Origin: Nitrosospira briensis
Lineage (GTDB): Bacteria > Pseudomonadota > Gammaproteobacteria > Burkholderiales > Nitrosomonadaceae
Direction: 5' to 3'
NCBI RefSeq assembly: GCF_900115125.1
Contig: NZ_FOVJ01000006.1
Coordinates: forward strand, 1-64,000
Length of the DNA: 64,000 nt
Notes under the pieces: generated by a model
The model's database searches: none
What the model was told of the DNA's origin: nothing
What the model saw: the letters and a program-made list of their open reading frames with translations, nothing else
In this document: piece by piece, positions 1 to 64,000 of the stretch
How positions within the stretch are numbered: the stretch's first letter is position 1
How the letters are laid out: every line of letters starts with the position of its first letter
Program-made: the position numbers and the translations under genes

Positions 1-105
1 AGGTGAAAATCATGCCGGAAATTCTACTTTTAAACGATGCTGTTTATTGGGGTAGGGTCAGGGGATTACCGGAGGATCCAAGCAATATTCAAGGCGGAGC
101 GATTA

Positions 106-353
106 AGGCGACAGCCTGATGCTGACTGGCCCAATTAGCCTTGGCCGAATGGTGGGGCCTTTCGGCTTCGATTGTGAAAACAGGATACAGAGTCTAAAGA
201 CAGGGCCGAAAACTAACCCTACCATTTTCGACAACCAGAATTTTCGAGACCAGAATAAATTTATTGCGGCCGGGAAAAGCGTCGGATATGTCCGAGAAAA
301 TGGGATTCTTTGATAATTTTCGCTCGATGATGGTCAGTTGCCCCGGCTCATAG
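106..353 (+). pseudogene. Broken beta/gamma-crystallin-like gene remnant
   Basis: This is a degenerate copy of the crystallin-like gene at 18121-18564. Homology begins abruptly at about 106, inside the GDSLMLTG segment of the intact protein, so the first third including the start is missing. The frame runs to about 278 and is then broken by a small deletion: the intact copy reads SVADMSEKMG, while here two bases are lost, so the correct tail (DMSEKMGFF to SCPGS) continues in another frame to a TAG at 351-353. The bases just before it (about 72-104) read EDPSNIQGGAI and resemble the 3' end of the gene at 16525-16893 (EDPSDIQGGPI). The piece therefore looks like a mosaic left by a rearranged duplication. 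It is unlikely to make a product. Confidence 0.75.
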
Positions 354-545
354 CTTGGCTCGCAAACGCAGTAATTAAAAGCATTTCCGCACCATATCAT
401 TCGCCCTCGATGAGGAGAACCGGTTTATGCCGGCAACTACTTTTCTTCACGCAGGTTGGCATTCAATAGATACCCGATGGCTTTTTGATCCAGTACGGTT
501 ATTGAGTTTCGCGACGCAGTAATGCAATAGAGGCCTGACTATTGA

Positions 546-1088
546 CTATTTGCCTGCCGCTTTTACATCTGTAAGGCTGGGGGAAGAAACACTCCGGGCA
601 TCTTTCCCCACGACACTGAATGATCCATCCGTTTCCAGCACAACCGCTTCTACAGCTTCCAGGTCACGAAATCCGGCCGCCCGGACTGCTGCTCGAACTT
701 CATCCTCTGTAACGCGAGCATACCGTAACGCCGCCGCAAGAAACCTGCCGCGGAGAAGCAGTACGTGAGGTTCCCCGGTGGCTAGTCTGCGCACCCAACG
801 CACCCTTACGCTAGACCAGGTGACGATGAATTGCATCCCGATCAGTAAGGCAAAGGCGAGCGCACCCTCGGCCAGCGCAACATCCTTGTTGAGCAGGATG
901 GTTGCCAGAGTCGAGCCAAGGGCAACAGTCACAACCAAGTCAAACGCATTCATCTTCGATAACGTGCGCTTTCCCGATATCCGCAAGAAGATGACCAGCG
1001 TGACATAAGCCAGCACTCCGACGATTAGCGTGCGACTCAAGTTATCCCATCCGTGGAAGAAGAGATGCTCCAGCTTGATTTCAGTCAT
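546..1088 (-). CDS. DUF421 (YetF/YcaP-like) membrane protein
   Basis: Predicted inner-membrane protein of about 180 residues of the DUF421 family. Two or three hydrophobic segments fill the first half (TLIVGVLAYVTLVIFL, then ALAEGALAFALLIGMQFI), joined by the family signature RISGKRTLSKMNAFDLVVTVALGST. A soluble C-terminal domain follows (EPHVLLLRGRF, then EDEVRAAVRAAGF). A longer frame runs up to 1214 but would overlap the MscS gene. The ATG at 1086-1088 has a purine-rich ribosome site (AAGGGAAAGAGG) and fits the family start, so it is preferred. The gene lies just downstream of the MscS gene on the same strand. No molecular activity is established for the family. Confidence 0.85.
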   Translation of the reverse strand: MTEIKLEHLFFHGWDNLSRTLIVGVLAYVTLVIFLRISGKRTLSKMNAFDLVVTVALGSTLATILLNKDVALAEGALAFALLIGMQFIVTWSSVRVRWVRRLATGEPHVLLLRGRFLAAALRYARVTEDEVRAAVRAAGFRDLEAVEAVVLETDGSFSVVGKDARSVSSPSLTDVKAAGK

Positions 1089-1146
1089 TGCCTCTTTCCC
1101 TTCTAGCAGATCAGCTTCGACCGCGATTCTTGCCTGCACCACGAGA

Positions 1147-2124
1147 CTAAGTTTGTTGCTTGATACGAACCAGCGGCGAACCGACGATTTCATACGTCGA
1201 CGAGGCGATGTCAATGCCCGCCTCCTCCAACGCCCTCAAAATGTCCCTGCTCATCTGATCCTTTAATTCTCGAATGCCATGATCCTCGGCGATGAAGCGA
1301 ACGGTTAGTTCCAGCCAATTATCTGTCAAGCGATAATATACCTTCGGTTTCATGTCTGCCGACTTCATAAAATAGCGCCGTTGCATCTCCTGGAGCGCCT
1401 CCTGGCCAAGAGAGCTGAGGGAAACGGTTCGCCTGTCGGCCACGTCCAGCAGAATGCGTTCGGCACGGTCACGATCCGCATTAAACCTGATCGGAACACT
1501 CATTTCTTCCCAAAGATACGGAAATTCCCTGGTGTAGTTGTAAACCGGCTCATCGAAAATACGTGCGTTACTGACGGTGACGACGCGGCCCGTATACTGG
1601 CGGCTTTGAACCCACATCGCGGGATCAGCCTTTTGTACGGGTGGTGGCTGACCCATTTCCATGATTGTGGTTTGCATAAACCCCAAAGCGATGACGTCCC
1701 CGCGCACCCCGCCCATTGTGATGCGGTCGCCGACGTTAAAAGTTTTTCCGCGCAGGATGATGAAATAGCCAGCCACGGCAGTAACCGCCTTTTGCAAAGC
1801 GAACGCCAAACCGGCGGTAACAAGTCCGATCCCGGTCGCCAGTCGCGTCGGGTCATCGAACCAGATGGAAACAAGGCCAAGGATGAGGAGCAAGCCTGTG
1901 CCGAGCGCAATGCCTTGTCGAATCCAGAACGTCAAGCGCTCATCCCGGCCATGCAAAGCATGAGATATGAAGCTTCGGAGGAGCTTTCCGAGGAGAAGTA
2001 TGAGCGCGATAAAAACGAGGGTAAAGAGGAGCTTTATGCCGTTCTCGGCATTGACTCCAACCAGGCGGACGCCGAGTATCTCCACCGCGCGGTTAGGCCC
2101 GACCAACCTGATAATGTTTTCCAA
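1147..2124 (-). CDS. Small-conductance mechanosensitive channel, MscS family
   Basis: MscS-type channel of 325 residues, close to the size of small MscS homologues. Three hydrophobic segments (about residues 29-50, 66-88 and 95-123) end in a glycine/alanine-rich pore-type helix (LVTAGLAFALQKAVTAVAGY). A beta-domain follows (GKTFNVGDRITMGGVRGDVI). The C-terminal part carries long family-specific loops (WVQSRQYTGRVVTVSNARIF). It should release solutes on hypo-osmotic shock from the inner membrane. A close paralogue lies at 17013-17993, with roughly four in five residues identical by eye and most divergence after the first helix and in the last ten residues. It may be transcribed with the DUF421 gene below it. 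Confidence 0.9.
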   Translation of the reverse strand: MENIIRLVGPNRAVEILGVRLVGVNAENGIKLLFTLVFIALILLLGKLLRSFISHALHGRDERLTFWIRQGIALGTGLLLILGLVSIWFDDPTRLATGIGLVTAGLAFALQKAVTAVAGYFIILRGKTFNVGDRITMGGVRGDVIALGFMQTTIMEMGQPPPVQKADPAMWVQSRQYTGRVVTVSNARIFDEPVYNYTREFPYLWEEMSVPIRFNADRDRAERILLDVADRRTVSLSSLGQEALQEMQRRYFMKSADMKPKVYYRLTDNWLELTVRFIAEDHGIRELKDQMSRDILRALEEAGIDIASSTYEIVGSPLVRIKQQT

Positions 2125-2550
2125 AAGCGTATCCTTCAGCGCGGATAATGCTCTAGTAACGCAAGTTATTGCCTTGATTGATGCACCGCATCTACGTCAT
2201 CGCCTGAGACACTAGATACTATAACATCAAAAAAATTATCAGTATTTTCAGTTATTGCAAGCGTCTTGCCGTCTACTCTGAATGCCCGATACAGGAGTAA
2301 TGCTAGGGCCCTTGCGCGTTACTGTTTCTGTTCCCTATCGAACAGACCCCGGCTGTTGGCAGGTCTAGGATAACAAAAACTTATGCCTCGAGCTCTTTCC
2401 TCCCAGCTTTGGCTCAGCCCCGACCACCTTTGCTTGCTTGTCGCCTGATCGCCGTCACCCTCTTACGATGCGAGCTTGAGGAATCATCGGAAGCTGCTCC
2501 TCCTTTGAGTCATTCTATTATTTCCGAGTAATTTGGATTTAATCCCGCAT
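2125..2550. other. Intergenic region between divergent genes
   Basis: About 425 bases separate the divergent MscS and DUF748 genes. The stretch must hold both promoters, but I see no confident -35/-10 pair and no coding signal on either strand. The first bases still resemble the upstream flank of the second MscS gene near 18000. Confidence 0.4.
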
Positions 2551-5500
2551 ATGAAAAGGATTATTGCTCACACCGCTTTCCGAAGATCAGTAGGGGTTGC
2601 TTCCGTTTTGCTGTTTGTTTACACCTTGGCTGGTTTTCTTGCTTTGCCATATTGGCTCGAACGTGCCCTTCCGAATTATCTGGAACAGCGTGTGGGACAG
2701 GATGCAAGGGTGGGCGATATCCGCATCAATCCCTATCTATTCACTGTTGAGATATCCGACTTTAAGCTTGGGGAAACCGCCAAGAACGCCTTGGTGAAGT
2801 TTAGGCGGCTTTATATTGACTTCGAGTTATCGAGCATTTTCACCCGGGACTGGAGATTCGCCGACATCCGCACCGAAGGACTCGACCTGGCACTCGAAAT
2901 TGACCGCGAGGGCAGGCTAAATGTAACGGAGCTTATCGAACGTCTGGAGAGCCCTGAGGAGCCTCCGCAAACGCCGACGAGGATTCTTTTCGAGCATTTG
3001 GTGATAAGCAATGCGGCGATAAGCCTCAGTGACTTTTCGGGCGAGAAACCGGTAGATACAGTCCTTTCCCCAATCAACATGGTTCTCACTGGCTTGAGCA
3101 CCATTCCGGATCAGGAAGGACAGTATGTCCTGCAAGCAAAATCGGGGAGCGGTAGTTCTCTCGCATGGAAGGGGAACATTACCTTGTATCCATTGGCTTC
3201 AAGCGGCCACTTGGCGCTGCATGAACTCAAGCTGGCCGATATATGGCAGTTTTTTCGCGAGAAATTGCAAATAGCCAAGCCGCTGGGAGAAATGGGTATC
3301 AAGGCAAGTTACGATTTTTCCTACAAGCAGGAAAAGGCCTCGCTCGACTTGAGCAAGATTACGATACAGCTGTCCAACCTCGCCGTCACTCAGACGGACA
3401 GTCGCCAGTCGCTGATTGAGCTGCGCAGCGTACACATTGATGATGCTCGTTTTTCCCTTGACGACAAGGAAATTACGATCCCGGTTTTTGGCCTTTCCGA
3501 CGGAAGGATGAGTGCCAGTCGTGCAAGCGATGGGCAGATGAGTTGGCAAAGCGCGCTGAAAAAACCGCCAGCGACAGTGGACCCAGGTACCGACTCCCGC
3601 AGTGATCATGCCAGTGATTCTGATTTGGCTGGGAGGCACATCTTGCCATGGAAAATGCATATTGAGCACGTGGATCTTAAAAACGTTGCGCTTGCTTACG
3701 CAGATCACACCCTGTCGCCACCACTGGCTTTTAGGGTTGGCAACCTGGGCAGCAAATTTACGCTGGACGTGAGCAATGTAATGGAGGCTCCACAAGTGGC
3801 GGCACAAGCCGTTCAACTATCAATCGAGGATGTCGCAATTTTGTCCGTTTCCAGTGATGCTGCCCCACTCGCAACGTTGGGAACTTTCGAATTGAGCGGT
3901 GGCAGCCTTAATACTGAAGCCCAGAACATCATGGCTGAGAGCATTAACGTAAGCGGAGGGGGCATCACATTAACCCGGGGCTTCGACGGTCCCGACGGCT
4001 TGTTACGCCTAGTGGCGGTCGAAGGGCCAAAAAAAAATTCGCAATCCCATTCTTCCATGGACCCCGCCTTCACAGAAAGCGTGGGGCGCGCCTGGAAATA
4101 CCGGATTGGCTCCCTGGAACTGAAGCAATTCAGCGCGCAGCTTACCGACGAGACTTACAAGCCTGCGGTCGCCTATGATGTCGACGCTATCTCTGTGGCG
4201 GCAGAAAATATTGATAACTCTGTTGAAAAACCTGTCGTTTTTACCGCCAAAATGCAAGTCAATGGCAAAGGAGTCATCAACGGCAGCGGTAGCGCTCAAC
4301 AGGATTTCAAGCAAGCGAGTGTCAAACTCGATGCCAATGTGCCGCTTGAACCTTTGCGGGGAGTGGTGGCGCGCTATGCGGCGGCCAGCCTTGCATCCGG
4401 CCGCCTCGTCGCCGCGACCGAGATTGATTATCACGCTGGCGCCGCTCCGGAAATAACGGCAGCAGGTAGCGCGAGCATTCAGGACTTTCAGTTAAATGAG
4501 ACTGACACCAACGAGCGGCTGATCGCATGGAAAGCGCTCATGGCCCAGAAGTTCAACCTGAGCCTTGGTCCGAACCGTCTTTCGATCAGGGAAGTCCACC
4601 TTCACGAACCCGCCGTGAAGGTGGCCATTGACGAGGAAATGAATATGAATCTTGCCCAAGTGCTGAAAAACAATGCCGAGGCGAAGCATCCATCTAAAGG
4701 CCAGACACGTGAAGTGCTGCCAGAGACGGCAGGAAGAAACCAGAAGGACATCTTGTTTCCCGCAGAAATCGCCCAGGTGCGGATTGAGCAGGGCTCGCTC
4801 GACTTCGCTGACAAGAGCCTTATTTTGCCTTTCTCGACTCATGTAACCAGGCTCGAAGGTATTGTCGCAGGAATTTCAACCGCACCCCAAAGCCGTGCGG
4901 AAATCAGATTAAGCGGGCAGGTAGAGGACTATGGGGAAGCGAAGGCTGCAGGAACGCTATTAACAAGAGACCCCAAAAAATTCCTGGATATTGAGGCAAA
5001 TTTTGAAAATATAAAAATGCCTCCCCTTTCGCCATACTCCGCCACCTTTGCCGGACGTAGGATCGCAGCGGGCAAGCTTTGGCTTACGCTGCATTACAAG
5101 ATTGCGAAGGGCAGGCTGCTGGGCGAGAACAAGATAATGCTCGCAGATTTCAAGCTGGGCGAGCGGGTGGAGGCATCCGAAGCACTCGACCTCCCCCTTG
5201 ACCTTGCAATTGCGCTATTGAAGGGGCCAAATGACAGGATAAACCTTGCGGTGCCTGTGAGAGGGGATGTGGGTAGTCCCAGTTTTGATTATGGCTTGGT
5301 TATACGTACTGCACTGGCAACCACGGTGCGCCGCATCGTTACTTCTCCATTCCGGCTCCTTGCACGTCTCGCGGGTTCGGAGGATACGGAGGAACTGAGA
5401 AGAGTGGAGTTCGAGCCTGGCAGAGATGATATAGAACCCTCCCAGCGCGAGCAACTGGATATCCTTGCCGAGGCGATTAAACAACGGCCTGAAGTCTCGC

Positions 5501-6024
5501 TAGTGGTACACGGGCCATATGATGTCAAGCTCGATGGAAGAAGTCTGCGGCGCCAGTATGTGCGTCGAGACGTTTTGGCCGAGGCGGATATCCTCATCGA
5601 GGCGGGCGAAGACCCGGACTTCATTGCTTTTGGAAACGCCGATATACAAAAGGCCCTGGAGAAATTGCTTGCCAGGCGGTCAGAAGGTGGTGCTGCTGAA
5701 TTCTCTGAAACATACGAGAAACGGACAGGGAGGGAACCTGATCGGGTTAATCCGCTCCTCGGGTTGTTTGGTCGGGGCAGCAAGGACCGAGAGTTCTACG
5801 AGGCCATGTTCGATCGCCTGGTCGAACTCGAGCCATTACCTGGGGGCGAGTTGGAAGCGCTAGGAGCAAGCCGCGCGAGATCGATCACCGAGGCCCTGCG
5901 AAGAGCTGGTGTGGACACCAAGCAAGTTACCATCGGAGACATAGAGGCTGTCACCGGCAAGCCAGGAGAGGCCATCGTAGCGGAGCTGTCACTAAGTACA
6001 GCACCTGTCGAAAACGGACGATGA
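2551..6024 (+). CDS. DUF748 (AsmA-like) giant envelope protein
   Basis: Very large protein of about 1157 residues with one N-terminal membrane anchor (VGVASVLLFVYTLAGFLALPYW). Long repetitive beta-rich AsmA/DUF748-type segments follow, for example RINPYLFTVEISDFKLGE near the start and FKLGERVEASEALDLPLDLA near residue 880. The C-terminal region resembles an OmpA-like domain (VEFEPGRDDIEPSQREQLDILAEAI). DUF748 proteins belong with the AsmA/bridge-like group linked to the inner-outer membrane interface; lipid transport is the family-level hypothesis. The frame opens at a TTG at 2533, but the ATG at 2551 begins MKRIIAHTAF and is the more usual start. Neither start has a strong ribosome site. The gene stands alone. 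Confidence 0.85.
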   Translation: MKRIIAHTAFRRSVGVASVLLFVYTLAGFLALPYWLERALPNYLEQRVGQDARVGDIRINPYLFTVEISDFKLGETAKNALVKFRRLYIDFELSSIFTRDWRFADIRTEGLDLALEIDREGRLNVTELIERLESPEEPPQTPTRILFEHLVISNAAISLSDFSGEKPVDTVLSPINMVLTGLSTIPDQEGQYVLQAKSGSGSSLAWKGNITLYPLASSGHLALHELKLADIWQFFREKLQIAKPLGEMGIKASYDFSYKQEKASLDLSKITIQLSNLAVTQTDSRQSLIELRSVHIDDARFSLDDKEITIPVFGLSDGRMSASRASDGQMSWQSALKKPPATVDPGTDSRSDHASDSDLAGRHILPWKMHIEHVDLKNVALAYADHTLSPPLAFRVGNLGSKFTLDVSNVMEAPQVAAQAVQLSIEDVAILSVSSDAAPLATLGTFELSGGSLNTEAQNIMAESINVSGGGITLTRGFDGPDGLLRLVAVEGPKKNSQSHSSMDPAFTESVGRAWKYRIGSLELKQFSAQLTDETYKPAVAYDVDAISVAAENIDNSVEKPVVFTAKMQVNGKGVINGSGSAQQDFKQASVKLDANVPLEPLRGVVARYAAASLASGRLVAATEIDYHAGAAPEITAAGSASIQDFQLNETDTNERLIAWKALMAQKFNLSLGPNRLSIREVHLHEPAVKVAIDEEMNMNLAQVLKNNAEAKHPSKGQTREVLPETAGRNQKDILFPAEIAQVRIEQGSLDFADKSLILPFSTHVTRLEGIVAGISTAPQSRAEIRLSGQVEDYGEAKAAGTLLTRDPKKFLDIEANFENIKMPPLSPYSATFAGRRIAAGKLWLTLHYKIAKGRLLGENKIMLADFKLGERVEASEALDLPLDLAIALLKGPNDRINLAVPVRGDVGSPSFDYGLVIRTALATTVRRIVTSPFRLLARLAGSEDTEELRRVEFEPGRDDIEPSQREQLDILAEAIKQRPEVSLVVHGPYDVKLDGRSLRRQYVRRDVLAEADILIEAGEDPDFIAFGNADIQKALEKLLARRSEGGAAEFSETYEKRTGREPDRVNPLLGLFGRGSKDREFYEAMFDRLVELEPLPGGELEALGASRARSITEALRRAGVDTKQVTIGDIEAVTGKPGEAIVAELSLSTAPVENGR

Positions 6025-6109
6025 GGATTGTAAAAAAAGCTTGCTTTTCCCGTCGTCTTTTAATGTTTACAGTTAAGCTTTTATTGCTTGCCGGCTTGCC
6101 TATCGCTGC

Positions 6110-6703
6110 TTATTGCGGTGGATGAGCGGCGGGCGGCATGTATTCCAGTACCACCAGGCCCAGATGCTTGTTCAGGCCGAGTATGGGAATAATTGCACGA
6201 AAAATTTCATTGCCGACTTTTTCTAACTTGATTTCATTGGAATTCGGATCGACATCGGGATAAAGGCTGGAGAAGGTCTCGGCAAGCTTCTTGCGGTCGC
6301 TGGCAACGATCACCTTGCCGTCCGGCTTGGCCAGGACGGCGGATTTGAAGCCCCTCATTTGAACCAGTTGGCCAAAATACTGATCCACCTGGTTCAAGTT
6401 ACCTGCTATAAGCTCCCGACGAACGGCCCAGGCGAAGGGGATGCTGAACAGATTTAATGCTTCCTCGGCGCGGCGGTCATCCAACTGCTTTGCTTGTCCT
6501 ATCAGTTGAGCGTGCGCTTCTGCCTGTTGCGCCTCGACTTGGGCCAGTCTATTCTCCACCGCCTCCACAGCGGCTACTTTCCAGCCATACATGCCTACGG
6601 CTACAATCAACAGGGCAACAACCAGGCCCAGCATAATTTTTCGCTCTCGGCTCATACCTCTGGAGTTGCTGGCGGCAGTACTATTGTTTTCAAACTGGTC
6701 CAT
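6110..6703 (-). CDS. Membrane-anchored protein with Cache-like extracytoplasmic region
   Basis: Hypothetical protein of 197 residues. The ATG at 6701-6703 is chosen because AAGGAG lies just upstream; the frame is open further up. After a short polar N-terminus there is one membrane helix (IMLGLVVALLIVAVGMYGW), a coiled-coil-like stretch rich in A, E and Q (VEAVENRLAQVEAQQAEAHA), and a globular domain with a PDC/Cache-like pattern (FKSAVLAKPDGKVIVASD). It looks like a periplasmic sensory or adaptor domain without an output module. I do not recognise a named family. It is convergent with the DUF748 gene. Confidence 0.65.
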   Translation of the reverse strand: MDQFENNSTAASNSRGMSRERKIMLGLVVALLIVAVGMYGWKVAAVEAVENRLAQVEAQQAEAHAQLIGQAKQLDDRRAEEALNLFSIPFAWAVRRELIAGNLNQVDQYFGQLVQMRGFKSAVLAKPDGKVIVASDRKKLAETFSSLYPDVDPNSNEIKLEKVGNEIFRAIIPILGLNKHLGLVVLEYMPPAAHPPQ

Positions 6704-7159
6704 ATCAAGCTCCTTAGGTAGGTTTTTTTGACCAAAAGCCAACCCTAGGGGATGTTCGGGCCCTACTCCGTGCGATATACAACATTAACCGGAGGTCCTG
6801 AATAACCTGCGTGCTTTGCTGTGACGCTTGTATGGACTAAGCTGGAAGAGGAACAATTGGCAGGGCCGGCAACACGGGGTACGCGGGCCCCATCTTCCGC
6901 GTACGTGCGCGGGAAATGCTGTCCGCCCAGGTCAAAGGGCGGAGCGATCCCGAGTGGAATCGCAGCTATTCGTTCCAGCCTCCCCAGAACAAGGAGGGGG
7001 GCGATTAGTCAAGCCAGGCAACAGGGTAGTACGAAAGACCTGGATAAAGACGGCTTCATATCGCTGCCACCACTGCCAAGCTAAGTACTCCGACAAAAAC
7101 GGGTTGCCAAAGTGCAGATAGACTGCAATGGGCATAAATCATGATGATAGGGTTGGCAC
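6704..7159. other. Non-coding or unassigned stretch downstream of the oxidase operon
   Basis: About 450 bases between two minus-strand genes. Several short frames are open, including a minus-strand one at 6932-7135 that begins MPIAVYLHFGN and could encode a small hydrophobic peptide after the oxidase operon. It has no convincing ribosome site or homology that I can recognise, so it is not called. Confidence 0.35.
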
Positions 7160-7552
7160 TCAGCGCAACTGGTCACAGGCGGGCAGGATGACGGCGCCTA
7201 GACCCACATAAAACATTGCCAGAATCGAAAGCCCAGCCAGAATGCGCATGATGGTCACGATAAACCCCATCTGGTCCGCAGGGGGGTCGCCTCGCGCGAT
7301 CAGGGCGTGGACGAAACGGATACGGACAGCGCTAAAGCCAACGGCCGCAATGCACACCGCGGTTGCGAACAGAATGATGGTGACGACGGCGGCATTTCCC
7401 GCTGATCTGTCTTCACTCAGGTTTAACGCGCATAGCAGGGATTGGCTGCCATAGATCACGGTCAGATGCACGGACCAGACAATGGGACCAACCAGAATGA
7501 AGACCAGCGTGCCCATGCCCTGGAGATTGGACCTGGGTCCCATGCGCCTCAT
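7160..7552 (-). CDS. Small membrane protein of the oxidase operon
   Basis: Predicted membrane protein of 130 residues with three or four helices (GTLVFILVGPIVWSVHLTVI, AAVVTIILFATAVCIAAVGF, LAGLSILAMFYVGLGAVIL). Its ATG at 7550-7552 overlaps the coxAC stop in an ATGA arrangement, so translation is probably coupled. The reading frame is open far upstream, but that part is only a shadow of coxAC. Proteins of this kind occur at the end of caa3-type oxidase clusters without a defined role. A part in oxidase assembly or stability is inferred from position only. Confidence 0.75.
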   Translation of the reverse strand: MRRMGPRSNLQGMGTLVFILVGPIVWSVHLTVIYGSQSLLCALNLSEDRSAGNAAVVTIILFATAVCIAAVGFSAVRIRFVHALIARGDPPADQMGFIVTIMRILAGLSILAMFYVGLGAVILPACDQLR

Positions 7553-10092
7553 CCGATCACCCTCGGGAAGCCATGGATGAGGACGAGACCGCACAGGCCT
7601 TGTCCCGCGGTGTACCAGTAGAGAAGGGCCGCATTGTCGAACGTGACACTGCGCTTCTGGTACAGCCGCTTGGAGACAAGCCTGCCACAGGCGAAGGCGC
7701 AAAGTATAATCGTGGCGAAAGCAGCCTGTCCTGTAAGAAATGAACCCATGTATACCATGGCGCTGTACGAATTTGCGGACGGGTCGAGTCCCGTCCGCAA
7801 ATGCCCAAGCACCTCCACACCGACCGAGCCAGCGAGAAACGCGGCGGCCAGTATCAGCATGGCAGGCGTCAGCAGGGGCAAGTGCAACTGGCCCGCTGCG
7901 GGAAGCCGCTTTCCAGCCCTGTAGACCAGTACGCTGCCAAAAACCAGGAGAATCGCGGAGTTGACCGGGTAGGTCAGTGGGGGCAACGCCGGAGAACCGG
8001 CTGGCGCCCAGACCTCCGGCGAAACTATCCAGAGATAGAGATAGGAGAAGATGTAAGAAACAAAGAGTGATGCCGCGACCAGCATCACGATCACCATGGC
8101 CCACCAGCTATGAGATGATGGGCCTGTCATGTAGGTTGGCAGCCTGATCCCACCGCCAATATCAACCTCTCCTTGATCCGGCTTGTCCAATTGCCACCCC
8201 CATACGATGAAGGAGACGATGGCTAGCACCCCGCTGATCAGGGCAATGGCAACTGCCTTGATGGTCAGCAGTAAAAAGAACCCTGCAGTGAAGACAGCGG
8301 CAGCCACATGGGTCCAGCTCGAACCAGCCATCTGCATCAAGTATTGCGGCTTGGCCTCTATGACCGAGGTGATGATGGTTTCACGCCCCCCGGTGGGCGC
8401 ATTGGGAAGATAGTGCAGCCCTTCGCGCACCTGCTGGGCCAGGTCTGGCTGATCCCATAGTGGCTCCCGGCTGGTCACGTGGGGGACCGAGCGGGTCGAA
8501 TAAACATCGTTGGGAAGAAACTCAAGCGTCCCCGCATTCCATGGATTTTCCGGTCCACCCCCGCCAAAGCGGAAATTGCGTATGAGGTCGATGATGAAAA
8601 TCAGAACCCCGGTGGCCATGATGAAAGCGCCGGCTGTCGAAATCGAGTTAAGCAGATCCCAGCCGAGATAGCCCGAATAGGTCCAGACGCGGCGGGGCAT
8701 TCCGGCAAGGCCGGTTATATGCATGGGAAAAAATGCGGTGTTGAAGCCGATGAACATCAGCCAGAACGCCCAGCGGCCCAACCGTTCCGATAACATCTTG
8801 CGGCTGACCATAGGCGCCCAATAGTAAAAGGTGGCAAACAGCGGGAACACCATGCCCCCCACAAGCACGTAATGCAGGTGGGCGACAATGAAATAGGTGT
8901 CATGAGCCTGAAAATCGAACGGCACAACCGCAACCATCACACCAGTCAATCCGCCAAGTACAAAGATAAACAGGAAACCCAGGATAAACAGGGACGGGAC
9001 ATTAATGCGAAACGGCCTTTTGCCAGCAGCGATAGTGGCGATCCACGAGAATACCTGGATACCGGACGGAATGGCGACCGCCATGCTTGCGGCTGAAAAA
9101 AATGCCAGGCTCAGCCCCGGAATACCGGTGGTGAACATGTGGTGCACCCACAGCCCGAAGCTGAAAAAGCCTGTGGCGATCAGCGCGACGACAATCAGGC
9201 GGTAGCCAATCAACGGCGTCTGCGCCAGGGTTGGGATCATCATTGAAACCAGGCCTGCCGCGGGCAGGAAAATGATGTAGACCTCCGGGTGGCCAAAGAA
9301 CCAGAACAGATGCTGCCAGAGCAAGGCATCACCGCCAAGCGCGGCGGTAAAGAAGGGCCAGCCGAAGGAGCGTTCGAGTTCCAGCAGCATGGTGGCGAGA
9401 ATGACCGCAGGAAAGGCAAACACGATCATCGCGGCGAAGATCAGCATGGCCCAGGCAAAAATGGGCATCTTTGCCAGCGTCATGCCGGGTGGGCGTGTGC
9501 GTAGAACGCCAACGATGATTTCTATGGCTCCCGCAATAGCCGATATTTCAATAAAGCCGATTCCGAGCAGCCAGAAATCGGCATTATTGCCCGGCGAATA
9601 CTCGGTGAGGGTCAGCGGCGGATACATGAACCAGCCGCCCTTGGGTGCCATGTCGTAAAAGATCGTGGAGAAGAACACCAGGCCGCCGATGATATAAGCC
9701 CACATTGCAAAGGCGCTGAGGCGGGGGAAGGGCAAGTCGCGGGCCGCAAGCATCTGGGGAAGCAGCATCACCCCCAGGGCCTCGACTATAGGGACCGCGA
9801 AAAGAAACATCATCGTCGTGCCATGGACGGTGAAGATCTGGTTATAAAGGTCCTGGCTGAGAAAATTGTTGTCCGCAACCGCCAATTGTGTACGCATCAG
9901 CAGCGCCAGAATTCCCGCCAGAACAAAAAACAGGAATGCTGCGCCGATATAAATCGTGCCGACGACGGTGTTGTTCACCACCGTCAGCAGTTTGAAGCCT
10001 TTCGGAGTTGCCCATATCCGCTCGAGCTCCTCGACTTCCTCTTTGGGACGTGGACCCTTGTTCGGCAGCTCTGCTGGGTATTGTTGATTCAT
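7549..10092 (-). CDS. coxAC: Cytochrome c oxidase subunits I and III, fused (CoxA-CoxC)
   Basis: An 847-residue fusion of haem-copper oxidase subunit I (about residues 30-540) and subunit III (about 580-847). Subunit I shows the expected ligands: H90 and H407 for low-spin haem, H405 for the active-site haem, and H268, H317 and H318 for CuB. Tyr272 in HPEVY is positioned for the His-Tyr cross-link. D119 (RDLPFPR) and E270 mark an A-type D-channel, so a proton-pumping aa3/caa3-type enzyme is expected. The protein reduces O2 to water in the inner membrane with electrons from subunit II. It sits 12 bases after the CaCA exchanger gene and overlaps the next small gene by 4 bases. Confidence 0.95.
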   Translation of the reverse strand: MNQQYPAELPNKGPRPKEEVEELERIWATPKGFKLLTVVNNTVVGTIYIGAAFLFFVLAGILALLMRTQLAVADNNFLSQDLYNQIFTVHGTTMMFLFAVPIVEALGVMLLPQMLAARDLPFPRLSAFAMWAYIIGGLVFFSTIFYDMAPKGGWFMYPPLTLTEYSPGNNADFWLLGIGFIEISAIAGAIEIIVGVLRTRPPGMTLAKMPIFAWAMLIFAAMIVFAFPAVILATMLLELERSFGWPFFTAALGGDALLWQHLFWFFGHPEVYIIFLPAAGLVSMMIPTLAQTPLIGYRLIVVALIATGFFSFGLWVHHMFTTGIPGLSLAFFSAASMAVAIPSGIQVFSWIATIAAGKRPFRINVPSLFILGFLFIFVLGGLTGVMVAVVPFDFQAHDTYFIVAHLHYVLVGGMVFPLFATFYYWAPMVSRKMLSERLGRWAFWLMFIGFNTAFFPMHITGLAGMPRRVWTYSGYLGWDLLNSISTAGAFIMATGVLIFIIDLIRNFRFGGGGPENPWNAGTLEFLPNDVYSTRSVPHVTSREPLWDQPDLAQQVREGLHYLPNAPTGGRETIITSVIEAKPQYLMQMAGSSWTHVAAAVFTAGFFLLLTIKAVAIALISGVLAIVSFIVWGWQLDKPDQGEVDIGGGIRLPTYMTGPSSHSWWAMVIVMLVAASLFVSYIFSYLYLWIVSPEVWAPAGSPALPPLTYPVNSAILLVFGSVLVYRAGKRLPAAGQLHLPLLTPAMLILAAAFLAGSVGVEVLGHLRTGLDPSANSYSAMVYMGSFLTGQAAFATIILCAFACGRLVSKRLYQKRSVTFDNAALLYWYTAGQGLCGLVLIHGFPRVIG

Positions 10093-10104
10093 AAGGGCTC
10101 TCGA

Positions 10105-11166
10105 TCAACGCAGGAAGTATAGGACGATCAGTCCGGCGAAATAACAAACGAGCACGGCGGCGGAGTCGAGCCCCATGCGCAAGATAGTCTGATCGCCGCG
10201 TTCGGCCATGCCGATGATGTAAAGCGCAGTGAGCGCAATCCCGAGCAGGGCTCCGAAAACACCGAAGGTTCCGGTCTGATTCAGGATCGGCTCTCCCGTG
10301 CCTATGAGATCAATGACAAAGATCAGGCCAACATTGATAAGGTTGGTGCCCAGAATATCGGAAACCGCGAGGGTATATAGACCGGCGCGGGCAGCGGTCA
10401 CCGCCGTGCTTAGCTCGGGCAGAGAGGTTGCAAAGGCCAGCAGCACAAACCCCACGAAACTTCCGCCCAGCCCCGTTTGCTCTGAAAGCGCGTCTCCGGT
10501 CAGTGACAGCAGATAACCGGCAACCAGGATGACGAGACCCAACCCGGCGATCCAGGCAATAAGGTTGCGCAGCGAACGACCCGTAAGCTCCTTGTTGGCT
10601 TCTCCGGCCTCGGCCTGTTGCTTGTCGCGCCGTTTATCGCCCTCGCCTCGCTTCGCAGGCTTCCAGGCCTTCCGGCTCTGCGACTTGGAAAGAATATAGA
10701 TACTGAAGGTGTACGCTGCGGCACTCGCCCAGGCCCAGACACCAACGCCCAGGAAGGAAGTGTCGCCCGCAACCATCCCCGCCGCGACGATGGAAAGCAA
10801 CAGGATGCTCAATCCGCCTTGAAGTATGACGGTGAGATCGGGAAGAGCCGAGGTCAGTGCGCTGCGTCCGATAAACTGGTCGACAATTGCCAGAATGGCG
10901 ATCTGCGCGGCGATTGAACCAAAGAGATTGTTGATCGCCATATCCGCCGCGCCGGTTGCAGTTGATGTCACCGTCACGCCGATCTCAGGCAAAGAGGTGA
11001 TGCCCCCAAGCAGCAGAAGGCCTATGGTTGACTGTCGGATTCCAGTTTTGGAACTGATCGCACTGGCATATCCGGTGATGCGGGCGCCTGCAAACCAGAC
11101 GATGACCGCCGCAACTGAGAAGATGGAGAGGTTAACGAGTATATTGGCTTCGGCGAAGTCGAACAT
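10105..11166 (-). CDS. CaCA-family sodium/calcium exchanger
   Basis: A 353-residue antiporter with the two inverted alpha-repeats of the Ca2+/cation antiporter superfamily: LLLGGITSLPEIGVTVTSTA in the first half and AFATSLPELSTAVTAARAGL in the second. A charged cytoplasmic loop lies between them at about residues 165-190, rich in K, R and E. About ten membrane helices are expected. It should exchange Ca2+ (or a similar cation) for Na+ or H+ across the inner membrane. Its position is unusual: it lies between coxB (2-base gap) and coxAC (12-base gap), so it is almost certainly co-transcribed with the oxidase. A link to ion homeostasis at the respiratory chain is inference. Confidence 0.9.
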   Translation of the reverse strand: MFDFAEANILVNLSIFSVAAVIVWFAGARITGYASAISSKTGIRQSTIGLLLLGGITSLPEIGVTVTSTATGAADMAINNLFGSIAAQIAILAIVDQFIGRSALTSALPDLTVILQGGLSILLLSIVAAGMVAGDTSFLGVGVWAWASAAAYTFSIYILSKSQSRKAWKPAKRGEGDKRRDKQQAEAGEANKELTGRSLRNLIAWIAGLGLVILVAGYLLSLTGDALSEQTGLGGSFVGFVLLAFATSLPELSTAVTAARAGLYTLAVSDILGTNLINVGLIFVIDLIGTGEPILNQTGTFGVFGALLGIALTALYIIGMAERGDQTILRMGLDSAAVLVCYFAGLIVLYFLR

Positions 11167-11168
11167 AG

Positions 11169-12164
11169 CTACTTCAGGCTCTCCAGATAGAGGGCAAGGT
11201 CTTCAAGTTGGGACTGAGTGAAGATGTTGTATGGCGGCATCTTGTTTTCCGGCTTGATGTGCTGATTATTGCTGATCCAGTCTGCAAAGGCTGCGGCGCC
11301 GTTGGGAAGGGTCGCTGCAGCGAGGGAGTGGCGGCCTCCAACGTGGGTGAGATCGGGGCCAATGGCGCCAGCCGCCGCAGTTCCGCGGATCGTGTGGCAG
11401 CCTCCGCAACCGGCATCAAGAAACAACTCTCGGCCCCGCGCGGCGCGTTCATTCTCGTTTTTGACCGCGGGTCCCGATTCCTTTGCCATCCACTCCTCGA
11501 AATCTTCGGGAGTTTGCGCCACGACATGGAACGACATAAAGGCGTGGGCGCCGCCGCAATATTCGGCGCACTGGCCGCGGCTAATCCCCTCCTCAGTCGC
11601 GGTTATGGTGAGAACATTGATTCGTCCGGGGATCATGTCAAGCTTGCCTGCAAGGCGGGGAGCCCAAAACGAATGGATGACGTCTGCGGTAGTCAGTTCC
11701 AGGCGCACCGGCTGGCCGACAGGGACATGCAGCTCGTTTGCGCTCTCGAAACTGTTGCCATCTGCATCGAAGTAGGTGACACGCCACCACCACTGCTCAC
11801 CTCTAATGGCGAAGCGCATTTCATTATCCGACGGGGGCGCGCTGGCGCCGGCGCCCAGGATCACAAAGCCGTAAACCAGTAGCATGCTTAGAACGACTAC
11901 TGGAAAAGCTATCCCGGCACCCCTGATGAAGCGCTCGCCGGAAAGCCGCGCGCGCAACGTCTCGCGCCCACAGATGGCCACGGCGCTCAGCACAATCACA
12001 CCAACGAGAATCAAGCCGCCGGCGATGGTCATGACCCAGAACAGGACGTTGATTCTCTCCGCCTCTGCACCAGTGGGGGCGAAGGCTGATTGCTCCTGAT
12101 TGCATGCGGCCAGCAGCACCAGGAGGCCCGCGCCAACGGTCGTCCGAAACCGGCCTTTGCTCAT
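11169..12164 (-). CDS. coxB: Cytochrome c oxidase subunit II with C-terminal cytochrome c domain
   Basis: Subunit II of 331 residues. The N-terminus is lipoprotein-like (LAAC, Cys21), followed by two membrane helices (about 40-62 and 85-106). The cupredoxin domain carries the complete CuA site: H164, C199, E201, C203, H207 and M210 in GQCAEYCGGAHAFM. The aromatic EQWWW patch that accepts electrons is present. A cytochrome c domain is fused at the C-terminus with C253-x2-C256-H257 and a likely axial Met in KMPPYN, making this a caa3-type subunit. The ATG overlaps the stop of the triheme cytochrome gene by 4 bases. Confidence 0.95.
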   Translation of the reverse strand: MSKGRFRTTVGAGLLVLLAACNQEQSAFAPTGAEAERINVLFWVMTIAGGLILVGVIVLSAVAICGRETLRARLSGERFIRGAGIAFPVVVLSMLLVYGFVILGAGASAPPSDNEMRFAIRGEQWWWRVTYFDADGNSFESANELHVPVGQPVRLELTTADVIHSFWAPRLAGKLDMIPGRINVLTITATEEGISRGQCAEYCGGAHAFMSFHVVAQTPEDFEEWMAKESGPAVKNENERAARGRELFLDAGCGGCHTIRGTAAAGAIGPDLTHVGGRHSLAAATLPNGAAAFADWISNNQHIKPENKMPPYNIFTQSQLEDLALYLESLK

Positions 12165-13297
12165 CGGATGGGCACCTCGGACTCCCGGCCCAGCTCTGCG
12201 GGCTGGCTTGCATAGAAGGCGGTGACATCGTGGATTTGCGCGTCGTTCAGACGGTTAGCGACCACGGCCATGATGGCGCCGTAGCCCGACCGGTCCCGCA
12301 GCCCCCTGCGCCAAAGCTCCAGTTGTCCACGGAGATAAGTAGCGGATTGCCCAGCAAGTCTGGGAAACTGCGGATTGTCCCCCTTGTGACAGCTCGAACA
12401 CGGCGGGATGCCGCCTTCGGCCAATCCCTCAGTTGCAATCCGCCGTCCGCGTACTACTGCTTTGGGGTCTTCCGATGCCACTATGTGGGGCGATGGCAAG
12501 GACGCGTAATAACGGGCCAAGGCCGCAGTTTCCTCTGTGGACATTTCCAAGGCGATTGGCTCCATGATGCCGCTCTCACGGATTCCATCCGAATAATTTT
12601 CAATGGCGCGTGTCAGATAGGCTTCCGATTGACCGTGAAGGCGCGGTACTCGGTCGCTGACAGGAGGGGATTGTGCATCGCCATGACAGCGCACGCAGTT
12701 TTCGAGCGGTTGAATCGCCACACCGGCGACTTCGAGCTTCATGGGCAAAACTCTTGATCGTTCGCTCTGGGTATAACTATCCGCGCCTTCCCGGCGCAGC
12801 CGGTCGAGAAAGGCGACCAAAGTCCAGACCTCATCACTTCGCCCGTCACCCGGCCACGCTGGCATGCCGGTGAATTTGAGTCCGTTATAGATAATCCAAA
12901 ACAGCTCTCTGGAATTGTAGTCTTCGTACGCTGAGATCAGGTCGGGCGGGGTAGGCAGCATGTTTTGATAAACAACACGCGGGCCCTGCCCCGGCACCCC
13001 ATGGCATGCGGCACAAGCACCCCGATAGTGTTCGGCGCCGAGGTCGGCCAGATTATCGTCCACTAGATCGGGAACGGATATACCGCTTGCGGCCGCCGCA
13101 ATAGAGCGGTCCCGCACCACGGTAAGCAGCCAATTGGTTATGGACAAATGGTCGCGTCTGGCAGCAACATTGTAGACTCCTGAAACAACGAAAATCGCGC
13201 CGCCGACGCTCAGTGTCCCTACAACTACAAGCAGCGCCGAACCTAGCCGCCGCAGACGCTCAGATCGGTGCCCCTTCGCTGTTTTAACGTCAGCCAT
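12161..13297 (-). CDS. Membrane-anchored triheme cytochrome c
   Basis: A 378-residue c-type cytochrome with an N-terminal membrane anchor (about residues 18-42) and three haem c motifs: C95-AA-C98-H99, C201-VR-C204-H205 and C300-SS-C303-H304. Each is followed by Class I cytochrome features such as GMPAWPG and RLAGQSATYL. It should carry electrons in the periplasm to the CuA/haem c subunit encoded next in the operon. It overlaps the upstream CtaG-like gene by 8 bases and coxB by 4 bases. The three-haem arrangement (one haem domain plus a diheme c4-like half) suggests a fusion of two donor cytochromes. Confidence 0.9.
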   Translation of the reverse strand: MADVKTAKGHRSERLRRLGSALLVVVGTLSVGGAIFVVSGVYNVAARRDHLSITNWLLTVVRDRSIAAAASGISVPDLVDDNLADLGAEHYRGACAACHGVPGQGPRVVYQNMLPTPPDLISAYEDYNSRELFWIIYNGLKFTGMPAWPGDGRSDEVWTLVAFLDRLRREGADSYTQSERSRVLPMKLEVAGVAIQPLENCVRCHGDAQSPPVSDRVPRLHGQSEAYLTRAIENYSDGIRESGIMEPIALEMSTEETAALARYYASLPSPHIVASEDPKAVVRGRRIATEGLAEGGIPPCSSCHKGDNPQFPRLAGQSATYLRGQLELWRRGLRDRSGYGAIMAVVANRLNDAQIHDVTAFYASQPAELGRESEVPIR

Positions 13298-13874
13298 CGC
13301 TACGGCTCTCGGCTTCCATTGTCAGAAACCAACGCGATGCCAATACGAGACCGGCTGTGATATAGATCAGGGGGCACACCACCAGCATCACCAGTCCCGC
13401 CAGTTGCTGGTCGGCGAGGCTTTCAGACATGGGGACAACATCAAGTCCGCGCACCATGACGCCAAATAACGAGCGCGGGGCGAAGACCAGCAGGGCACCG
13501 AGCAGGCAGAAGAGCTTTCCTGTGACCAGCAGGGCAAAGATCGCGCGCCAGCGCCCGGTTGCCCGCGTTGCATAAATTGCCAGCCAGAACCATGCAGCCG
13601 CTGCGGTCAAGCTTGCGTTCATGGTAAGCATCATGATTGGATTGGACATCGCCGCCCCGAGTGCCGGCGGCGAATGCCACCCCCAGAGCAGGGCCAATTG
13701 GGTTGCTGTGGCCAAGTGCCAGTTCCGGGAGACTGTAGGAGACACTTTGGGGCGCAGCATATAAATGAGACCGGGCACGACCAGATTCATAAGCACCATA
13801 TGCTGGAGCATTAGTTCGCTCAACTGTCCGATCGACATATCAACTATCGTCCCTATCAATGAACCGATCTCCAT
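13290..13874 (-). CDS. CtaG-like (caa3_CtaG) cytochrome oxidase assembly protein
   Basis: Polytopic membrane protein of 194 residues resembling the caa3_CtaG family, which helps copper insertion and assembly of haem-copper oxidases. Visible features are an N-terminal helix with LMLQHMVLMNLVVPGLIYML, a WGWHSPPAL segment and several later helices (ALLVTGKLFCLLGALLVFAP, LVMLVVCPLIYITAGLVLAS). Conserved His and Met residues (QHMVLM, WHSP) could bind copper. The frame opens at a TTG at 13898, but the ATG at 13872-13874 gives MEIGSLIG and is preferred; no strong ribosome site decides. It is the first gene of the oxidase operon, so the operon promoter should lie just upstream. Confidence 0.8.
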   Translation of the reverse strand: MEIGSLIGTIVDMSIGQLSELMLQHMVLMNLVVPGLIYMLRPKVSPTVSRNWHLATATQLALLWGWHSPPALGAAMSNPIMMLTMNASLTAAAAWFWLAIYATRATGRWRAIFALLVTGKLFCLLGALLVFAPRSLFGVMVRGLDVVPMSESLADQQLAGLVMLVVCPLIYITAGLVLASRWFLTMEAESRSDG

Positions 13875-14427
13875 TATTGATTCTAAAGGCAGGCCCAAAC
13901 GCAGCGCCTGTCGAACTGGGAGGCGTCACGGGCGTGCAAGTTCAATAGATAAATTGGGAAGAGCCGATTTCAAAAAATTGAGAGTGGACGCCATCTTCTA
14001 CGTATTATCGACCGGCCGTCAGTAACAGGCGCTCGCAAGGACCCTGCCGCGTCGAGAGCACAGTGCACAATTACTTCGTGCTGTGGGACTGGGACCGTAC
14101 GTTCGAGCGCACCCATCCGCATAGCGGCGCTCCATCGCAATTGCTACTTGCATCAAAATACCCAGTACTAGGGCCAAGGTCGTCTTCAGAAAATCCCGCT
14201 GTTTCTCCTTTTCCTTCTTCCGGTAGGCCACTTCTTTATAGATCAGAATCCAAGCTTTTTCTTAATGTAATAAAAGATTAGAGCTGTTTCCGTAAGCTTC
14301 CCCGTCAAGTAGACAGTTCGGAAGTAGGTTTTTCCCCTGTTTGATGTCCCCCAAAAATAGCTTCTGCATCTATTAAAACGACGGTATAAACGGTAGCGTC
14401 TTGCTATATTTAATGCATCTTAAATAG

Positions 14428-14592
14428 ATGTATAACGCATTCGTTAAACGCATTAATCAGGTTTCTGCGGATAGGCGAAGCCGTCGGCTCGGGGAGCTGC
14501 TTGAGCGAGTAGGGCGGGGCGACCTGATCCTCACGTCTGAGTTTACTCAAGGTGGAATTCATCGGGAAAACCTGGGGTTACCGGACACCTAG
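14428..14592 (+). CDS. Short unassigned ORF inside an inverted repeat
   Basis: A 54-codon frame starting MYNAFVKRINQV and ending ENLGLPDT. It is basic in the first half and contains RLGELLERVGRGDLILTSEF. It lies almost exactly between the inverted repeats at 14448 and 14629. No ribosome site is evident and I recognise no family. It may be a fragment of a larger lost gene. Confidence 0.2.
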   Translation: MYNAFVKRINQVSADRRSRRLGELLERVGRGDLILTSEFTQGGIHRENLGLPDT

Positions 14593-14629
14593 TGAGGCTT
14601 GCGAAGAGAAAAACCTTGGATTAATGCGT
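14448..14629. repeat. Inverted-repeat-bounded segment
   Basis: ACGCATTAATC at 14448-14458 is exactly matched by its reverse complement GATTAATGCGT at 14619-14629. A further ACGCATT lies just before the left arm. The enclosed 160 bases have higher GC than the AT-rich flanks. This could be a miniature transposable element or the ends of a deleted insertion. No target-site duplication is obvious. Confidence 0.4.
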
Positions 14630-14741
14630 GTAGAAAAAGCAAAGATCATTTGCATCTCACACACATTAAAAATGCTGTGATAGATGATCAATCAAAAATC
14701 AGAGCGGAGTCTATTGATAGGCTTTTAGGGGGTTAAACGAT

Positions 14742-14769
14742 CTCTCACTAGGGCTAGGCCTAGTGAGAG
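14742..14769. repeat. Perfect 11-base hairpin
   Basis: CTCTCACTAGG, a 6-base loop, then CCTAGTGAGAG. There is no T-run after either arm, so it is not a classical terminator. The core CCTAGTGAG recurs at about 14588-14596. Confidence 0.5.
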
Positions 14770-15082
14770 TGCATCTGGAGCATCGACAGATAAACTTCCA
14801 TTACTTTATCTCTCGCTCATCTATATTTAAATCGCAGGAGCCGGATTATCCTGTCTATGCTCTAGCGAGCCTGGGGCGGAGCAATTCATCACTAGCCCAA
14901 TAGCACGAATTGGCCGTCCGTAAAATAGAGGTTGGCGTGGCCATTTTGAATTTTCGCTTCCAGCGGGCATTGCGGAATGGACTGATTGACTGACGACAAA
15001 TTCTCCAGCGAAAGAGCAGTGATGAACGGCAAAGCTATTACTGCATGAGTAGGGCGACCTTTCAAACGGTAGAGGGACGAGC

Positions 15083-16411
15083 ATGAAGAAACCCCAACAG
15101 GTCTGGCTTTATCTTAGATCGAGCTTCTGGTTCATGCCTTCTCTAATTGTCGCAATCAGCATTGTGCTTGCTACAGCAGCGATCAATGTAGACTCGGCAA
15201 TTGAGAGCGAAATCCTGGCCCGTTGGCCGCGTTTGTTCGGTGTCGGAGCCGAGGGAGCCCGACAGATGCTGTCAACCATTGCCAGTTCGATGATGACGGT
15301 TGTGGGCGTGACTTTTTCCATGACCCTCGTAACATTGGCACTGGCCTCCAGCCAATACACATCGCGCGTCCTTGGCAGCTTCATGCGAAGCCGAACTACA
15401 CAGGTTGTGCTCGGGGTCTTCGCAGGTATCTTTACCTACTGTCTGGTCGTACTTAGGACAATACGTGATAACGGCGAGACCGCCTTCGTGCCGGGTCTTG
15501 CCGTGTTCCTGGGCGTCGTGCTCGCGCTGGCAGGAGTCGGCGTGCTCATTCTTTTCATTCACCATATCGCAACTTCGATCCAAGCATCTAACATCATATG
15601 TTCGGTAGCCGAGGAAACCTTAGCTGCGATCAAGCGAGTATTTCCGCAACATGCCAACGACCTTTCGGAAGAAGAGGAAAACCGACGCATGCATCTATTA
15701 ATCGCAGCCAATCACTGGGAAGACATCTGCGCAGAAGCGAGTGGCTATGTCCAGACGATAGACTACGACGCCCTTAGAGACCTTGCGGGAAAACGAGGCA
15801 CCATCATAAAGATTAACTATGGAATCGGGGATTTTGTGGTGAAGGGAATGGCAGTGGCATCTATGGTCCGCCGAGACTTACCCGAAGAAAGGATAGTGCG
15901 CGAGGTGCGATCTTTTTACAGTATCGGTAGCCGGCGCACCATCGAGCAGGATCCTGATTTCGGGATCCGGCAGATCGTGGATATGGCCGTGAAAGCGCTT
16001 TCGCCGGGCGTTAACGACACAACCACTGCTGTGACCTGCATAAACTATCTCACCTCCATACTGTGCTATCTCGTTTCGCGGAGCTTTCCTCTCCAAATCC
16101 ATTACGATAAAGAAGAACCGCGGCTTATCAGCGTCCAGGCAACCTTTGAAGCTCTCCTGGGCGCATCCTTCGACGAAATCCGCCGCAACGCGAGCAGGAA
16201 TACCAGGGTGATCGTTTCCATGCTCGACGCTCTGCAACTGATCGGAACAAGAACGTCCGTCGTTCCCCGTAAAGAGGCGTTAAGCAAGCAAGCAAAGAGC
16301 ATTGCCGAGTTAGCAGACCGCAGTGTCGAGTCTCCAACTGACCTTGCAACAATTCGTGCTCGCTTGGAAAGTTTATGCGTTGCGCTGGACAAGAAACCGG
16401 CTACGTCGTAG
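15083..16411 (+). CDS. DUF2254 domain membrane protein
   Basis: A 442-residue protein of the DUF2254 family. Four predicted membrane helices occupy the first 190 residues (about 15-38, 65-88, 105-128 and 135-165). They include the family segment MMTVVGVTFSMTLVTLALAS and the following SSQYTSRVLGSFM. A large soluble C-terminal region (YVQTIDYDALRDLAG, then LSPGVNDTTTAVTCINYL) completes the protein. The family has no established biochemical function. GAGGGACGAGC precedes the ATG at 15083 and supports the start. The gene is followed by a small secreted protein gene on the same strand. Confidence 0.85.
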   Translation: MKKPQQVWLYLRSSFWFMPSLIVAISIVLATAAINVDSAIESEILARWPRLFGVGAEGARQMLSTIASSMMTVVGVTFSMTLVTLALASSQYTSRVLGSFMRSRTTQVVLGVFAGIFTYCLVVLRTIRDNGETAFVPGLAVFLGVVLALAGVGVLILFIHHIATSIQASNIICSVAEETLAAIKRVFPQHANDLSEEEENRRMHLLIAANHWEDICAEASGYVQTIDYDALRDLAGKRGTIIKINYGIGDFVVKGMAVASMVRRDLPEERIVREVRSFYSIGSRRTIEQDPDFGIRQIVDMAVKALSPGVNDTTTAVTCINYLTSILCYLVSRSFPLQIHYDKEEPRLISVQATFEALLGASFDEIRRNASRNTRVIVSMLDALQLIGTRTSVVPRKEALSKQAKSIAELADRSVESPTDLATIRARLESLCVALDKKPATS

Positions 16412-16524
16412 AGCTGCCATTAGCTGGGCCCGGACGATTTACAGGTCACGTGTGATAACGCACGGAACCCCTATTAGATCAGGAGTAACCTTTGGCATTC
16501 GTTAATGGGAAACAGGAGACAATC

Positions 16525-16893
16525 ATGGCGTTCCCGGGTTTAATAAACCGCTCATTGGCAACAACGGTGGTTGTGTGTAGCGTCCCAATCATTTGGGCAG
16601 CAGGCATGACCTGCGCAAAAGCGGATAACAACATGCCTAACCAGAGTAGTTCGTCCAGTCAAAGCGGCTCTGGCGGAAATTCCAGCCAGCCAAAGCCCAA
16701 GAACCCTTCCGGCGTGGCCGGGCATGGCATCCTTCACGAAGGAATGGAGTCGGGACAGGTAGATCAAAAGATAAGAGTAGACCGGAACAAAGGTACTGAT
16801 CCTTCTCTTCCGCCCCCTGTGCGCAAGAATGAAAAAGGGGTGGTGACGGAGGACCCTAGCGATATTCAGGGCGGACCGATCGGGCCGAACTAG
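16525..16893 (+). CDS. Small secreted hypothetical protein
   Basis: A 122-residue protein with a Sec signal peptide (LATTVVVCSVPIIWAAGMTC, cleavage near AKA-DN) and a low-complexity polar mature part rich in S, G, N, K and P. The end is EDPSDIQGGPIGPN. The ATG at 16525 follows CAGGAGACAATC, a good ribosome site; a further-upstream ATG at 16492 has none. I recognise no family. A sequence resembling its 3' end sits at about 72-104, directly before the crystallin remnant, which links the two loci. Downstream, the MscS paralogue is convergent. Confidence 0.6.
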   Translation: MAFPGLINRSLATTVVVCSVPIIWAAGMTCAKADNNMPNQSSSSSQSGSGGNSSQPKPKNPSGVAGHGILHEGMESGQVDQKIRVDRNKGTDPSLPPPVRKNEKGVVTEDPSDIQGGPIGPN

Positions 16894-17012
16894 CCCTCGT
16901 GGGTCCTCCAGCGTAGATGAATGGGGATGCAAATTTCGCCGCTCCCGAATGACTCTCGCTCATAGCCGCGGACGGAAAATCCGCGTTAACTTCACCACTC
17001 ATCGACAATGGG

Positions 17013-17993
17013 TTAGAGTGGAACTCGTTCCAATCTAACCGGCGGCAAGCCAACGATTTCGTAGCTGGTAGAAGCAATACTGATGTTCGCTTCAGTCATG
17101 GCCTTTAAAATGTCGCGGCTCATCTGATCCTTCAATTCCCGAATCCCGAAATCGCGGGCGATAAAGCGAACTGTTAATTCGAGCCAGTTGTCCGTCAGGC
17201 GGTAGTAGACCTTGGGTTTCATATCTGCCGGCTTCATGAAATACCGGCGCTCCATCTCCTGGAGAGCCTCCTCGCCGAGAGAGCTGATGGAAACAGTTCG
17301 ATGACCAGCAACTTCCAGCAAAACACGTTCCGCTCGATCGTGGTCCGCGTTAAACTTGATCGGCACGCTCATTTCCTCCCAAAGATATGGAAACTCCCGT
17401 GTGTAGTTGTATACCGGCTCATCAAAGATACGCGCGTTACTGACTGTGACGATACGTCCGGTGTACTGCCGACTTTGAACCCACATGGCCGGTTCAGCGT
17501 GTTGTACTGGGGGTGGCTGGCCCATTTCCATGATCGTCGTTTGCGTAAAATCCACGGCGATGACGTCGCTCCGCACTCCGCCCATCGTTATGCGATCGCC
17601 GACGTTAAAAGTTTTGCCACGCAGAATAATGAAATAGCCAGCCACAGCAGTAACAACCTTCTGTAGCGCGAATGCGAGACCCGCAGTGACAAGTCCGATG
17701 CCAGTGGCCAATCGTGTTGGATCATCGAACCAGATGGAAACCAGGCCCAGGATTAGAAAGAGGCCTGTGCCGAGCGCAATCCCTTGCCGAACCCAGAATA
17801 CAAAATGCTCATCCTTGCCTTTAAGAGCACGTATCGTGTAGCGTTTGACGACCCGCACAACAAGAAGCACAAGTGTGATAAAGGCAAGCGTAAAGAGAAG
17901 CTTCATGCCGTTCTCGGCATTGACGCCCATAAGTCGGACTCCCAGAATCTCTACCGCACGATTAGGTCCTACCAAGGTGATGAACTTTTCCAA
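17013..17993 (-). CDS. MscS-family mechanosensitive channel, second paralogue
   Basis: A 326-residue channel closely related to the one at 1147-2124, with the same order of three helices, pore-type helix (LVTAGLAFALQKVVTAVAGY) and beta domain (GKTFNVGDRITMGGVRSDVI). Differences cluster at residues 37-68 (second helix and loop) and at the extreme C-terminus. It should act in osmotic protection in the inner membrane. The crystallin-like gene lies 127 bases upstream on the same strand, and a broken copy of that gene also accompanies the first MscS locus. Gain by duplication of a larger segment is likely. Confidence 0.9.
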   Translation of the reverse strand: MEKFITLVGPNRAVEILGVRLMGVNAENGMKLLFTLAFITLVLLVVRVVKRYTIRALKGKDEHFVFWVRQGIALGTGLFLILGLVSIWFDDPTRLATGIGLVTAGLAFALQKVVTAVAGYFIILRGKTFNVGDRITMGGVRSDVIAVDFTQTTIMEMGQPPPVQHAEPAMWVQSRQYTGRIVTVSNARIFDEPVYNYTREFPYLWEEMSVPIKFNADHDRAERVLLEVAGHRTVSISSLGEEALQEMERRYFMKPADMKPKVYYRLTDNWLELTVRFIARDFGIRELKDQMSRDILKAMTEANISIASTSYEIVGLPPVRLERVPL

Positions 17994-18120
17994 AGCTGTC
18001 CTCGGTAATGGGAAAACGGGGCTTGAAGCTTGCGCAGAGCAGAAGGATTAATTGCGGTAGTCTGTTTGATACATGCGTCGCGGAAGGGACGTTGACCCTG
18101 TCCTTGCAGACAGGGCGTGG

Positions 18121-18564
18121 TTACTTATTTCGTTTGGGATCCCCTTGCGCGCCAGGGCAACTGACCATCATCGAGCGGAAATTGTCAAAGAACCCCATCT
18201 TTTCCGACATATCCGCAACGCTTTGTCCGGCAGTAATGAATTTATCCTGGTCCCGAAAATCCCGGTTGTCGAAAATGGTAAGGTTGGTTTTTGGCCCCAT
18301 CCGCAAGCTACGTACCTTGTTTTCCCAGTCGAAACCGAAAGGCCCCACCATCCGGCCAAGGCTGATCGGCCCTGTCAGCATCAGGCTGTCGCCTTCATAA
18401 TTCTTCTTATCGTAAAGTTTTACCCAGCATCCCTTTTTTTCCGCGTCGGTGGAAACCTCGACGGGAACCATCATCAATATCGGCACCGGAACCGTCATTG
18501 TTCCATCCCTGCTCCCGGTTTGAGCTGCGCTCTTATTATCGCCGGAACGAGGTGGCTCATTCAT
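18121..18564 (-). CDS. Beta/gamma-crystallin-fold protein
   Basis: A 147-residue protein with one beta/gamma-crystallin-like domain: CWVKLYDKKNYEGDSLML (first Greek-key motif with Y-x-x-x-x-Y-x-G), a middle segment, then NLTIFDNRDFRDQDKF (second motif). Before it is a hydrophobic stretch (TMTVPVPILMMVPVEV), which could be an inefficient export signal. Microbial crystallin domains often bind Ca2+ through N/D-N/D-x-S/T-S sites; no clear copy of that site is visible here. Its ATG overlaps the stop of the truncated phospholipase-D frame by one base, so its expression may now be coupled to that fragment. A broken paralogue is at 106-353. Confidence 0.7.
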   Translation of the reverse strand: MNEPPRSGDNKSAAQTGSRDGTMTVPVPILMMVPVEVSTDAEKKGCWVKLYDKKNYEGDSLMLTGPISLGRMVGPFGFDWENKVRSLRMGPKTNLTIFDNRDFRDQDKFITAGQSVADMSEKMGFFDNFRSMMVSCPGAQGDPKRNK

Positions 18565-18854
18565 TATCGGCCTGTCTGACTTGTAATGGTTTTTTCTGCT
18601 GCACGGATCGCTTTCAACATCGCCGGAAAAATTTCGTCTCCGTTAAGCAATGTCTCAACGCGGTTGCCGGAGATCAATGCGGGACCAAGAAGACCGCTCA
18701 TGGAACGTAAAAACTGCGGGTCGGTTATGCTGTAAAGGTGGCCAACACGCTGCGTGATCTCTTTCTCGCTCCTGGCAAAAATTACAAGAACCAGTCCAAA
18801 TATCGAAACCGTCGCAATCCACGCGAGAACAATGCTCCAAAGAGGGACGCTCAA
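18564..18854 (-). pseudogene. Truncated phospholipase D/cardiolipin synthase-like gene
   Basis: A 96-residue frame with an N-terminal membrane helix (LWSIVLAWIATVSIFGLVLV) and then the start of a PLD-superfamily synthase (GPALISGNRVETLLNGDEIF, then MLKAIRAAEKTIT). Full-length relatives continue into a FETYIYWSG-like segment and two HKD catalytic motifs; here the sequence switches to SQTGR and a stop right after EKTIT. No HKD motif is present, so it cannot be catalytic. The break abuts the crystallin start, marking a recombination or deletion joint. It begins with TTG overlapping the previous stop. It may still be translated as a small membrane protein. Confidence 0.7.
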
Positions 18855-19024
18855 TTGACCGCACCTGGCTTCATATCTTCACCTTTAGGCTGAACCTGTG
18901 GTTGGATGGGTGGAGTGGTTTCATGGCGGAATAATAATTCTATACCCCTCTTTTTGACAGCAAGGTACAAGATTGAGGCTTCCCGCTCTGGGTTATTTGC
19001 AAAGGTGACTACGCTTATCAGCAC
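18851..19024 (-). CDS. Small hypothetical protein, GTG start
   Basis: A 57-residue frame starting at a GTG (19022-19024) preceded by a strong GAGGAGAG ribosome site. The frame is open further upstream only as an antisense shadow of the copper-storage gene. The sequence begins VLISVVTFANNPEREASIL and ends in a proline/glutamine-rich tail (TTPPIQPQVQPKGED). Its stop overlaps the TTG start of the truncated phospholipase-D frame, which suggests translational coupling. I recognise no family. Confidence 0.45.
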   Translation of the reverse strand: MLISVVTFANNPEREASILYLAVKKRGIELLFRHETTPPIQPQVQPKGEDMKPGAVN

Positions 19025-19064
19025 GAGTCTCTCTCCTCTCTGAGGAAAGAAGGAACCGGGCTTG

Positions 19065-19454
19065 CTACAATTCGTCTGCGGGAACGCGTTCCTGAGCCCC
19101 GGTGGCTTGCTTAGCGTAGGAACCAGCCATTTGACGGCAGCTCTCGGCACACTCGCGGCAAGCTTTGGCGCACTCTTCCATGCCGTCCAGCTGCTCGCAA
19201 CTTTTGGCACAGGCTTCGCAGGCTTCGGCGCAGACTCCACAGAGCTGGCTGCTTAAAGTGGAATTGCTCAGCATGAAATTGGTCGATGTTTGACAGATCT
19301 CGGCACAATTCAACATAAGCCGCATATGGTCTGGGGAAATGTGTTTACCGCCTGACTCCAGGCAGTGGGTCATCGCTTCGTGCAGGCAAGTTTGACGGCA
19401 TCGATTACACGCGTCGATGCATGATTGCATTTTCGGATCGGTAGGATGAGTCAT
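19065..19454 (-). CDS. Csp-type four-helix-bundle copper storage protein (DUF326)
   Basis: A 129-residue protein with 16 cysteines in helical spacing (CIDACNRCRQTC, CAEIC, CGVCAEACEACAKSC, CAKACRECAESC), the signature of the Csp copper-storage/DUF326 family. Known Csp proteins pack many Cu(I) ions inside a four-helix bundle and form tetramers. There is no signal peptide, so it resembles the cytosolic Csp3 subgroup. It should buffer or store Cu(I), useful to a cell with copper enzymes such as the nearby CuA/CuB oxidase. A large dyad at 19501-19549 lies in its upstream region. A GGAGGC ribosome site precedes the ATG. Confidence 0.9.
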   Translation of the reverse strand: MTHPTDPKMQSCIDACNRCRQTCLHEAMTHCLESGGKHISPDHMRLMLNCAEICQTSTNFMLSNSTLSSQLCGVCAEACEACAKSCEQLDGMEECAKACRECAESCRQMAGSYAKQATGAQERVPADEL

Positions 19455-19500
19455 AGCGGAGCCTCCTTTAAGTGGGTAAGCAAAGCAACCTAACTCATGG

Positions 19501-19549
19501 CCCTGTTGCTATGGAAAAGTCCGTACGGTGACAAACGGACGCAGCAGGG
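19501..19549. promoter_or_regulatory. Imperfect dyad upstream of the copper-storage gene
   Basis: Outer arms CCCTGTTGC (19501-19509) and GCAGCAGGG (19541-19549) pair with one G-T mismatch. Inner arms GTCCGT (19519-19524) and ACGGAC (19535-19540) pair perfectly, around a 10-base loop. It starts 47 bases before the ATG of the minus-strand Csp gene, a typical operator or 5'-leader position. No T-run follows. Confidence 0.45.
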
Positions 19550-19759
19550 GTTAGTTGCTGGAACAAGCAGTACACGTGTTAACCAATGGATCAGGACCGA
19601 TCCGAGATAGGGGATAGATTTTTAGGAGTTCGATTGTCGGGATAAGTCTGGGCCGAATAAACCGATCAAATCAGTATTCTTAATTTCCCCTTGATCTTTT
19701 ATATTTAGGGTGATCCCCAGAGCGAATGGTGATTTACTTTTGAACGGACATAAACAACA

Positions 19760-20272
19760 GTGCAACGTTCGGCTATAGCTCGTCTGTTGTGGTGCGGACT
19801 TGGCGCTGCGGTCGGTGTCGCAGTAGCCTTGTTCCTTGCTTCGCCGCCTTTTTCACCATTCTTTTTTGCCTCGCTAGGTGGCTCTGCAGTATTTCTATTT
19901 GGCCTTACTCGCGCGCCAGCAGCGCAGCCACGCGCGCTCTTTGGCGGTCACCTTGGGGGTGCTCTCATTGGTATCGTCTGCTATCAGCTCTTCGGCGATT
20001 CGCTATGGGTCTATGCGCTCGCTCAGGTACTTGCCTTGTGGTATATGCTCCTCACCAGAACAGTACATCCTCCAGCCGGAGCCAATCCGATGATTATGAT
20101 TTACGCTCACTCCAGTCTAACTGCGCTTTGGGAGCCGGTTTTCATTGGGGTGTTTAGCTTGGCTATCGTTGCGGCTATTTGGAGTCGCCTTTATCCAGGC
20201 CTCTCGCACTATCCTGTTTCCTGGTTTGACCAATCACCCCCATCCTTGTTCTGGGGGGGCTGGGATGAATAA
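19760..20272 (+). CDS. HPP-family membrane protein
   Basis: A 170-residue protein of the HPP family, named for the motif seen here as TRTVHPPAGANPMIMIY. Four or five membrane helices are predicted (GAAVGVAVALFLASPPF, PFFFASLGGSAVFLFGL, LGGALIGIVCYQLFG, AQVLALWYMLL, FSLAIVAAIWSRL). Some cyanobacterial and plant HPP proteins are linked to nitrite transport, which would be of interest in a nitrite-producing ammonia oxidiser, but that is an extrapolation. The start is a GTG at 19760 without a strong ribosome site. A hairpin overlaps its stop codon. Confidence 0.8.
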   Translation: MQRSAIARLLWCGLGAAVGVAVALFLASPPFSPFFFASLGGSAVFLFGLTRAPAAQPRALFGGHLGGALIGIVCYQLFGDSLWVYALAQVLALWYMLLTRTVHPPAGANPMIMIYAHSSLTALWEPVFIGVFSLAIVAAIWSRLYPGLSHYPVSWFDQSPPSLFWGGWDE

Positions 20273-20296
20273 AGCAAAGCATTGTTTGCTTTATTC
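20267..20296 (+). terminator. Hairpin overlapping the HPP stop codon
   Basis: GAATAAAGCAAA and TTTGCTTTATTC form a perfect 12-base stem with a 6-base loop; the TAA of the HPP gene lies in the first arm. A second perfect hairpin follows at 20309-20340. The stem is AT-rich and lacks a clean T-run, so termination is likely but not certain. Confidence 0.5.
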
Positions 20297-20308
20297 CAAT
20301 GCAAACTT

Positions 20309-20340
20309 TTACAGTTGATAACGTATGTTATCAACTGTAA
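20309..20340. repeat. Perfect 14-base inverted repeat
   Basis: TTACAGTTGATAAC, a 4-base loop (GTAT), then GTTATCAACTGTAA. It is the longest perfect hairpin in the window. It follows the HPP terminator-like hairpin by 12 bases. It could be a second terminator, a protein-binding palindrome or a transposon end. Confidence 0.6.
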
Positions 20341-20841
20341 TCTAAGCTCATGAATTTGCTCATCCCGAAACTTATTTGAGCCTTGCCCTGCAGGAGCGAC
20401 GGAATCTGTGAGACGAGTTTTTTTTCACAGCCTGCGGCGCGAAAAATTCTCCTTAATCCCACTTCCTGCTATCACAGGCCTCAAGCCTTGCTTCCTCAGT
20501 ATTCGATCTCCACATACAACTCGTCCGCCGCTTCCAAATGCGGCTATCTTCTCAAAACGGTGTATCAGTTTTCAATCGCTGCCCTGTGTCAATTTATATC
20601 CGGCGGTGACATTTGAATGCCCTGCATTTTCAAAATGAACTCTGACAACTATATTTCAACAAGGATTCCCACGCTCCAAAGGATAGATCCGAACAGTTAA
20701 ATGCATAGCGAAGGTTGAAGAGCACACTTAATATTCATTTCTGATTCGATCATAAGCTAAGAATAGATCAGTGTAGAGTTAAAGCTTGTAACCGCTGACT
20801 CAGGGGGAGCTAGGCACAACAATGGAATTCGAGCACTTACC
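20341..20841. other. Non-coding stretch before the IS remnant
   Basis: About 500 bases with no supported gene. A plus-strand frame at 20383-20616 lacks a ribosome site and has no recognisable features. Composition is AT-rich, in keeping with the accessory character of this patch. Confidence 0.35.
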
Positions 20842-20948
20842 GACATGCTGCTGCCGACGTCCCCCCGAACTTGAGTAGCGGCTGAGTTTGGAGTCCAATC
20901 TTACGCAAAGGAGATTGGACATGAAGAAGCGATTCACCGAAGAGCATT
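20842..20948 (+). mobile_element. 5'-end remnant of an IS3-family element
   Basis: The sequence AAGGAGATTGGAC followed by an ATG (20921) opens MKKRFTEEH, matching the usual OrfA start of IS3-family (IS407-like) transposases (MKKRFTEEQI), and then departs from the family at about 20948. The leader with CCCCCGAACTTGAG and the GTCCAATCT/AGATTGGAC repeat before the start also fits such elements. The rest of orfA, all of orfB and the right end are missing. The open frame runs on by chance into LYPLFRDILYG and stops at 21091. Confidence 0.6.
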
Positions 20949-21071
20949 TCGACCTCTACCCTCTTTTTCGCGATATCTTGTACGGAGAATATTCGAACCT
21001 TAGTCCTGCAAGTCGCCTACAAAAATTGATGGATACCGCTGAAGGTGCCGACTGGGTTCTGTCTGGTAAAC

Positions 21072-21482
21072 TTAACGACCAACTTCTATAACAGACGCAC
21101 AGATTGCCATCAGGTCGTGGCGAAACGAGGTGACAAGAATGCGATAGCCGGCCTGGTGCTTTTCGAGAACATCCCTCGTCGCGCGCAATGCGTCCATGCT
21201 CTTGATCTCTACATTCCACAGGATGTCGGGGAAGTGCTACAGCGCTTCATCCAGAGTCGGCACTTCGTGACCTACGTTTTGTTCAATCTCCCGGCGGGTA
21301 AGATCAGCGACCGCTTGTCCGGACGCGGTCACGCGGTCATGAATCAGCACCGGCAGGGCATCACGACTAATGCGCACATCTGTTTCAATTCCGCTTGCAC
21401 CCACCATTACAGCGGCTTCGAAAGCCGAAAGGGTATTTTCCGGGACTGCGGTGTGATAACCGCGGTGAGCTATTACCAACAT
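21072..21482 (-). pseudogene. Glycerophosphodiester phosphodiesterase, truncated with internal stop
   Basis: The first 81 codons encode a clear GDPD N-terminus: IAHRGYHTAVPENTLSAFEA with the catalytic HR, then GIETDVRISRDALPVLIHD with the metal-binding E-x-D and the second His. An in-frame TAG at 21237-21239 interrupts it. Translation past the stop continues the family sequence (HFPDILWNVEIKSMDALRAT, then ILVTSFRHDLMAICASVI) until a TAA at 21072. The last part of the domain is absent where the IS3 remnant region begins. It lies 22 bases after the hydrolase gene and was probably co-transcribed with it. Relatives hydrolyse glycerophosphodiesters; this copy is unlikely to be active. Confidence 0.75.
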
Positions 21483-21504
21483 GTTATTTCAATTCACCCA
21501 ATAA

Positions 21505-22344
21505 CTATGCCGGCGGGGGTAAATTCCCATCAATAAAGTCTCCAAGCGCTTTCACCCAGTCTTCCTGCATGTAAATGAATCCATTGTTGTGGCCGCCCTG
21601 CAATTCAAGGAATTGCTTTGGACCGGGCGCAGCTTCATATAGCGCCTGGCCTTGTGTAAACGGCACGATTTCATCCTGCGGGCTATGAGCGACGAACACA
21701 GGGCATGTAACAGACTGCAAATACTCGAGGGTATCGTAGTCGAAACGGGACAGCAGCCGCACCGGCAGAAAAGGGTAAAGCTTGGCCCCCATAGCGGGTA
21801 CGGAGGTGAACGCCGAAGCCAGTACCAGCAAGCCTGGTTCCTTGCGGGTAGCAAGCCAGGCAGCAACAGCGCCGCCAAGGGATTCGCCGAATAACACGAT
21901 ACTGGATGGTGCGATCCCTTTTTTTACCGTCACGTATTGCCACGCAGCCTGGGCATCGCGGTAAGTGCCGGATTCCGAGGGGACTCCGCTACTTTGGCCA
22001 TAGCCGCGATAATCGATAATGAATGTGTTGTAGCCCAGGCGGTAAAACATCGAAAGATAGCCCATGCGGTGCGAAAGGTTGCCGGCATTGCCATGAAAAA
22101 ACAGTACGGTTGCCGTTGCATCGGGCGCGGGCACGAACCAGCTATGCAGCGTTTCGCCATCGTCGGTAGCAAGTTCCACGGTCTCGTAGGCGATCCCCAC
22201 GTCATCCGGTGTTCCGGTAATGTCTCGCTTATACTCCGGATAATAGACAAGATTGGGCTGGACAAAAAATATCCCGACCGCGAAAACGATATAGGCAATA
22301 GCAACCATAATGCCCAAACCAAAAAACATACGCATTGGTGACAT
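21505..22344 (-). CDS. Alpha/beta hydrolase, BEM46/ABHD13-like, membrane anchored
   Basis: A 279-residue serine hydrolase with an N-terminal membrane helix (FGLGIMVAIAYIVFAVGIFF) followed by an alpha/beta-hydrolase fold. Visible landmarks are the oxyanion loop FFHGNAGNLSHR, the nucleophile elbow GESLGG, the Asp region HSPQDEIVPF and the catalytic His in GGHNNGF. The architecture matches BEM46/YfhR-type proteins, whose substrate is not settled; an ester or amide bond in an envelope-facing molecule is likely. The GDPD remnant follows on the same strand. Confidence 0.85.
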   Translation of the reverse strand: MSPMRMFFGLGIMVAIAYIVFAVGIFFVQPNLVYYPEYKRDITGTPDDVGIAYETVELATDDGETLHSWFVPAPDATATVLFFHGNAGNLSHRMGYLSMFYRLGYNTFIIDYRGYGQSSGVPSESGTYRDAQAAWQYVTVKKGIAPSSIVLFGESLGGAVAAWLATRKEPGLLVLASAFTSVPAMGAKLYPFLPVRLLSRFDYDTLEYLQSVTCPVFVAHSPQDEIVPFTQGQALYEAAPGPKQFLELQGGHNNGFIYMQEDWVKALGDFIDGNLPPPA

Positions 22345-22543
22345 GGATTGAACCTGAACCCGGCAGTGTTAACCGTTCGTTTTTTAGTGTACCACCGGGA
22401 GCCGCAGCGGTTTTTCTTTGCATCCCTCAACCATCACTATCGTGGAAAGTTCACTGTCGGTTAAGGGTTCGGCTTGAATTATTTAATCCCTCAGGCTCCG
22501 GCAGTTATAATAGCTGCTTTCAGCCATCAGCAACAGGAACGCA

Positions 22544-23092
22544 ATGAATCTAGACAGGGTTAGTTCAGGCAATGACGTGCCCAGTGACTTCAACGTAATA
22601 ATAGAAATACCGATGAATGCCGATCCCATAAAATATGAAGTGGACAAGGCCACAGGGGCCATGTTCGTGGATCGTTTCATGTCAACGTCAATGCATTATC
22701 CTTGCAACTATGGTTATATTCCCCACACTCTGTCGGAAGACGGCGATCCGGTGGATGTGCTGGTGATTTCGCCGGTTCCGCTCATTTGCGGTGTAGTAGT
22801 GCGTTGCAGACCGTTGGGCATGCTGAAAATGATCGATGAAGCCGGCGGAGATGCAAAGGTTCTGGCGGTTCCGATCGACAAGCTGTGCGGCCTCTACCGT
22901 AATGTGAAATCCCATGCGGATCTCTCCGAACTGGCACGGTCGCAGATTGCACATTTTTTTGAACACTACAAAGATCTGGAACCCGGCAAGTGGGTCAAAA
23001 TAGATGGCTGGGCCGGGGTTACGGAAGCTGAAGTGGAAATTACAAGTGGAGTAAAACGCTATGCCTCTGCGAAGGAAAAGCCAATGTTTTAA
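22544..23092 (+). CDS. ppa: Inorganic pyrophosphatase
   Basis: A 182-residue family I soluble pyrophosphatase, hydrolysing pyrophosphate to phosphate in the cytoplasm and so driving biosynthetic reactions. The family markers are in order: [31 protein letters not shown], the metal-binding [10 protein letters not shown] signature, and [14 protein letters not shown]. Length is typical of the bacterial hexameric enzyme. CAGGAACGC before the ATG is a usable ribosome site. It is divergent from the hydrolase gene. Confidence 0.95.
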
Positions 23093-23232
23093 GGTCCCCC
23101 TGCGCGTTGCAGAAGTCCCTGTCAATGCAGAATGTTGTCGCTACTGGTTTGAATCGAATTCCAGGCCCGAATGACGCTCGTAATATTTTTTCATCGCATG
23201 AATGGTAAACGGCGGAATAGCACACAGAGAAA

Positions 23233-23853
23233 ATGAGCTGGCTTGAACCTCTGGAATTGAAGGGGCAGATCGTCACCCTTGATCCTCTTGACATCAGCCA
23301 CGTGGGGCCTCTAAAGGCCGCGGTAATGGACGGGGAATTCTGGAAGCTCTGGTATGCCAATGTACCGCCACCGGATCAAATGGAAAGTTATGTGATTCGG
23401 GCTGTAGAAAATGCTGAAAAAGGAAATATTGCCTTTGCTGTCAGGCTCAACCGCACGAACCGGATCGTGGGCGCCACGCGTTTTTATAATGTAGACAATT
23501 TGAACAGGCGGCCCATGCTGGGCTATACCTGGTACGCAAAATCCGTTTGTAAAACGAGCGTGAATACGGAATGCAAGCTGCTGTTGCTTCAACATGTCTT
23601 TGAGCAAAAGGAGGCGATCGCGGTAGAATTCAGAACCCACTATTTCAACCATGTCTCAAGAGCCGCGATTGAACGGCTGGGGGCGAAACATGATGGAGTT
23701 TTGCGCAGTCATCAGATAATGCGCGATGGCTCAGTTCGAGACACGGTCGTTTATTCGATACTTAAGCATGAATGGCCGGCGGTAAAAAGCAACCTGGTGG
23801 GCAAGCTTTTGCTCAACGATGGTCGCAACCCTCAAGAGGAAATTCATCCCTGA
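23233..23853 (+). CDS. GNAT acetyltransferase, RimJ/RimL type
   Basis: A 206-residue N-acetyltransferase resembling the RimJ/RimL-like group (LEPLELKGQIVTLDPLDISH at the start, IAFAVRLNRTNRIVGATRFY and MLGYTWYAKSVCKTSVNTEC in the core, VEFRTHYFNHVSRAAIERLG near the acetyl-CoA site). These enzymes acetylate protein N-termini or small amines with acetyl-CoA in the cytoplasm. The substrate cannot be told from the sequence. Confidence 0.85.
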   Translation: MSWLEPLELKGQIVTLDPLDISHVGPLKAAVMDGEFWKLWYANVPPPDQMESYVIRAVENAEKGNIAFAVRLNRTNRIVGATRFYNVDNLNRRPMLGYTWYAKSVCKTSVNTECKLLLLQHVFEQKEAIAVEFRTHYFNHVSRAAIERLGAKHDGVLRSHQIMRDGSVRDTVVYSILKHEWPAVKSNLVGKLLLNDGRNPQEEIHP

Positions 23854-23955
23854 CGTATTGCCTGACTACGATGCCTCAGGAACTTCGAAAGCGATAAAGT
23901 CATCAAAGTAATGACAATCGGCATGCTGCCGATACGAAAATTCAGGGAAGGCAGC

Positions 23956-24708
23956 ATGAGTGCGGATTATTGCCGGGGATGGTTTATGAATCGACGGAAA
24001 ATGCTTGCGCTACTCGGGCTAACAGGAGCAAACGTGCTTGGTAGACATTCTTCGGCGAATTCCAGCGCAACGGAGTTGATCCGAAGGAAGCTATCGTGCG
24101 TTGTCACCCCCGAGCAGACCGAAGGGCCCTATTTTGTTGATGAGCGTTTGCGTCGGTCGGATATTCGAGCCGACCCTTCTGACGGCTCGATAAAAGAAGG
24201 ATTGCGGCTCGCACTCGAGATTCGCGTTTTCTCCGCACCAAGAGGCGACGTTTCCGATTGCAAACCGATAGAAGGCGCTTTTGTGGATATCTGGCATTGC
24301 GACGCCCAGGGAATCTATTCTGATGTCACGGATCGCGATTTTAATACGGTCGGAAAAAAATTCCTGCGCGGCTATCAAGTAAGCGATAAAAATGGAGGCG
24401 TCAGATTTATCACCATTTATCCTGGCTGGTATCCCGGCAGAACGGTTCATATCCATTTCAAGATTCGTACCGATTCAAAATATATGCGGCCTCTTGAGTT
24501 TACATCGCAATTCTACTTCGATGACTCGATCACCGATTCCGTATATGTGCAGCATCCGGCATACGCCAGAAAGGGCTCTTACCTGACGAGAGTGAGAAAC
24601 GAAGACGACAGCATATACCGCAAGGGTGGTGAGCGTCTGATACTGAAGCTCGTCAAGATGGATGAGGGTTATGCTGCCACTTTTGACGTCGGGCTTGAAA
24701 ATGCCTGA
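23956..24708 (+). CDS. Intradiol ring-cleavage dioxygenase-like protein with Tat-type leader
   Basis: A 250-residue protein of the intradiol dioxygenase superfamily (protocatechuate 3,4-dioxygenase beta-like fold). The Fe(III) ligand positions can be seen: Tyr in WHCDAQGIYS, Tyr in YPGWYPGRTVHIHF, and the two His of HIH. An N-terminal NRRKMLALLG stretch resembles a twin-arginine leader, so export is possible. The ATG at 23956 follows AGGGAAGGC and is preferred over 23911 and 23986. No aromatic-degradation genes are nearby, so the substrate is unknown; such orphan secreted members are found in many genomes. Confidence 0.8.
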   Translation: MSADYCRGWFMNRRKMLALLGLTGANVLGRHSSANSSATELIRRKLSCVVTPEQTEGPYFVDERLRRSDIRADPSDGSIKEGLRLALEIRVFSAPRGDVSDCKPIEGAFVDIWHCDAQGIYSDVTDRDFNTVGKKFLRGYQVSDKNGGVRFITIYPGWYPGRTVHIHFKIRTDSKYMRPLEFTSQFYFDDSITDSVYVQHPAYARKGSYLTRVRNEDDSIYRKGGERLILKLVKMDEGYAATFDVGLENA

Positions 24709-24735
24709 AGGAGTTTGTCCAGATATTCGTCATGC

Positions 24736-27123
24736 TTAGACGAGCTTGAACTCAGACTCGGGACGACCGGCGCCCCGCTGGCCGAGCGAGGCCTGGATAG
24801 CGTCATCCACCGTTTCAAGAAAAACGAATTGCAATGTGGAACGCGTCGCTTCGGGTACCTCGCGCAAATCCTTCTCGTTACGCGCCGGCAGTAGTACTAC
24901 GCGCAAACCGGCCCGTTGTGCGGCCAGTACCTTCTCCTTGATACCCCCCACCGGCAATACCAGTCCACGCAAGCTGATCTCGCCGGTCATCGCCACATCG
25001 TGATGCACGGGCCTATCGGTAAAAAGCGAAGCGAGCGCAACAAACATGGCGACCCCGGCGCTTGGACCGTCTTTTGGAATAGCGCCTGCAGGCACGTGCA
25101 CATGCACGTCGATGCCATCAAACATTGCCGCCGGAATTCTTAAATCACCGGCGCTCGCCTTTACCAGGGTGAGCGCCGCCTGAGCACTTTCTTTCATTAC
25201 CCCGCCTAGCTGACCCGTCAGAATAAGTTGCCCTCGCCCGCTCACCCGTGTCACTTCGATGAACAGAATATCCCCGCCAACGGGCGTCCATGCCAGACCG
25301 GTCGCCACCCCGGGAAGGCTGGCGCGCAATCCTATTTCGTGCTCGAACTTTGCGGGGCCAAGAATGGCGTCCAAATCCTTGGCCTCCACACGCACCTTAG
25401 GCTGCTCGCCATCAGCAATGCCATCGGCAATGCGCATGGCTGCATGGCGCATCACACGCCCGATCTCACGTTCGAATTGCCTTACCCCGGCCTCACGCGT
25501 GTAATTCGCAATAATGCTGTTCAGGGCTTCGACCGTTATTTCATACTGCTCTTCGTTCAGGCCATTTGCCTCGCGTTGACGTGCAACAAGATAACGCAGC
25601 CCGATCTGGAGTTTTTCCTCCCTCGTATAACCCGGGAGATCGATAATTTCCATGCGGTCCCGCACCGGGGGCGGCACGTTGTCAATCACATTAGCGGTGG
25701 CAATGAAGACGACGCGGCTCAAATCAAAGGGCGCGCCGAGGTAATTATCCCTGAAGGTCGCGTTTTGTTCCGGATCCAGCACTTCAAGTAGCGCCGCCGA
25801 CGGATCGCCGTGAAGGCTAGCCGACATCTTGTCGACTTCATCCAGCATCATGACGCAGTTGCGCGCACCTGCCTTGCGAAGGCTCTGCACAATGGTTCCC
25901 GGCATGGCGCCGATATAAGTACGGCGGTGGCCGCGCATTTCGGCTTCGTCATGCACGCCGCCTAACGACACGCGCACGAATGGGCGCTGCAATGCGCGGG
26001 CGATGCTTTGGCCGAGCGAAGTCTTGCCCACTCCGGGCGGGCCGACAAAACATAGAATCGGCGCACGGCCCTGAGGTTTTAATTTTTGAACAGCCAGAAA
26101 TTCGAGAATGCGTTGCTTCACGCGTTCAAGCCCGAAGTGATCGGCTTCAAGAATCTTGCGTGCGGCATTCAAGTCTATCGGCGGATCATCCGGTAACCGC
26201 CAGGGCAATTCCGTCATCCATTCGAGATAAGTATGGAGCATGGAATATTCGCTTGAGGCTGATGGCATACGCTTCAGCCGCTGCAATTCCTTTCTTGCCT
26301 GTGTCTCGACTTCCTGAGGCATGCCTGCCTTGGCAATGGCCTCATCCAGCTCTGCAATCTCCTGGTCGTCGCCTTCCGTTTCGCCCAGTTCCTTCTGGAT
26401 CGTTTTCAATTGCTCGCGCAACAGAAATTTGCGTTCCCTGTCCTCCAGGTGCTCCTTGGTACGTTCACCAATCTCCTGCGACAGCCTGAGCACTTCAATG
26501 CGGCGCGACAGGATCTGGAGCACCTTTCGCAGCCTTTCCTCCGTGCTGACGGTCTCGAGCAACATTTGCTTCTCGGCCACTTCCGTGTCGAGCAGGCTGG
26601 CGGCAATGTCCGCCAGATGCGATGGCGCACGCGTAGCCTGTAGCGCGTGCGCCAGTTCCGCCGGCACACCTGGCAACAGGGACAGGATTTCTATAGTGCG
26701 CTCGCGCAATTGCACGGCAAGCGCCTCGGCCTCTGTTGATACTTCCACAGGCTCGCCGATACGTCTTACGCGGGCCGCCAAAAATGGATAGCCCTCAACC
26801 AGCTCCTCGATGCAAAACCGCTCCAAACCCTGGCAAACCGCATGACGCAGTCCGTCGGCCGAAGTGATATGCCGGACGATGCTGACTACCGTGCCCATGT
26901 TGAATAACGCTTCGACTCCCGGCTCATCGACACCCGCATCCTTTTGCAGAACGATGCCCAACGGGCCTTTAGCTTGCAGAGCATGCTCAACTGCAGCAAT
27001 CGATCTGGCACGACCAACGGTGACAGCCGTCAATACATGGGGAAACAATACGATGTTACGCATGGGTACCAGCGCGATCACATTCTGGGGTAATTCGAGG
27101 CTGATTACGGCAGACTGTTCCAT
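24736..27123 (-). CDS. lon: ATP-dependent protease Lon
   Basis: A 795-residue LonA protease degrading damaged and regulatory proteins in the cytoplasm. From N to C: LON substrate-binding domain (residues 13-210, ALVPMRNIVLFPHVLTAVTV), a coiled-coil linker, the AAA+ module with Walker A GPPGVGKT (361-368) and Walker B VMMLDEVDK (424-432), and a protease domain with the Ser688-Lys731 dyad (KDGPSAG, then KEKVLAAQ). The frame is open further upstream, but the ATG at 27121-27123 has a GAGGGA ribosome site and starts with the conserved domain. It is divergent from the arsR gene. Confidence 0.97.
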   Translation of the reverse strand: MEQSAVISLELPQNVIALVPMRNIVLFPHVLTAVTVGRARSIAAVEHALQAKGPLGIVLQKDAGVDEPGVEALFNMGTVVSIVRHITSADGLRHAVCQGLERFCIEELVEGYPFLAARVRRIGEPVEVSTEAEALAVQLRERTIEILSLLPGVPAELAHALQATRAPSHLADIAASLLDTEVAEKQMLLETVSTEERLRKVLQILSRRIEVLRLSQEIGERTKEHLEDRERKFLLREQLKTIQKELGETEGDDQEIAELDEAIAKAGMPQEVETQARKELQRLKRMPSASSEYSMLHTYLEWMTELPWRLPDDPPIDLNAARKILEADHFGLERVKQRILEFLAVQKLKPQGRAPILCFVGPPGVGKTSLGQSIARALQRPFVRVSLGGVHDEAEMRGHRRTYIGAMPGTIVQSLRKAGARNCVMMLDEVDKMSASLHGDPSAALLEVLDPEQNATFRDNYLGAPFDLSRVVFIATANVIDNVPPPVRDRMEIIDLPGYTREEKLQIGLRYLVARQREANGLNEEQYEITVEALNSIIANYTREAGVRQFEREIGRVMRHAAMRIADGIADGEQPKVRVEAKDLDAILGPAKFEHEIGLRASLPGVATGLAWTPVGGDILFIEVTRVSGRGQLILTGQLGGVMKESAQAALTLVKASAGDLRIPAAMFDGIDVHVHVPAGAIPKDGPSAGVAMFVALASLFTDRPVHHDVAMTGEISLRGLVLPVGGIKEKVLAAQRAGLRVVLLPARNEKDLREVPEATRSTLQFVFLETVDDAIQASLGQRGAGRPESEFKLV

Positions 27124-27408
27124 AACGGCTCCCTCGGCAATGAGCGGATGTTCACCAGTTGCACGCAGATGGGCCTGAGCCTTACGCGACTTGACCGGCG
27201 CGGGATGCACAAGCGCCCTGTGGTGACAAAACAGGGTGAAAAGCTGAAATTCACGCGTGCACGTTCCTAGTCTAGCATTGCTCGGTCGAGCGTCAACTTG
27301 TATCGGTCTCAAACGGACAAGACTTCCTTGACCAGCAGAGGAAACCCGCGGCGCTGCCTCCGACTCATGTACCTCGCCCCTGGCCACTCTGAGCGCCCCT
27401 CAAAAGAT

Positions 27409-27449
27409 TTGACTTTATTCCATGTTTCTATTATTGTTGAATCATGGAA
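27409..27449 (+). promoter_or_regulatory. Probable arsR promoter and operator, leaderless
   Basis: TTGACT (27409-27414) and TATTGT (27432-27437) are 17 bases apart, a good sigma-70 pair. It would place the transcription start at or within a base or two of the arsR ATG (27444), and there is no ribosome site before that ATG, so a leaderless transcript is likely. TTCCATG (27418-27424) and CATGGAA (27443-27449) form an inverted repeat straddling the -10 region, a suitable ArsR operator. Confidence 0.5.
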
Positions 27450-27800
27450 ACTAAAGAAGCCGTAACCGCACTCGCAGCACTCGCCCAGGAAACACGCCTC
27501 TCGGTTTTCCGCCTGCTCGTTCAAGCGGGTCCCGAAGGCATGTCAGTGGGCAGCATCGGCGAAAAACTGGGTGTAGCCCCTGCGACCTTGTCCTTTCACC
27601 TGAAGGAACTCAGCCATGCGGGTCTGGTGACATCGCGCCAGGAAAGCCGTTTCATCTACTACATGGCCGACTTCGCGCAAATGGCGGCGCTGATGACGTT
27701 TCTTACCCGGAACTGCTGCAAGGGCATGCCGCAGGAGTGCCTGGCAGTGATGGAAACGGCGCTTGCGGGCTGCTGTGCGCCGACTTCAAGCCAAACCTAA
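27444..27800 (+). CDS. arsR: ArsR-family metalloid-responsive repressor
   Basis: A 118-residue winged-helix repressor (ALAQETRLSVFRLLVQAGPE, then GEKLGVAPATLSFHLKELSH as the recognition helix region, then SRQESRFIYYMAD as the wing). Cysteines sit near the C-terminus (C91, C92, C99, C110, C111) rather than in the recognition helix, the arrangement seen in several ArsR variants that sense As(III) or methylated arsenicals through C-terminal pairs. It should repress its own operon with arsI and possibly chrA until metalloid binds. Confidence 0.9.
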   Translation: METKEAVTALAALAQETRLSVFRLLVQAGPEGMSVGSIGEKLGVAPATLSFHLKELSHAGLVTSRQESRFIYYMADFAQMAALMTFLTRNCCKGMPQECLAVMETALAGCCAPTSSQT

Positions 27801-27819
27801 ACCTTGAAAGGAGCAAATC

Positions 27820-28293
27820 ATGAAACGCTTTCATGTGCATGTGGCGGTTGATGACCTCAACGCAAACATCCGATTTTATTCGGCGGTATTCGGCGCTGGG
27901 CCTTCTGTGCTCAAGCCCGACTACGCAAAGTGGATGATGGAGGACCCGCGCATCAACTTCGCCATTTCGCAGCGGGGTGCAAAGGCAGGCCTGGACCATC
28001 TCGGGCTCCAGGTGGATACAGACGAAGAACTAAAGGCGTTGCGCAGCCAGGTGGCTGCTGCGGAGATCAGCCGGCATGAGCAGCCGGATGCAAGCTGCTG
28101 CTACGCGCGCTCTGACAAATACTGGATCACTGACCCGCAGGGGATTGCCTGGGAGACCTACCACACGCTAGGCGAGGCTGAGATATACGGCGCGGATAGC
28201 GCGACGAAAGCAGGTGAGGCAGCTGCGTGCTGCGCCCCGCCATCAAAGACTGTCAAGGCCGAAGACCGTAAAGCCGTTGCGAAGTGCTGCTAG
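27820..28293 (+). CDS. arsI: ArsI/CadI-family glyoxalase-fold protein (C-As lyase type)
   Basis: A 157-residue member of the vicinal-oxygen-chelate fold. Characterised ArsI lyases need Fe(II) and O2 to split the C-As bond of trivalent organoarsenicals, using a His-His-Glu iron site and a vicinal Cys pair. The corresponding residues are visible: H5, H60 and E112, with C93-C94 in the SCCYARSDKYW loop. A Cys-rich tail (AACCAPP, AKCC) could add metal binding. It follows arsR by 19 bases with an AAAGGAG ribosome site. It could equally be annotated cadI; the vicinal Cys pair and ArsR partner favour arsenic. Confidence 0.85.
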   Translation: MKRFHVHVAVDDLNANIRFYSAVFGAGPSVLKPDYAKWMMEDPRINFAISQRGAKAGLDHLGLQVDTDEELKALRSQVAAAEISRHEQPDASCCYARSDKYWITDPQGIAWETYHTLGEAEIYGADSATKAGEAAACCAPPSKTVKAEDRKAVAKCC

Positions 28294-28308
28294 CTGCCAA
28301 TAGCAGCA
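28285..28308 (+). repeat. Hairpin at the arsI stop codon
   Basis: TGCTGCTA, an 8-base loop, then TAGCAGCA: a perfect 8-base stem overlapping the arsI TAG (28291-28293). No T-run follows, so it may attenuate or stabilise the transcript between arsI and chrA rather than end it. Confidence 0.4.
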
Positions 28309-28353
28309 GTTCAAGTAAAGAAGGGGGATGCCACCTGAATTGAGGTAAAAGGA

Positions 28354-29568
28354 TTGCCCTTGCAAAAAACCTTGCGTGTCCGTAAAAACCAGAACTGGGA
28401 AGAGATCTTCAGCGCCTTTCTAAAGCTGGGACTCACCTCCTTTGGAGGACCGATAGCTCACCTGGGATATTTTCGGGATGAATTGGTCACTCGCCGCCGG
28501 TGGATGAGCGAAACGGCCTATGCTGATCTCGTCGCGTTATGCCAGTTTGTACCCGGTCCTGCCAGCAGTCAGGTAGGCTTCGCGCTAGGGCTGTCAAGAG
28601 GTGGATTCGTAGGCGCCATGATTGCCTGGGCTGCCTTTACGCTGCCTTCTGTTCTGTTCCTGCTGGTCTTCGCCTCTAGCGCGTTTGCGCTTGGGGGGCC
28701 GCTAGGCCAGGGCTTTATCCATGGCTTGAAGCTTGTGGCCGTAGCCGTCGTTGCGCAAGCTGTCTGGGGCATGGCGCGCAATCTTTGCCCTGATCGGGAG
28801 CGCGCCAGCATTGCAGTCGGCGCAGTACTGATGGCGGTCTTCTTGCCCACAACACTCGGACAGATCGGGGCCATCATCTCGGGCACCATTTGTGGGCTTT
28901 GGTTTTGTAAAAATTTGCCATTAGCAAACGCCGGGCATCTGAGCGTACGGCTTCCGAAGACGATAGCAGTTTTTGCATTGCTGAGCTTCTTCATCCTGCT
29001 CATCGCCTTGCCGTTTATTGCCGCGACATCTTCCTCGCAAACCGTCGCACTGTTCGAGGCGTTTTATCGGGCAGGCGCGTTGGTATTTGGTGGGGGTCAT
29101 GTAGTTCTGCCATTACTTGAAGCAAGCGTGGTCGAAACCGGCTGGGTCAATGCGGACAGTTTTCTTGCAGGATACGGCGTAGTGCAGGCTGTGCCTGGAC
29201 CGTTGTTTACCTTTGCTGCCTATCTTGGTGCCGTAGTCGCACCGGAGCCAAACGGAATTTTGGGAGCGATCATCTGCCTGATCGCGATATTTTTACCCGG
29301 AATGTTGCTGCTGGCAGGCGTGCTGCCATTCTGGGATGATCTTCGTAAAATAAGGGGGGCCCAAGCGGGCATGGCGGGCGCTAATGCAGCTGTCGTCGGG
29401 ATTTTAGCCTCGGCTCTCTACCACCCGGTTTGGACCGGTGCAATCCTTGCCCCTCCAGACTTTGCGGTCGCACTCGCGGCATTCACCCTGCTGATTGCCT
29501 GGAAAGTTTCACCTTGGAAGGTGGTTTTGCTGACCGCGCTCGCCGGCATGGGCCTATCTCTACTATAA
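28354..29568 (+). CDS. chrA: Chromate efflux transporter, CHR family
   Basis: A 404-residue long-chain CHR protein with two homologous halves. The first opens FSAFLKLGLTSFGGPIAHLG and contains CQFVPGPASSQVGFALG; the second contains FYRAGALVFGGGHVVLPLLE and YGVVQAVPGPLFTFAAYLGA. About ten membrane helices are expected. It exports chromate across the inner membrane, driven by the proton-motive force. No ATG is available near the start; the TTG at 28354 follows GAGGTAAAAGGA and is chosen. Lying 61 bases after arsI, it may share the arsR transcript. Confidence 0.92.
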   Translation: MPLQKTLRVRKNQNWEEIFSAFLKLGLTSFGGPIAHLGYFRDELVTRRRWMSETAYADLVALCQFVPGPASSQVGFALGLSRGGFVGAMIAWAAFTLPSVLFLLVFASSAFALGGPLGQGFIHGLKLVAVAVVAQAVWGMARNLCPDRERASIAVGAVLMAVFLPTTLGQIGAIISGTICGLWFCKNLPLANAGHLSVRLPKTIAVFALLSFFILLIALPFIAATSSSQTVALFEAFYRAGALVFGGGHVVLPLLEASVVETGWVNADSFLAGYGVVQAVPGPLFTFAAYLGAVVAPEPNGILGAIICLIAIFLPGMLLLAGVLPFWDDLRKIRGAQAGMAGANAAVVGILASALYHPVWTGAILAPPDFAVALAAFTLLIAWKVSPWKVVLLTALAGMGLSLL

Positions 29569-29698
29569 GAAATACCTCTCGATTTCTTGCGTCTCTTCTG
29601 GCACATTTGATGAACACTGTATGGGCCAGCATCCGGCGACGAACCTGTTATCAATGCCTTTCCTATTACACTACGCAATCTGCGCATCAGGAGCCTCA

Positions 29699-30070
29699 AT
29701 GAAAGTTAAAGCCACCTTTGAAGAAGTACTGTCCCGCATTCCCGGTCCTGTCACCGCGGAGTGGCCGATGGGAGAGCGATTTGCCGTCGCCCTTGCTCAC
29801 GGCACGATGTCTATCGAGTACTACGCGCCAATTGATCACGACCCGCAAACTCCGCATGAACAGGATGAGGTTTACTTCATCCACAGAGGAACGGGGGAAC
29901 TTGTCATCAGCGGCGATCGCCATTCATTCAACGCCGGTGATTGCCTTTTCGTCCCTGCTCTCGTTGAGCACCGGTTCGAGAATTTCTCCGGCGATTTTGG
30001 AACATGGGTGGTATTCTGGGGACCAAAGGGAGGAGAAAAGAGCAGCGAAGGAGACAGCTTTTATCCATGA
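29699..30070 (+). CDS. Cupin-domain protein
   Basis: A 123-residue single-domain cupin. The first cupin motif is IDHDPQTPHEQDEVYFIHRG and the second is FNAGDCLFVPALVEHRFENF, supplying His and Glu metal ligands. Such small cupins serve as isomerases, dioxygenases or binding proteins; the reaction cannot be inferred. The ATG at 29699 has a CAGGAG ribosome site, so the open frame upstream to 29621 is discounted. Confidence 0.8.
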   Translation: MKVKATFEEVLSRIPGPVTAEWPMGERFAVALAHGTMSIEYYAPIDHDPQTPHEQDEVYFIHRGTGELVISGDRHSFNAGDCLFVPALVEHRFENFSGDFGTWVVFWGPKGGEKSSEGDSFYP

Positions 30071-30604
30071 ATTTGCTGCTTCACGATAGATTTTCCAACA
30101 GCAGGACCGCCCTTCCTTAGAGGGTATCAGGCGATGAAAAATCTTCCTTTGATCCGGTTCGGCCACACGAAGCCATGCCCGGCGTTTTAAATTTGGCAAT
30201 CCTGTTACCGTGAATCTCGGCGGCGAATGGTAATCGTTTGTTCGTGAAAATCATCACGAACGCGACAGTTTATCCAGGCAATTCAGCCTGTATCCTTCGA
30301 TGCAGCACCGGATCTATGCCGGATAGCGAGAATGCCGCTGCGGTGAGCCTGATGGCGGTAAATTTCACCAATGTCGAGCAGAGCGTGCCATTTGTGTTCA
30401 CGCGAACCGGCGATTACATCGAGCAACTGCACGGTCTGGATAATTTTACCATCGAGCAGGCCAGGAGAACTTGTTGACCGTCCCGTCCAATTAGGCGAAG
30501 TGTTCGAATCATCCGGTCATCCTGTAGCATGCTGGACGCGTTGGCGAGATGCACGGAAACAAAAAATTGGCATTAGTCTCTATAGGGGATACAATCTGAA
30601 CGCC
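30071..30604. other. Intergenic region with one doubtful ORF
   Basis: About 530 bases between the cupin and the czc cluster. A plus-strand frame at 30238-30477 (79 codons from a TTG) ends VFTRTGDYIEQLHGLDNFTI and could be a gene fragment, but has no ribosome site and no family that I recognise. A promoter for the czc operon is expected near 30540-30600; no clear boxes are seen. Confidence 0.35.
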
Positions 30605-30976
30605 ATGAACAAGCGCCGCCATATTCGCTCCACCATGCTTGTATTATTTGTCTGCATACTGACAAATGCGTTTGGCTGGGCGTTCAATGGCGAGGTATTT
30701 GCTCATGAGCTTGATCATGAACATCATGTTCTTTCTCTTGATCCCGCTGCGCACCTTGAGGCACACCAACATGCCGGTATTAACGAGGACGGCCATATGG
30801 ATGCGGCGACTCACCTGTGTCTCCACGCAGCCGGGCAATATCAGCCCTTTTTCCTGACTGCTCCCTTGATCGTCCCTGCTTCCGTCGGTATTGAAGTCTT
30901 GGCCTTATTTGTCTCCGGCATCATCCCGGAATCCATTCCAGATTCACCTCTGCATCCTCCTCGAAGCATTTCTTAA
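30605..30976 (+). CDS. Histidine-rich secreted protein of the czc cluster (CzcI-like)
   Basis: A 123-residue protein with a signal peptide or anchor (STMLVLFVCILTNAFGWAF) followed by a histidine-rich segment (HELDHEHH, HLEAHQHAG, HLCLHAAG) and a hydrophobic C-terminal stretch (VGIEVLALFVSGIIP). It starts the efflux cluster and resembles CzcI/NccI-type small periplasmic proteins, which modulate RND metal efflux. A role in periplasmic Zn/Co/Ni binding is inferred. The ATG at 30605 is the start that gives a signal peptide; the longer frame lacks one. Confidence 0.65.
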   Translation: MNKRRHIRSTMLVLFVCILTNAFGWAFNGEVFAHELDHEHHVLSLDPAAHLEAHQHAGINEDGHMDAATHLCLHAAGQYQPFFLTAPLIVPASVGIEVLALFVSGIIPESIPDSPLHPPRSIS

Positions 30977-31176
30977 GTTAAGCCGTCGAGTTACTTGAGC
31001 CCGGATTGTTTATGCAATTTGGGTGTATGCCGCTGTACGAAAACAGGCGTCATGCATTGCCCTGTCTGGCGAGACTTACTTGACGGGCGCCAGCATGGTC
31101 CTGTGGCGATGACATGGCGTAGATGCGTAATCAAGTGGCAGTTGAGTGTTTCGCACAATGCTTGCGGAGGATTTCC

Positions 31177-32595
31177 ATGAACTTTGACCGGTTGTTCACG
31201 GCGTCACGATGCATGGCGCCATGTGGATGGCTTATTCTCGCGCTGACTTGCCCTTCAGCAATTGCAGAAAACAGTTTTCCCGGTGGCGTCCCGGGCAAAG
31301 ACATAAACTTCTCAATGGGGCACCCGCTTGAGGCAGAAAGCGATCTCACCATGAAAAATGCCGTACGCCTCGCGCTACAGCAAAATCCTGAACTGGCCTC
31401 TTTCGACAAGGAAGTACGCGCTCTGGAAGGGGCAACCTTGCAAGCGGGTCTGCTGCGAAATCCAGACGTATCCCTGAATATCGACAATGTTGGAAATATG
31501 GGGGTCAGTCAGGGGCGCGGCGCACCACCAGGCGCGACCATCAAGGAAAACGTCGAACAGCAGGATTTGATCTTTCGCATCAGCCAACTGATCGAGCTTG
31601 GCGGAAAACGCGCAGCTCGGGCATATGCCGCATCGCTCGGACAGGAATTGGCAGGCAAGGATTTTGAAACTAAACGGCTGGAACTCATCGCCCGGGTAGC
31701 AAACACATTCATGGAAGTGCTGGCTGGTCAGGAGCAATTGCGGCTGGCGGAAGAGAGCCAGCAACTGGCACAGAAAGTGGTGGATACCGTAAAGAGGCGA
31801 GTTCTGGCGGGAAAAGTGCCTCCCATCGAGGAGACCAAGGCAGGAGTCGCCTTTTCCACCACGCAGATTGCCTTGGGACAGGCGCGGCGGGAACTGGCAG
31901 CTGCCCGCCAACGGCTGGCTCTGCTATGGGGCGACGCTTCGCCTCGATTTGGAAGGGTCTTGGGAAACCTCGAATTACTCACCACTTTGCCAAATTTCGA
32001 AGCACTTTCCGAGAGTGTCCTGGCGAGCCCGATGGCGGGTCGTGCCAGGAAAGGGATAGAGCACCGCAAGGCGCTGCTGGAGGTGGAACAGACACGCCGC
32101 GTGCCAAACATCACGATCGGCGGCGGCATGATCAAACATTGGGAATCGGGCGGAACGACGGGCGTGGTCGGAATCTCCATGCCCCTGCAGATTTTCGACC
32201 GGAACCAGGGAAATGTACGGGAAGCGCATGAACGTCTGAATAAAGCGCTTGATGAACAGGCCGCCACCGACTTGCGGCTCAAGACCGAGCTAGTGCAGGC
32301 TTACGAGACTTTATCGGCCGTACAGAACGAAATCACGATATTGCGCAGCGAAATATTGCCTGCGGCAAAGAGTGCTTTCGAAGTTACCAACAAGGGTTAT
32401 GAACTCGGCAAATTCGGCTTTCTGGAGGTGCTCGATGCGCAACGCACCCTGTTCCAGAATCAGGTCCTGTATGTGCGCGCACTCGCAAATCACCATCGCC
32501 TGGTAAATGAAATAGAACGCCTGACCGCGGCGCCGATTGACGGCATTCCCAGTGCGCCGACCGATGGACGCGCCGACCTGGAATACAAGGAGTAG
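31177..32595 (+). CDS. czcC: Outer-membrane factor of RND metal efflux (CzcC-type)
   Basis: A 472-residue TolC-like protein with a signal peptide and two repeated outer-membrane-efflux halves. Typical landmarks are LTMKNAVRLALQQNPELASF, then RISQLIELGGKRAARAYAAS, then GVVGISMPLQIFDRNQGNVR in the middle and GYELGKFGFLEVLDAQRTLF near the end. It forms the outer-membrane exit duct of the CzcCBA tripartite pump. A GCGGAGGA ribosome site precedes the ATG at 31177, so the frame upstream to 31123 is discounted. czcB follows 3 bases later. Confidence 0.92.
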   Translation: MNFDRLFTASRCMAPCGWLILALTCPSAIAENSFPGGVPGKDINFSMGHPLEAESDLTMKNAVRLALQQNPELASFDKEVRALEGATLQAGLLRNPDVSLNIDNVGNMGVSQGRGAPPGATIKENVEQQDLIFRISQLIELGGKRAARAYAASLGQELAGKDFETKRLELIARVANTFMEVLAGQEQLRLAEESQQLAQKVVDTVKRRVLAGKVPPIEETKAGVAFSTTQIALGQARRELAAARQRLALLWGDASPRFGRVLGNLELLTTLPNFEALSESVLASPMAGRARKGIEHRKALLEVEQTRRVPNITIGGGMIKHWESGGTTGVVGISMPLQIFDRNQGNVREAHERLNKALDEQAATDLRLKTELVQAYETLSAVQNEITILRSEILPAAKSAFEVTNKGYELGKFGFLEVLDAQRTLFQNQVLYVRALANHHRLVNEIERLTAAPIDGIPSAPTDGRADLEYKE

Positions 32596-32598
32596 ACG

Positions 32599-34149
32599 GT
32601 GGAGAACAAAAAACGACTCATTCCAATCATTGCCGTGATCGCCATAGGAATAGCACTGGGCGGTCTTATTCTCACACTGGATAAAACAGCGCAACCTACC
32701 TCAACCGGGTCTGAAACCGATGCCGGAGCTGAAGCGGCCGACGTCGAGGATTCTGCCGATAAACGTGGATCCTCAAAGGGCGACACTGACTCTCGATACC
32801 GCGCAGGCCCAAAAGGAGGCAAACTGTTCACAACAGATGAACTCGGCCTGGAAGTGACCATTTTCGAAAAGGGCGTCCTGCCGCGGTTCCGGCTTTATCT
32901 GTATGAAAATGGCAAGCCGCTACCCCCTTCTGCCGCCAAAGTTACCGTAACACTGTCACGGCTTGGCGCCCCTGCTCAGGTATACAAGTTCAAGCCTGAG
33001 GTCGATTACCTGGTGGGCGACCAAATAGTAGAGGAGCCTCATTCGTTCGATGCCGCAATTGCCGCCGAGTGGAAGGGAAAAACCTTTCACTGGAAATATA
33101 GCCAGGTCGAAGCCCGCGTGGAAATGCCCGACGAAATGCTGAAAAGCATTGGCGTCGAAATACTGACGGCCGGGCCGGCGATCATCAAACAGACGCTCAA
33201 GCTGCCCGGCGAGATCATCTTCAATGAACACGCTATTGTGCAGGTAGTACCTCGCTTGCCGGGAATCGTCACGTCCGTCGAGCGTCATCATGGTCAGCAA
33301 GTAAAGAAGGGAGATGTTCTTGCGGTCATCGAGAGCCAGGCACTCGCTGAGCTGCGCAGCCAATATCGTGTGGCCCGAAAGCGATTGGCACTGGCACGCA
33401 CTACCTATGAGCGAGAGAAGCGGCTCTGGGAGGAGAAAATTTCCGCCAAACAGGACTATCTCATGGCACAAACGTTGTGGAATGAGGCGGAGATAGCACT
33501 GGACCTTGCTTCGGTAAAGCTTGCCGCACTGGGCGTACAGCCCGAATCGGATTCATACGGAAGCACCTTGGCGCGCTATGAAATCCGCGCACCTATCTCC
33601 GGGCTCGTCATTGAAAAATCCATCGCATTGGGACAAACACTCAAGGAAGACAGCAATATCTTCACCATTGCCGATGTATCGACAGTGTGGACGGCAATAA
33701 CGGTTTACCCGCGAGATGTAGCGGCGGTCAAGGTCGGTCAAAAAGCGATAGTCAAAGCGACTGCATCGGATATCAAGGGACAAGGCGCCGTCACCTTCAT
33801 AACAGCCTTGGTGGGCGGGCAAACGCGCAACGCCACTGCGCGGATCGAGCTCGAAAACAAGGACGGCAAATGGCGTCCTGGCATGTTTGTAAATGCGGAA
33901 TTGGTGACCGAAGAAATCCAGGTTCCCGTTGCGGTATCCACAACCGCTATTCAAACATTCAATGAGTGGACGGTGGTGTTCGGCCGCTACGGCCAATACT
34001 TCGAAGCACGTCTGCTGGAACTGGGCCGCAGCGACGGCAACATGGTAGAGGTGCTGGAGGGATTTCGCGCAGGAGAACAATACGCAGGGGGCAACAGTTT
34101 TGCGATCAAGGCTGAGCTGGGCAAATCAGGCGCAACTCACGACCACTGA
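32599..34149 (+). CDS. czcB: Periplasmic adaptor of RND metal efflux (CzcB-type)
   Basis: A 516-residue membrane-fusion protein: N-terminal anchor (IIAVIAIGIALGGLILTL), an acidic linker, an N-terminal extra domain found in metal-specific adaptors (GPKGGKLFTTDELGLEVTIF), then a biotinyl/lipoyl domain (VERHHGQQVKKGDVLAVIES) split by a helical hairpin, and a beta-barrel/membrane-proximal end. It links the CzcA pump to CzcC in the periplasm. It starts with GTG at 32599 preceded by AAGGAG. Confidence 0.92.
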   Translation: MENKKRLIPIIAVIAIGIALGGLILTLDKTAQPTSTGSETDAGAEAADVEDSADKRGSSKGDTDSRYRAGPKGGKLFTTDELGLEVTIFEKGVLPRFRLYLYENGKPLPPSAAKVTVTLSRLGAPAQVYKFKPEVDYLVGDQIVEEPHSFDAAIAAEWKGKTFHWKYSQVEARVEMPDEMLKSIGVEILTAGPAIIKQTLKLPGEIIFNEHAIVQVVPRLPGIVTSVERHHGQQVKKGDVLAVIESQALAELRSQYRVARKRLALARTTYEREKRLWEEKISAKQDYLMAQTLWNEAEIALDLASVKLAALGVQPESDSYGSTLARYEIRAPISGLVIEKSIALGQTLKEDSNIFTIADVSTVWTAITVYPRDVAAVKVGQKAIVKATASDIKGQGAVTFITALVGGQTRNATARIELENKDGKWRPGMFVNAELVTEEIQVPVAVSTTAIQTFNEWTVVFGRYGQYFEARLLELGRSDGNMVEVLEGFRAGEQYAGGNSFAIKAELGKSGATHDH

Positions 34150-34210
34150 CCAATGACTACCCGAGAATCTCACCGTTCCAGGGGCGAAAAGACCGGCCCG
34201 AACTCATATC

Positions 34211-37200
34211 ATGATTGAACATATTCTACGAATATCGATCCAGCAACGCGGCCTGGTCCTCATGGCGGTAACAGGAATGGCCATGCTGGGATTCTACAGC
34301 TATCAGAAACTACCCATCGATGCGGTGCCGGATATTACCAACGTGCAGGTACAAATCAACACGCACGCGCCGGGTTACTCTCCTGTCGAGGCAGAGCAGC
34401 GTGTAACGTTTCCGATCGAGATTATCATGGCCGGACTCCCCAATCTTGAGTATACGCGTTCGCTCTCACGCTACGAATTGTCGCAGGTCACTGTTATTTT
34501 CAAGGATGGGACCGATATCTACCTTGCTCGCCAGTTAGTGGGTCAACGAATTGAGGAGGCAAAAGACCGGCTACCCGCTGGCGTCGAGCCAACAATGGGT
34601 CCTATCTCCACGGGACTGGGTGAGATCTTCATGTGGTCGGTTGACGCCGAAAAGGGAGCGGCCAAACCTGATGGCTCGGCATATACCCCAACCGACCTGC
34701 GTGAAATTCAGGACTGGATCATCCGGCCGCAACTACGCCTGGTGCCAGGCGTCACGGAAATCAACTCCATCGGTGGTTATGTCAAACAGTTTCATGTAGC
34801 ACCCTACCCCGAAAAGCTGATCTCTTTGGGATTAACCCTGCAGGATGTGGTTACCGCACTGGAACGCAACAACCTCAATGTCGGAGCAGGTTATATTGAA
34901 AAAAGCGGCGAACAGCATCTGGTTCGCTTGCCCGGGCAGGTAACCAACCTGGACGAGATCGGTAACATCCTGCTCGGTTCACGGCTGGGAATACCCATAC
35001 GCATCAGCGACGTGGCGGACATTCTGATAGGCAAGGAGTTGCGCACCGGCGCAGCTACCCAGAACGGTGGTGAAGTGGTTCTCGGCACAGCGCATATGCT
35101 GATCGGTGAAAATAGCCGTGCCGTTGCTCAAGCAACGGCAGAAAAACTTGCGGATATCAATCGCACGTTGCCTGAAGGCGTGGGTGCCACTCCTGTTTAT
35201 GATCGCACTATCCTGGTGGACAAAACCATCCGGACAGTGGCAACCAATCTGTTCGAAGGCGCTGTGCTGGTAATCGTCGTGCTATTCCTGTTTCTGGGTA
35301 ATCTGCGCGCGGCGATCATTGCTTCGCTCGTCATTCCGCTCTCTATGCTGTTCACCTTCAGCGGTATGGTGGTCAGCAACGTCAGCGCCAATCTGATGAG
35401 TCTGGGCGCACTTGATTTCGGCCTCATCGTGGACGGCGCCATCGTCATCGTCGAGAACAGTATGCGCCGCCTGGCTCATGAACAGATACGGCTCGGGCGG
35501 GAGTTGACTCCCACCGAGCGCATGGCGGCGGTATTCGACGCCACCAGGGAAGCACGACGGGTGCTCATCTATGGCGAGCTTATTATCATGGTCGTTTACT
35601 TTCCCATCTTCACGCTGTCGGGAGTGGAAGGAAAAATGTTTCATCCGATGGCTATCACAGTGGTAACGGCCCTGCTGGGTGCGATGATTCTCTCCGTAAC
35701 ATTCGTCCCGGCGGCGATCGCGCTCTTTCTCTCAGGCAAAGTGGCGGAAAAGGAGAGCGCGGCGGTTGTATGGGCAAAAAAAGCTTATGTACCCGCGTTG
35801 GGCGCGGCAATGCGCAACAAGGGCCTGACGGTGACGATAGCCGTGGTGATCGTGACACTATCCGGCCTGCTGACGACAAGGATGGGTAGTGAGTTTGTGC
35901 CCAGCCTCAACGAGGGTGATATCGCGCTCCACGCGATCCGTATTCCCGGCACAAGCCTGACGACGGCTATCGAAATGCAAGATGAACTGGAAAAAACAAT
36001 CAAGACGTTTCCCGAAGTGGAACTGGTTTTCGCCAAGATAGGAACCGCGGAGATTGCGACCGACCCCATGCCGCCAAGTGTCGCGGATACTTTTGTCATG
36101 CTTAAACCTGAATCGGAATGGCGGGAACAGTACCGGACAAAGGCAGAACTGATTACCGCGCTGGAACAAGCAGTCCGGAAAGTGCCGGGCAATAACTACG
36201 AGTTCACGCAGCCCATACAAATGCGTTTTAACGAATTACTGTCGGGCGTGCGCGCCGATGTTGCAGTAAAAGTGTTCGGTGATGATATGGACACGCTATT
36301 CACCGTCGCCGGACAGATAGAGAAGCTCCTGGAAACAGTTCCTGGAGCAGCGGATGTGAAAATCGAGCAACTTACCGGCTTGCCGGTGCTCACGGTTAAA
36401 TCCGATCGCGCAAAACTTGCGCGTTACGGCTTGAATGTAGCTGACGTACAGGACGCGGTAGCCGTTGCGGTCGGCGGACAGAATGCCGGTACTATCTTCG
36501 AGGGGGACCGCCGCTTCGAATTGCAGGTCCGGCTCCCCGAACAACAGCGCAGCGACATCGAGGCACTCAAGCGTTTGCCGATCGGCCTGCCCGCTTCAGG
36601 CACGCGCGCCGGGGCAAACGTTCAAGATGCTCCAAATGCTCCTTCAGGCAGCTTGCCTGCTTACGTTCGATTGGACGAGGTGGCCAGCCTCGAGGTTGTC
36701 CAGGAACCCAATCAGGTGAGCCGGGAAAATGGCAAGCGAAGAGCGGTCGTTACTGCAAACGTGCGTGGCCGGGACCTGGGTTCCTTCGTCGAGGAAGCGG
36801 AAAAGCTCGTTGGAGAGAGAGTACAGATTCCGCCCGGATACTGGCTGACATGGGGTGGCCAATTCGAGCAGATGATTTCCGCTGCCGAGCGGCTCCAGGT
36901 AGCTATTCCTCTGGCCCTGGGGCTGATACTGATGTTGCTTTATGCCATGTTCGGAAACTATCGGGACGGCCTGCTGATGTTTACGGGCGTCCCGTTCGCG
37001 CTAAGCGGCGGTGTATTGGCCTTGTGGTTGCGCGATATACCCCTGTCCATTTCCGCCGGCGTGGGATTCATCGCCCTGTCGGGTGTGGCAGTGCTGAACG
37101 GTCTGGTCATGCTGTCTTTTATCCGGCATTTGCGTGGGCAGGGCCAGTCGCTGGACGACGCAATAACCAACGGTGCCCTCAGCCGCTTGCGTCCGGTGCT

Positions 37201-37426
37201 CATGACGGCGCTGGTCGCGGCCCTCGGGTTCGTTCCGATGGCCCTCGCTACAAGCATAGGCGCGGAAGTGCAACGCCCTTTAGCAACGGTGGTAATCGGA
37301 GGTGTCTTGTCGTCCACCGCGCTGACTCTGCTGGTGTTGCCGGTCTTGTATCGGCTTGCCCATAGCCGGGATGCTTCTGGGGCCGCGTCCTCTGATGGGA
37401 GCTCGCAATTTCAAGGGTTACCGTGA
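34211..37426 (+). CDS. czcA: RND heavy-metal efflux pump (CzcA-type)
   Basis: A 1071-residue heavy-metal RND transporter exporting divalent cations (Zn2+, Co2+, Cd2+ or Ni2+) in exchange for protons. Twelve helices and two large periplasmic loops are expected. In helix 4 the proton-relay residues D402, D408 and E415 (LDFGLIVDGAIVIVEN) match the divalent-cation CzcA/CnrA type rather than the Cu/Ag CusA type. The N-terminus (LPIDAVPDITNVQVQI) and the end (LVLPVLYRLAHSR) are typical. It lies 61 bases after czcB and completes the operon. No czcD or two-component regulator is adjacent. Confidence 0.95.
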   Translation: MIEHILRISIQQRGLVLMAVTGMAMLGFYSYQKLPIDAVPDITNVQVQINTHAPGYSPVEAEQRVTFPIEIIMAGLPNLEYTRSLSRYELSQVTVIFKDGTDIYLARQLVGQRIEEAKDRLPAGVEPTMGPISTGLGEIFMWSVDAEKGAAKPDGSAYTPTDLREIQDWIIRPQLRLVPGVTEINSIGGYVKQFHVAPYPEKLISLGLTLQDVVTALERNNLNVGAGYIEKSGEQHLVRLPGQVTNLDEIGNILLGSRLGIPIRISDVADILIGKELRTGAATQNGGEVVLGTAHMLIGENSRAVAQATAEKLADINRTLPEGVGATPVYDRTILVDKTIRTVATNLFEGAVLVIVVLFLFLGNLRAAIIASLVIPLSMLFTFSGMVVSNVSANLMSLGALDFGLIVDGAIVIVENSMRRLAHEQIRLGRELTPTERMAAVFDATREARRVLIYGELIIMVVYFPIFTLSGVEGKMFHPMAITVVTALLGAMILSVTFVPAAIALFLSGKVAEKESAAVVWAKKAYVPALGAAMRNKGLTVTIAVVIVTLSGLLTTRMGSEFVPSLNEGDIALHAIRIPGTSLTTAIEMQDELEKTIKTFPEVELVFAKIGTAEIATDPMPPSVADTFVMLKPESEWREQYRTKAELITALEQAVRKVPGNNYEFTQPIQMRFNELLSGVRADVAVKVFGDDMDTLFTVAGQIEKLLETVPGAADVKIEQLTGLPVLTVKSDRAKLARYGLNVADVQDAVAVAVGGQNAGTIFEGDRRFELQVRLPEQQRSDIEALKRLPIGLPASGTRAGANVQDAPNAPSGSLPAYVRLDEVASLEVVQEPNQVSRENGKRRAVVTANVRGRDLGSFVEEAEKLVGERVQIPPGYWLTWGGQFEQMISAAERLQVAIPLALGLILMLLYAMFGNYRDGLLMFTGVPFALSGGVLALWLRDIPLSISAGVGFIALSGVAVLNGLVMLSFIRHLRGQGQSLDDAITNGALSRLRPVLMTALVAALGFVPMALATSIGAEVQRPLATVVIGGVLSSTALTLLVLPVLYRLAHSRDASGAASSDGSSQFQGLP

Positions 37427-37568
37427 ATCCCGCCAGCGCTAACACCGCCCCATTCCACGATATTCGCGCCAAAGCCCTTCACGCCCGGATTTCACTCAGG
37501 GCTGGTGAGCGCCGTATAAGGGACGAATTTGGGTTAAAATATTTTTTTGACCTTTAGGGCGCCACTTC

Positions 37569-38780
37569 ATGAAAAAAACCCGCGTCCCTCACCGCACCAA
37601 ATCACCACGCGTAGTTCAGGAACTGTCTCGCCTGGCGGCTGGGCTTGCCGCATCGGGGAGCCGCATAGAGGACGCATTTTGGGAAAACCGGCTAGCGGCG
37701 AAGATACACGCCCAGTTGCGCACGGGTGACGACCAGAATCTCGAGGCCGCGCTGGATCACCTTTATGACAGTGATCCTTCGGGTTACAGCGAATTTATTT
37801 ACGCCATAGAGGCAGCAATAGAGTGCAGCATATTTACACACGATGATCGCCGCTATGATGTGCTGATGATTGCCGTGCCGGTACTGACCTGGTCGCGCTT
37901 TTCGATTCCTTCGGGGCCAATAGCAGAACCGATGCTCGAGAATTTGAGAACGCAGTTGCAAACACATGTGCTGGCGGAGAATGTTCAGTTCGTGCTTGCG
38001 GACTGCCTGTTCAGCCCCGACCAATTGCCGCGCGGTTATCACCTTACACATGAGCTGGCAGGGAAGTTATGGGCTGCCGCAGTCGCAGGAGAACGCTGTT
38101 TTCATATGAATCCACGCCAACTGGCCGAAACCGGGCGTTTTCTTTCCGACACCCGCTATCTTCTCGGCGCGATTGCAGTGCCGCAGGGAAAGCCCATGTT
38201 CCGCTGGCAGGCGGAGGGAAGCGAGACAAGAGGTGGCAATCCGGCTGCTCCAAAGTTTTCAAAAAAAGAAATCGTGCAAGCATGGCAGACGCATGGCGGC
38301 GAAGCGCTGCGAATTCTATTCCAGGGCTGCGCGTTCGAATTGCTGGTACCCGATGGCTTTTTTTCGGCATGGCGCATGGCCGACCGCCTGGCGCGGCCCT
38401 ATTCCATGCATGCCACGGTTGATTTTTTGCAAACCACCCTGAATATTTCCGCAAGCAGGCTCCGGGCGGTAGTCGCGCCCTTTTATGACCAGTGGCTGGA
38501 GGAATATCGCATAAGTTTTACGCTCAAGGAGCGCGACGACGTACTCTACGGCATAGTCTGGGCACTAGTCGGGGATGAAGACGAAAACAGCGATATTGTG
38601 GGACAAATCGAGACAACATTGCGGGAATGCGGCATAGCACATACCACCCTGTTGCAGAATCGCTTCCTTCTGGAGTACTGCGAAGAATGCGGCGCACCGC
38701 TGTTTCCGAATCCTGAAGGAGAAGTGGTGCACGCCGAGTTTCCGGAAGAGGGTGAAGTTGCCCCAATACACTTACACTGA
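37569..38780 (+). CDS. DUF2863 family protein
   Basis: A 403-residue soluble protein of the betaproteobacterial DUF2863 family. It starts [20 protein letters not shown] and has the family segments [20 protein letters not shown] and RVVAPFYDQ-like text near residue 300. The C-terminus carries a C-x2-C pair in [20 protein letters not shown]. No function is known. The family is nearly restricted to Betaproteobacteria, which supports the taxonomic placement. Confidence 0.8.
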
Positions 38781-38848
38781 TTCCAAGCTTCGGATATGGT
38801 CTTCGAATATACGAAGTCCGCAGCGTAAATTTTTTGTGGAGAAGGAGC

Positions 38849-39268
38849 ATGAGCGAAAAAATCAGAAAATCCGAACAGGAATGGAAAACGCAGCTCACGC
38901 CTCAGCAGTATCATGTCAGCCGCGAAAAAGGCACTGAATCCGCCTTTACCGGCGAATACTGGGACTGCCACGACTCCGGCATATATCGTTGCGTCTGTTG
39001 TGGAACCGCCTTGTTCGACGCGAATACCAAATTCGATTCCGGTACAGGTTGGCCTTCATTCTGGCAACCCATCGACCAGACAAACATCGTGGCGGAGAAA
39101 GATCACAGCTTTTTCATGCGCAGGACAGAAGTGTTGTGTGCTCACTGCGACGCGCATCTCGGCCATGTGTTTGAGGATGGCCCCGCCCCTACCGGATTGC
39201 GCTACTGCATCAATTCCGCGTCCCTCAAGCTCGATCGCGGCTCCGCTGATCAGCGGCCTGGCGGTTAA
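38849..39268 (+). CDS. msrB: Peptide-methionine (R)-S-oxide reductase
   Basis: A 139-residue MsrB, reducing methionine-R-sulfoxide in proteins. Two C-x2-C pairs (CVCCG and CAHCD) hold the structural zinc. The core motif [14 protein letters not shown] is present, and the catalytic Cys lies in RYCINSASL. The end is a little shorter than average. The ATG at 38849 sits just after GAAGGAG; the frame upstream to 38834 is discounted. It should act in oxidative-stress repair with thioredoxin. Confidence 0.95.
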
Positions 39269-39527
39269 TAACGTAAGGGCAGAACCGGATATAGTGCGAT
39301 GCGCTTCGGCTGTTGGCATACCTGGGGGAGGATCGCTCCAGCCGTTATTACTTGTTCGAATCCGGTTCGTTGGTTGAAACGGCAGTAATGCCAATTATGC
39401 TCCGCGAGATCAAAGTCACGATATCAAACGCCTATCGTCTAAATCAATCAATATATTCGATAGATTTTTCCCTTTGTAACCGCGATAATTGGCTCATCAG
39501 GCAATTATTGTCGGCTTGCTCCATATC

Positions 39528-40073
39528 ATGAAATTTCTTTTTGATCTTTTTCCTGTAATCCTGTTTTTCATTACTTTCAAGATCTATGGTATTTACGCCG
39601 CTACTGCTGTAGCCATTGCCGCCACTTTTGTGCAAATCGGCTGGGTGTGGTTCCGTCACGGCAAGGTGGACAAAATGCTGTGGGTGAGCCTCGTTCTCAT
39701 TGTTGTCTTCGGTAGTGCAACACTGATTCTGCAGGATGAGACTTTCATCAAGTGGAAACCATCAGTGCTTTACTGGCTTTTCGCCGTCGCATTATTGCTG
39801 GCCCATGCGATTTTCAAGAAGAATTTGATTCGCGCGATGATGAAAGAACAGATTACCCTGCCCGAACCGGTTTGGGGCCGTCTGAACGCCAGTTGGGCCG
39901 CCTTTTTTGCATTGATGGGCGCCGCCAATCTTTACGTGGCCTTCAATTACTCCACCGAAACCTGGGTCAACTTCAAGCTGTTCGGATTTATGGGCCTGAT
40001 GCTGGCTTTTGTCCTGTTACAAGGTTTGATGCTCGGAAAGTATATGGAGAGCAACGACGATAAAGAGACATGA
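39528..40073 (+). CDS. yciB: Septation protein A / inner membrane protein YciB
   Basis: A 181-residue polytopic protein of the YciB (IspZ) family, with the conserved N-terminus [20 protein letters not shown] and five or six helices. [19 protein letters not shown] and [16 protein letters not shown] are further family segments. YciB proteins interact with cell elongation/division proteins in the inner membrane. The start is chosen by homology at 39528; no strong ribosome site is seen. Its stop overlaps the next ATG by 4 bases. Confidence 0.9.
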
Positions 40074-40375
40074 TGCTCTACGCGATAAGCGGGGAAGATG
40101 TTCCCGATAGCCTGGAAAAGCGGCTGGCCGTGCGTCCCGCGCACCTGGAACGTGTCAAGGCATTGCAGGAAGAGGGCCGTCTTGTCCTGGCGGGTCCATA
40201 CCCGGCAATTGACAGCCCGGACCCCGGTCCCGCCGGATTTTCCGGCAGTCTGATCGTGGCCGAATTTGAATCGCTCGAAGCCGCGCGAGCCTGGGCGGAA
40301 GCCGATCCCTATTCCACTTCTGGCGTGTATGGCAAACTGATGATCAGGCCATTCAAAAAAGTTTTGCCCCCATAA
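40070..40375 (+). CDS. yciI: YciI family protein
   Basis: A 101-residue YciI-like protein (ferredoxin-like alpha/beta fold). It has the family His-Asp style positions in [20 protein letters not shown] and the end [14 protein letters not shown]. Coupled to yciB by a 4-base overlap and followed by bolA, an order often seen in Betaproteobacteria. The biochemical role is not established. Confidence 0.88.
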
Positions 40376-40386
40376 ATAATAAGCCG

Positions 40387-40650
40387 ATGAGCACGATGGA
40401 ACTGATCAGGGAGAAGCTTTCCGTGCTTGAGCCCGTAAAGATTGAAATTCTGGATGAAAGCCCAAGGCATGCGGGCCATGCGGGCGCCAAAAGCGGAGGA
40501 GGGCATTATCTGCTTACCATAGTCTCCCCGAAATTTGCCGGCAAGTCGGCATTGGAGCGGCACCGTCTGATATATACGGCGCTTCAGGAGATGATGCACA
40601 AGAATATTCACGCGTTGAGTGTAAAGGCGTATACTCCCGAAGAAATTTAA
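40387..40650 (+). CDS. BolA family protein
   Basis: An 87-residue BolA-like protein. It contains the class landmarks EILDESPRHAGH (with a His that can help hold an Fe-S cluster with a monothiol glutaredoxin), SGGGHYLLTIVSPKFAGKS and LERHRLIYTALQ. BolA proteins act in Fe-S trafficking or as regulators of morphology. It lies 11 bases after yciI and 25 bases before a PpiC gene, in one apparent operon. Confidence 0.9.
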   Translation: MSTMELIREKLSVLEPVKIEILDESPRHAGHAGAKSGGGHYLLTIVSPKFAGKSALERHRLIYTALQEMMHKNIHALSVKAYTPEEI

Positions 40651-40675
40651 TTTGATCTACTGACAAGGAAGCCCC

Positions 40676-41473
40676 ATGCATTTTTTGAAATTTTCTCAAC
40701 TAACCGCGCTGGGTATTTCTGGGCTGATTGCCGTAACCGCTGTTCACGCTCAGTCCGGCTCAACCATGGCGAAGGTGAACGGCGTGGCGATTCCTCAGTC
40801 GCGCCTCGAACTCATCTTGAAGGCACGTACCGCCCAGGGTCAGCCCGACACTCCTGAAACACGGAAAGCCCTGCGCGAAGATCTCATCACCGAGGAGGTG
40901 ATAGCTCAGGAAGCGAAGAAAAAAGGATTGGATAAAGACCCCGATTTCATAACCCAGATGGAAATGGCGCGCCAGACAGCGCTCGTCCGGGCGTACCAGA
41001 TAGATTACATTAAAAAACATCCGGTCAGCGATGAAGAACTGCGCAAGGAATATGAAGCGGTAAAGACCCAGATGGGTGATAAGGAATACAAGGCGCACCA
41101 TATTCTGGTTGCTACCGAAGAGGAAGCCAAGGATATCATTGCCAATATCAAAAAAGGCACCAAGCTTGAGAAGATCGCCGAGGAAAAATCCCTCGATACA
41201 GGCAGCAAAAATAAGGGTGGCGAACTCGACTGGAGTCCCGCTGCAAGTTATGTCCAGCCCTTCGCGGAAGCCTTGACCAAAATGACCAAAGGACAGCTTA
41301 CCCAGCAGCCGGTCAAAACCCCCTTTGGCTGGCATGTAATCCGGCTGGATGACGTGCGGCCACTGAAGGTCCCCCCATTCGAGGAAATAAAGCAAAATCT
41401 GGCGCAACGTGTATTGCAACGGGAGTTCGCAGCATCAGTCGGCGATCTGCGCGGCAAGGCGAAAGTCGAATAG
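40676..41473 (+). CDS. Periplasmic peptidyl-prolyl isomerase, parvulin (PpiC) type
   Basis: A 265-residue exported foldase with a signal peptide (ALGISGLIAVTAVHAQS), an N-terminal SurA-like helical region (AKVNGVAIPQSRLELILKAR, DLITEEVIAQEAKKKGL) and a parvulin domain (KAHHILVATEEEAKDIIANI, then GELDWSPAASYVQPFAEALT and TPFGWHVIRLDDVR). It catalyses prolyl isomerisation and chaperones envelope proteins. AAGGAAG precedes the ATG. A strong terminator follows. Confidence 0.92.
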   Translation: MHFLKFSQLTALGISGLIAVTAVHAQSGSTMAKVNGVAIPQSRLELILKARTAQGQPDTPETRKALREDLITEEVIAQEAKKKGLDKDPDFITQMEMARQTALVRAYQIDYIKKHPVSDEELRKEYEAVKTQMGDKEYKAHHILVATEEEAKDIIANIKKGTKLEKIAEEKSLDTGSKNKGGELDWSPAASYVQPFAEALTKMTKGQLTQQPVKTPFGWHVIRLDDVRPLKVPPFEEIKQNLAQRVLQREFAASVGDLRGKAKVE

Positions 41474-41494
41474 TCTTGAAAGTCAGTAGCATTG

Positions 41495-41524
41495 AAAAAA
41501 GGCAGTCTCGGCTGCCTTTTTTTT
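41495..41524 (+). terminator. Bidirectional rho-independent terminator
   Basis: AAAAAAGGCAG, a 6-base loop, then CTGCC followed by a run of eight or more T. It lies between the convergent PpiC and alr genes and has A and T runs on both sides, so it can serve both. Confidence 0.85.
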
Positions 41525-41550
41525 CGCCCCATTTCCAGGACCTGATCGAA

Positions 41551-42624
41551 CTATGTTAATTTTTGCATCCTCGGCGCCAACGCACAAAGGAGCTCATAGC
41601 TTACCGTACCCGCCGATTGTGCCACCTCGTCTACAGGCATTCCTTTTCCCCAGAGGGTTACCGGACTACCCACTCCGGCATCCCCTATTTCGCTCAGATC
41701 GACATGCAACATATCCATCGATATACGCCCGACGACACGGGTACGTTTTCCGTTCACCATTACAGGGGTACCGGTGGGTGCATGGCGAGGGTAGCCATCG
41801 GCGTAACCGCCGGCGACAACTCCAACGCGCATAGATCGACTGGTGCGAAAAGTATGTCCGTATCCCACGCCGTCCCCCGCTTTTAGCGTTTGCACCGCAA
41901 TGATCTTGCTCAATACCGTCATTGCCGGAAGCAGATCCAATTCGCTGGCAGCGGTATCCATAAATGGCGACGCGCCATAAAGCATGATGCCGGGACGTAC
42001 CCAGTCTGCATGCGTTTCGGGAAAACGTAGAATGGCGGCGGAATTTGCCAATGACCGCGGTAGATGCCGTCCGTTGGCGACCGCATTGAAACGCTGTAAC
42101 TGCACACCAATGCTATCGTTCCTGCAAGGTTCATCGGCACTGGCGAAATGAGTCATAAGCGTGATCTGTTTCACTGCAGGATGGGCCTTGAGCGTTTCCA
42201 ATACAGCGGGAAATTCCTCAGGCGTGAATCCCAGGCGGTTCATGCCGGTATTGAGCTTCAAGAATACGCTCAATTCCCCGCGCAGCCTTGATGCAGATAG
42301 CATGGCAAGTTGTTCACTGTGATGAATTACCGCGCTCAAATGGTATTGCTCGATCAGCGCCAGTTCATCTGGATCAAAAAAACCTTCGAGCAGCAAAATG
42401 ACCTGGCGATATCCTGCTTCCCGCAGGCGTACGGCAGCATCCAGTTCGAGCATGGCGAACCCGTCGGCACGTGCCAGCGCCTCTGCTGCGCGCAGCAAGC
42501 CGTGACCATACGCGTCCGCTTTGATAACGGCCATTACACGCGAATGGGGAGCATGACGGCGAACGACCGACAGATTATGTTCGAGCGCTGACAGATCAAT
42601 CAGCGCCTGGATAGGACGCGGCAT
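41551..42624 (-). CDS. alr: Alanine racemase
   Basis: A 357-residue PLP-dependent racemase making D-alanine for peptidoglycan. The PLP lysine is K35 in MAVIKADAYGHG. The catalytic Tyr of the other face is in GDGVGYGHTF, and the phosphate-binding/structural segment VGVVAGGYADGYPR follows. Length and domain order are usual. It is convergent with the PpiC gene and divergent from lplT. Confidence 0.96.
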   Translation of the reverse strand: MPRPIQALIDLSALEHNLSVVRRHAPHSRVMAVIKADAYGHGLLRAAEALARADGFAMLELDAAVRLREAGYRQVILLLEGFFDPDELALIEQYHLSAVIHHSEQLAMLSASRLRGELSVFLKLNTGMNRLGFTPEEFPAVLETLKAHPAVKQITLMTHFASADEPCRNDSIGVQLQRFNAVANGRHLPRSLANSAAILRFPETHADWVRPGIMLYGASPFMDTAASELDLLPAMTVLSKIIAVQTLKAGDGVGYGHTFRTSRSMRVGVVAGGYADGYPRHAPTGTPVMVNGKRTRVVGRISMDMLHVDLSEIGDAGVGSPVTLWGKGMPVDEVAQSAGTVSYELLCALAPRMQKLT

Positions 42625-42719
42625 CGGTGTTCAGGAAGATTTAATCATTGGGCGCCGGAGCAGGTGGATTTCAACTGGCCGGCATGAGCGTTTTGATGAT
42701 ATAGCCTGGATGAGCATTG

Positions 42720-42766
42720 TATAATTCCGTGCCTGAGCAAGGACAAGTTCCAGCAAGGAGAATAGT
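42720..42766 (+). promoter_or_regulatory. Candidate lplT promoter and ribosome site
   Basis: A consensus -10 TATAAT is at 42720-42725. TTGATG at 42693-42698 is the nearest -35-like box, but the spacing (21) is long. AAGGAG before the TTG at 42767 fixes the lplT start. Confidence 0.45.
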
Positions 42767-44041
42767 TTGAAACGCGGATTTTATACCATTATGGCAGCCC
42801 AGTTTTTTTCTTCGCTGGCGGACAATGCGCTGCTGGTGATTGCCATCGCGCTTCTGCTAGAGCTGCACGCTCCCGCTTATCTCACACCCATGCTCAAATT
42901 TGTATTCGTCCTGTTCTATGTGATTCTCGCTCCTTTCGTTGGGGCTTTTGCGGACTCGATGGCAAAGGGACGGGTAATGTTCATCAGTAACGCCATCAAG
43001 ATCATTGGCTGCAGCCTGCTTTTTCTGGCAGCGCACCAGTACTTCGCTCTGGCCGCCTATGCAGTCGTCGGACTCGGCGCTGCCGCCTATTCCCCGGCGA
43101 AGTATGGAATACTGACTGAACTGCTTCCCCCCGAAAAGCTTGTCATTGCCAACGGCTGGATCGAGGGCTTAACGGTAGCTTCCATCATATTGGGAACCGT
43201 CTTTGGCGGGTTGCTTATCTCACCCGCAATCTCGGCAGTACTTCTGGCGTTTGATTTTCCGCTCATAGACACGGGTGTGGACACCGTACCGGAAGCCAGC
43301 ATCCTTCTCATCGCCATATTTTATACTACTGCCGCCATATTCAATCTATACATTCCCAACACTGGAGTCGACCATCGCATTCTCAAGAAAAACCCGCTAT
43401 TCCTTATGCATGAGTTCGGGCATTGCCTGAACCTGCTATGGAAAGACAAACTGGGACAGATTTCGCTGGCGGTTACAACACTGTTTTGGGGCGCCGGCGC
43501 GACGCTGCAATTTATTGTGCTGAAATGGGCGGATGCTGCGCTGGGTTATCCGTTAAGCAAAGCGGCACAGCTACAAGGTGTGGTCGCCGTCGGGATTGCG
43601 ATCGGCGCGATTATTGCAGCCCGAGTGGTGTCGCTCCGCAATTCCGTAAAAGTCATTCCTCTCGGCATTGCCATGGGTATTGTGGTGATGGCCATGATTC
43701 TTGCGCAAAACCTGTGGATTGCGATTCCGCTTTTAATGCTGATAGGCGGATTGGCGGGGTTTTTTGTCGTACCGATGAACGCGTTATTGCAGCACCGCGG
43801 GCATATCCTGATGGGCGCGGGCCACTCCATTGCAGTACAAAATTTCAACGAGAACCTCAGCATTCTCACCATGCTGGGGTTATATGCAGTATTGGTGAGC
43901 TTCGACGTCCATGTTTATACCGTTATTGTTCTATTCGGTCTATTTGTCGCAGTGATCATGGCCTTGATACGGCAATGGCACCTGCGCAACCAGAGTATTG
44001 AAGACTCTTTACATTTGATTGGCGCCCATAAGGGACATTGA
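42767..44041 (+). CDS. lplT: Lysophospholipid transporter LplT
   Basis: A 424-residue MFS protein of the LplT group, which flips lysophospholipids into the cytoplasm for re-acylation. Recognisable segments are FYTIMAAQFFSSLADNALLV at the start, APFVGAFADSMAKGRVMFIS and YSPAKYGILTELLPPEKLV. Twelve helices are expected. In enterobacteria lplT pairs with aas; no aas gene is present here. It starts with TTG at 42767, supported by GCAAGGAG. Confidence 0.92.
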   Translation: MKRGFYTIMAAQFFSSLADNALLVIAIALLLELHAPAYLTPMLKFVFVLFYVILAPFVGAFADSMAKGRVMFISNAIKIIGCSLLFLAAHQYFALAAYAVVGLGAAAYSPAKYGILTELLPPEKLVIANGWIEGLTVASIILGTVFGGLLISPAISAVLLAFDFPLIDTGVDTVPEASILLIAIFYTTAAIFNLYIPNTGVDHRILKKNPLFLMHEFGHCLNLLWKDKLGQISLAVTTLFWGAGATLQFIVLKWADAALGYPLSKAAQLQGVVAVGIAIGAIIAARVVSLRNSVKVIPLGIAMGIVVMAMILAQNLWIAIPLLMLIGGLAGFFVVPMNALLQHRGHILMGAGHSIAVQNFNENLSILTMLGLYAVLVSFDVHVYTVIVLFGLFVAVIMALIRQWHLRNQSIEDSLHLIGAHKGH

Positions 44042-44054
44042 AGCGTCCTGTGTG

Positions 44055-44555
44055 CTACAGGATAACAGGTCTATCAGGCAGTTCATTTTCTCCAGCCTTC
44101 CGTTCCGTCGCGAAGTACTCCTGCAAATGGGTGCCAATAGCACCTATTCCCGTAATGACACCTGATTCAAATTGCCCCTCACGAAAAGCCGTTTCCATTT
44201 GGCGGCATATCGCTTCCCAAGCCTCATTGCCGACCCTGCTGGCAATTCCACGATCAGCTATGATTTCAACGTCATGATCGGCGAGCAGCAGGTAAATGAG
44301 CACGCCGTTGTTATGTTCGGTATCCCAGACGCGGAGTTGGGAAAATACCTCTATCGCGCGCTCGCGCGCCGGCTGATCTGCCATTAGAGGCAGCGTATCA
44401 AGCGCCGCCTCCACCGCGAACACGATTTCTCCGTCGTTGCTGATCTCGGATTGCCGGATGGCTTTTTCGATCGCCGCAAGGGCAGTATCAGGAAATATGC
44501 GCCGTACCGCCCGAGGGCCAGTGAAAAGATGTCGAAGTATACGAGAGAAATTCAT
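44055..44555 (-). CDS. TPM-domain protein
   Basis: A 166-residue protein with a TPM (TLP18.3/Psb32/MOLO-1) domain lacking an obvious signal peptide. Landmarks are IEKAIRQSEISNDGEIVFAV and VWDTEHNNGVLIYLLLADHD. Its ATG directly abuts the stop of the larger TPM protein gene. TPM proteins are thought to act in membrane-protein maintenance; the exact role is unknown. A small hairpin (44046-44062) overlaps its stop and may help end the convergent lplT transcript. Confidence 0.85.
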   Translation of the reverse strand: MNFSRILRHLFTGPRAVRRIFPDTALAAIEKAIRQSEISNDGEIVFAVEAALDTLPLMADQPARERAIEVFSQLRVWDTEHNNGVLIYLLLADHDVEIIADRGIASRVGNEAWEAICRQMETAFREGQFESGVITGIGAIGTHLQEYFATERKAGENELPDRPVIL

Positions 44556-45455
44556 TTACCATCTGCCCGATGCGCCACCACCACCGAAGCCACCGCCGCC
44601 GCCGCTAAAGCCACCACCGCCAAAGCCACCACCCCCGAAACCGCCTCTACCGCCCATGCCGCCAAAGCCTCCAGGCCAAACACCGCGGCCTCCCCTGGAA
44701 ACTCCTCCGCCGGGATACCCGAACAAGCTTATGAAAAAGGCAGAAACTGCGGCAACTATGCCGATGAGCAGGGAAGAGAAAATCAGCCAGCCTATAAAAC
44801 CAGCCGCAGCGCTCGTCAGGGTGGCGCCAATAAAACGTCCTACGAAGGACTGCAATATCCTGGCGATGACGATGAGTATTATGAAAACGAAAATAATATT
44901 GTTCAGGAAAACATCGGCAACCGCGCCGGTACCATCGCCCCTGGCATGCCTGGTGCGGGGCGGAGGCAGCGCTTCCCCCTCTATCACACGCGCTATTCGC
45001 TCGATTCCGGCATCAATGGCCCCTGCGAAATTTCCCCGCTTGAGCTCGGGAATAATTGTTTCATCGGTTATGCGCTTTGCGATGGCATCTGGCAGCACCC
45101 CTTCCAAGCCATAGCCGACTTCCAGCCGTACCGTCCTGTCCTGCTTGGCGATCAGCAGCAGGACACCGTCATCGACGCCCTTGCGTCCCAGCTTCCAGGC
45201 CTCGACGACGCGAATTGAATATTGTTCGATGGTTTCAGGATGAGTGGTGGGAACGATCAGTACCGCAATCTGGCTGCCTTTCCTGGTTTCGAATTCCCTC
45301 AGCTTATGCTCCAGTTGCGCGGCCTCATTCGCGGAAAGGGTGCCAGTCAGATCGGTGACACGGGACACAAGGGGCGGGATCGCCACGTCCGCCATCAAAG
45401 AGACGGAAAAAAGCAGAACGATGAGTGCGAGGATTTTTCTCCCGGCTTGAATCAT
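44556..45455 (-). CDS. TPM-domain membrane protein with glycine-rich tail (YgcG-like)
   Basis: A 299-residue protein with a signal peptide (ILALIVLLFSVSLMADVA), a TPM domain (VTDLTGTLSANEAAQLEHKL, then IAVLIVPTTHPETIEQYSIR and GVDDGVLLLIAKQDRTVRLE), two membrane helices (NIIFVFIILIVIARILQSF, FIGWLIFSSLLIGIVAAVSA) and a glycine-rich C-terminus. This is the usual YgcG/LemA-partner architecture. The longer frame to 45575 is not preferred because the ATG at 45453-45455 opens the signal peptide. It lies between lemA and the small TPM gene. Confidence 0.9.
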   Translation of the reverse strand: MIQAGRKILALIVLLFSVSLMADVAIPPLVSRVTDLTGTLSANEAAQLEHKLREFETRKGSQIAVLIVPTTHPETIEQYSIRVVEAWKLGRKGVDDGVLLLIAKQDRTVRLEVGYGLEGVLPDAIAKRITDETIIPELKRGNFAGAIDAGIERIARVIEGEALPPPRTRHARGDGTGAVADVFLNNIIFVFIILIVIARILQSFVGRFIGATLTSAAAGFIGWLIFSSLLIGIVAAVSAFFISLFGYPGGGVSRGGRGVWPGGFGGMGGRGGFGGGGFGGGGFSGGGGGFGGGGASGRW

Positions 45456-45607
45456 AAATAAATGTGCCTGTGAACCAATCCCGGTTCGACGCCGGTTGTA
45501 GCCGTCGGATGGATGGAGCGTAGCGCAACCCGTCGGCAATTGATACGAAGGGTTACGGCGTGCAGCCTCCACCAATCCTGCGAGTGCTAAGTGCCAGTCT
45601 GAATCAC

Positions 45608-46201
45608 CTACGGTTTGCTGAAATCCACCTTGGGCGCAGTGGAAATCGCCTTCTCGTTTTCAACAGTGAGACCAGGCTTCACCTGATAACCGAATATCAT
45701 TGCCGTGAGATTGCTGGGGAATGAGCGCACTACTACGTTGTATTCTTGGACGGCCTTGATGTAGCGGTTGCGTGCCACGGTAATACGGTTTTCCGTGCCT
45801 TCCAGTTGTGCCTGTAGCTCACGAAAATTGGCGTCTGATTTAAGTTGCGGGTAATTCTCGGCCACCACAAGCAAGCGCGAGAGCGCGCTGGATAGTTCTC
45901 CTTGCGCGCTCTGAAACTTTGCGAATGCCTCGGGGTCATTGATAAGCTCGGGCGTAGCCTGGATGCTGCCAACCCTGGCGCGGGCATTGGTTACACCCAA
46001 CAACACCTCTTTTTCCTGCGCGGCAAAGCCCTTCACTACATTTACGAGATTGGGAATCAGGTCAGCGCGTCGCTGATACTGATTCAAGACTTCCCCCCAA
46101 CTCGCTTTGATCTGCTCGTCGGTTGACTGCAAGGTGTTGTAGCCACATCCGCTCAAGGTAATGGCAAGAAGAAGTAACAGGGACCGCAGCAGTTTGTTCA
46201 T
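45608..46201 (-). CDS. LemA family lipoprotein
   Basis: A 197-residue LemA protein with a lipoprotein signal (LLLAITLSGCGYN), followed by the helical LemA domain: QYQRRADLIPNLVNVVKGFA, FQSAQGELSSALSRLLVVAE and NRYIKAVQEYNVVVRSFPSN. LemA and TPM proteins are commonly encoded together, as here, and are implicated in envelope maintenance. AGGAAG precedes the ATG at 46199-46201; the long upstream extension is a shadow of the uracil-DNA glycosylase gene. Confidence 0.93.
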   Translation of the reverse strand: MNKLLRSLLLLLAITLSGCGYNTLQSTDEQIKASWGEVLNQYQRRADLIPNLVNVVKGFAAQEKEVLLGVTNARARVGSIQATPELINDPEAFAKFQSAQGELSSALSRLLVVAENYPQLKSDANFRELQAQLEGTENRITVARNRYIKAVQEYNVVVRSFPSNLTAMIFGYQVKPGLTVENEKAISTAPKVDFSKP

Positions 46202-46256
46202 GGAATTCTTCCTGAAAAAATGTTGCTCACGCGTCATCTGAATAGGTAAATGGGGA

Positions 46257-47072
46257 TTAATTACCCGATTGCAATAGCGTTTCCATTGTACTTCTGGCAA
46301 AACACAGGTCCTCCCAGGCCTTTGCTTTTGCCGGCAAAGTGCGTAACAGATAGGCCGGATGATAGGTGACAATAACAGGAATGCCCGAATGCTGGTGTAA
46401 CCTGCCACGAAGACTGCCAAGGCTGGCATCGGTACCCAGCAGATTCTGTGCAGCGACCTTGCCCAGCGCAATAATCAGTTTAGGTTTGATCAACTCGATT
46501 TGCCGCGCAAGATAGGGCTGGCAACACTGCGCCTCCTCAGGGAGGGGTTCGCGGTTGGCAGGCGGGCGGCACTTTACGATATTGGTAATAAACACACGCC
46601 GGCCGCGCTTCAGATCGATTGCCGTCAACATATTATCCAGCAGTTTGCCGGCCTGTCCAACAAAAGGCTCGCCGATGAGGTCTTCCTGCGCACCCGGTCC
46701 CTCGCCTATATATAGCCAGTCTGCATTTTGATCCCCCACGCCGGATACTGTGCGGGTACGGGACTGGCATAAACCGCATGCGGTACAACCCGCTATGCTT
46801 GTCTCAAGCTCGCCCCAATTCATCTCCGAGATCTTTACCTGCCGGTCTTTCAGCACATCGGAGGCCAAATGGCTGCAAATCTGCTCCCCGGACTCAGACC
46901 GCATTTCGGGACTGGCAAGGGGCACCGGAACTGGCTGGCGCTCCTGCGGCAGTTCCGAGGGCTGGGACGTGCCGGGCGTGCTGGCTGCTCTGGTACGCCA
47001 CAGTGGCGTTAAACCCAATTCTTTAAGTATCTCGTTGCGCCTGGCATGCCTTGCATTCCCGTCCGCAGTCAT
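46257..47072 (-). CDS. Type-4/5 uracil-DNA glycosylase (Fe-S)
   Basis: A 271-residue glycosylase removing uracil from DNA. After a Pro/Ser-rich N-terminal extension comes the 4Fe-4S-bearing UDG domain: C-x2-C in GCTACGLC, active-site motif GEGPGAQEDLIGEPFVG, further Cys in VKCRPPANRE and AQCC, and the catalytic-loop HPAYLLR. The extension is longer than in bare family-4 enzymes and is common in Proteobacteria. Its ATG overlaps the rimI stop by 4 bases. Confidence 0.93.
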   Translation of the reverse strand: MTADGNARHARRNEILKELGLTPLWRTRAASTPGTSQPSELPQERQPVPVPLASPEMRSESGEQICSHLASDVLKDRQVKISEMNWGELETSIAGCTACGLCQSRTRTVSGVGDQNADWLYIGEGPGAQEDLIGEPFVGQAGKLLDNMLTAIDLKRGRRVFITNIVKCRPPANREPLPEEAQCCQPYLARQIELIKPKLIIALGKVAAQNLLGTDASLGSLRGRLHQHSGIPVIVTYHPAYLLRTLPAKAKAWEDLCFARSTMETLLQSGN

Positions 47073-47530
47073 AATACCAATTCCATTACCAAAGAATCTT
47101 CGCGTCCGCCCATTGCAGGGTAGTAATCCCTGCGTTTGGCGATCTGCCTGAACCCGATGCGCTCATATAGCCTTGCGGCGCCCCGGTTGGATTCCCGCAC
47201 ATCCAGGAACATCGTCAGGGCGCGCTGCTCCCTCGCGATTTCAATGAAATGCCGCAGCAATTCTTCGCCCCAGCCCTTCCGTTGCGACTTGGCGGCAATG
47301 CTGAGAGTCAACAAATGAGCTTCTTCCGCGCCAATTGACATTACGCCATATCCAAAAACTTCCCGGCCCTGCTCCAATACCAGACAATGGTATCCCGATT
47401 CGATGGAATCGGCGAAATTGCCGCGCGTCCAGGGAAATAGAAAAACTTCCCGTTCGATCGCCACCACCGCATCCAGGTCCGCCGGAATCATTTGTCTGAT
47501 GTGCAGCATTTCCTGTAATTGGGCGCTCAT
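47069..47530 (-). CDS. rimI: Ribosomal protein S18-alanine N-acetyltransferase
   Basis: A 153-residue GNAT enzyme acetylating the N-terminal Ala of ribosomal protein S18. RimI features: IRQMIPADLDAVVAIEREVF, HLLTLSIAAKSQRKGWGEEL (acetyl-CoA site), FLDVRESNRGAARLYERIGF and RRDYYPAMGGREDSLVM. It overlaps tsaB and the UDG gene by 4 bases each, a tightly coupled trio. Confidence 0.95.
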   Translation of the reverse strand: MSAQLQEMLHIRQMIPADLDAVVAIEREVFLFPWTRGNFADSIESGYHCLVLEQGREVFGYGVMSIGAEEAHLLTLSIAAKSQRKGWGEELLRHFIEIAREQRALTMFLDVRESNRGAARLYERIGFRQIAKRRDYYPAMGGREDSLVMELVL

Positions 47531-48198
47531 CGCTCCTTCTCCTTCAGCGCCACCTTGTTACGGATATAAAGCGGTGCCGCATCAGCAGGGTCTATGCCCC
47601 GCCCCTGCGCAAACCGTGGCACGGCTAAGCAGACCATTGCCCGGGCATTGGGCCTCAAGCCCCCGACTACGTGGGTAATGCGGCCATCGTAGCGGGCTCG
47701 CAGCGCTTCGTGATAAATATCGAAACCGCTACCGCAACCTGTCCAGCCGTCTCCTGGAACAGGCGGCGCGTCACGGGGCAAACACAGAAACGGCGTGCTC
47801 ACCTCCTGCCACCCCTCCGTTGATTTCTCGTAAGCGGCATGATAAATCTCCTTCATGCGGGCGTCGAGTACCGAAATTACCCGCTTGTTATCTGTCTCCT
47901 GTGCCAGTGATTCCAGTGTGCTTATGCCCATTACCGGTAGGTCCGCGCCTAAAGCCAGTCCCTGAGTTACTCCGCACGCAATGCGCAGGCCCGTAAACGA
48001 CCCGGGGCCTGCGCCGAAAGCAATGCCATCCAGCTGCGATAACGTCAGCCCGGTTTCGCCTAGCGCCTGGTTCACCATGGGCAAGATCAGTGCAGAGTGT
48101 TGCTGCCCCGCAAGAACCTCCTGATTCCATATTTCGCCATCCAGCATTAGCGCTACGGAGCAGTATTCCGTAGATGTATCGAGAGCAAGTATTTTCAA
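47527..48198 (-). CDS. tsaB: tRNA threonylcarbamoyladenosine biosynthesis protein TsaB
   Basis: A 223-residue TsaB, partner of TsaD/TsaE in making t6A37 in ANN-decoding tRNAs. It begins MKILALDTSTEYCSVALM and contains GAGPGSFTGLRIACGVTQGL and ISVLDARMKEIYHAAYE. The start codon is TTG (48196-48198), as no ATG or GTG fits. It heads a run on the minus strand that may continue through rimI, udg, lemA and the TPM genes. Confidence 0.95.
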   Translation of the reverse strand: MKILALDTSTEYCSVALMLDGEIWNQEVLAGQQHSALILPMVNQALGETGLTLSQLDGIAFGAGPGSFTGLRIACGVTQGLALGADLPVMGISTLESLAQETDNKRVISVLDARMKEIYHAAYEKSTEGWQEVSTPFLCLPRDAPPVPGDGWTGCGSGFDIYHEALRARYDGRITHVVGGLRPNARAMVCLAVPRFAQGRGIDPADAAPLYIRNKVALKEKER

Positions 48199-48244
48199 AA
48201 TAAAATCGAATGAATGCGAGGATTATATGATTCTCAATCTGCGG

Positions 48245-48298
48245 TTGACCGTTCACTTTTCAATTGTAATAATAACCAGACATCACCGTCCTGGTGAT
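48245..48298 (+). promoter_or_regulatory. Candidate promoter and dyad for the host-attachment-family gene
   Basis: TTGACC (48245-48250) with AATAAT (48268-48273) gives a 17-base spacing. A hairpin ATCACC-GTCCT-GGTGAT follows at 48282-48298, near the expected transcript start, and could be an operator. Confidence 0.35.
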
Positions 48299-48415
48299 TC
48301 CACTAACGGGACCGATTCAAATGAATCAACCGTCTTCGTCCAGAGATTCGGCTGGAAACTCAGTGCCATCGAGCAGTAATCATACAGTTTTACCTACCAC
48401 CATCACGGAGGAGTC

Positions 48416-48853
48416 ATGATCACGTGGATTCTCGTCGCAAACGCAAGTGCTGCATACCTTTATGTAAATTACGGGCCAAAAAAAGGACTACAGAAACTTA
48501 AGGAATTCAGACATGATGCCAGCAGGGAAAAACGCGTGGCATTAGTTTCGGACCGACCCGGGCACAACCACGGCAATGGCAATGGCCGTGGTTCGTATAT
48601 ACCTGCCACCGATCCGAAACAAAACGAAGCACATCACTTCGCCTGTCGTTTAGTGAGGGAACTGGAACAGGGGCGCACGGCCAATAGCTATCAGCGGTTG
48701 ATCCTGGTCGTGTCAACTCCTTTCCTGGGCTTGATCAACAGCAACTTGGGGAACCACGTACGTAACCTGGTGAGCGACACTTTTGAAAAGGATTACACGA
48801 GAGCCAGCGAGAAAAATCTGACGAGGCATCTGGAAAGCTGTATTTATCTTTAA
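48416..48853 (+). CDS. Host-attachment-family protein (baeRF-like)
   Basis: A 145-residue protein of the family annotated as required for attachment to host cells (PF10116-like). It starts MITWILVANASAAYLYVNYG and has the family core HHFACRLVRELEQGRTANSY and LILVVSTPFLGLINSNLG. The family is related to peptide-release-factor-like folds, and the annotation name is historic. A GC-rich HNHGNGNGRG insert is visible. GGAGGAG precedes the ATG, a strong ribosome site. Confidence 0.82.
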   Translation: MITWILVANASAAYLYVNYGPKKGLQKLKEFRHDASREKRVALVSDRPGHNHGNGNGRGSYIPATDPKQNEAHHFACRLVRELEQGRTANSYQRLILVVSTPFLGLINSNLGNHVRNLVSDTFEKDYTRASEKNLTRHLESCIYL

Positions 48854-48857
48854 ACGT

Positions 48858-49403
48858 TCAGGAATCCAGAGACCAGCGGCCAACCGGGACATAATTCGAT
48901 CCGCTGCTGGTCTGTTCAGACTTGACCAGCATCCATTCCCGCACCCGCCACGCTATGGGTTCCGCCAATTCAGGCAAAGTCCGGCATGAAGCATTTCTCA
49001 TCAGCGTTATGTGAGGTTTATACGCTCGCTGTTCCAACGAGAACCCCGCCGTGGATAGCGCATCTTGCAAAGCAGAGGCCAAATCCGTCAGTTCTTGAGG
49101 AATTTTAGCGATTGCCGCATACACAATCTTGTTGTGTTTCCAATAGCCCATTCTCTCGACAACAAGATCGAAAGCACGTGCCCCAGAGCCTTTGACTCGG
49201 TCAGCGATCTGGCATAGGGCTTCCAGTTTGCCAGGGTTCACTTCTCCCACGAATACCAGCGTGAGATGGATGTTTTCTGTTTTCGTTTTTCGTCCGCCGC
49301 AGAGCGGCTCCAACCGCGACCGTTCTACCGCATCGCTTAGTTGCTTTTGTACCCTGTCATCCGGCCATAGCGCAAAAAAAAACCGGACGAAACGTTGCTC
49401 CAT
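48858..49403 (-). CDS. thpR: RNA 2',3'-cyclic phosphodiesterase
   Basis: A 181-residue 2H phosphoesterase with the two catalytic H-x-T/S motifs: HLTLVFVGEV and HITLMRNASC. It opens MEQRFVRFFFALWPDDRVQK, typical for ThpR. The enzyme opens 2',3'-cyclic phosphates on RNA. The ATG at 49401-49403 is chosen; a longer start at 49430 would overlap ispF. Confidence 0.9.
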   Translation of the reverse strand: MEQRFVRFFFALWPDDRVQKQLSDAVERSRLEPLCGGRKTKTENIHLTLVFVGEVNPGKLEALCQIADRVKGSGARAFDLVVERMGYWKHNKIVYAAIAKIPQELTDLASALQDALSTAGFSLEQRAYKPHITLMRNASCRTLPELAEPIAWRVREWMLVKSEQTSSGSNYVPVGRWSLDS

Positions 49404-49416
49404 TCCGGCATTCTCG

Positions 49417-49914
49417 TTAATTGCCCGCATCATCCAACAAGGCAATCAGACATACTGCCTCCGCCTCTATCCCCTCGCCTCTGCCCACCGGGCCAAGCCG
49501 CTCCGCAGTCTTGGCCTTGACATTTACATCTCCCGCCCGCATCCGCAGATCCTGCGTAATATTGATAACCATGGCGGGAATATAGGGCGCCATTTTCGGC
49601 GCCTGGGCTATGATTGTCGCATCTATATTCACCACCTTGTAATGGTGCTCCGCCAGCAAGCGATAAACGTTATGCAGCAGTACCCGGCTGTCAATATTCT
49701 TGTAACGCGGATCGGTATCCGAAAAATGCCTGCCTATATCCCCCAGCGCCGCTGCGCCCAGGAGTGCATCGCAAACGGCGTGCAGTAACACGTCTGCATC
49801 GGAATGGCCGAGCAGGCCTTTCTCATAAGGAATAGTCACGCCTCCGATAATAAGTTTTCGGCCTTCAACAAGCTGATGGACGTCGAAGCCTTGGCCGATT
49901 CTGAAATTACTCAC
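49417..49914 (-). CDS. ispF: 2-C-methyl-D-erythritol 2,4-cyclodiphosphate synthase
   Basis: A 165-residue MEP-pathway enzyme in the cytoplasm. The metal-binding GQGFDVHQL and [19 protein letters not shown] motifs are present, with the trimer signature and the C-terminal [14 protein letters not shown]. The GTG at 49912-49914 is chosen because AGAGAGGGG lies just upstream; the frame also opens at a TTG at 49944. It follows ispD, as in many Betaproteobacteria. Confidence 0.95.
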
Positions 49915-49972
49915 CTTGCCCCTCTCTACTCTATCCGCAGCCAATCAATGATCGGCTGCGTCGCAATACCAT

Positions 49973-50668
49973 TTAAAGATTTCTAAGTATCAGCTCGGCC
50001 AACGACAGGTCGGCAGGATAAGTCACTTTCAGATTGCGAGCATCGCTCAGTATCAGCCTAGGGCGCAGGCCCAGCGCCTCAATCGCACCTGCGTCATCGG
50101 TCATGCCAATGCCACCGGTTCTGCTCAAGGCTTCCACCAGCAAGCCATAACGAAACATCTGAGGCGTTTGCGCCTGCCATAGCTTGTCCCTGGATTCGGT
50201 GCGTTCAACCCGGTTGCCGGTATCGCTGCGCTTCAACGTATCCGCAACCGGTACGGCAAGCAATCCGCCCACCTCGTCATCAGCCAGTTCATCCATCAAT
50301 TTTTCTAGTTGTGCCTTCCCCAGGCAGGGCCGCGCAGCATCATGCACCAATACCCAGTCGTTATCGCTTATGGATGAGGTAACGCGTGCCGATTTCAGGC
50401 CATTCAGCACGCTTTCTGCGCGCGTCGCGCCGCCGCATTCGAGCACTATCAGCTTACCCGAGAATTCCGACCAGTCATGACGCATCCACTCCCCATCGTG
50501 TGGGGCAAGCACCACGAACACGCAACTGATCCGCGGCGAGGCGCACAGCGCCCGCAACGTATAGTAAATCATGGGCTTGCCGGCCAAAGGCAAAAATTGC
50601 TTGGGAAGCTCATCTCCCATGCGTGAGCCGGAGCCTGCCGCGGGAATCAGGGCAAAAAAATTGGGCAT
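49973..50668 (-). CDS. ispD: 2-C-methyl-D-erythritol 4-phosphate cytidylyltransferase
   Basis: A 231-residue nucleotidyltransferase of the MEP isoprenoid pathway, making CDP-ME from MEP and CTP. It opens [20 protein letters not shown] (nucleotide-binding signature), has [10 protein letters not shown] in the active-site core and ends with [13 protein letters not shown]. The ispD-ispF pair is separated by about 60 bases and is likely one transcript with thpR. Confidence 0.96.
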
Positions 50669-50960
50669 TGGTAGTGGAAGCAGCTCAGGTTATCAACTTT
50701 CATGAGCCTAAGTAAAAGGCCCTGACAGATTGTGGCTGGACTGTTGTTATAGATAGACAGGCCGGAAGTTTATCTTATTAGCCAAATCAAAAGCAAAAGG
50801 ACTTGCGCGATCTGCATGGAGATGCATGATTCGGGCAATAGTCGCTACCTGTAAAATTTTACAGCTATCCCGGTGCTTGATCTTGTCTTCTAATGCGAAA
50901 GCGAAAAGTAATTTGCAAGTGGGTATTTAGAACTCCCCATGAAATAACGTTGTTATCGAA

Positions 50961-51950
50961 TTGCTTAATTTTCAGGAAAATATGATCGGACAGTCGCTCG
51001 CTTTCGTAAAAATTACTCAGCTAATTGACAAAATCGCGCGTTGTGACGCGCCCGTGCTCATCGAGGGTGAAACCGGCACTGGGAAAGAATTGGCAGCACG
51101 GGCAATTCACGATGGCGGGACAAGGACCGGCCATCCCTTTATTCCAGTAAATTGCGGCGCCATCCCCGACACGTTGGTCGAGAATGAGCTGTTCGGCCAC
51201 GAGCGCGGCGCTTATACAGGTGCCCAGTCGAAGCGAAACGGCCTTATCGCCCATGCCCAATCCGGAACGCTTTTCCTCGATGAAGTCGATGCGCTGACTC
51301 CGAAAGCGCAGGTTACCCTGCTCCGATTTTTTCAGGATCAGCAGTATTTTCCACTGGGAGGGGGCGTAGCGCGCTCTGCAGATGTAAGGGTGATTGTTGC
51401 CAGTAACAGGAATTTGACCCAGTTGGCAGAAATGGGTGAATTTCGGCTCGATCTCTTTTTTCGTCTCAAGATCATGCATCTTACATTGCCGCCGCTTCGT
51501 GAGCGCCAAGACGATGCGGCACTTTTGGCAACCCACTTTCTGCAAGAGTGTGCGGCACGCTTTAATCGCGGCGCCAAAACGCTACACGCCGATACTATTG
51601 CCTGGTTTGGTAAATATAGCTGGCCGGGCAATATTCGCGAACTGGAAAATCTGATTTATCGCGAATATCTGCTCGCTGATGAGCCAATTCTCAATATTGC
51701 GCCACTTGAACCGGTAATGGTGGAACGCCGGCACAAGTTCGACCGGCGCCGTCCCGACTTAAGCTGTTTGAATTTTACCAAGGCAAAAAATGATGCGATT
51801 GCGAAATTCGAGCAATATTATCTTGCTGAAGCCTTGACCAAGGCCCATGGTAACGTGACCAAGGCTGCGAGCTTGGTGGGAAAAGACCGGCGTGCGTTTG
51901 GGAAGCTGTTAAAAAAGCACAGTATGGACAAGAATATTCGTGACATGTAA
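50961..51950 (+). CDS. Sigma-54 activator without receiver domain (PspF-like)
   Basis: A 329-residue bacterial enhancer-binding protein built like PspF: an AAA+ domain from the first residues and a Fis-type DNA-binding helix-turn-helix at the end (ALTKAHGNVTKAASLVGKDR). Walker A is GETGTGKE, the sigma-54 contact loop is GAYTGA (usual form GAFTGA), and Walker B is TLFLDEVDAL. No receiver, GAF or PAS domain exists, so control must come from a partner protein, expression level or the DNA. It starts at a TTG by homology; ATG at 50982 with AGGA upstream is an alternative. A matching sigma-54 promoter lies 400 bases downstream. Confidence 0.9.
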   Translation: MLNFQENMIGQSLAFVKITQLIDKIARCDAPVLIEGETGTGKELAARAIHDGGTRTGHPFIPVNCGAIPDTLVENELFGHERGAYTGAQSKRNGLIAHAQSGTLFLDEVDALTPKAQVTLLRFFQDQQYFPLGGGVARSADVRVIVASNRNLTQLAEMGEFRLDLFFRLKIMHLTLPPLRERQDDAALLATHFLQECAARFNRGAKTLHADTIAWFGKYSWPGNIRELENLIYREYLLADEPILNIAPLEPVMVERRHKFDRRRPDLSCLNFTKAKNDAIAKFEQYYLAEALTKAHGNVTKAASLVGKDRRAFGKLLKKHSMDKNIRDM

Positions 51951-52165
51951 GCGTTACTTCCTCTATCTCCAGATACTTCTGGACTGTTCACTCCGCCATT
52001 CCTTAAACCTGTCCGGGTATAGCTCGGCAACATATCCTCACATCGCATGATTTGAATCAAATCATCGTTTTTGCAAAATCCCTCCATCATCGTCGTGCTA
52101 TTGCCGGTGCTCCAGCCACAGGCTGAGCAATCATGCATGTTTCACAGACATGACTTATCCATTCC

Positions 52166-52203
52166 GGGTTAATTTCAACCCAGCCCCGGGTCAATCTTTA
52201 CCC
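52166..52203. promoter_or_regulatory. Paired upstream activator-site dyads
   Basis: Two 16-base dyads, GGGTTAATTTCAACCC (52166-52181) and GGGTCAATCTTTACCC (52188-52203), share GGGT-N8-ACCC. Their centres are 22 bases apart, two helical turns. They lie about 155-195 bases upstream of the -24/-12 promoter, the usual enhancer position for a Fis-type activator. Confidence 0.6.
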
Positions 52204-52359
52204 AATCATATAACGTACTGATAGATCTGAAGTTAATGCGTACTGATATGCATTTGTCTTCCAACTGATTGCTATGATATGAATAAAATAACCCCTACAT
52301 TGCGGAAGCTGTTTGTCGCAGGAGCTTGAATTTTCTGTGCTTTTATATCAGCGCGAACC

Positions 52360-52376
52360 TTGGCATTGATATTGCT
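52360..52376 (+). promoter_or_regulatory. Sigma-54 (-24/-12) promoter
   Basis: TTGGCATTGATATTGCT: GG and GC are exactly 10 bases apart, with good -24 (TTGGCA) and -12 (TTGCT) elements. It faces the FecR-TPR gene at 52551 and leaves a leader of about 160 bases. Dyads for an activator lie upstream and a sigma-54 activator gene lies just before them. Confidence 0.75.
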
Positions 52377-52550
52377 CGAAACAACAATGAAATCGGGGGC
52401 ATTACAACGAAGGCGTAGCGCTTGGAAAGGCTCGGGTTCACATTACTGAAGTGCGAGCCTAAAAAAAGATTTTTTATACCTATATAGACCCAAGAAATAT
52501 GTCCTCTATTGATGTAAGAAAAAGGCATTCCCTGGCTCCGGGCGGAGAAG

Positions 52551-55500
52551 ATGAAAGATAATCCGCGAAGCTCACACCAACCACAGCATATGTGGAAATC
52601 TCCGGCTGCGGCCTTGTTGGTTGTCGTAGTGGCAATATTAAATATGGCGCTCGATGTTCAAGCCGCTGAACTCTGCACGCCCGCGATGGCCATGGTCGTG
52701 TCAGTGCAAGGAGCTGTCGAACTTCGGCGCGTCAAGGAGGTCAGTTGGCAACCAGCGAAACTGAACATTGCCCTTTGCGCTGGCGATACGGTCCGTGTCA
52801 GGGAGCACAGTCGGGCGGCATTGCGCCTCAGCAACGAGAGCACGCTGCGGCTCGATCAGAAGACCGTCCTCACGCTCGCCGCACAAGGTCCGGATAAGGC
52901 TGCACTGGTGGAATTGGTCACAGGCGCCCTCTTCGTCATCACCCGTACACCCAAGCCATTCAGGGTTAAAACACGCCTTGTTACAGCCGATATCGAAGGG
53001 ACCGAATTCTTTATTGGCACCAATCAGAACAGCGCAAGGCTGGTGATCTACGAGGGCACGGTATCCGCCAGCAACGAACAAGGGAGCATCAGTCTGGTCA
53101 GCAATGAAGCAGCTTCTGTTGTCGGAAATCAGTCGCCCCGAAAGGCAGAGATTATCCGTCCTACAGATGCGGTTCAATGGGCCTTGCATTACCCCACCAT
53201 CATCAGTTACCGCCTGGATGAGAAGTTGCCCGATGAAGCGGCTGCACAAACATTGCGCTCCTCTATTGAATTGTACCAACAGGGTAAGCTGCGCGAGGCG
53301 CTGGCTGCGCTGGGTGGCGTACTTGAAAGTGCACATTCTCCCCGCTTCTTGACCTACCGAGCAGGCCTTTTACTCTCAGTCGGGCGGGTGGAGGAAGCAA
53401 GAGCAGATATCGCACAAGCGCTCAAGCTGGAACCCGGCAACAGTGACGCCTACGCGCTGCAAGCAATCATTGCGGTGGTGCAAAACAATAAGGAGCAAGC
53501 ACTAGCCCTGGCGACAAAGGCAGTCGAGCTCGATCAGGAATCCTCCGGTGCTCGGCTGGCGCTATCCTATGCGCAGCAAGCGCACTTCCAGATTGAGGCA
53601 GCACTTGAGAGCGTCCAGAAGGCCGCGGAGCTGGAACCGAAAAATGCACTCATCTGGGCGCGCTTGTCTGAACTGCATATGTCGACTGGTTATCTGGATC
53701 GCGCGCTGGAAGCAGCCCAACGCGCAGTCGAATTGAATCCCAATCTCTCAAAGGTACAAATGGTGCTGGGATTTGCTCATTTGACCCGAATCGATACCGA
53801 AGCAGCCAAAGCGGCTTTCACCAACGCAATCGAACTGGATCAGGCAGATCCCATGCCGAGGCTCGGTATGGGCCTCGCGAAATTACGCGAGGGAGATGTC
53901 GAAGCGGGGCGCATGGAAATGGAGATTGCAGCGGCTCTCGATCCAATGAACTCGCTGATACGAAGCTATCTGGGCAAGGCGTATTTTGAGGAGAAGCGCT
54001 ACAACCTTGCTGAGGCGCAGTTCGATATGGCGAAGGCACTCGATCCCAACGACCCCACGCCCTGGTTTTATGATGCAATCCAGAAGCAGACGCAGAACCG
54101 GCCAGTGGAAGCGCTCTGGGACTTGCAAAAATCCATCGAACTCAACGAGAACCGGGCAGTTTACCGCTCAAAGCTGCTATTGGATCGCGATCAGGCAGCC
54201 CGCGGGTCCAGCTTGGCGCGTATTTACGACAATCTGGGGTTCGAAAAGCGCGCATTCATGGAAACCGCAAAATCCCTAAGCCTTGATCCGGGCAGTCACT
54301 CGTCCCATCGGTTTCTTTCTGATGCCTACCGTAATGTTCCCTGGCACGAAATCGCTCGTGCAAGCGAGTTGTTGCAAGCTCAACTGCTGCAACCGATAAA
54401 CGTCAACCCCGTCCAACCTCATCTTACTGTAGCCGATCTTAATATCATCACAAGTAGCGGACCGGCAGTAGCCGGCTTCAACGAATTCACGCCACTAGTT
54501 GAGCGCAATAAACCTCAACTCGTAGCCTCAGGGATCGTAGGAAACCATGGCACGATAGGGGACGAAGCTGTGCTCTCGGCACTTTATGGCCGCGCTTCAG
54601 TCAGTGTTGGTCAGTTTCATTACAACACTAGCGGCTTTCGTGACAATAACGATCAGAAGCACAACGTATACAACGCCTTCTTCCAGTACGCGGTAACGCC
54701 TAGGTTCAACGTTCAGGCAGAGGTGCGTACCCGCAAAACCGAAAATGGCGACCTGTTGCTTAAGTTCGATCAACCCTTCGACCCTGACGATCGGCGAGAA
54801 TTAACTCAGGACACGGCCCGTGTAGGAGCGCGAGTCTCGTTGTCGCCAAGGCAGGATTTTATTGTTTCAGCTATGTATAACGACCGTAGGACCGACATAT
54901 CTCCTAACCCGAACCGCGTGAATCGAACGAAGGACTCGGGCTATCAAGTTGAAACTCAATATTTGTTCCGAGGCGACCGCGTTAACTTACTTGCCGGGGC
55001 TGGTACTTTTCAGTTTGGGGTTGATGATCAAATACTTCGAAATTCTGGCTTAACCAGCGATATTCATTTTAAAAACTGGCGGAATACTGGTTATTTTTAT
55101 ATGAACTTTAGTCCGATCAAAAACTTAAGCTGGACTCTCGGCTTAGGCTATGACTCCTTAAAAGGTCGAGCAGACTTCGAAGTCAATAAGTTTAATCCCA
55201 AACTTGGCATGCAATGGAATATTACCGATAGTCTGCGCCTCCGGCTGGCATGGTTCGAGACGGTAAAATCATTTTTGATTGCAAATCAGACCATCGAACC
55301 AACTCAAGTGGCGGGTTTTAACCAACTGTTCGATGACGTTAATGGTACTAAAGCTCGGCGCAAGGGGATCGGGCTGGATGCTCGTGTCGCGGCTAACCTG
55401 TACGGCGGCCTTGAGGTATCCGCACGTGATCTTATGGTTCCCCAATTCATCGGCGATGAACCCGCGAGGGAGCAGAAGCAAGAAGAGCGGCTTTACTACG

Positions 55501-55931
55501 CTTACCTCTACTGGGTTCCTCACCCATACTGGGCAATCCGGGGCGAGCCCCGATTTGAGAAATTCATGCGCGCTCCGGCTGAGCTGGGCGTCGCTGACCC
55601 TAATCGGATTGAAACCTTAAGCGCACCAGTAAGTTTTAACTACTTCAATCCATCAGGAATATTTGCTACGTTCACGACGACATATGTCAGGCAAGAGTTG
55701 AGACGAACGGAGTCATCGGTACAGAGAACTGTAGATGATAATTTCGTGCTGCTCGACGCAGTTCTTGGCTATCGCTTTCCTAATCGTAGAGGTATTGTAA
55801 GTCTCGAGGGCAGAAACCTTCTTGATCAGGATTTCTTTTTCAAGAGCACCAATTTTCAATCCAACGAAATTACAGCCCCACGTTTCATCCCAAGTCGAAC
55901 ATTTTTTCTGAGGCTTACATTAAACTTTTAA
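52551..55931 (+). CDS. FecR-TPR-outer-membrane beta-barrel fusion protein
   Basis: An 1126-residue surface protein with an unusual domain order. Residues 14-39 are a signal peptide. A FecR-type domain (about 48-200) has the family core RVKTRLVTADIEGTEFF and VIYEGTVSAS. TPR repeats fill about 235-610 (EAALESVQKAAELEPKNALI, DRALEAAQRAVELNPNLSKV). The rest (about 640-1126) is beta-rich and ends VSLEGRNLLDQDFF and FFLRLTLNF, with the terminal Phe of outer-membrane barrels and a TonB-receptor-like last strand; no plug domain is visible. The last kilobase looks more AT-rich than the rest. GGAGAAG precedes the ATG. A sigma-54 promoter drives it. Function unknown. Confidence 0.85.
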   Translation: MKDNPRSSHQPQHMWKSPAAALLVVVVAILNMALDVQAAELCTPAMAMVVSVQGAVELRRVKEVSWQPAKLNIALCAGDTVRVREHSRAALRLSNESTLRLDQKTVLTLAAQGPDKAALVELVTGALFVITRTPKPFRVKTRLVTADIEGTEFFIGTNQNSARLVIYEGTVSASNEQGSISLVSNEAASVVGNQSPRKAEIIRPTDAVQWALHYPTIISYRLDEKLPDEAAAQTLRSSIELYQQGKLREALAALGGVLESAHSPRFLTYRAGLLLSVGRVEEARADIAQALKLEPGNSDAYALQAIIAVVQNNKEQALALATKAVELDQESSGARLALSYAQQAHFQIEAALESVQKAAELEPKNALIWARLSELHMSTGYLDRALEAAQRAVELNPNLSKVQMVLGFAHLTRIDTEAAKAAFTNAIELDQADPMPRLGMGLAKLREGDVEAGRMEMEIAAALDPMNSLIRSYLGKAYFEEKRYNLAEAQFDMAKALDPNDPTPWFYDAIQKQTQNRPVEALWDLQKSIELNENRAVYRSKLLLDRDQAARGSSLARIYDNLGFEKRAFMETAKSLSLDPGSHSSHRFLSDAYRNVPWHEIARASELLQAQLLQPINVNPVQPHLTVADLNIITSSGPAVAGFNEFTPLVERNKPQLVASGIVGNHGTIGDEAVLSALYGRASVSVGQFHYNTSGFRDNNDQKHNVYNAFFQYAVTPRFNVQAEVRTRKTENGDLLLKFDQPFDPDDRRELTQDTARVGARVSLSPRQDFIVSAMYNDRRTDISPNPNRVNRTKDSGYQVETQYLFRGDRVNLLAGAGTFQFGVDDQILRNSGLTSDIHFKNWRNTGYFYMNFSPIKNLSWTLGLGYDSLKGRADFEVNKFNPKLGMQWNITDSLRLRLAWFETVKSFLIANQTIEPTQVAGFNQLFDDVNGTKARRKGIGLDARVAANLYGGLEVSARDLMVPQFIGDEPAREQKQEERLYYAYLYWVPHPYWAIRGEPRFEKFMRAPAELGVADPNRIETLSAPVSFNYFNPSGIFATFTTTYVRQELRRTESSVQRTVDDNFVLLDAVLGYRFPNRRGIVSLEGRNLLDQDFFFKSTNFQSNEITAPRFIPSRTFFLRLTLNF

Positions 55932-56114
55932 AGGAACCAATCTATGCTGTATATACATCGGACAATTCTAATTAAGTTCAACGGACACTAAGGCTAGTGG
56001 GTTTATTCACTTAAGCGGGATAAGCATAACAATTTGTTGTAGACACACCGAAATTAATATCGCAATTGAGGCATCAGAAACGCCCATTTCCCGCTAAAAC
56101 TGAAGGAGTCTCAA

Positions 56115-56762
56115 ATGAAACCAGATACTAAAACGGTCGGCAAACGGCGGCGCGCAGCCCCGCGGAAAAAGATCGCGGACCTAAGGGCGGAATTGGACGA
56201 TTTCATCCGACGCGTGCCTACTTTATCACAGCCTGAATTAGATCAGGCCAAAGAGAAACTGATACAAAAACTTGCCTACTCTACTAATAGAGTAACGCGC
56301 CCTTCAATAGACGATATACGCAAAAAAATTGATCCCAAGATAATCTATTACGGCATTAACATTCTTCTTGCTGGAGTTCTATTGACGAAGTTATCCCGTG
56401 CTCGTAGTGTCAGTGCTGATTACGGTGCTGGTTACAGGGCTGGTTACAAACCAAGCTGGTGTTCACATTTAACAAGGGAAGGGGCATGCAAACACTATCT
56501 TCATTGCGCTTGGTGTCCCGAGGGTGTTGATCGCAACGGCGACTCCAAACCAGCACATTGTTACAACCCGTCCAGGCCCAAAGAGTGTAAAGATTGCTCA
56601 TCCTGCTGTTCGAGTTTAACGAGGGATGGGGAAGGGATATGCAAGGATCATCCTCCATGCGCTTGGTGTCCTGCGGGTGTTGATGGCCACGGCGACCCCC
56701 TATCGGCCCATTGTTATAACCCATTAAACGTAAGTGAGTGTAACGATTGTTCATCCTGTTAG
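56115..56762 (+). CDS. Membrane protein with two tandem eight-cysteine modules
   Basis: A 215-residue protein of unknown family. A basic N-terminus (GKRRRAAPRKK) and a helical region (DLRAELDDFIRRVPTLSQPE, faintly like ElaB/DUF883) lead to one membrane helix (about 76-92). After a short YGAGYRAGY linker come two modules, residues 116-164 and 165-215, each with eight Cys spaced C-x(8 or 10)-C-x5-C-x2-C-x14-C-x8-C-x2-C-x2-C. CAWCP, DGHGDP/DRNGDS and AHCYNP are shared. The positive-inside rule puts the modules in the periplasm, where four disulfides each, or metal binding, are possible. GAAGGAG precedes the ATG. Confidence 0.75.
   Translation: MKPDTKTVGKRRRAAPRKKIADLRAELDDFIRRVPTLSQPELDQAKEKLIQKLAYSTNRVTRPSIDDIRKKIDPKIIYYGINILLAGVLLTKLSRARSVSADYGAGYRAGYKPSWCSHLTREGACKHYLHCAWCPEGVDRNGDSKPAHCYNPSRPKECKDCSSCCSSLTRDGEGICKDHPPCAWCPAGVDGHGDPLSAHCYNPLNVSECNDCSSC
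56460..56759 (+). repeat. Tandem duplication encoding the Cys modules
   Basis: Two copies of about 147 and 153 bases (56460-56606 and 56607-56759), conserved around the CAWCP codons and at the CSSC end. The spacing of six of the seven Cys intervals is identical, so the copies arose by internal duplication and are under selection for cysteines. Confidence 0.8.
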
Positions 56763-57469
56763 TGAGCTGACTGCTACCGGTGCACTCAAGATCAACGAAG
56801 ACGAGAGCATACTGGTAGCATGGGAATGGCATTAATCGCACTTCAACTCGCTGCATCGAAACGCAGATCGCCGACCCCTAGATGGGGCCAGAAAGGCGAG
56901 AAAAGCCATTTTGGGTTTCTCAGCTACGCAAACGCCGGCAATAACGACTATATCGGGCATACATGCACGTTCGCCATATGCCAATCAAATAAAATCAGCC
57001 TTGGGCTGATGCCAAAGGATAATATCTGATACCCAAGCCTGATTGGGATGCAGTCGCTTCAAGCTTTACATCAAGCAGATTCTCTACTACCGGCAGGCAC
57101 TGCGCACTCACTATTAGGTGGTGCGAATAAATTTTCGTTTCACACCTGCCGTAAGCGCTTACCACGCCCAAGCGCTATACAGGCGACGGTCAGCCTGCAA
57201 GGCATTGTTAGACGGCGCTACCCTCCTAGGACGGGTTATTCGAAGCTGCTGGCTTACCTCAGATTAAGCATTTTGTTTTCTACAACGAGCAATGAAACCG
57301 ACGAGACTAAGGTTAGCTAGCATAAGAGCACAGGTTTCCGCCTTGCCGCATCTTCGCTTTGTGGTATTCGAGGATTCGTATTGTTCGGGCAGACCGCCAC
57401 AGCTCGGTGGTCGGGACCAAAGGAATATTTCAAAATGCCCCTGACTAAAGCAACAGTCGTTTATTAGCT
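56763..57469. other. 700-base intergenic region with an attC-like half site
   Basis: No confident gene. Frames at 56820-57029 (RWGQKGEKSHFGFLSYANAG) and 57048-57320 lack ribosome sites. Near 57197 the sequence GCAAGGCATTGTTAGAC resembles one end of an integron attC site, but I could not find the matching half within 150 bases. The region separates convergent genes and probably contains both their terminators. Confidence 0.35.
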
Positions 57470-59770
57470 CTACTTGTTCGCATTACCGGTAACATGTGTC
57501 AGCTCATGTTTTTTCCGAACCACCTCCCCACGGGCGCGCTTTGATGCTGCTTCCTTAGCGCGTCCCATTCTATCGAGCAGGTCAGCATAGGCTTTCAGGG
57601 CGTTTGCGACATCAGGGTGATCGGGACCCAAACTTTTTTCCCATATTTTTAGTGACCGTTGAAACAACGGCTCGGCCTTGGCGTATTGCTGTTGATTATA
57701 GTAAAGGGCGGCAAGGTTGTTGAGGCTCACGGCCACGTGGGGATGCTCGGGGCCGAGGGCTTTTTCCCAAATCTTCAACGACCGCTGATATAACGGCTCA
57801 GCCTTGCCGTATTGGCCTTGCTCCTGGTAGAGTTCCGCCAGATTGTTGAGGTTGGCTGCCACGTGAGGATGATCCGGGCCCAGGACCTTTTCGAGAATCT
57901 GCAACGAGCGCTGATACAACGGCTCGGCCATGGCGTAATGGCCTTGGGCATAGTGAAGAGTGGCGAGATTGTTGAGGCTTGCCGCCACATCCGGATGCTC
58001 TGGGCCAAAGGCCTTCTCGCGAATCTTGAGCGCGCGCAGATACAAGGGCTCGGCCTTTGCATATTCGCCGAGAGTATAGTAGAACCCAGCCAAATTGCTG
58101 AGGTTTGTCGCCACATGGGGATGGTCCGGGCCCAGTGTTTTTTCAAAAATCTTCAGTGATCCCAGAAACAACGGTTCGGCCTTGACGTATTGGCCCAGGG
58201 CATAATAGACCTTTGCCAGATTGTTGAGCCTTACCGCTACATGGGGATGGTCGGGACCATAGGTTTTTTCCCCGATCTTCAATGAACGCTGATACAAGGG
58301 CTCCGCCTTTGCGTATTCGCCCTGAGTGTAGTAGAGGGTTGCAAGGTTGTTCAGGCAAACGGCAACATCCGGGTGGTCTGGACCGTGAGCCTTTGTCATC
58401 AGTTCCAATGAGCGTCGAAGCAGTGGCTCGGCCTTGGCGTATAGCCCCAGGTCGTGATACAACCCTGCAAGATTGTTCAGGCTTACGCCTACGTCGGGGT
58501 GGTTGGGGCCAAGCGACTTTTCTCGAACGGTAAGGGCTTTTTGATAGAATGCTAGCGCTTCGGAGTAGCGGCCCATTTCATGGTTGATCTTCCCTGCCTT
58601 GTTGATGTAGTTGGCATTCTCCGGTTGAAGCCGTGCGGCTTCCAGATAATATTTCCGTGCCCTGATGTAGTCGATCCTGCTCAACGCCAGTTCGCCCAAC
58701 TGGAATGCGGCTTCTGCGGCACGCTTGGTATCGGTTCCCAACGCTTGCTCGAACAACTGCTCGGCCTTTGCCGTGTCGCCTTTGAAGAGCAGTTCACGTG
58801 CTTGTCCAAGAACCGATTCGGGAACGTCTGGCACTATTTCCTGCAGGCTTTTGTCGGCGCTCGCAAGGATGGCGTTGTATCTTGCCGTGGCTTCTTCAGG
58901 AGACTCCAGATCGGCGCTGGCTTTTTGGATCTTGAGCTCGAGGGCGGCGATCTTTTCCTGGTCGGCCTGCCTTTCCTTCGCAAATTCTTTGCCAAGTTCA
59001 GCGAGCGCTTCTTCCTTGAGCTTGCGGCGCCATTCCTCGAATTCCAGAGGGGACAAACCGATGTTTATATCGCGGCCGGCGATCTGTACGTCGCGGCCGG
59101 CGGCGATGCCTCCACCTGATGCGGTGACAGTCGGGCCCCTGGCTGGAGCAGGTTCCTTATCGGAAAAGTAAGTGTAAAGTGTCCACACTGCGCCAACCAG
59201 GACTGCAATACCGCTACCGATAAACTTCCAGGTGCGTTGGTTCGTTCTGTTACTTATTACGGCCCATGGCCCCTGGGGGGCTGGCGAAGGCATTTCCTTT
59301 TGCGTGGACGTCACCCCCGCCTTTTCTATTGCCTCGATCACGCGGCCTGCATCGTAATCAAACCGGGATTCCGTGATCTCTATCGCGTTTCGGCCTACAA
59401 GCGCGGCGATATCTTCCGGAAGCTCCTCAGGTATTGGAACCTCTGCGCCTCCTATCAACGTAGGGATGATAAGCTTCTTTTGATTGAGCGCTTCCCGTAT
59501 CTCGGTTCTGACGGCGTCCTTTGGGTCATCAAGTCTGCGTTGCCCAGCTACATTCTTGATGTTGACCCAATTTTTGCCGATAACAGCTACCAGGACATTG
59601 CACTGAGCAATCCGATCTTCGATAACCTCTAAAAACACGGCGCCGGGCGCAATGGCGTCCAGATCGCGGAAAACTTGTTCTTTGCCGAAGTGATGGGCCA
59701 GACGATCATATAAGCGCCCAGCAGAAGCAGCGCTGTCGTCCCGCCGATAACTGATGAAGATGCTCGTCAT
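57470..59770 (-). CDS. TIR-domain protein with membrane helix and TPR array
   Basis: A 766-residue protein. Residues 1-145 form a TIR_2-type domain (SIFISYRRDDSAASAGRLYD, VFRDLDAIAPGAVFLEVIED, LVAVIGKNW); E90 in DAVRTEIREAL is at the position of the catalytic Glu of NAD-cleaving TIRs. Then a linker, one membrane helix (181-202), a GGGIAAGRDVQIAGRDINIG motif (219-238) and a helical stretch. Residues 419-712 are seven kinesin-light-chain-type TPR repeats of exactly 42 residues (HPDVAVSLNNLAALYY style). TIR proteins often make or break NAD-derived signals in defence or stress; TPRs would bind a partner. No phage-defence partner gene is adjacent. Confidence 0.9.
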   Translation of the reverse strand: MTSIFISYRRDDSAASAGRLYDRLAHHFGKEQVFRDLDAIAPGAVFLEVIEDRIAQCNVLVAVIGKNWVNIKNVAGQRRLDDPKDAVRTEIREALNQKKLIIPTLIGGAEVPIPEELPEDIAALVGRNAIEITESRFDYDAGRVIEAIEKAGVTSTQKEMPSPAPQGPWAVISNRTNQRTWKFIGSGIAVLVGAVWTLYTYFSDKEPAPARGPTVTASGGGIAAGRDVQIAGRDINIGLSPLEFEEWRRKLKEEALAELGKEFAKERQADQEKIAALELKIQKASADLESPEEATARYNAILASADKSLQEIVPDVPESVLGQARELLFKGDTAKAEQLFEQALGTDTKRAAEAAFQLGELALSRIDYIRARKYYLEAARLQPENANYINKAGKINHEMGRYSEALAFYQKALTVREKSLGPNHPDVGVSLNNLAGLYHDLGLYAKAEPLLRRSLELMTKAHGPDHPDVAVCLNNLATLYYTQGEYAKAEPLYQRSLKIGEKTYGPDHPHVAVRLNNLAKVYYALGQYVKAEPLFLGSLKIFEKTLGPDHPHVATNLSNLAGFYYTLGEYAKAEPLYLRALKIREKAFGPEHPDVAASLNNLATLHYAQGHYAMAEPLYQRSLQILEKVLGPDHPHVAANLNNLAELYQEQGQYGKAEPLYQRSLKIWEKALGPEHPHVAVSLNNLAALYYNQQQYAKAEPLFQRSLKIWEKSLGPDHPDVANALKAYADLLDRMGRAKEAASKRARGEVVRKKHELTHVTGNANK
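57635..58516 (-). repeat. Seven 126-base tandem repeats in the TIR-TPR gene
   Basis: Seven units of 126 bases, each one 42-residue TPR (G-P-D/E-H-P-x-V-A start). They are similar at DNA level, so recombination or slippage could change repeat number. Confidence 0.85.
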
Positions 59771-60025
59771 TAATCCCGTGGATCGACCAAAGTTGGCTTC
59801 AGATGATCCAATTTCCCTTTAATGCCTACGCGCAACGGGCATCAATATTTAACCCCGCCGCAGCTGCCTTTATCCAGGCTCGTCCGTGCAGGATCATCTG
59901 TTTGCCCATGTTCATCTCTCCATTTATCGAATGTGCTCAGAAATCGCCTGTTCCTCACGCTCACGTTTTCAGCTATCTCTATATAAAATCCCCAATGTCA
60001 TGATAGTCCCTGCCAGGGCAAAAAA

Positions 60026-60050
60026 CAAAAAACCCCGCGATAGCGGGGTT
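60026..60050 (-). terminator. Rho-independent terminator after zapD
   Basis: Read on the minus strand: AACCCCGC, loop TATC, GCGGGGTT, then a T-rich tail. It lies 37 bases beyond the zapD stop, in the right place to end the zapD transcript. Confidence 0.85.
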
Positions 60051-60086
60051 CAAGAACAATTGTCATGGCTGAATCGAACCGAAAGC

Positions 60087-60842
60087 TTATAAATTACAGA
60101 AGGTCAATTCAAACTCTACGTCTTCTTCATGTATTTTTGGTTTTTGCCTCGCACCCGATGTGACGAAACGAATGTTAAGCGCGTACTTATTCGCGCTGAT
60201 TTCGGGGACACAGGGCAGGCTGTCGTCTACTTTCAGGGACAGCATATGGGCAACACGCCCCGGCCCCATCTGCTGGAATACGCCTCGCTGAGCGGTGTGT
60301 CGAAACTTTTTTCCACTGTTTCGTAACAGGTGCAAAACAATGCTGAAGCCCCTCTCGATCGGCAGCAGAGGCCCCAGCCATTCCTCAAGATCACTCCGCC
60401 GCGTCGCGTGATCCAGATGCAACCAGTAATGATAAGAGGGCAGGTCGAATTCGCAGGCACCACCGGGTATACCGACTCGCTGCTTGATACTCATCAGCCA
60501 CTCGTTATCGCGCAGGTGCTCACCGATTTTCCCCGGCATACTCAGCATGCCCTGGGAGGCGACCTGGATATTCCCCAACACCTGATTCAGGGCACCTTCG
60601 GAAATCTTCGGGCTTCCGCGCAGTATTTCCAGTGCCTGTTTCTGTCGTTCCAGTTCCTGCAACAAGTCCGATTTCATGTCGGTACGGCTCGTCACATCCA
60701 GAATTTCAAACAGCGTCACCAGCGCGGAGTGATGGTCGAAAGCATCCTGTTTTTCAGAAAAGAAGGCGACCTTGTCAAACAAGTCCTCAAGCCGCAGCAG
60801 CATGCGAATTCGCTCATTAAGGGGATGTTCGTAACAAATCAC
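60087..60842 (-). CDS. zapD: Cell division protein ZapD
   Basis: A 251-residue ZapD (YacF), which bundles FtsZ filaments at mid-cell. It opens MICYEHPLNERIRMLLRLED, matching the family start, and contains the segments LLQELERQKQALEILRGSP and PSYHYWLHLDHATRRSDLEE. The start is a GTG at 60840-60842. It follows coaE by about 106 bases, in the pilD-coaE-zapD order usual in Beta- and Gammaproteobacteria. Confidence 0.93.
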   Translation of the reverse strand: MICYEHPLNERIRMLLRLEDLFDKVAFFSEKQDAFDHHSALVTLFEILDVTSRTDMKSDLLQELERQKQALEILRGSPKISEGALNQVLGNIQVASQGMLSMPGKIGEHLRDNEWLMSIKQRVGIPGGACEFDLPSYHYWLHLDHATRRSDLEEWLGPLLPIERGFSIVLHLLRNSGKKFRHTAQRGVFQQMGPGRVAHMLSLKVDDSLPCVPEISANKYALNIRFVTSGARQKPKIHEEDVEFELTFCNL

Positions 60843-60948
60843 GGCGGTCGACGAAGCAGAATAGCAAAAGGGTTATTCGATATTGCGCTATAAGAGATGA
60901 TTTTACAATCAAATCGATATGTAATGAATGTGAAATGCCGGCAGGGAG

Positions 60949-61554
60949 TCAACTTCTGCTTGCCAGAGCGATGTATTTCCTGTGCAAAACACTTATTTGA
61001 CGCTCCAGATGGGCCATATCCGACGTGTTCAGGATCACATCGTCCGCTTTTTGCAGCCGTTCCTCGCGCGAATACTGTGTCGCCATGATGGCACGCACTG
61101 TTTGTTCACCCAGCCCAGGGCGAGCCATAGCACGGGCAATCTGATCATGCTCGCTGCAATCCACCACCAGCACACGCCCGATTAAATCCCGGTACTGGCC
61201 GGTTTCAAGCAATAGCGGCACCACTACTATTCCATAGACGGAAGAGACAAGCTCAACACGATGAGACACTTCAGCGCGGATGAGCGGGTGTAATATCGCT
61301 TCAAGCTTTTGACGTGCGTTGCTATCGGAAAATATCAGGCCGCGCATTTCTTTTCGCTTCAGGGCGCCTTCCGCCGTGATGAATTTGCTGGTAAAAACCT
61401 CGCGAATCGCAGCGATCGCACCACCTTGCGGCTCGGTAAGCTCATGCGAAATCACATCGGTATCGATAATGTCGACTCCAAGATCGGAAAAGAAGTTCGC
61501 AGCGGTAGTTTTACCGCTGCCAATTCCCCCGGTCAAACCAATCATCAAGGGCAT
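60949..61554 (-). CDS. coaE: Dephospho-CoA kinase
   Basis: A 201-residue kinase for the last step of coenzyme A synthesis. The P-loop is GLTGGIGSGKTT, followed by DLGVDIIDTDVISHEL; LIRAEVSHRV and VVVPLLLETGQY are further family markers. It lies 7 bases after pilD, in the same transcript. Confidence 0.96.
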   Translation of the reverse strand: MPLMIGLTGGIGSGKTTAANFFSDLGVDIIDTDVISHELTEPQGGAIAAIREVFTSKFITAEGALKRKEMRGLIFSDSNARQKLEAILHPLIRAEVSHRVELVSSVYGIVVVPLLLETGQYRDLIGRVLVVDCSEHDQIARAMARPGLGEQTVRAIMATQYSREERLQKADDVILNTSDMAHLERQISVLHRKYIALASRS

Positions 61555-61561
61555 GGTTGGG

Positions 61562-62422
61562 CTAGACCAAATTAAAATAGGCGCGATTGATCTGATTTCC
61601 CCAGAACAATGCGATGAAACCCCCGCCGACCAGATACGGCCCGAACGGGATGGGAACGTGACGTCCGTGCTTTCCTATCAGTATCAGTCCGAGCCCGGCG
61701 ATGGAACCGACCAGGGAAGAAAATAGAATGACCAGCGGCAGCATTTGCCATCCGAGCCATGCGCCGATGACGGCAAGCAATTTGAAGTCGCCCTGACCCA
61801 TGCCTTCCTTGCCGGTGATGAGCTTGTAGCCCCAATATACCGACCATAAGGCGAGATAACCGGCAACTGCACCAATCACCGCAGAACGGACGTCGGTGAA
61901 ACCTTCGCCTGAATTGACCAACAATCCAGTCCATAAAAGAGGTAAGGTAATGTCGTTGGGCAGCAGTTGGGTATCAATATCGATAAATGCCAGGGCAATC
62001 ATCGCCCAGGCAAAAACCAGGGCGGCGAAGGCTACGAGACCAAAGCCGAAATTCCAGGCAATAAAACCGCTGATAAGGCCGGTCAATGCTTCAATAGCAG
62101 GATAGCGCAGGGAGATGGTTGCACGGCACACGGAGCAACGGCCTTTCAACGCCAGGTAACTTATCAAGGGAATATTCTGAAGTGCGCTTATTTTATGGTC
62201 GCAATGAGGACAGGCGGAACGAGGGGCAACGATATTATATGGTTGCCGAACCTCGACCGGCTCGCCGCGCAACTCGGCACATTGCTCTTGCCATTCTCTC
62301 TCCAGCATTTTTGGCAGGCGATAAATAACCACATTTAAAAAACTGCCCATTGCCAGACCGATGATGGAACAGAACGAAATGAAGAAAGCCGGGGAGTTTT
62401 GCAACAGGTGAATAAATGACAT
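61562..62422 (-). CDS. pilD: Type IV prepilin peptidase/methyltransferase
   Basis: A 286-residue integral membrane aspartic protease that cleaves and N-methylates type IV prepilins and pseudopilins. The zinc-binding Cys tetrad is C71, C74, C96 and C99. The catalytic aspartates are in ALAFIDIDTQLLPND (about 148-150) and GMGQGDFKLL (D212). The N-terminal SFLNVVIYRLPKML methyltransferase-type segment is present, so it is bifunctional. No pilin genes are in the window. Confidence 0.95.
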   Translation of the reverse strand: MSFIHLLQNSPAFFISFCSIIGLAMGSFLNVVIYRLPKMLEREWQEQCAELRGEPVEVRQPYNIVAPRSACPHCDHKISALQNIPLISYLALKGRCSVCRATISLRYPAIEALTGLISGFIAWNFGFGLVAFAALVFAWAMIALAFIDIDTQLLPNDITLPLLWTGLLVNSGEGFTDVRSAVIGAVAGYLALWSVYWGYKLITGKEGMGQGDFKLLAVIGAWLGWQMLPLVILFSSLVGSIAGLGLILIGKHGRHVPIPFGPYLVGGGFIALFWGNQINRAYFNLV

Positions 62423-62436
62423 CTGATCTGCCGTAG

Positions 62437-63738
62437 CTACGATTCGGTGTACTCGCCCAGTGGCCCTTCTTGCTCTGTTGGCGCTGAAGTGGCAAAGATT
62501 CGTACTACCTTGACCACTCGATCCTGGGTCTGGATGATTTCCATCGGATAGCCGGCAATTTTAAGGCTGGTACCTGCTTCAGGAATATCCTGGAAGTGCT
62601 CCAGGATGAGGCCATTGAGGGTTTTTGGCCCCCCCAGCGGCAGTGCCAGGCCAAGCTTGCGGTTGAGATCGCGGAGCAGCGTGCTTCCTTCCACTATCAG
62701 GCTGCCATCTTCCTGTTTCAAAAATGTACCTACTTGCGATGGCGCGTGAGTGGTAAATTCGCCGATGATTTCTTCGACGATATCCTCGAGCGTTACCAAT
62801 CCCATCCATTCGCCGTACTCGTCCACTATAAGGCCCACTCTTTCGCGATTTTCCTGGAACAGTTGCAGTTGCGAAAACAGCGGGGTGCCGGAAGGAATAA
62901 AATATGGCGTACGCATGATTTTTTCCAATGTCGCAGAGGTGATTTCACCGCTTCTCATCTGATTCAACACTTTCCGCACGTGAATAATGCCCGCCACGTT
63001 ATCCAGCGTTCCCCGATACACCGGAAGGCGCGTGTGGTAACAGGTGAGTAACTGATTGTGGATGGTTTCATCGTCGTCGTCGAGATCTATGGCTTCTATC
63101 TGGCCGCGGGGCACCATGACATCGTCAACGGTAAAGGTTTCGAGATCGAATAGATTCAGTAACATGCTCTGGTGCTTTTTCCGAATGAAGTGTCCTGCTT
63201 CCAGCACCAGCGTCTTGAGTTCTTCCATGCTGATTTTTTGTGTGCCGTTATCCGCTGCGGGCTTCAAGCGCAGCATAATGAGCAGCGCCTGCACGAACAG
63301 ATTGACGAACCATACCACCGGATAAAAAAGTTTCAGTAACGGTGTCAGCACATAGCTGGACGCGAGCGCGATTTGCTCCGGGTAGGCGGCCGCGATAACC
63401 TTCGGTGTAATTTCGCTGAACACCAGAATGGCAAAAGTGACGCCTACCGTTCCAAAAAACAAGGCCAGGTCGCTTTGACCGAAGGAAATGGAAACAATCA
63501 CCGCCACCAGCGTCGCCGCTGCGGCATTCAACAGATTATTGCCAAGCAGGATGACGCCCAGAAGCCTGTCGGTATTCCTCAGAAGCCGGGTGGTCAAGCG
63601 GGCGCCGCGGTGTCCCTGTTTTGCAAGATGCTTCAACCGGTACCGGTTGATCGCCATCATGCTGGTTTCGGAAAGGGAAAAAAACGCAGATAGAATCAAC
63701 AGAACAGCCAGCGCTATCAGCAGCACATACAGCGGCAT
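62437..63738 (-). CDS. CNNM/CorC-family transporter with CBS domains
   Basis: A 433-residue protein: an N-terminal DUF21/CNNM membrane domain (LILSAFFSLSETSMMAINRY, then LLGVILLGNNLLNAAAATLV), two CBS domains (TVDDVMVPRGQIEAIDLDDD, then VGLIVDEYGEWMGLVTLEDI) and a CorC_HlyC domain (GSLIVEGSTLLRDLNRKLGL). Relatives move or sense Mg2+ (or Co2+). The ATG at 63736-63738 with TGGAAG upstream is preferred over the TTG at 63747. It precedes pilD by 14 bases and may be its operon partner. Confidence 0.92.
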   Translation of the reverse strand: MPLYVLLIALAVLLILSAFFSLSETSMMAINRYRLKHLAKQGHRGARLTTRLLRNTDRLLGVILLGNNLLNAAAATLVAVIVSISFGQSDLALFFGTVGVTFAILVFSEITPKVIAAAYPEQIALASSYVLTPLLKLFYPVVWFVNLFVQALLIMLRLKPAADNGTQKISMEELKTLVLEAGHFIRKKHQSMLLNLFDLETFTVDDVMVPRGQIEAIDLDDDDETIHNQLLTCYHTRLPVYRGTLDNVAGIIHVRKVLNQMRSGEITSATLEKIMRTPYFIPSGTPLFSQLQLFQENRERVGLIVDEYGEWMGLVTLEDIVEEIIGEFTTHAPSQVGTFLKQEDGSLIVEGSTLLRDLNRKLGLALPLGGPKTLNGLILEHFQDIPEAGTSLKIAGYPMEIIQTQDRVVKVVRIFATSAPTEQEGPLGEYTES

Positions 63739-63867
63739 GTCTTCCAATAGAAACGCCTTTATGCAAGTAGAAAAAATTCAGGACCGGCAGAGGACGGCGT
63801 CAGGGAATACTGTTGTATCGATACGCCCCCGCGCCTCAGCGATATTCGTTTCCAGCACACAGTGCTG

Positions 63868-64000
63868 TTAGCGCTGCAGTATCACTTCCAATACAAATTT
63901 ACTGCCGAGATAGGCCAGCAGCAGAAAGATAAACCCTGCCAGCGTCCAGCGAATCGCAATACGTCCCCGCCAGCCGTAGAACTGCCTCCCGGCCAGCAGG
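63868..64000 (-). CDS. CcsA/YpjD-like cytochrome c assembly protein, C-terminal fragment
   Basis: The last 43 codons of a gene that continues beyond the right edge. The fragment reads LLAGRQFYGWRGRIAIRWTL, then AGFIFLLLAYLGSKFVLEVI, ending LQR at a stop at 63868. This matches the end of the YpjD/CcsA (HemX-like) integral membrane family linked to cytochrome c maturation and corC neighbours. The remainder must be read from the adjoining sequence. Confidence 0.75.
   Translation of the reverse strand, partial: LLAGRQFYGWRGRIAIRWTLAGFIFLLLAYLGSKFVLEVILQR

Follow-up and report, generated by a model that had tools for sequence, protein, structure and literature searches.

The question raised by this locus is what kind of bacterial protein carries, behind a single membrane span, two adjacent modules of eight cysteines each. 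The gene is located in a 64,000-nucleotide stretch of the Nitrosospira briensis genome, the whole of which is called the window here. Our preferred answer, held tentatively and at somewhat less than even odds, is that the gene encodes a Nitrosospira-specific inner-membrane protein, in which a DUF883 scaffold would carry periplasmic disulfide knobs that bind an envelope partner; we infer this function from the comparisons described below.

The gene and its N-terminal half

The open reading frame occupies 56115-56762 on the forward strand including the stop codon, exactly where the sequence-only reading had placed it, and encodes a protein of 215 amino acids starting with ATG. A ribosome-binding site region with AAGGAG lies directly upstream (56102-56114, forward strand), and Nitrosospira multiformis Nl12 (NZ_QAOK01000002.1) has a syntenic orthologue in which start, frame and N-terminus agree. 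Based on these two observations the gene is real. The Nl12 orthologue encodes 149 amino acids and is flanked by the same two neighbours in colinear order. Identity between the two species is 80 % over the first 240 coding bases, with the start codon and a GGAG site kept, and the DNA-level alignment ends near codon 82, within the membrane span. An antisense open reading frame at 56410-56856 was rejected as spurious, the sense frame being the one kept in the Nl12 orthologue.

Structure prediction of the full-length protein, which at pLDDT 42 is usable for helices alone, gave helices at residues 18-36 and 39-56 and a single hydrophobic helix at residues 74-93 (56334-56393, forward strand). The hydropathy maximum is found at residues 76-94. 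At this low confidence the prediction agrees with the helix-rich N-terminus and the one membrane span that had been described from the sequence. Basic residues are present on both sides of the span, and the charge rule is thus ambiguous on the topology. After the span comes a linker that is rich in Gly/Tyr and includes basic residues (residues 94-115, 56394-56459), and residues 1-115 contain no cysteine.

The sequence-only reading was right about the cysteine module, but it missed the origin of the N-terminal half. Pfam DUF883 (PF05957) matches residues 20-53 with an E value of 4e-4 and a score of 20.6 bits, below the curated cut-off of 25.4, within a DUF883-like helical region of about residues 18-56 (56166-56282, forward strand). 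When the DUF883 profile was run over the same genome, two proteins scored above the cut-off and the window protein scored 21.5 bits. An above-cut-off DUF883 paralogue (137 amino acids, in L002) is 38 % identical to the window protein over residues 7-73 (E 5e-8), and ends in a hydrophobic segment followed by RR. A relative of this kind is present in most Nitrosospira species. Together, the sub-threshold Pfam match and the similarity to the paralogue argue for a DUF883 origin, and we read the N-terminal half as a divergent DUF883 domain, of the ElaB/YqjD type that is tail-anchored in the inner membrane, and the whole protein as derived from DUF883 and extended at its C-terminus.

The window protein has in common with Escherichia coli ElaB, YqjD and YgaM an N-terminal helical region followed by a membrane span. 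DUF883 proteins are tail-anchored (PMC5525287); the N-terminal part of YqjD binds ribosomes, and ElaB has a protective role in oxidative stress (PMC6389858; see also PMC5525287). In the known members the C-terminal tail serves as the anchor, whereas the window protein continues for 122 residues, with 16 cysteines, past the span. Strictly taken it falls outside the family on two counts, as its score lies below the curated value and its span at residues 74-93 is not terminal.

The cysteine modules and their distribution

Module 1 spans residues 116-164 (56460-56606) and module 2 residues 165-215 (56607-56759), both on the forward strand. The cysteines of module 1 are at residues 116, 125, 131, 134, 149, 158, 161 and 164 (spacing 8-5-2-14-8-2-2), and those of module 2 at residues 165, 176, 182, 185, 200, 209, 212 and 215 (spacing 10-5-2-14-8-2-2). 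These positions, with CAWCP present in each module, bear out the earlier description of two units of about 50 residues with eight cysteines each and a shared spacing. The last 100 codons contain 16 cysteines compared to 3.3 expected from base composition (about 5-fold, P ~2e-7). The modules are 75 % identical at the DNA level (110/147) and agree at 32 of 49 aligned residues, and their alignment score of 179 compares to a shuffle mean of 30 ± 6. Judged by this comparison the two modules are a true tandem duplication, and the shared cysteine spacing therefore counts once and not as two independent events. The module-to-module dN/dS is ~0.38 (0.24/0.64), and on this measure each module looks constrained with respect to the other.

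PSI domains are cysteine-rich, about 50 residues long and have a CxWC core. The modules share these features, and their C-x5-C-x2-C core with CxWC and eight cysteines per ~50 residues is PSI-like; a faint likeness of the C-x2-C-x-W-C part to eukaryotic PSI-type domains had been pointed out earlier. The likeness was not supported by closer comparison. In a search of the genome with the PSI HMM (PF01437) at E<=10, the sole match was elsewhere and the locus was not matched, nor did the isolated modules match PSI in Pfam. A structural model of the module, built from the three-row alignment of the modules, showed no fold match, though it is small for such comparisons. A genuine bacterial PSI-type (plexin-semaphorin-integrin) domain is very improbable.

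Structure prediction had been proposed in the sequence-only reading as one way to follow up the module, and it gave a compact unit: the 51-residue model is fairly confident (pLDDT 81.8) and consists of short helices and small hairpins. Foldseek and VIA-align detected no structural relative of it in PDB and BFVD, 51 residues being small for these methods, and this is weak evidence that the fold may be new. The module profile gave no match against PDB. A phmmer match (E 1e-4) to the Kelch motif of Keap1 chains in PDB, across a GxDG...CYNP-type stretch, was dismissed as local chance similarity, as the cysteine pattern is not behind the match and there is no Pfam Kelch match.

The claim that no bacterial family with this cysteine signature is known holds for Pfam, NCBIfam, PHROGs and PADLOC: with the whole protein and the modules as queries, only the sub-threshold DUF883 match was obtained and the modules matched nothing. 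No match was found by tblastn against phages and plasmids, and neither the protein nor the module profile gave a match in IMG/VR. The GTDB contigs gave no confirmed match to the module, and only Nl12 when the alignment of the two orthologues was the query. The module profile was also run over three overlapping genome samples, drawn from the order (399), the class (369) and the phylum (398), with two weak matches, L035 and L036. Both were discarded as chance, being partial matches with no tandem cysteine module, and L036 lies within a glutamate-synthase region. Within the genus Nitrosospira the module is present in 2 of 23 genomes. Among all collections searched the C-terminal module appears confined to two Nitrosospira, with no detectable relative elsewhere.

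Divergence from the Nl12 orthologue

The Nl12 protein has the N-terminus and a span, followed by a single eight-cysteine module at its C-terminal end, and gave no Pfam match. Tandem doubling of the module is found only in the window genome among the genomes searched. The Nl12 spacing is 8-5-2-4-9-7-4, with cysteines shifted compared to the window modules. The first five cysteines and the last one align across all three modules, two are relocated, and the cysteine number is even throughout. This pattern fits disulfides.

It is possible, if not likely, that the modules are instead metal-binding clusters of a zinc-ribbon-like or metallothionein-like type, which would bind or buffer zinc or copper in the cytoplasm or the periplasm. 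Both window modules have CxxC pairs (C3-x2-C4 and C6-x2-C7-x2-C8), CAWCP-x-G may loosely resemble a zinc knuckle, and copper is needed in large amounts by ammonia oxidisers. However, the C6-x2-C7-x2-C8 triad is missing from the Nl12 module, which has C-x7-C-x4-C in its place, no histidine is conserved across all three modules, and no metal-binding family was matched in Pfam or NCBIfam.

The rate of change bears on another explanation. Compared to Nl12, dN/dS is ~0.8 for the gene (0.42/0.51) and ~0.10 for both neighbours, and by this comparison the gene evolves fast. Weak constraint would fit this value too, which counts against the preferred explanation. The protein could be a fast-diverging DUF883 duplicate under little constraint, with a cysteine-rich tail that drifts and hardly any function in the cell, if any, and the narrow occurrence of the module within the genus and an unrelated gene filling the same slot in a third species are in line with this. 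We give this explanation a low probability, similar to that of metal clusters, as the frame, the start, the ribosome-binding site and the eight cysteines are kept in Nl12 at a protein identity of 46 %, and the two modules look constrained by their mutual dN/dS.

Possible role and the neighbouring genes

In the preferred explanation, that of membrane-anchored disulfide knobs, the N-terminal helices would remain cytoplasmic, and the span would insert as a signal anchor that leaves the C-terminus outside, the arrangement of tail-anchored DUF883 proteins. It is plausible that the modules are located outside the cytoplasm, based on the C-tail-anchor ancestry and on DsbB, which is encoded in the genome. 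The DsbA/DsbB pathway would oxidise the modules in the periplasm, and each would form a compact knob held by about four disulfides. These knobs would then bind a periplasmic partner or ligand, for which the product of the upstream FecR-TPR-barrel gene is the best candidate; this is the weakest step. A knob that changes fast and is doubled in tandem would allow the binding to be tuned or diversified. Other points against this explanation are the DUF883 match below the Pfam cut-off, the absence of a Pfam match for the Nl12 orthologue and the ambiguous charges beside the span. The more far-reaching proposal, that a new disulfide-rich module unrelated to PSI and known folds sits on a stress-type membrane anchor, at a locus where species swap small partners of the barrel protein, appears doubtful, if less so than metal clusters. 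If the preferred explanation is true, a widespread and poorly understood tail-anchored membrane family gains a periplasmic disulfide-rich head, and a short foldable module is provided for testing. The locus may further represent a slot in the genome at which ammonia oxidisers swap the partners of a barrel in the outer membrane. General importance is limited by the narrow, lineage-specific distribution in Nitrosospira.

The cysteine-module gene stands downstream of the barrel gene (52551-55931, forward strand, 1126 amino acids), a possible operon partner, both in the window and in Nl12, a point in favour of the preferred explanation. The gap between the two genes is 183 bp (55932-56114), and no sigma-70-like promoter was found upstream of the cysteine-module gene. 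These observations count against the preferred explanation, and co-transcription with the barrel gene is only putative.

Four other Nitrosospira examined have a short gene, unrelated to the window gene, ~10-20 bp downstream of the barrel orthologue (L027:263-682, forward strand; L028:3333-3761, L031:3192-3680 and L029:1340-1831, reverse strand). All of these encode a few cysteines and some a signal-peptide-like start, and it is possible that the barrel protein has in them its cargo or a co-transcribed partner. The short genes of G020, G015 and G001 are mutually related, that of G017 not clearly so. G020 has the same TIR-TPR neighbour as the window, yet an unrelated gene in the slot, which indicates that the slot itself is re-used. 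The 183-bp gap in the window opens with a tiny open reading frame directly downstream of the barrel gene, possibly a remnant of a replaced gene, as other species have their short gene there.

The barrel gene encodes a FecR domain, TPR repeats and an outer-membrane-barrel-like C-terminal part in one chain, and its TPR part scored below the cut-off against PrsT (XrtA/PEP-CTERM). The convergent gene on the other side (57470-59770, reverse strand) encodes, according to domain matches, a TIR domain together with numerous TPR_12-type repeats and a hydrophobic segment. Its product matches Thoeris TIR models weakly and could be a defence-type signalling protein.
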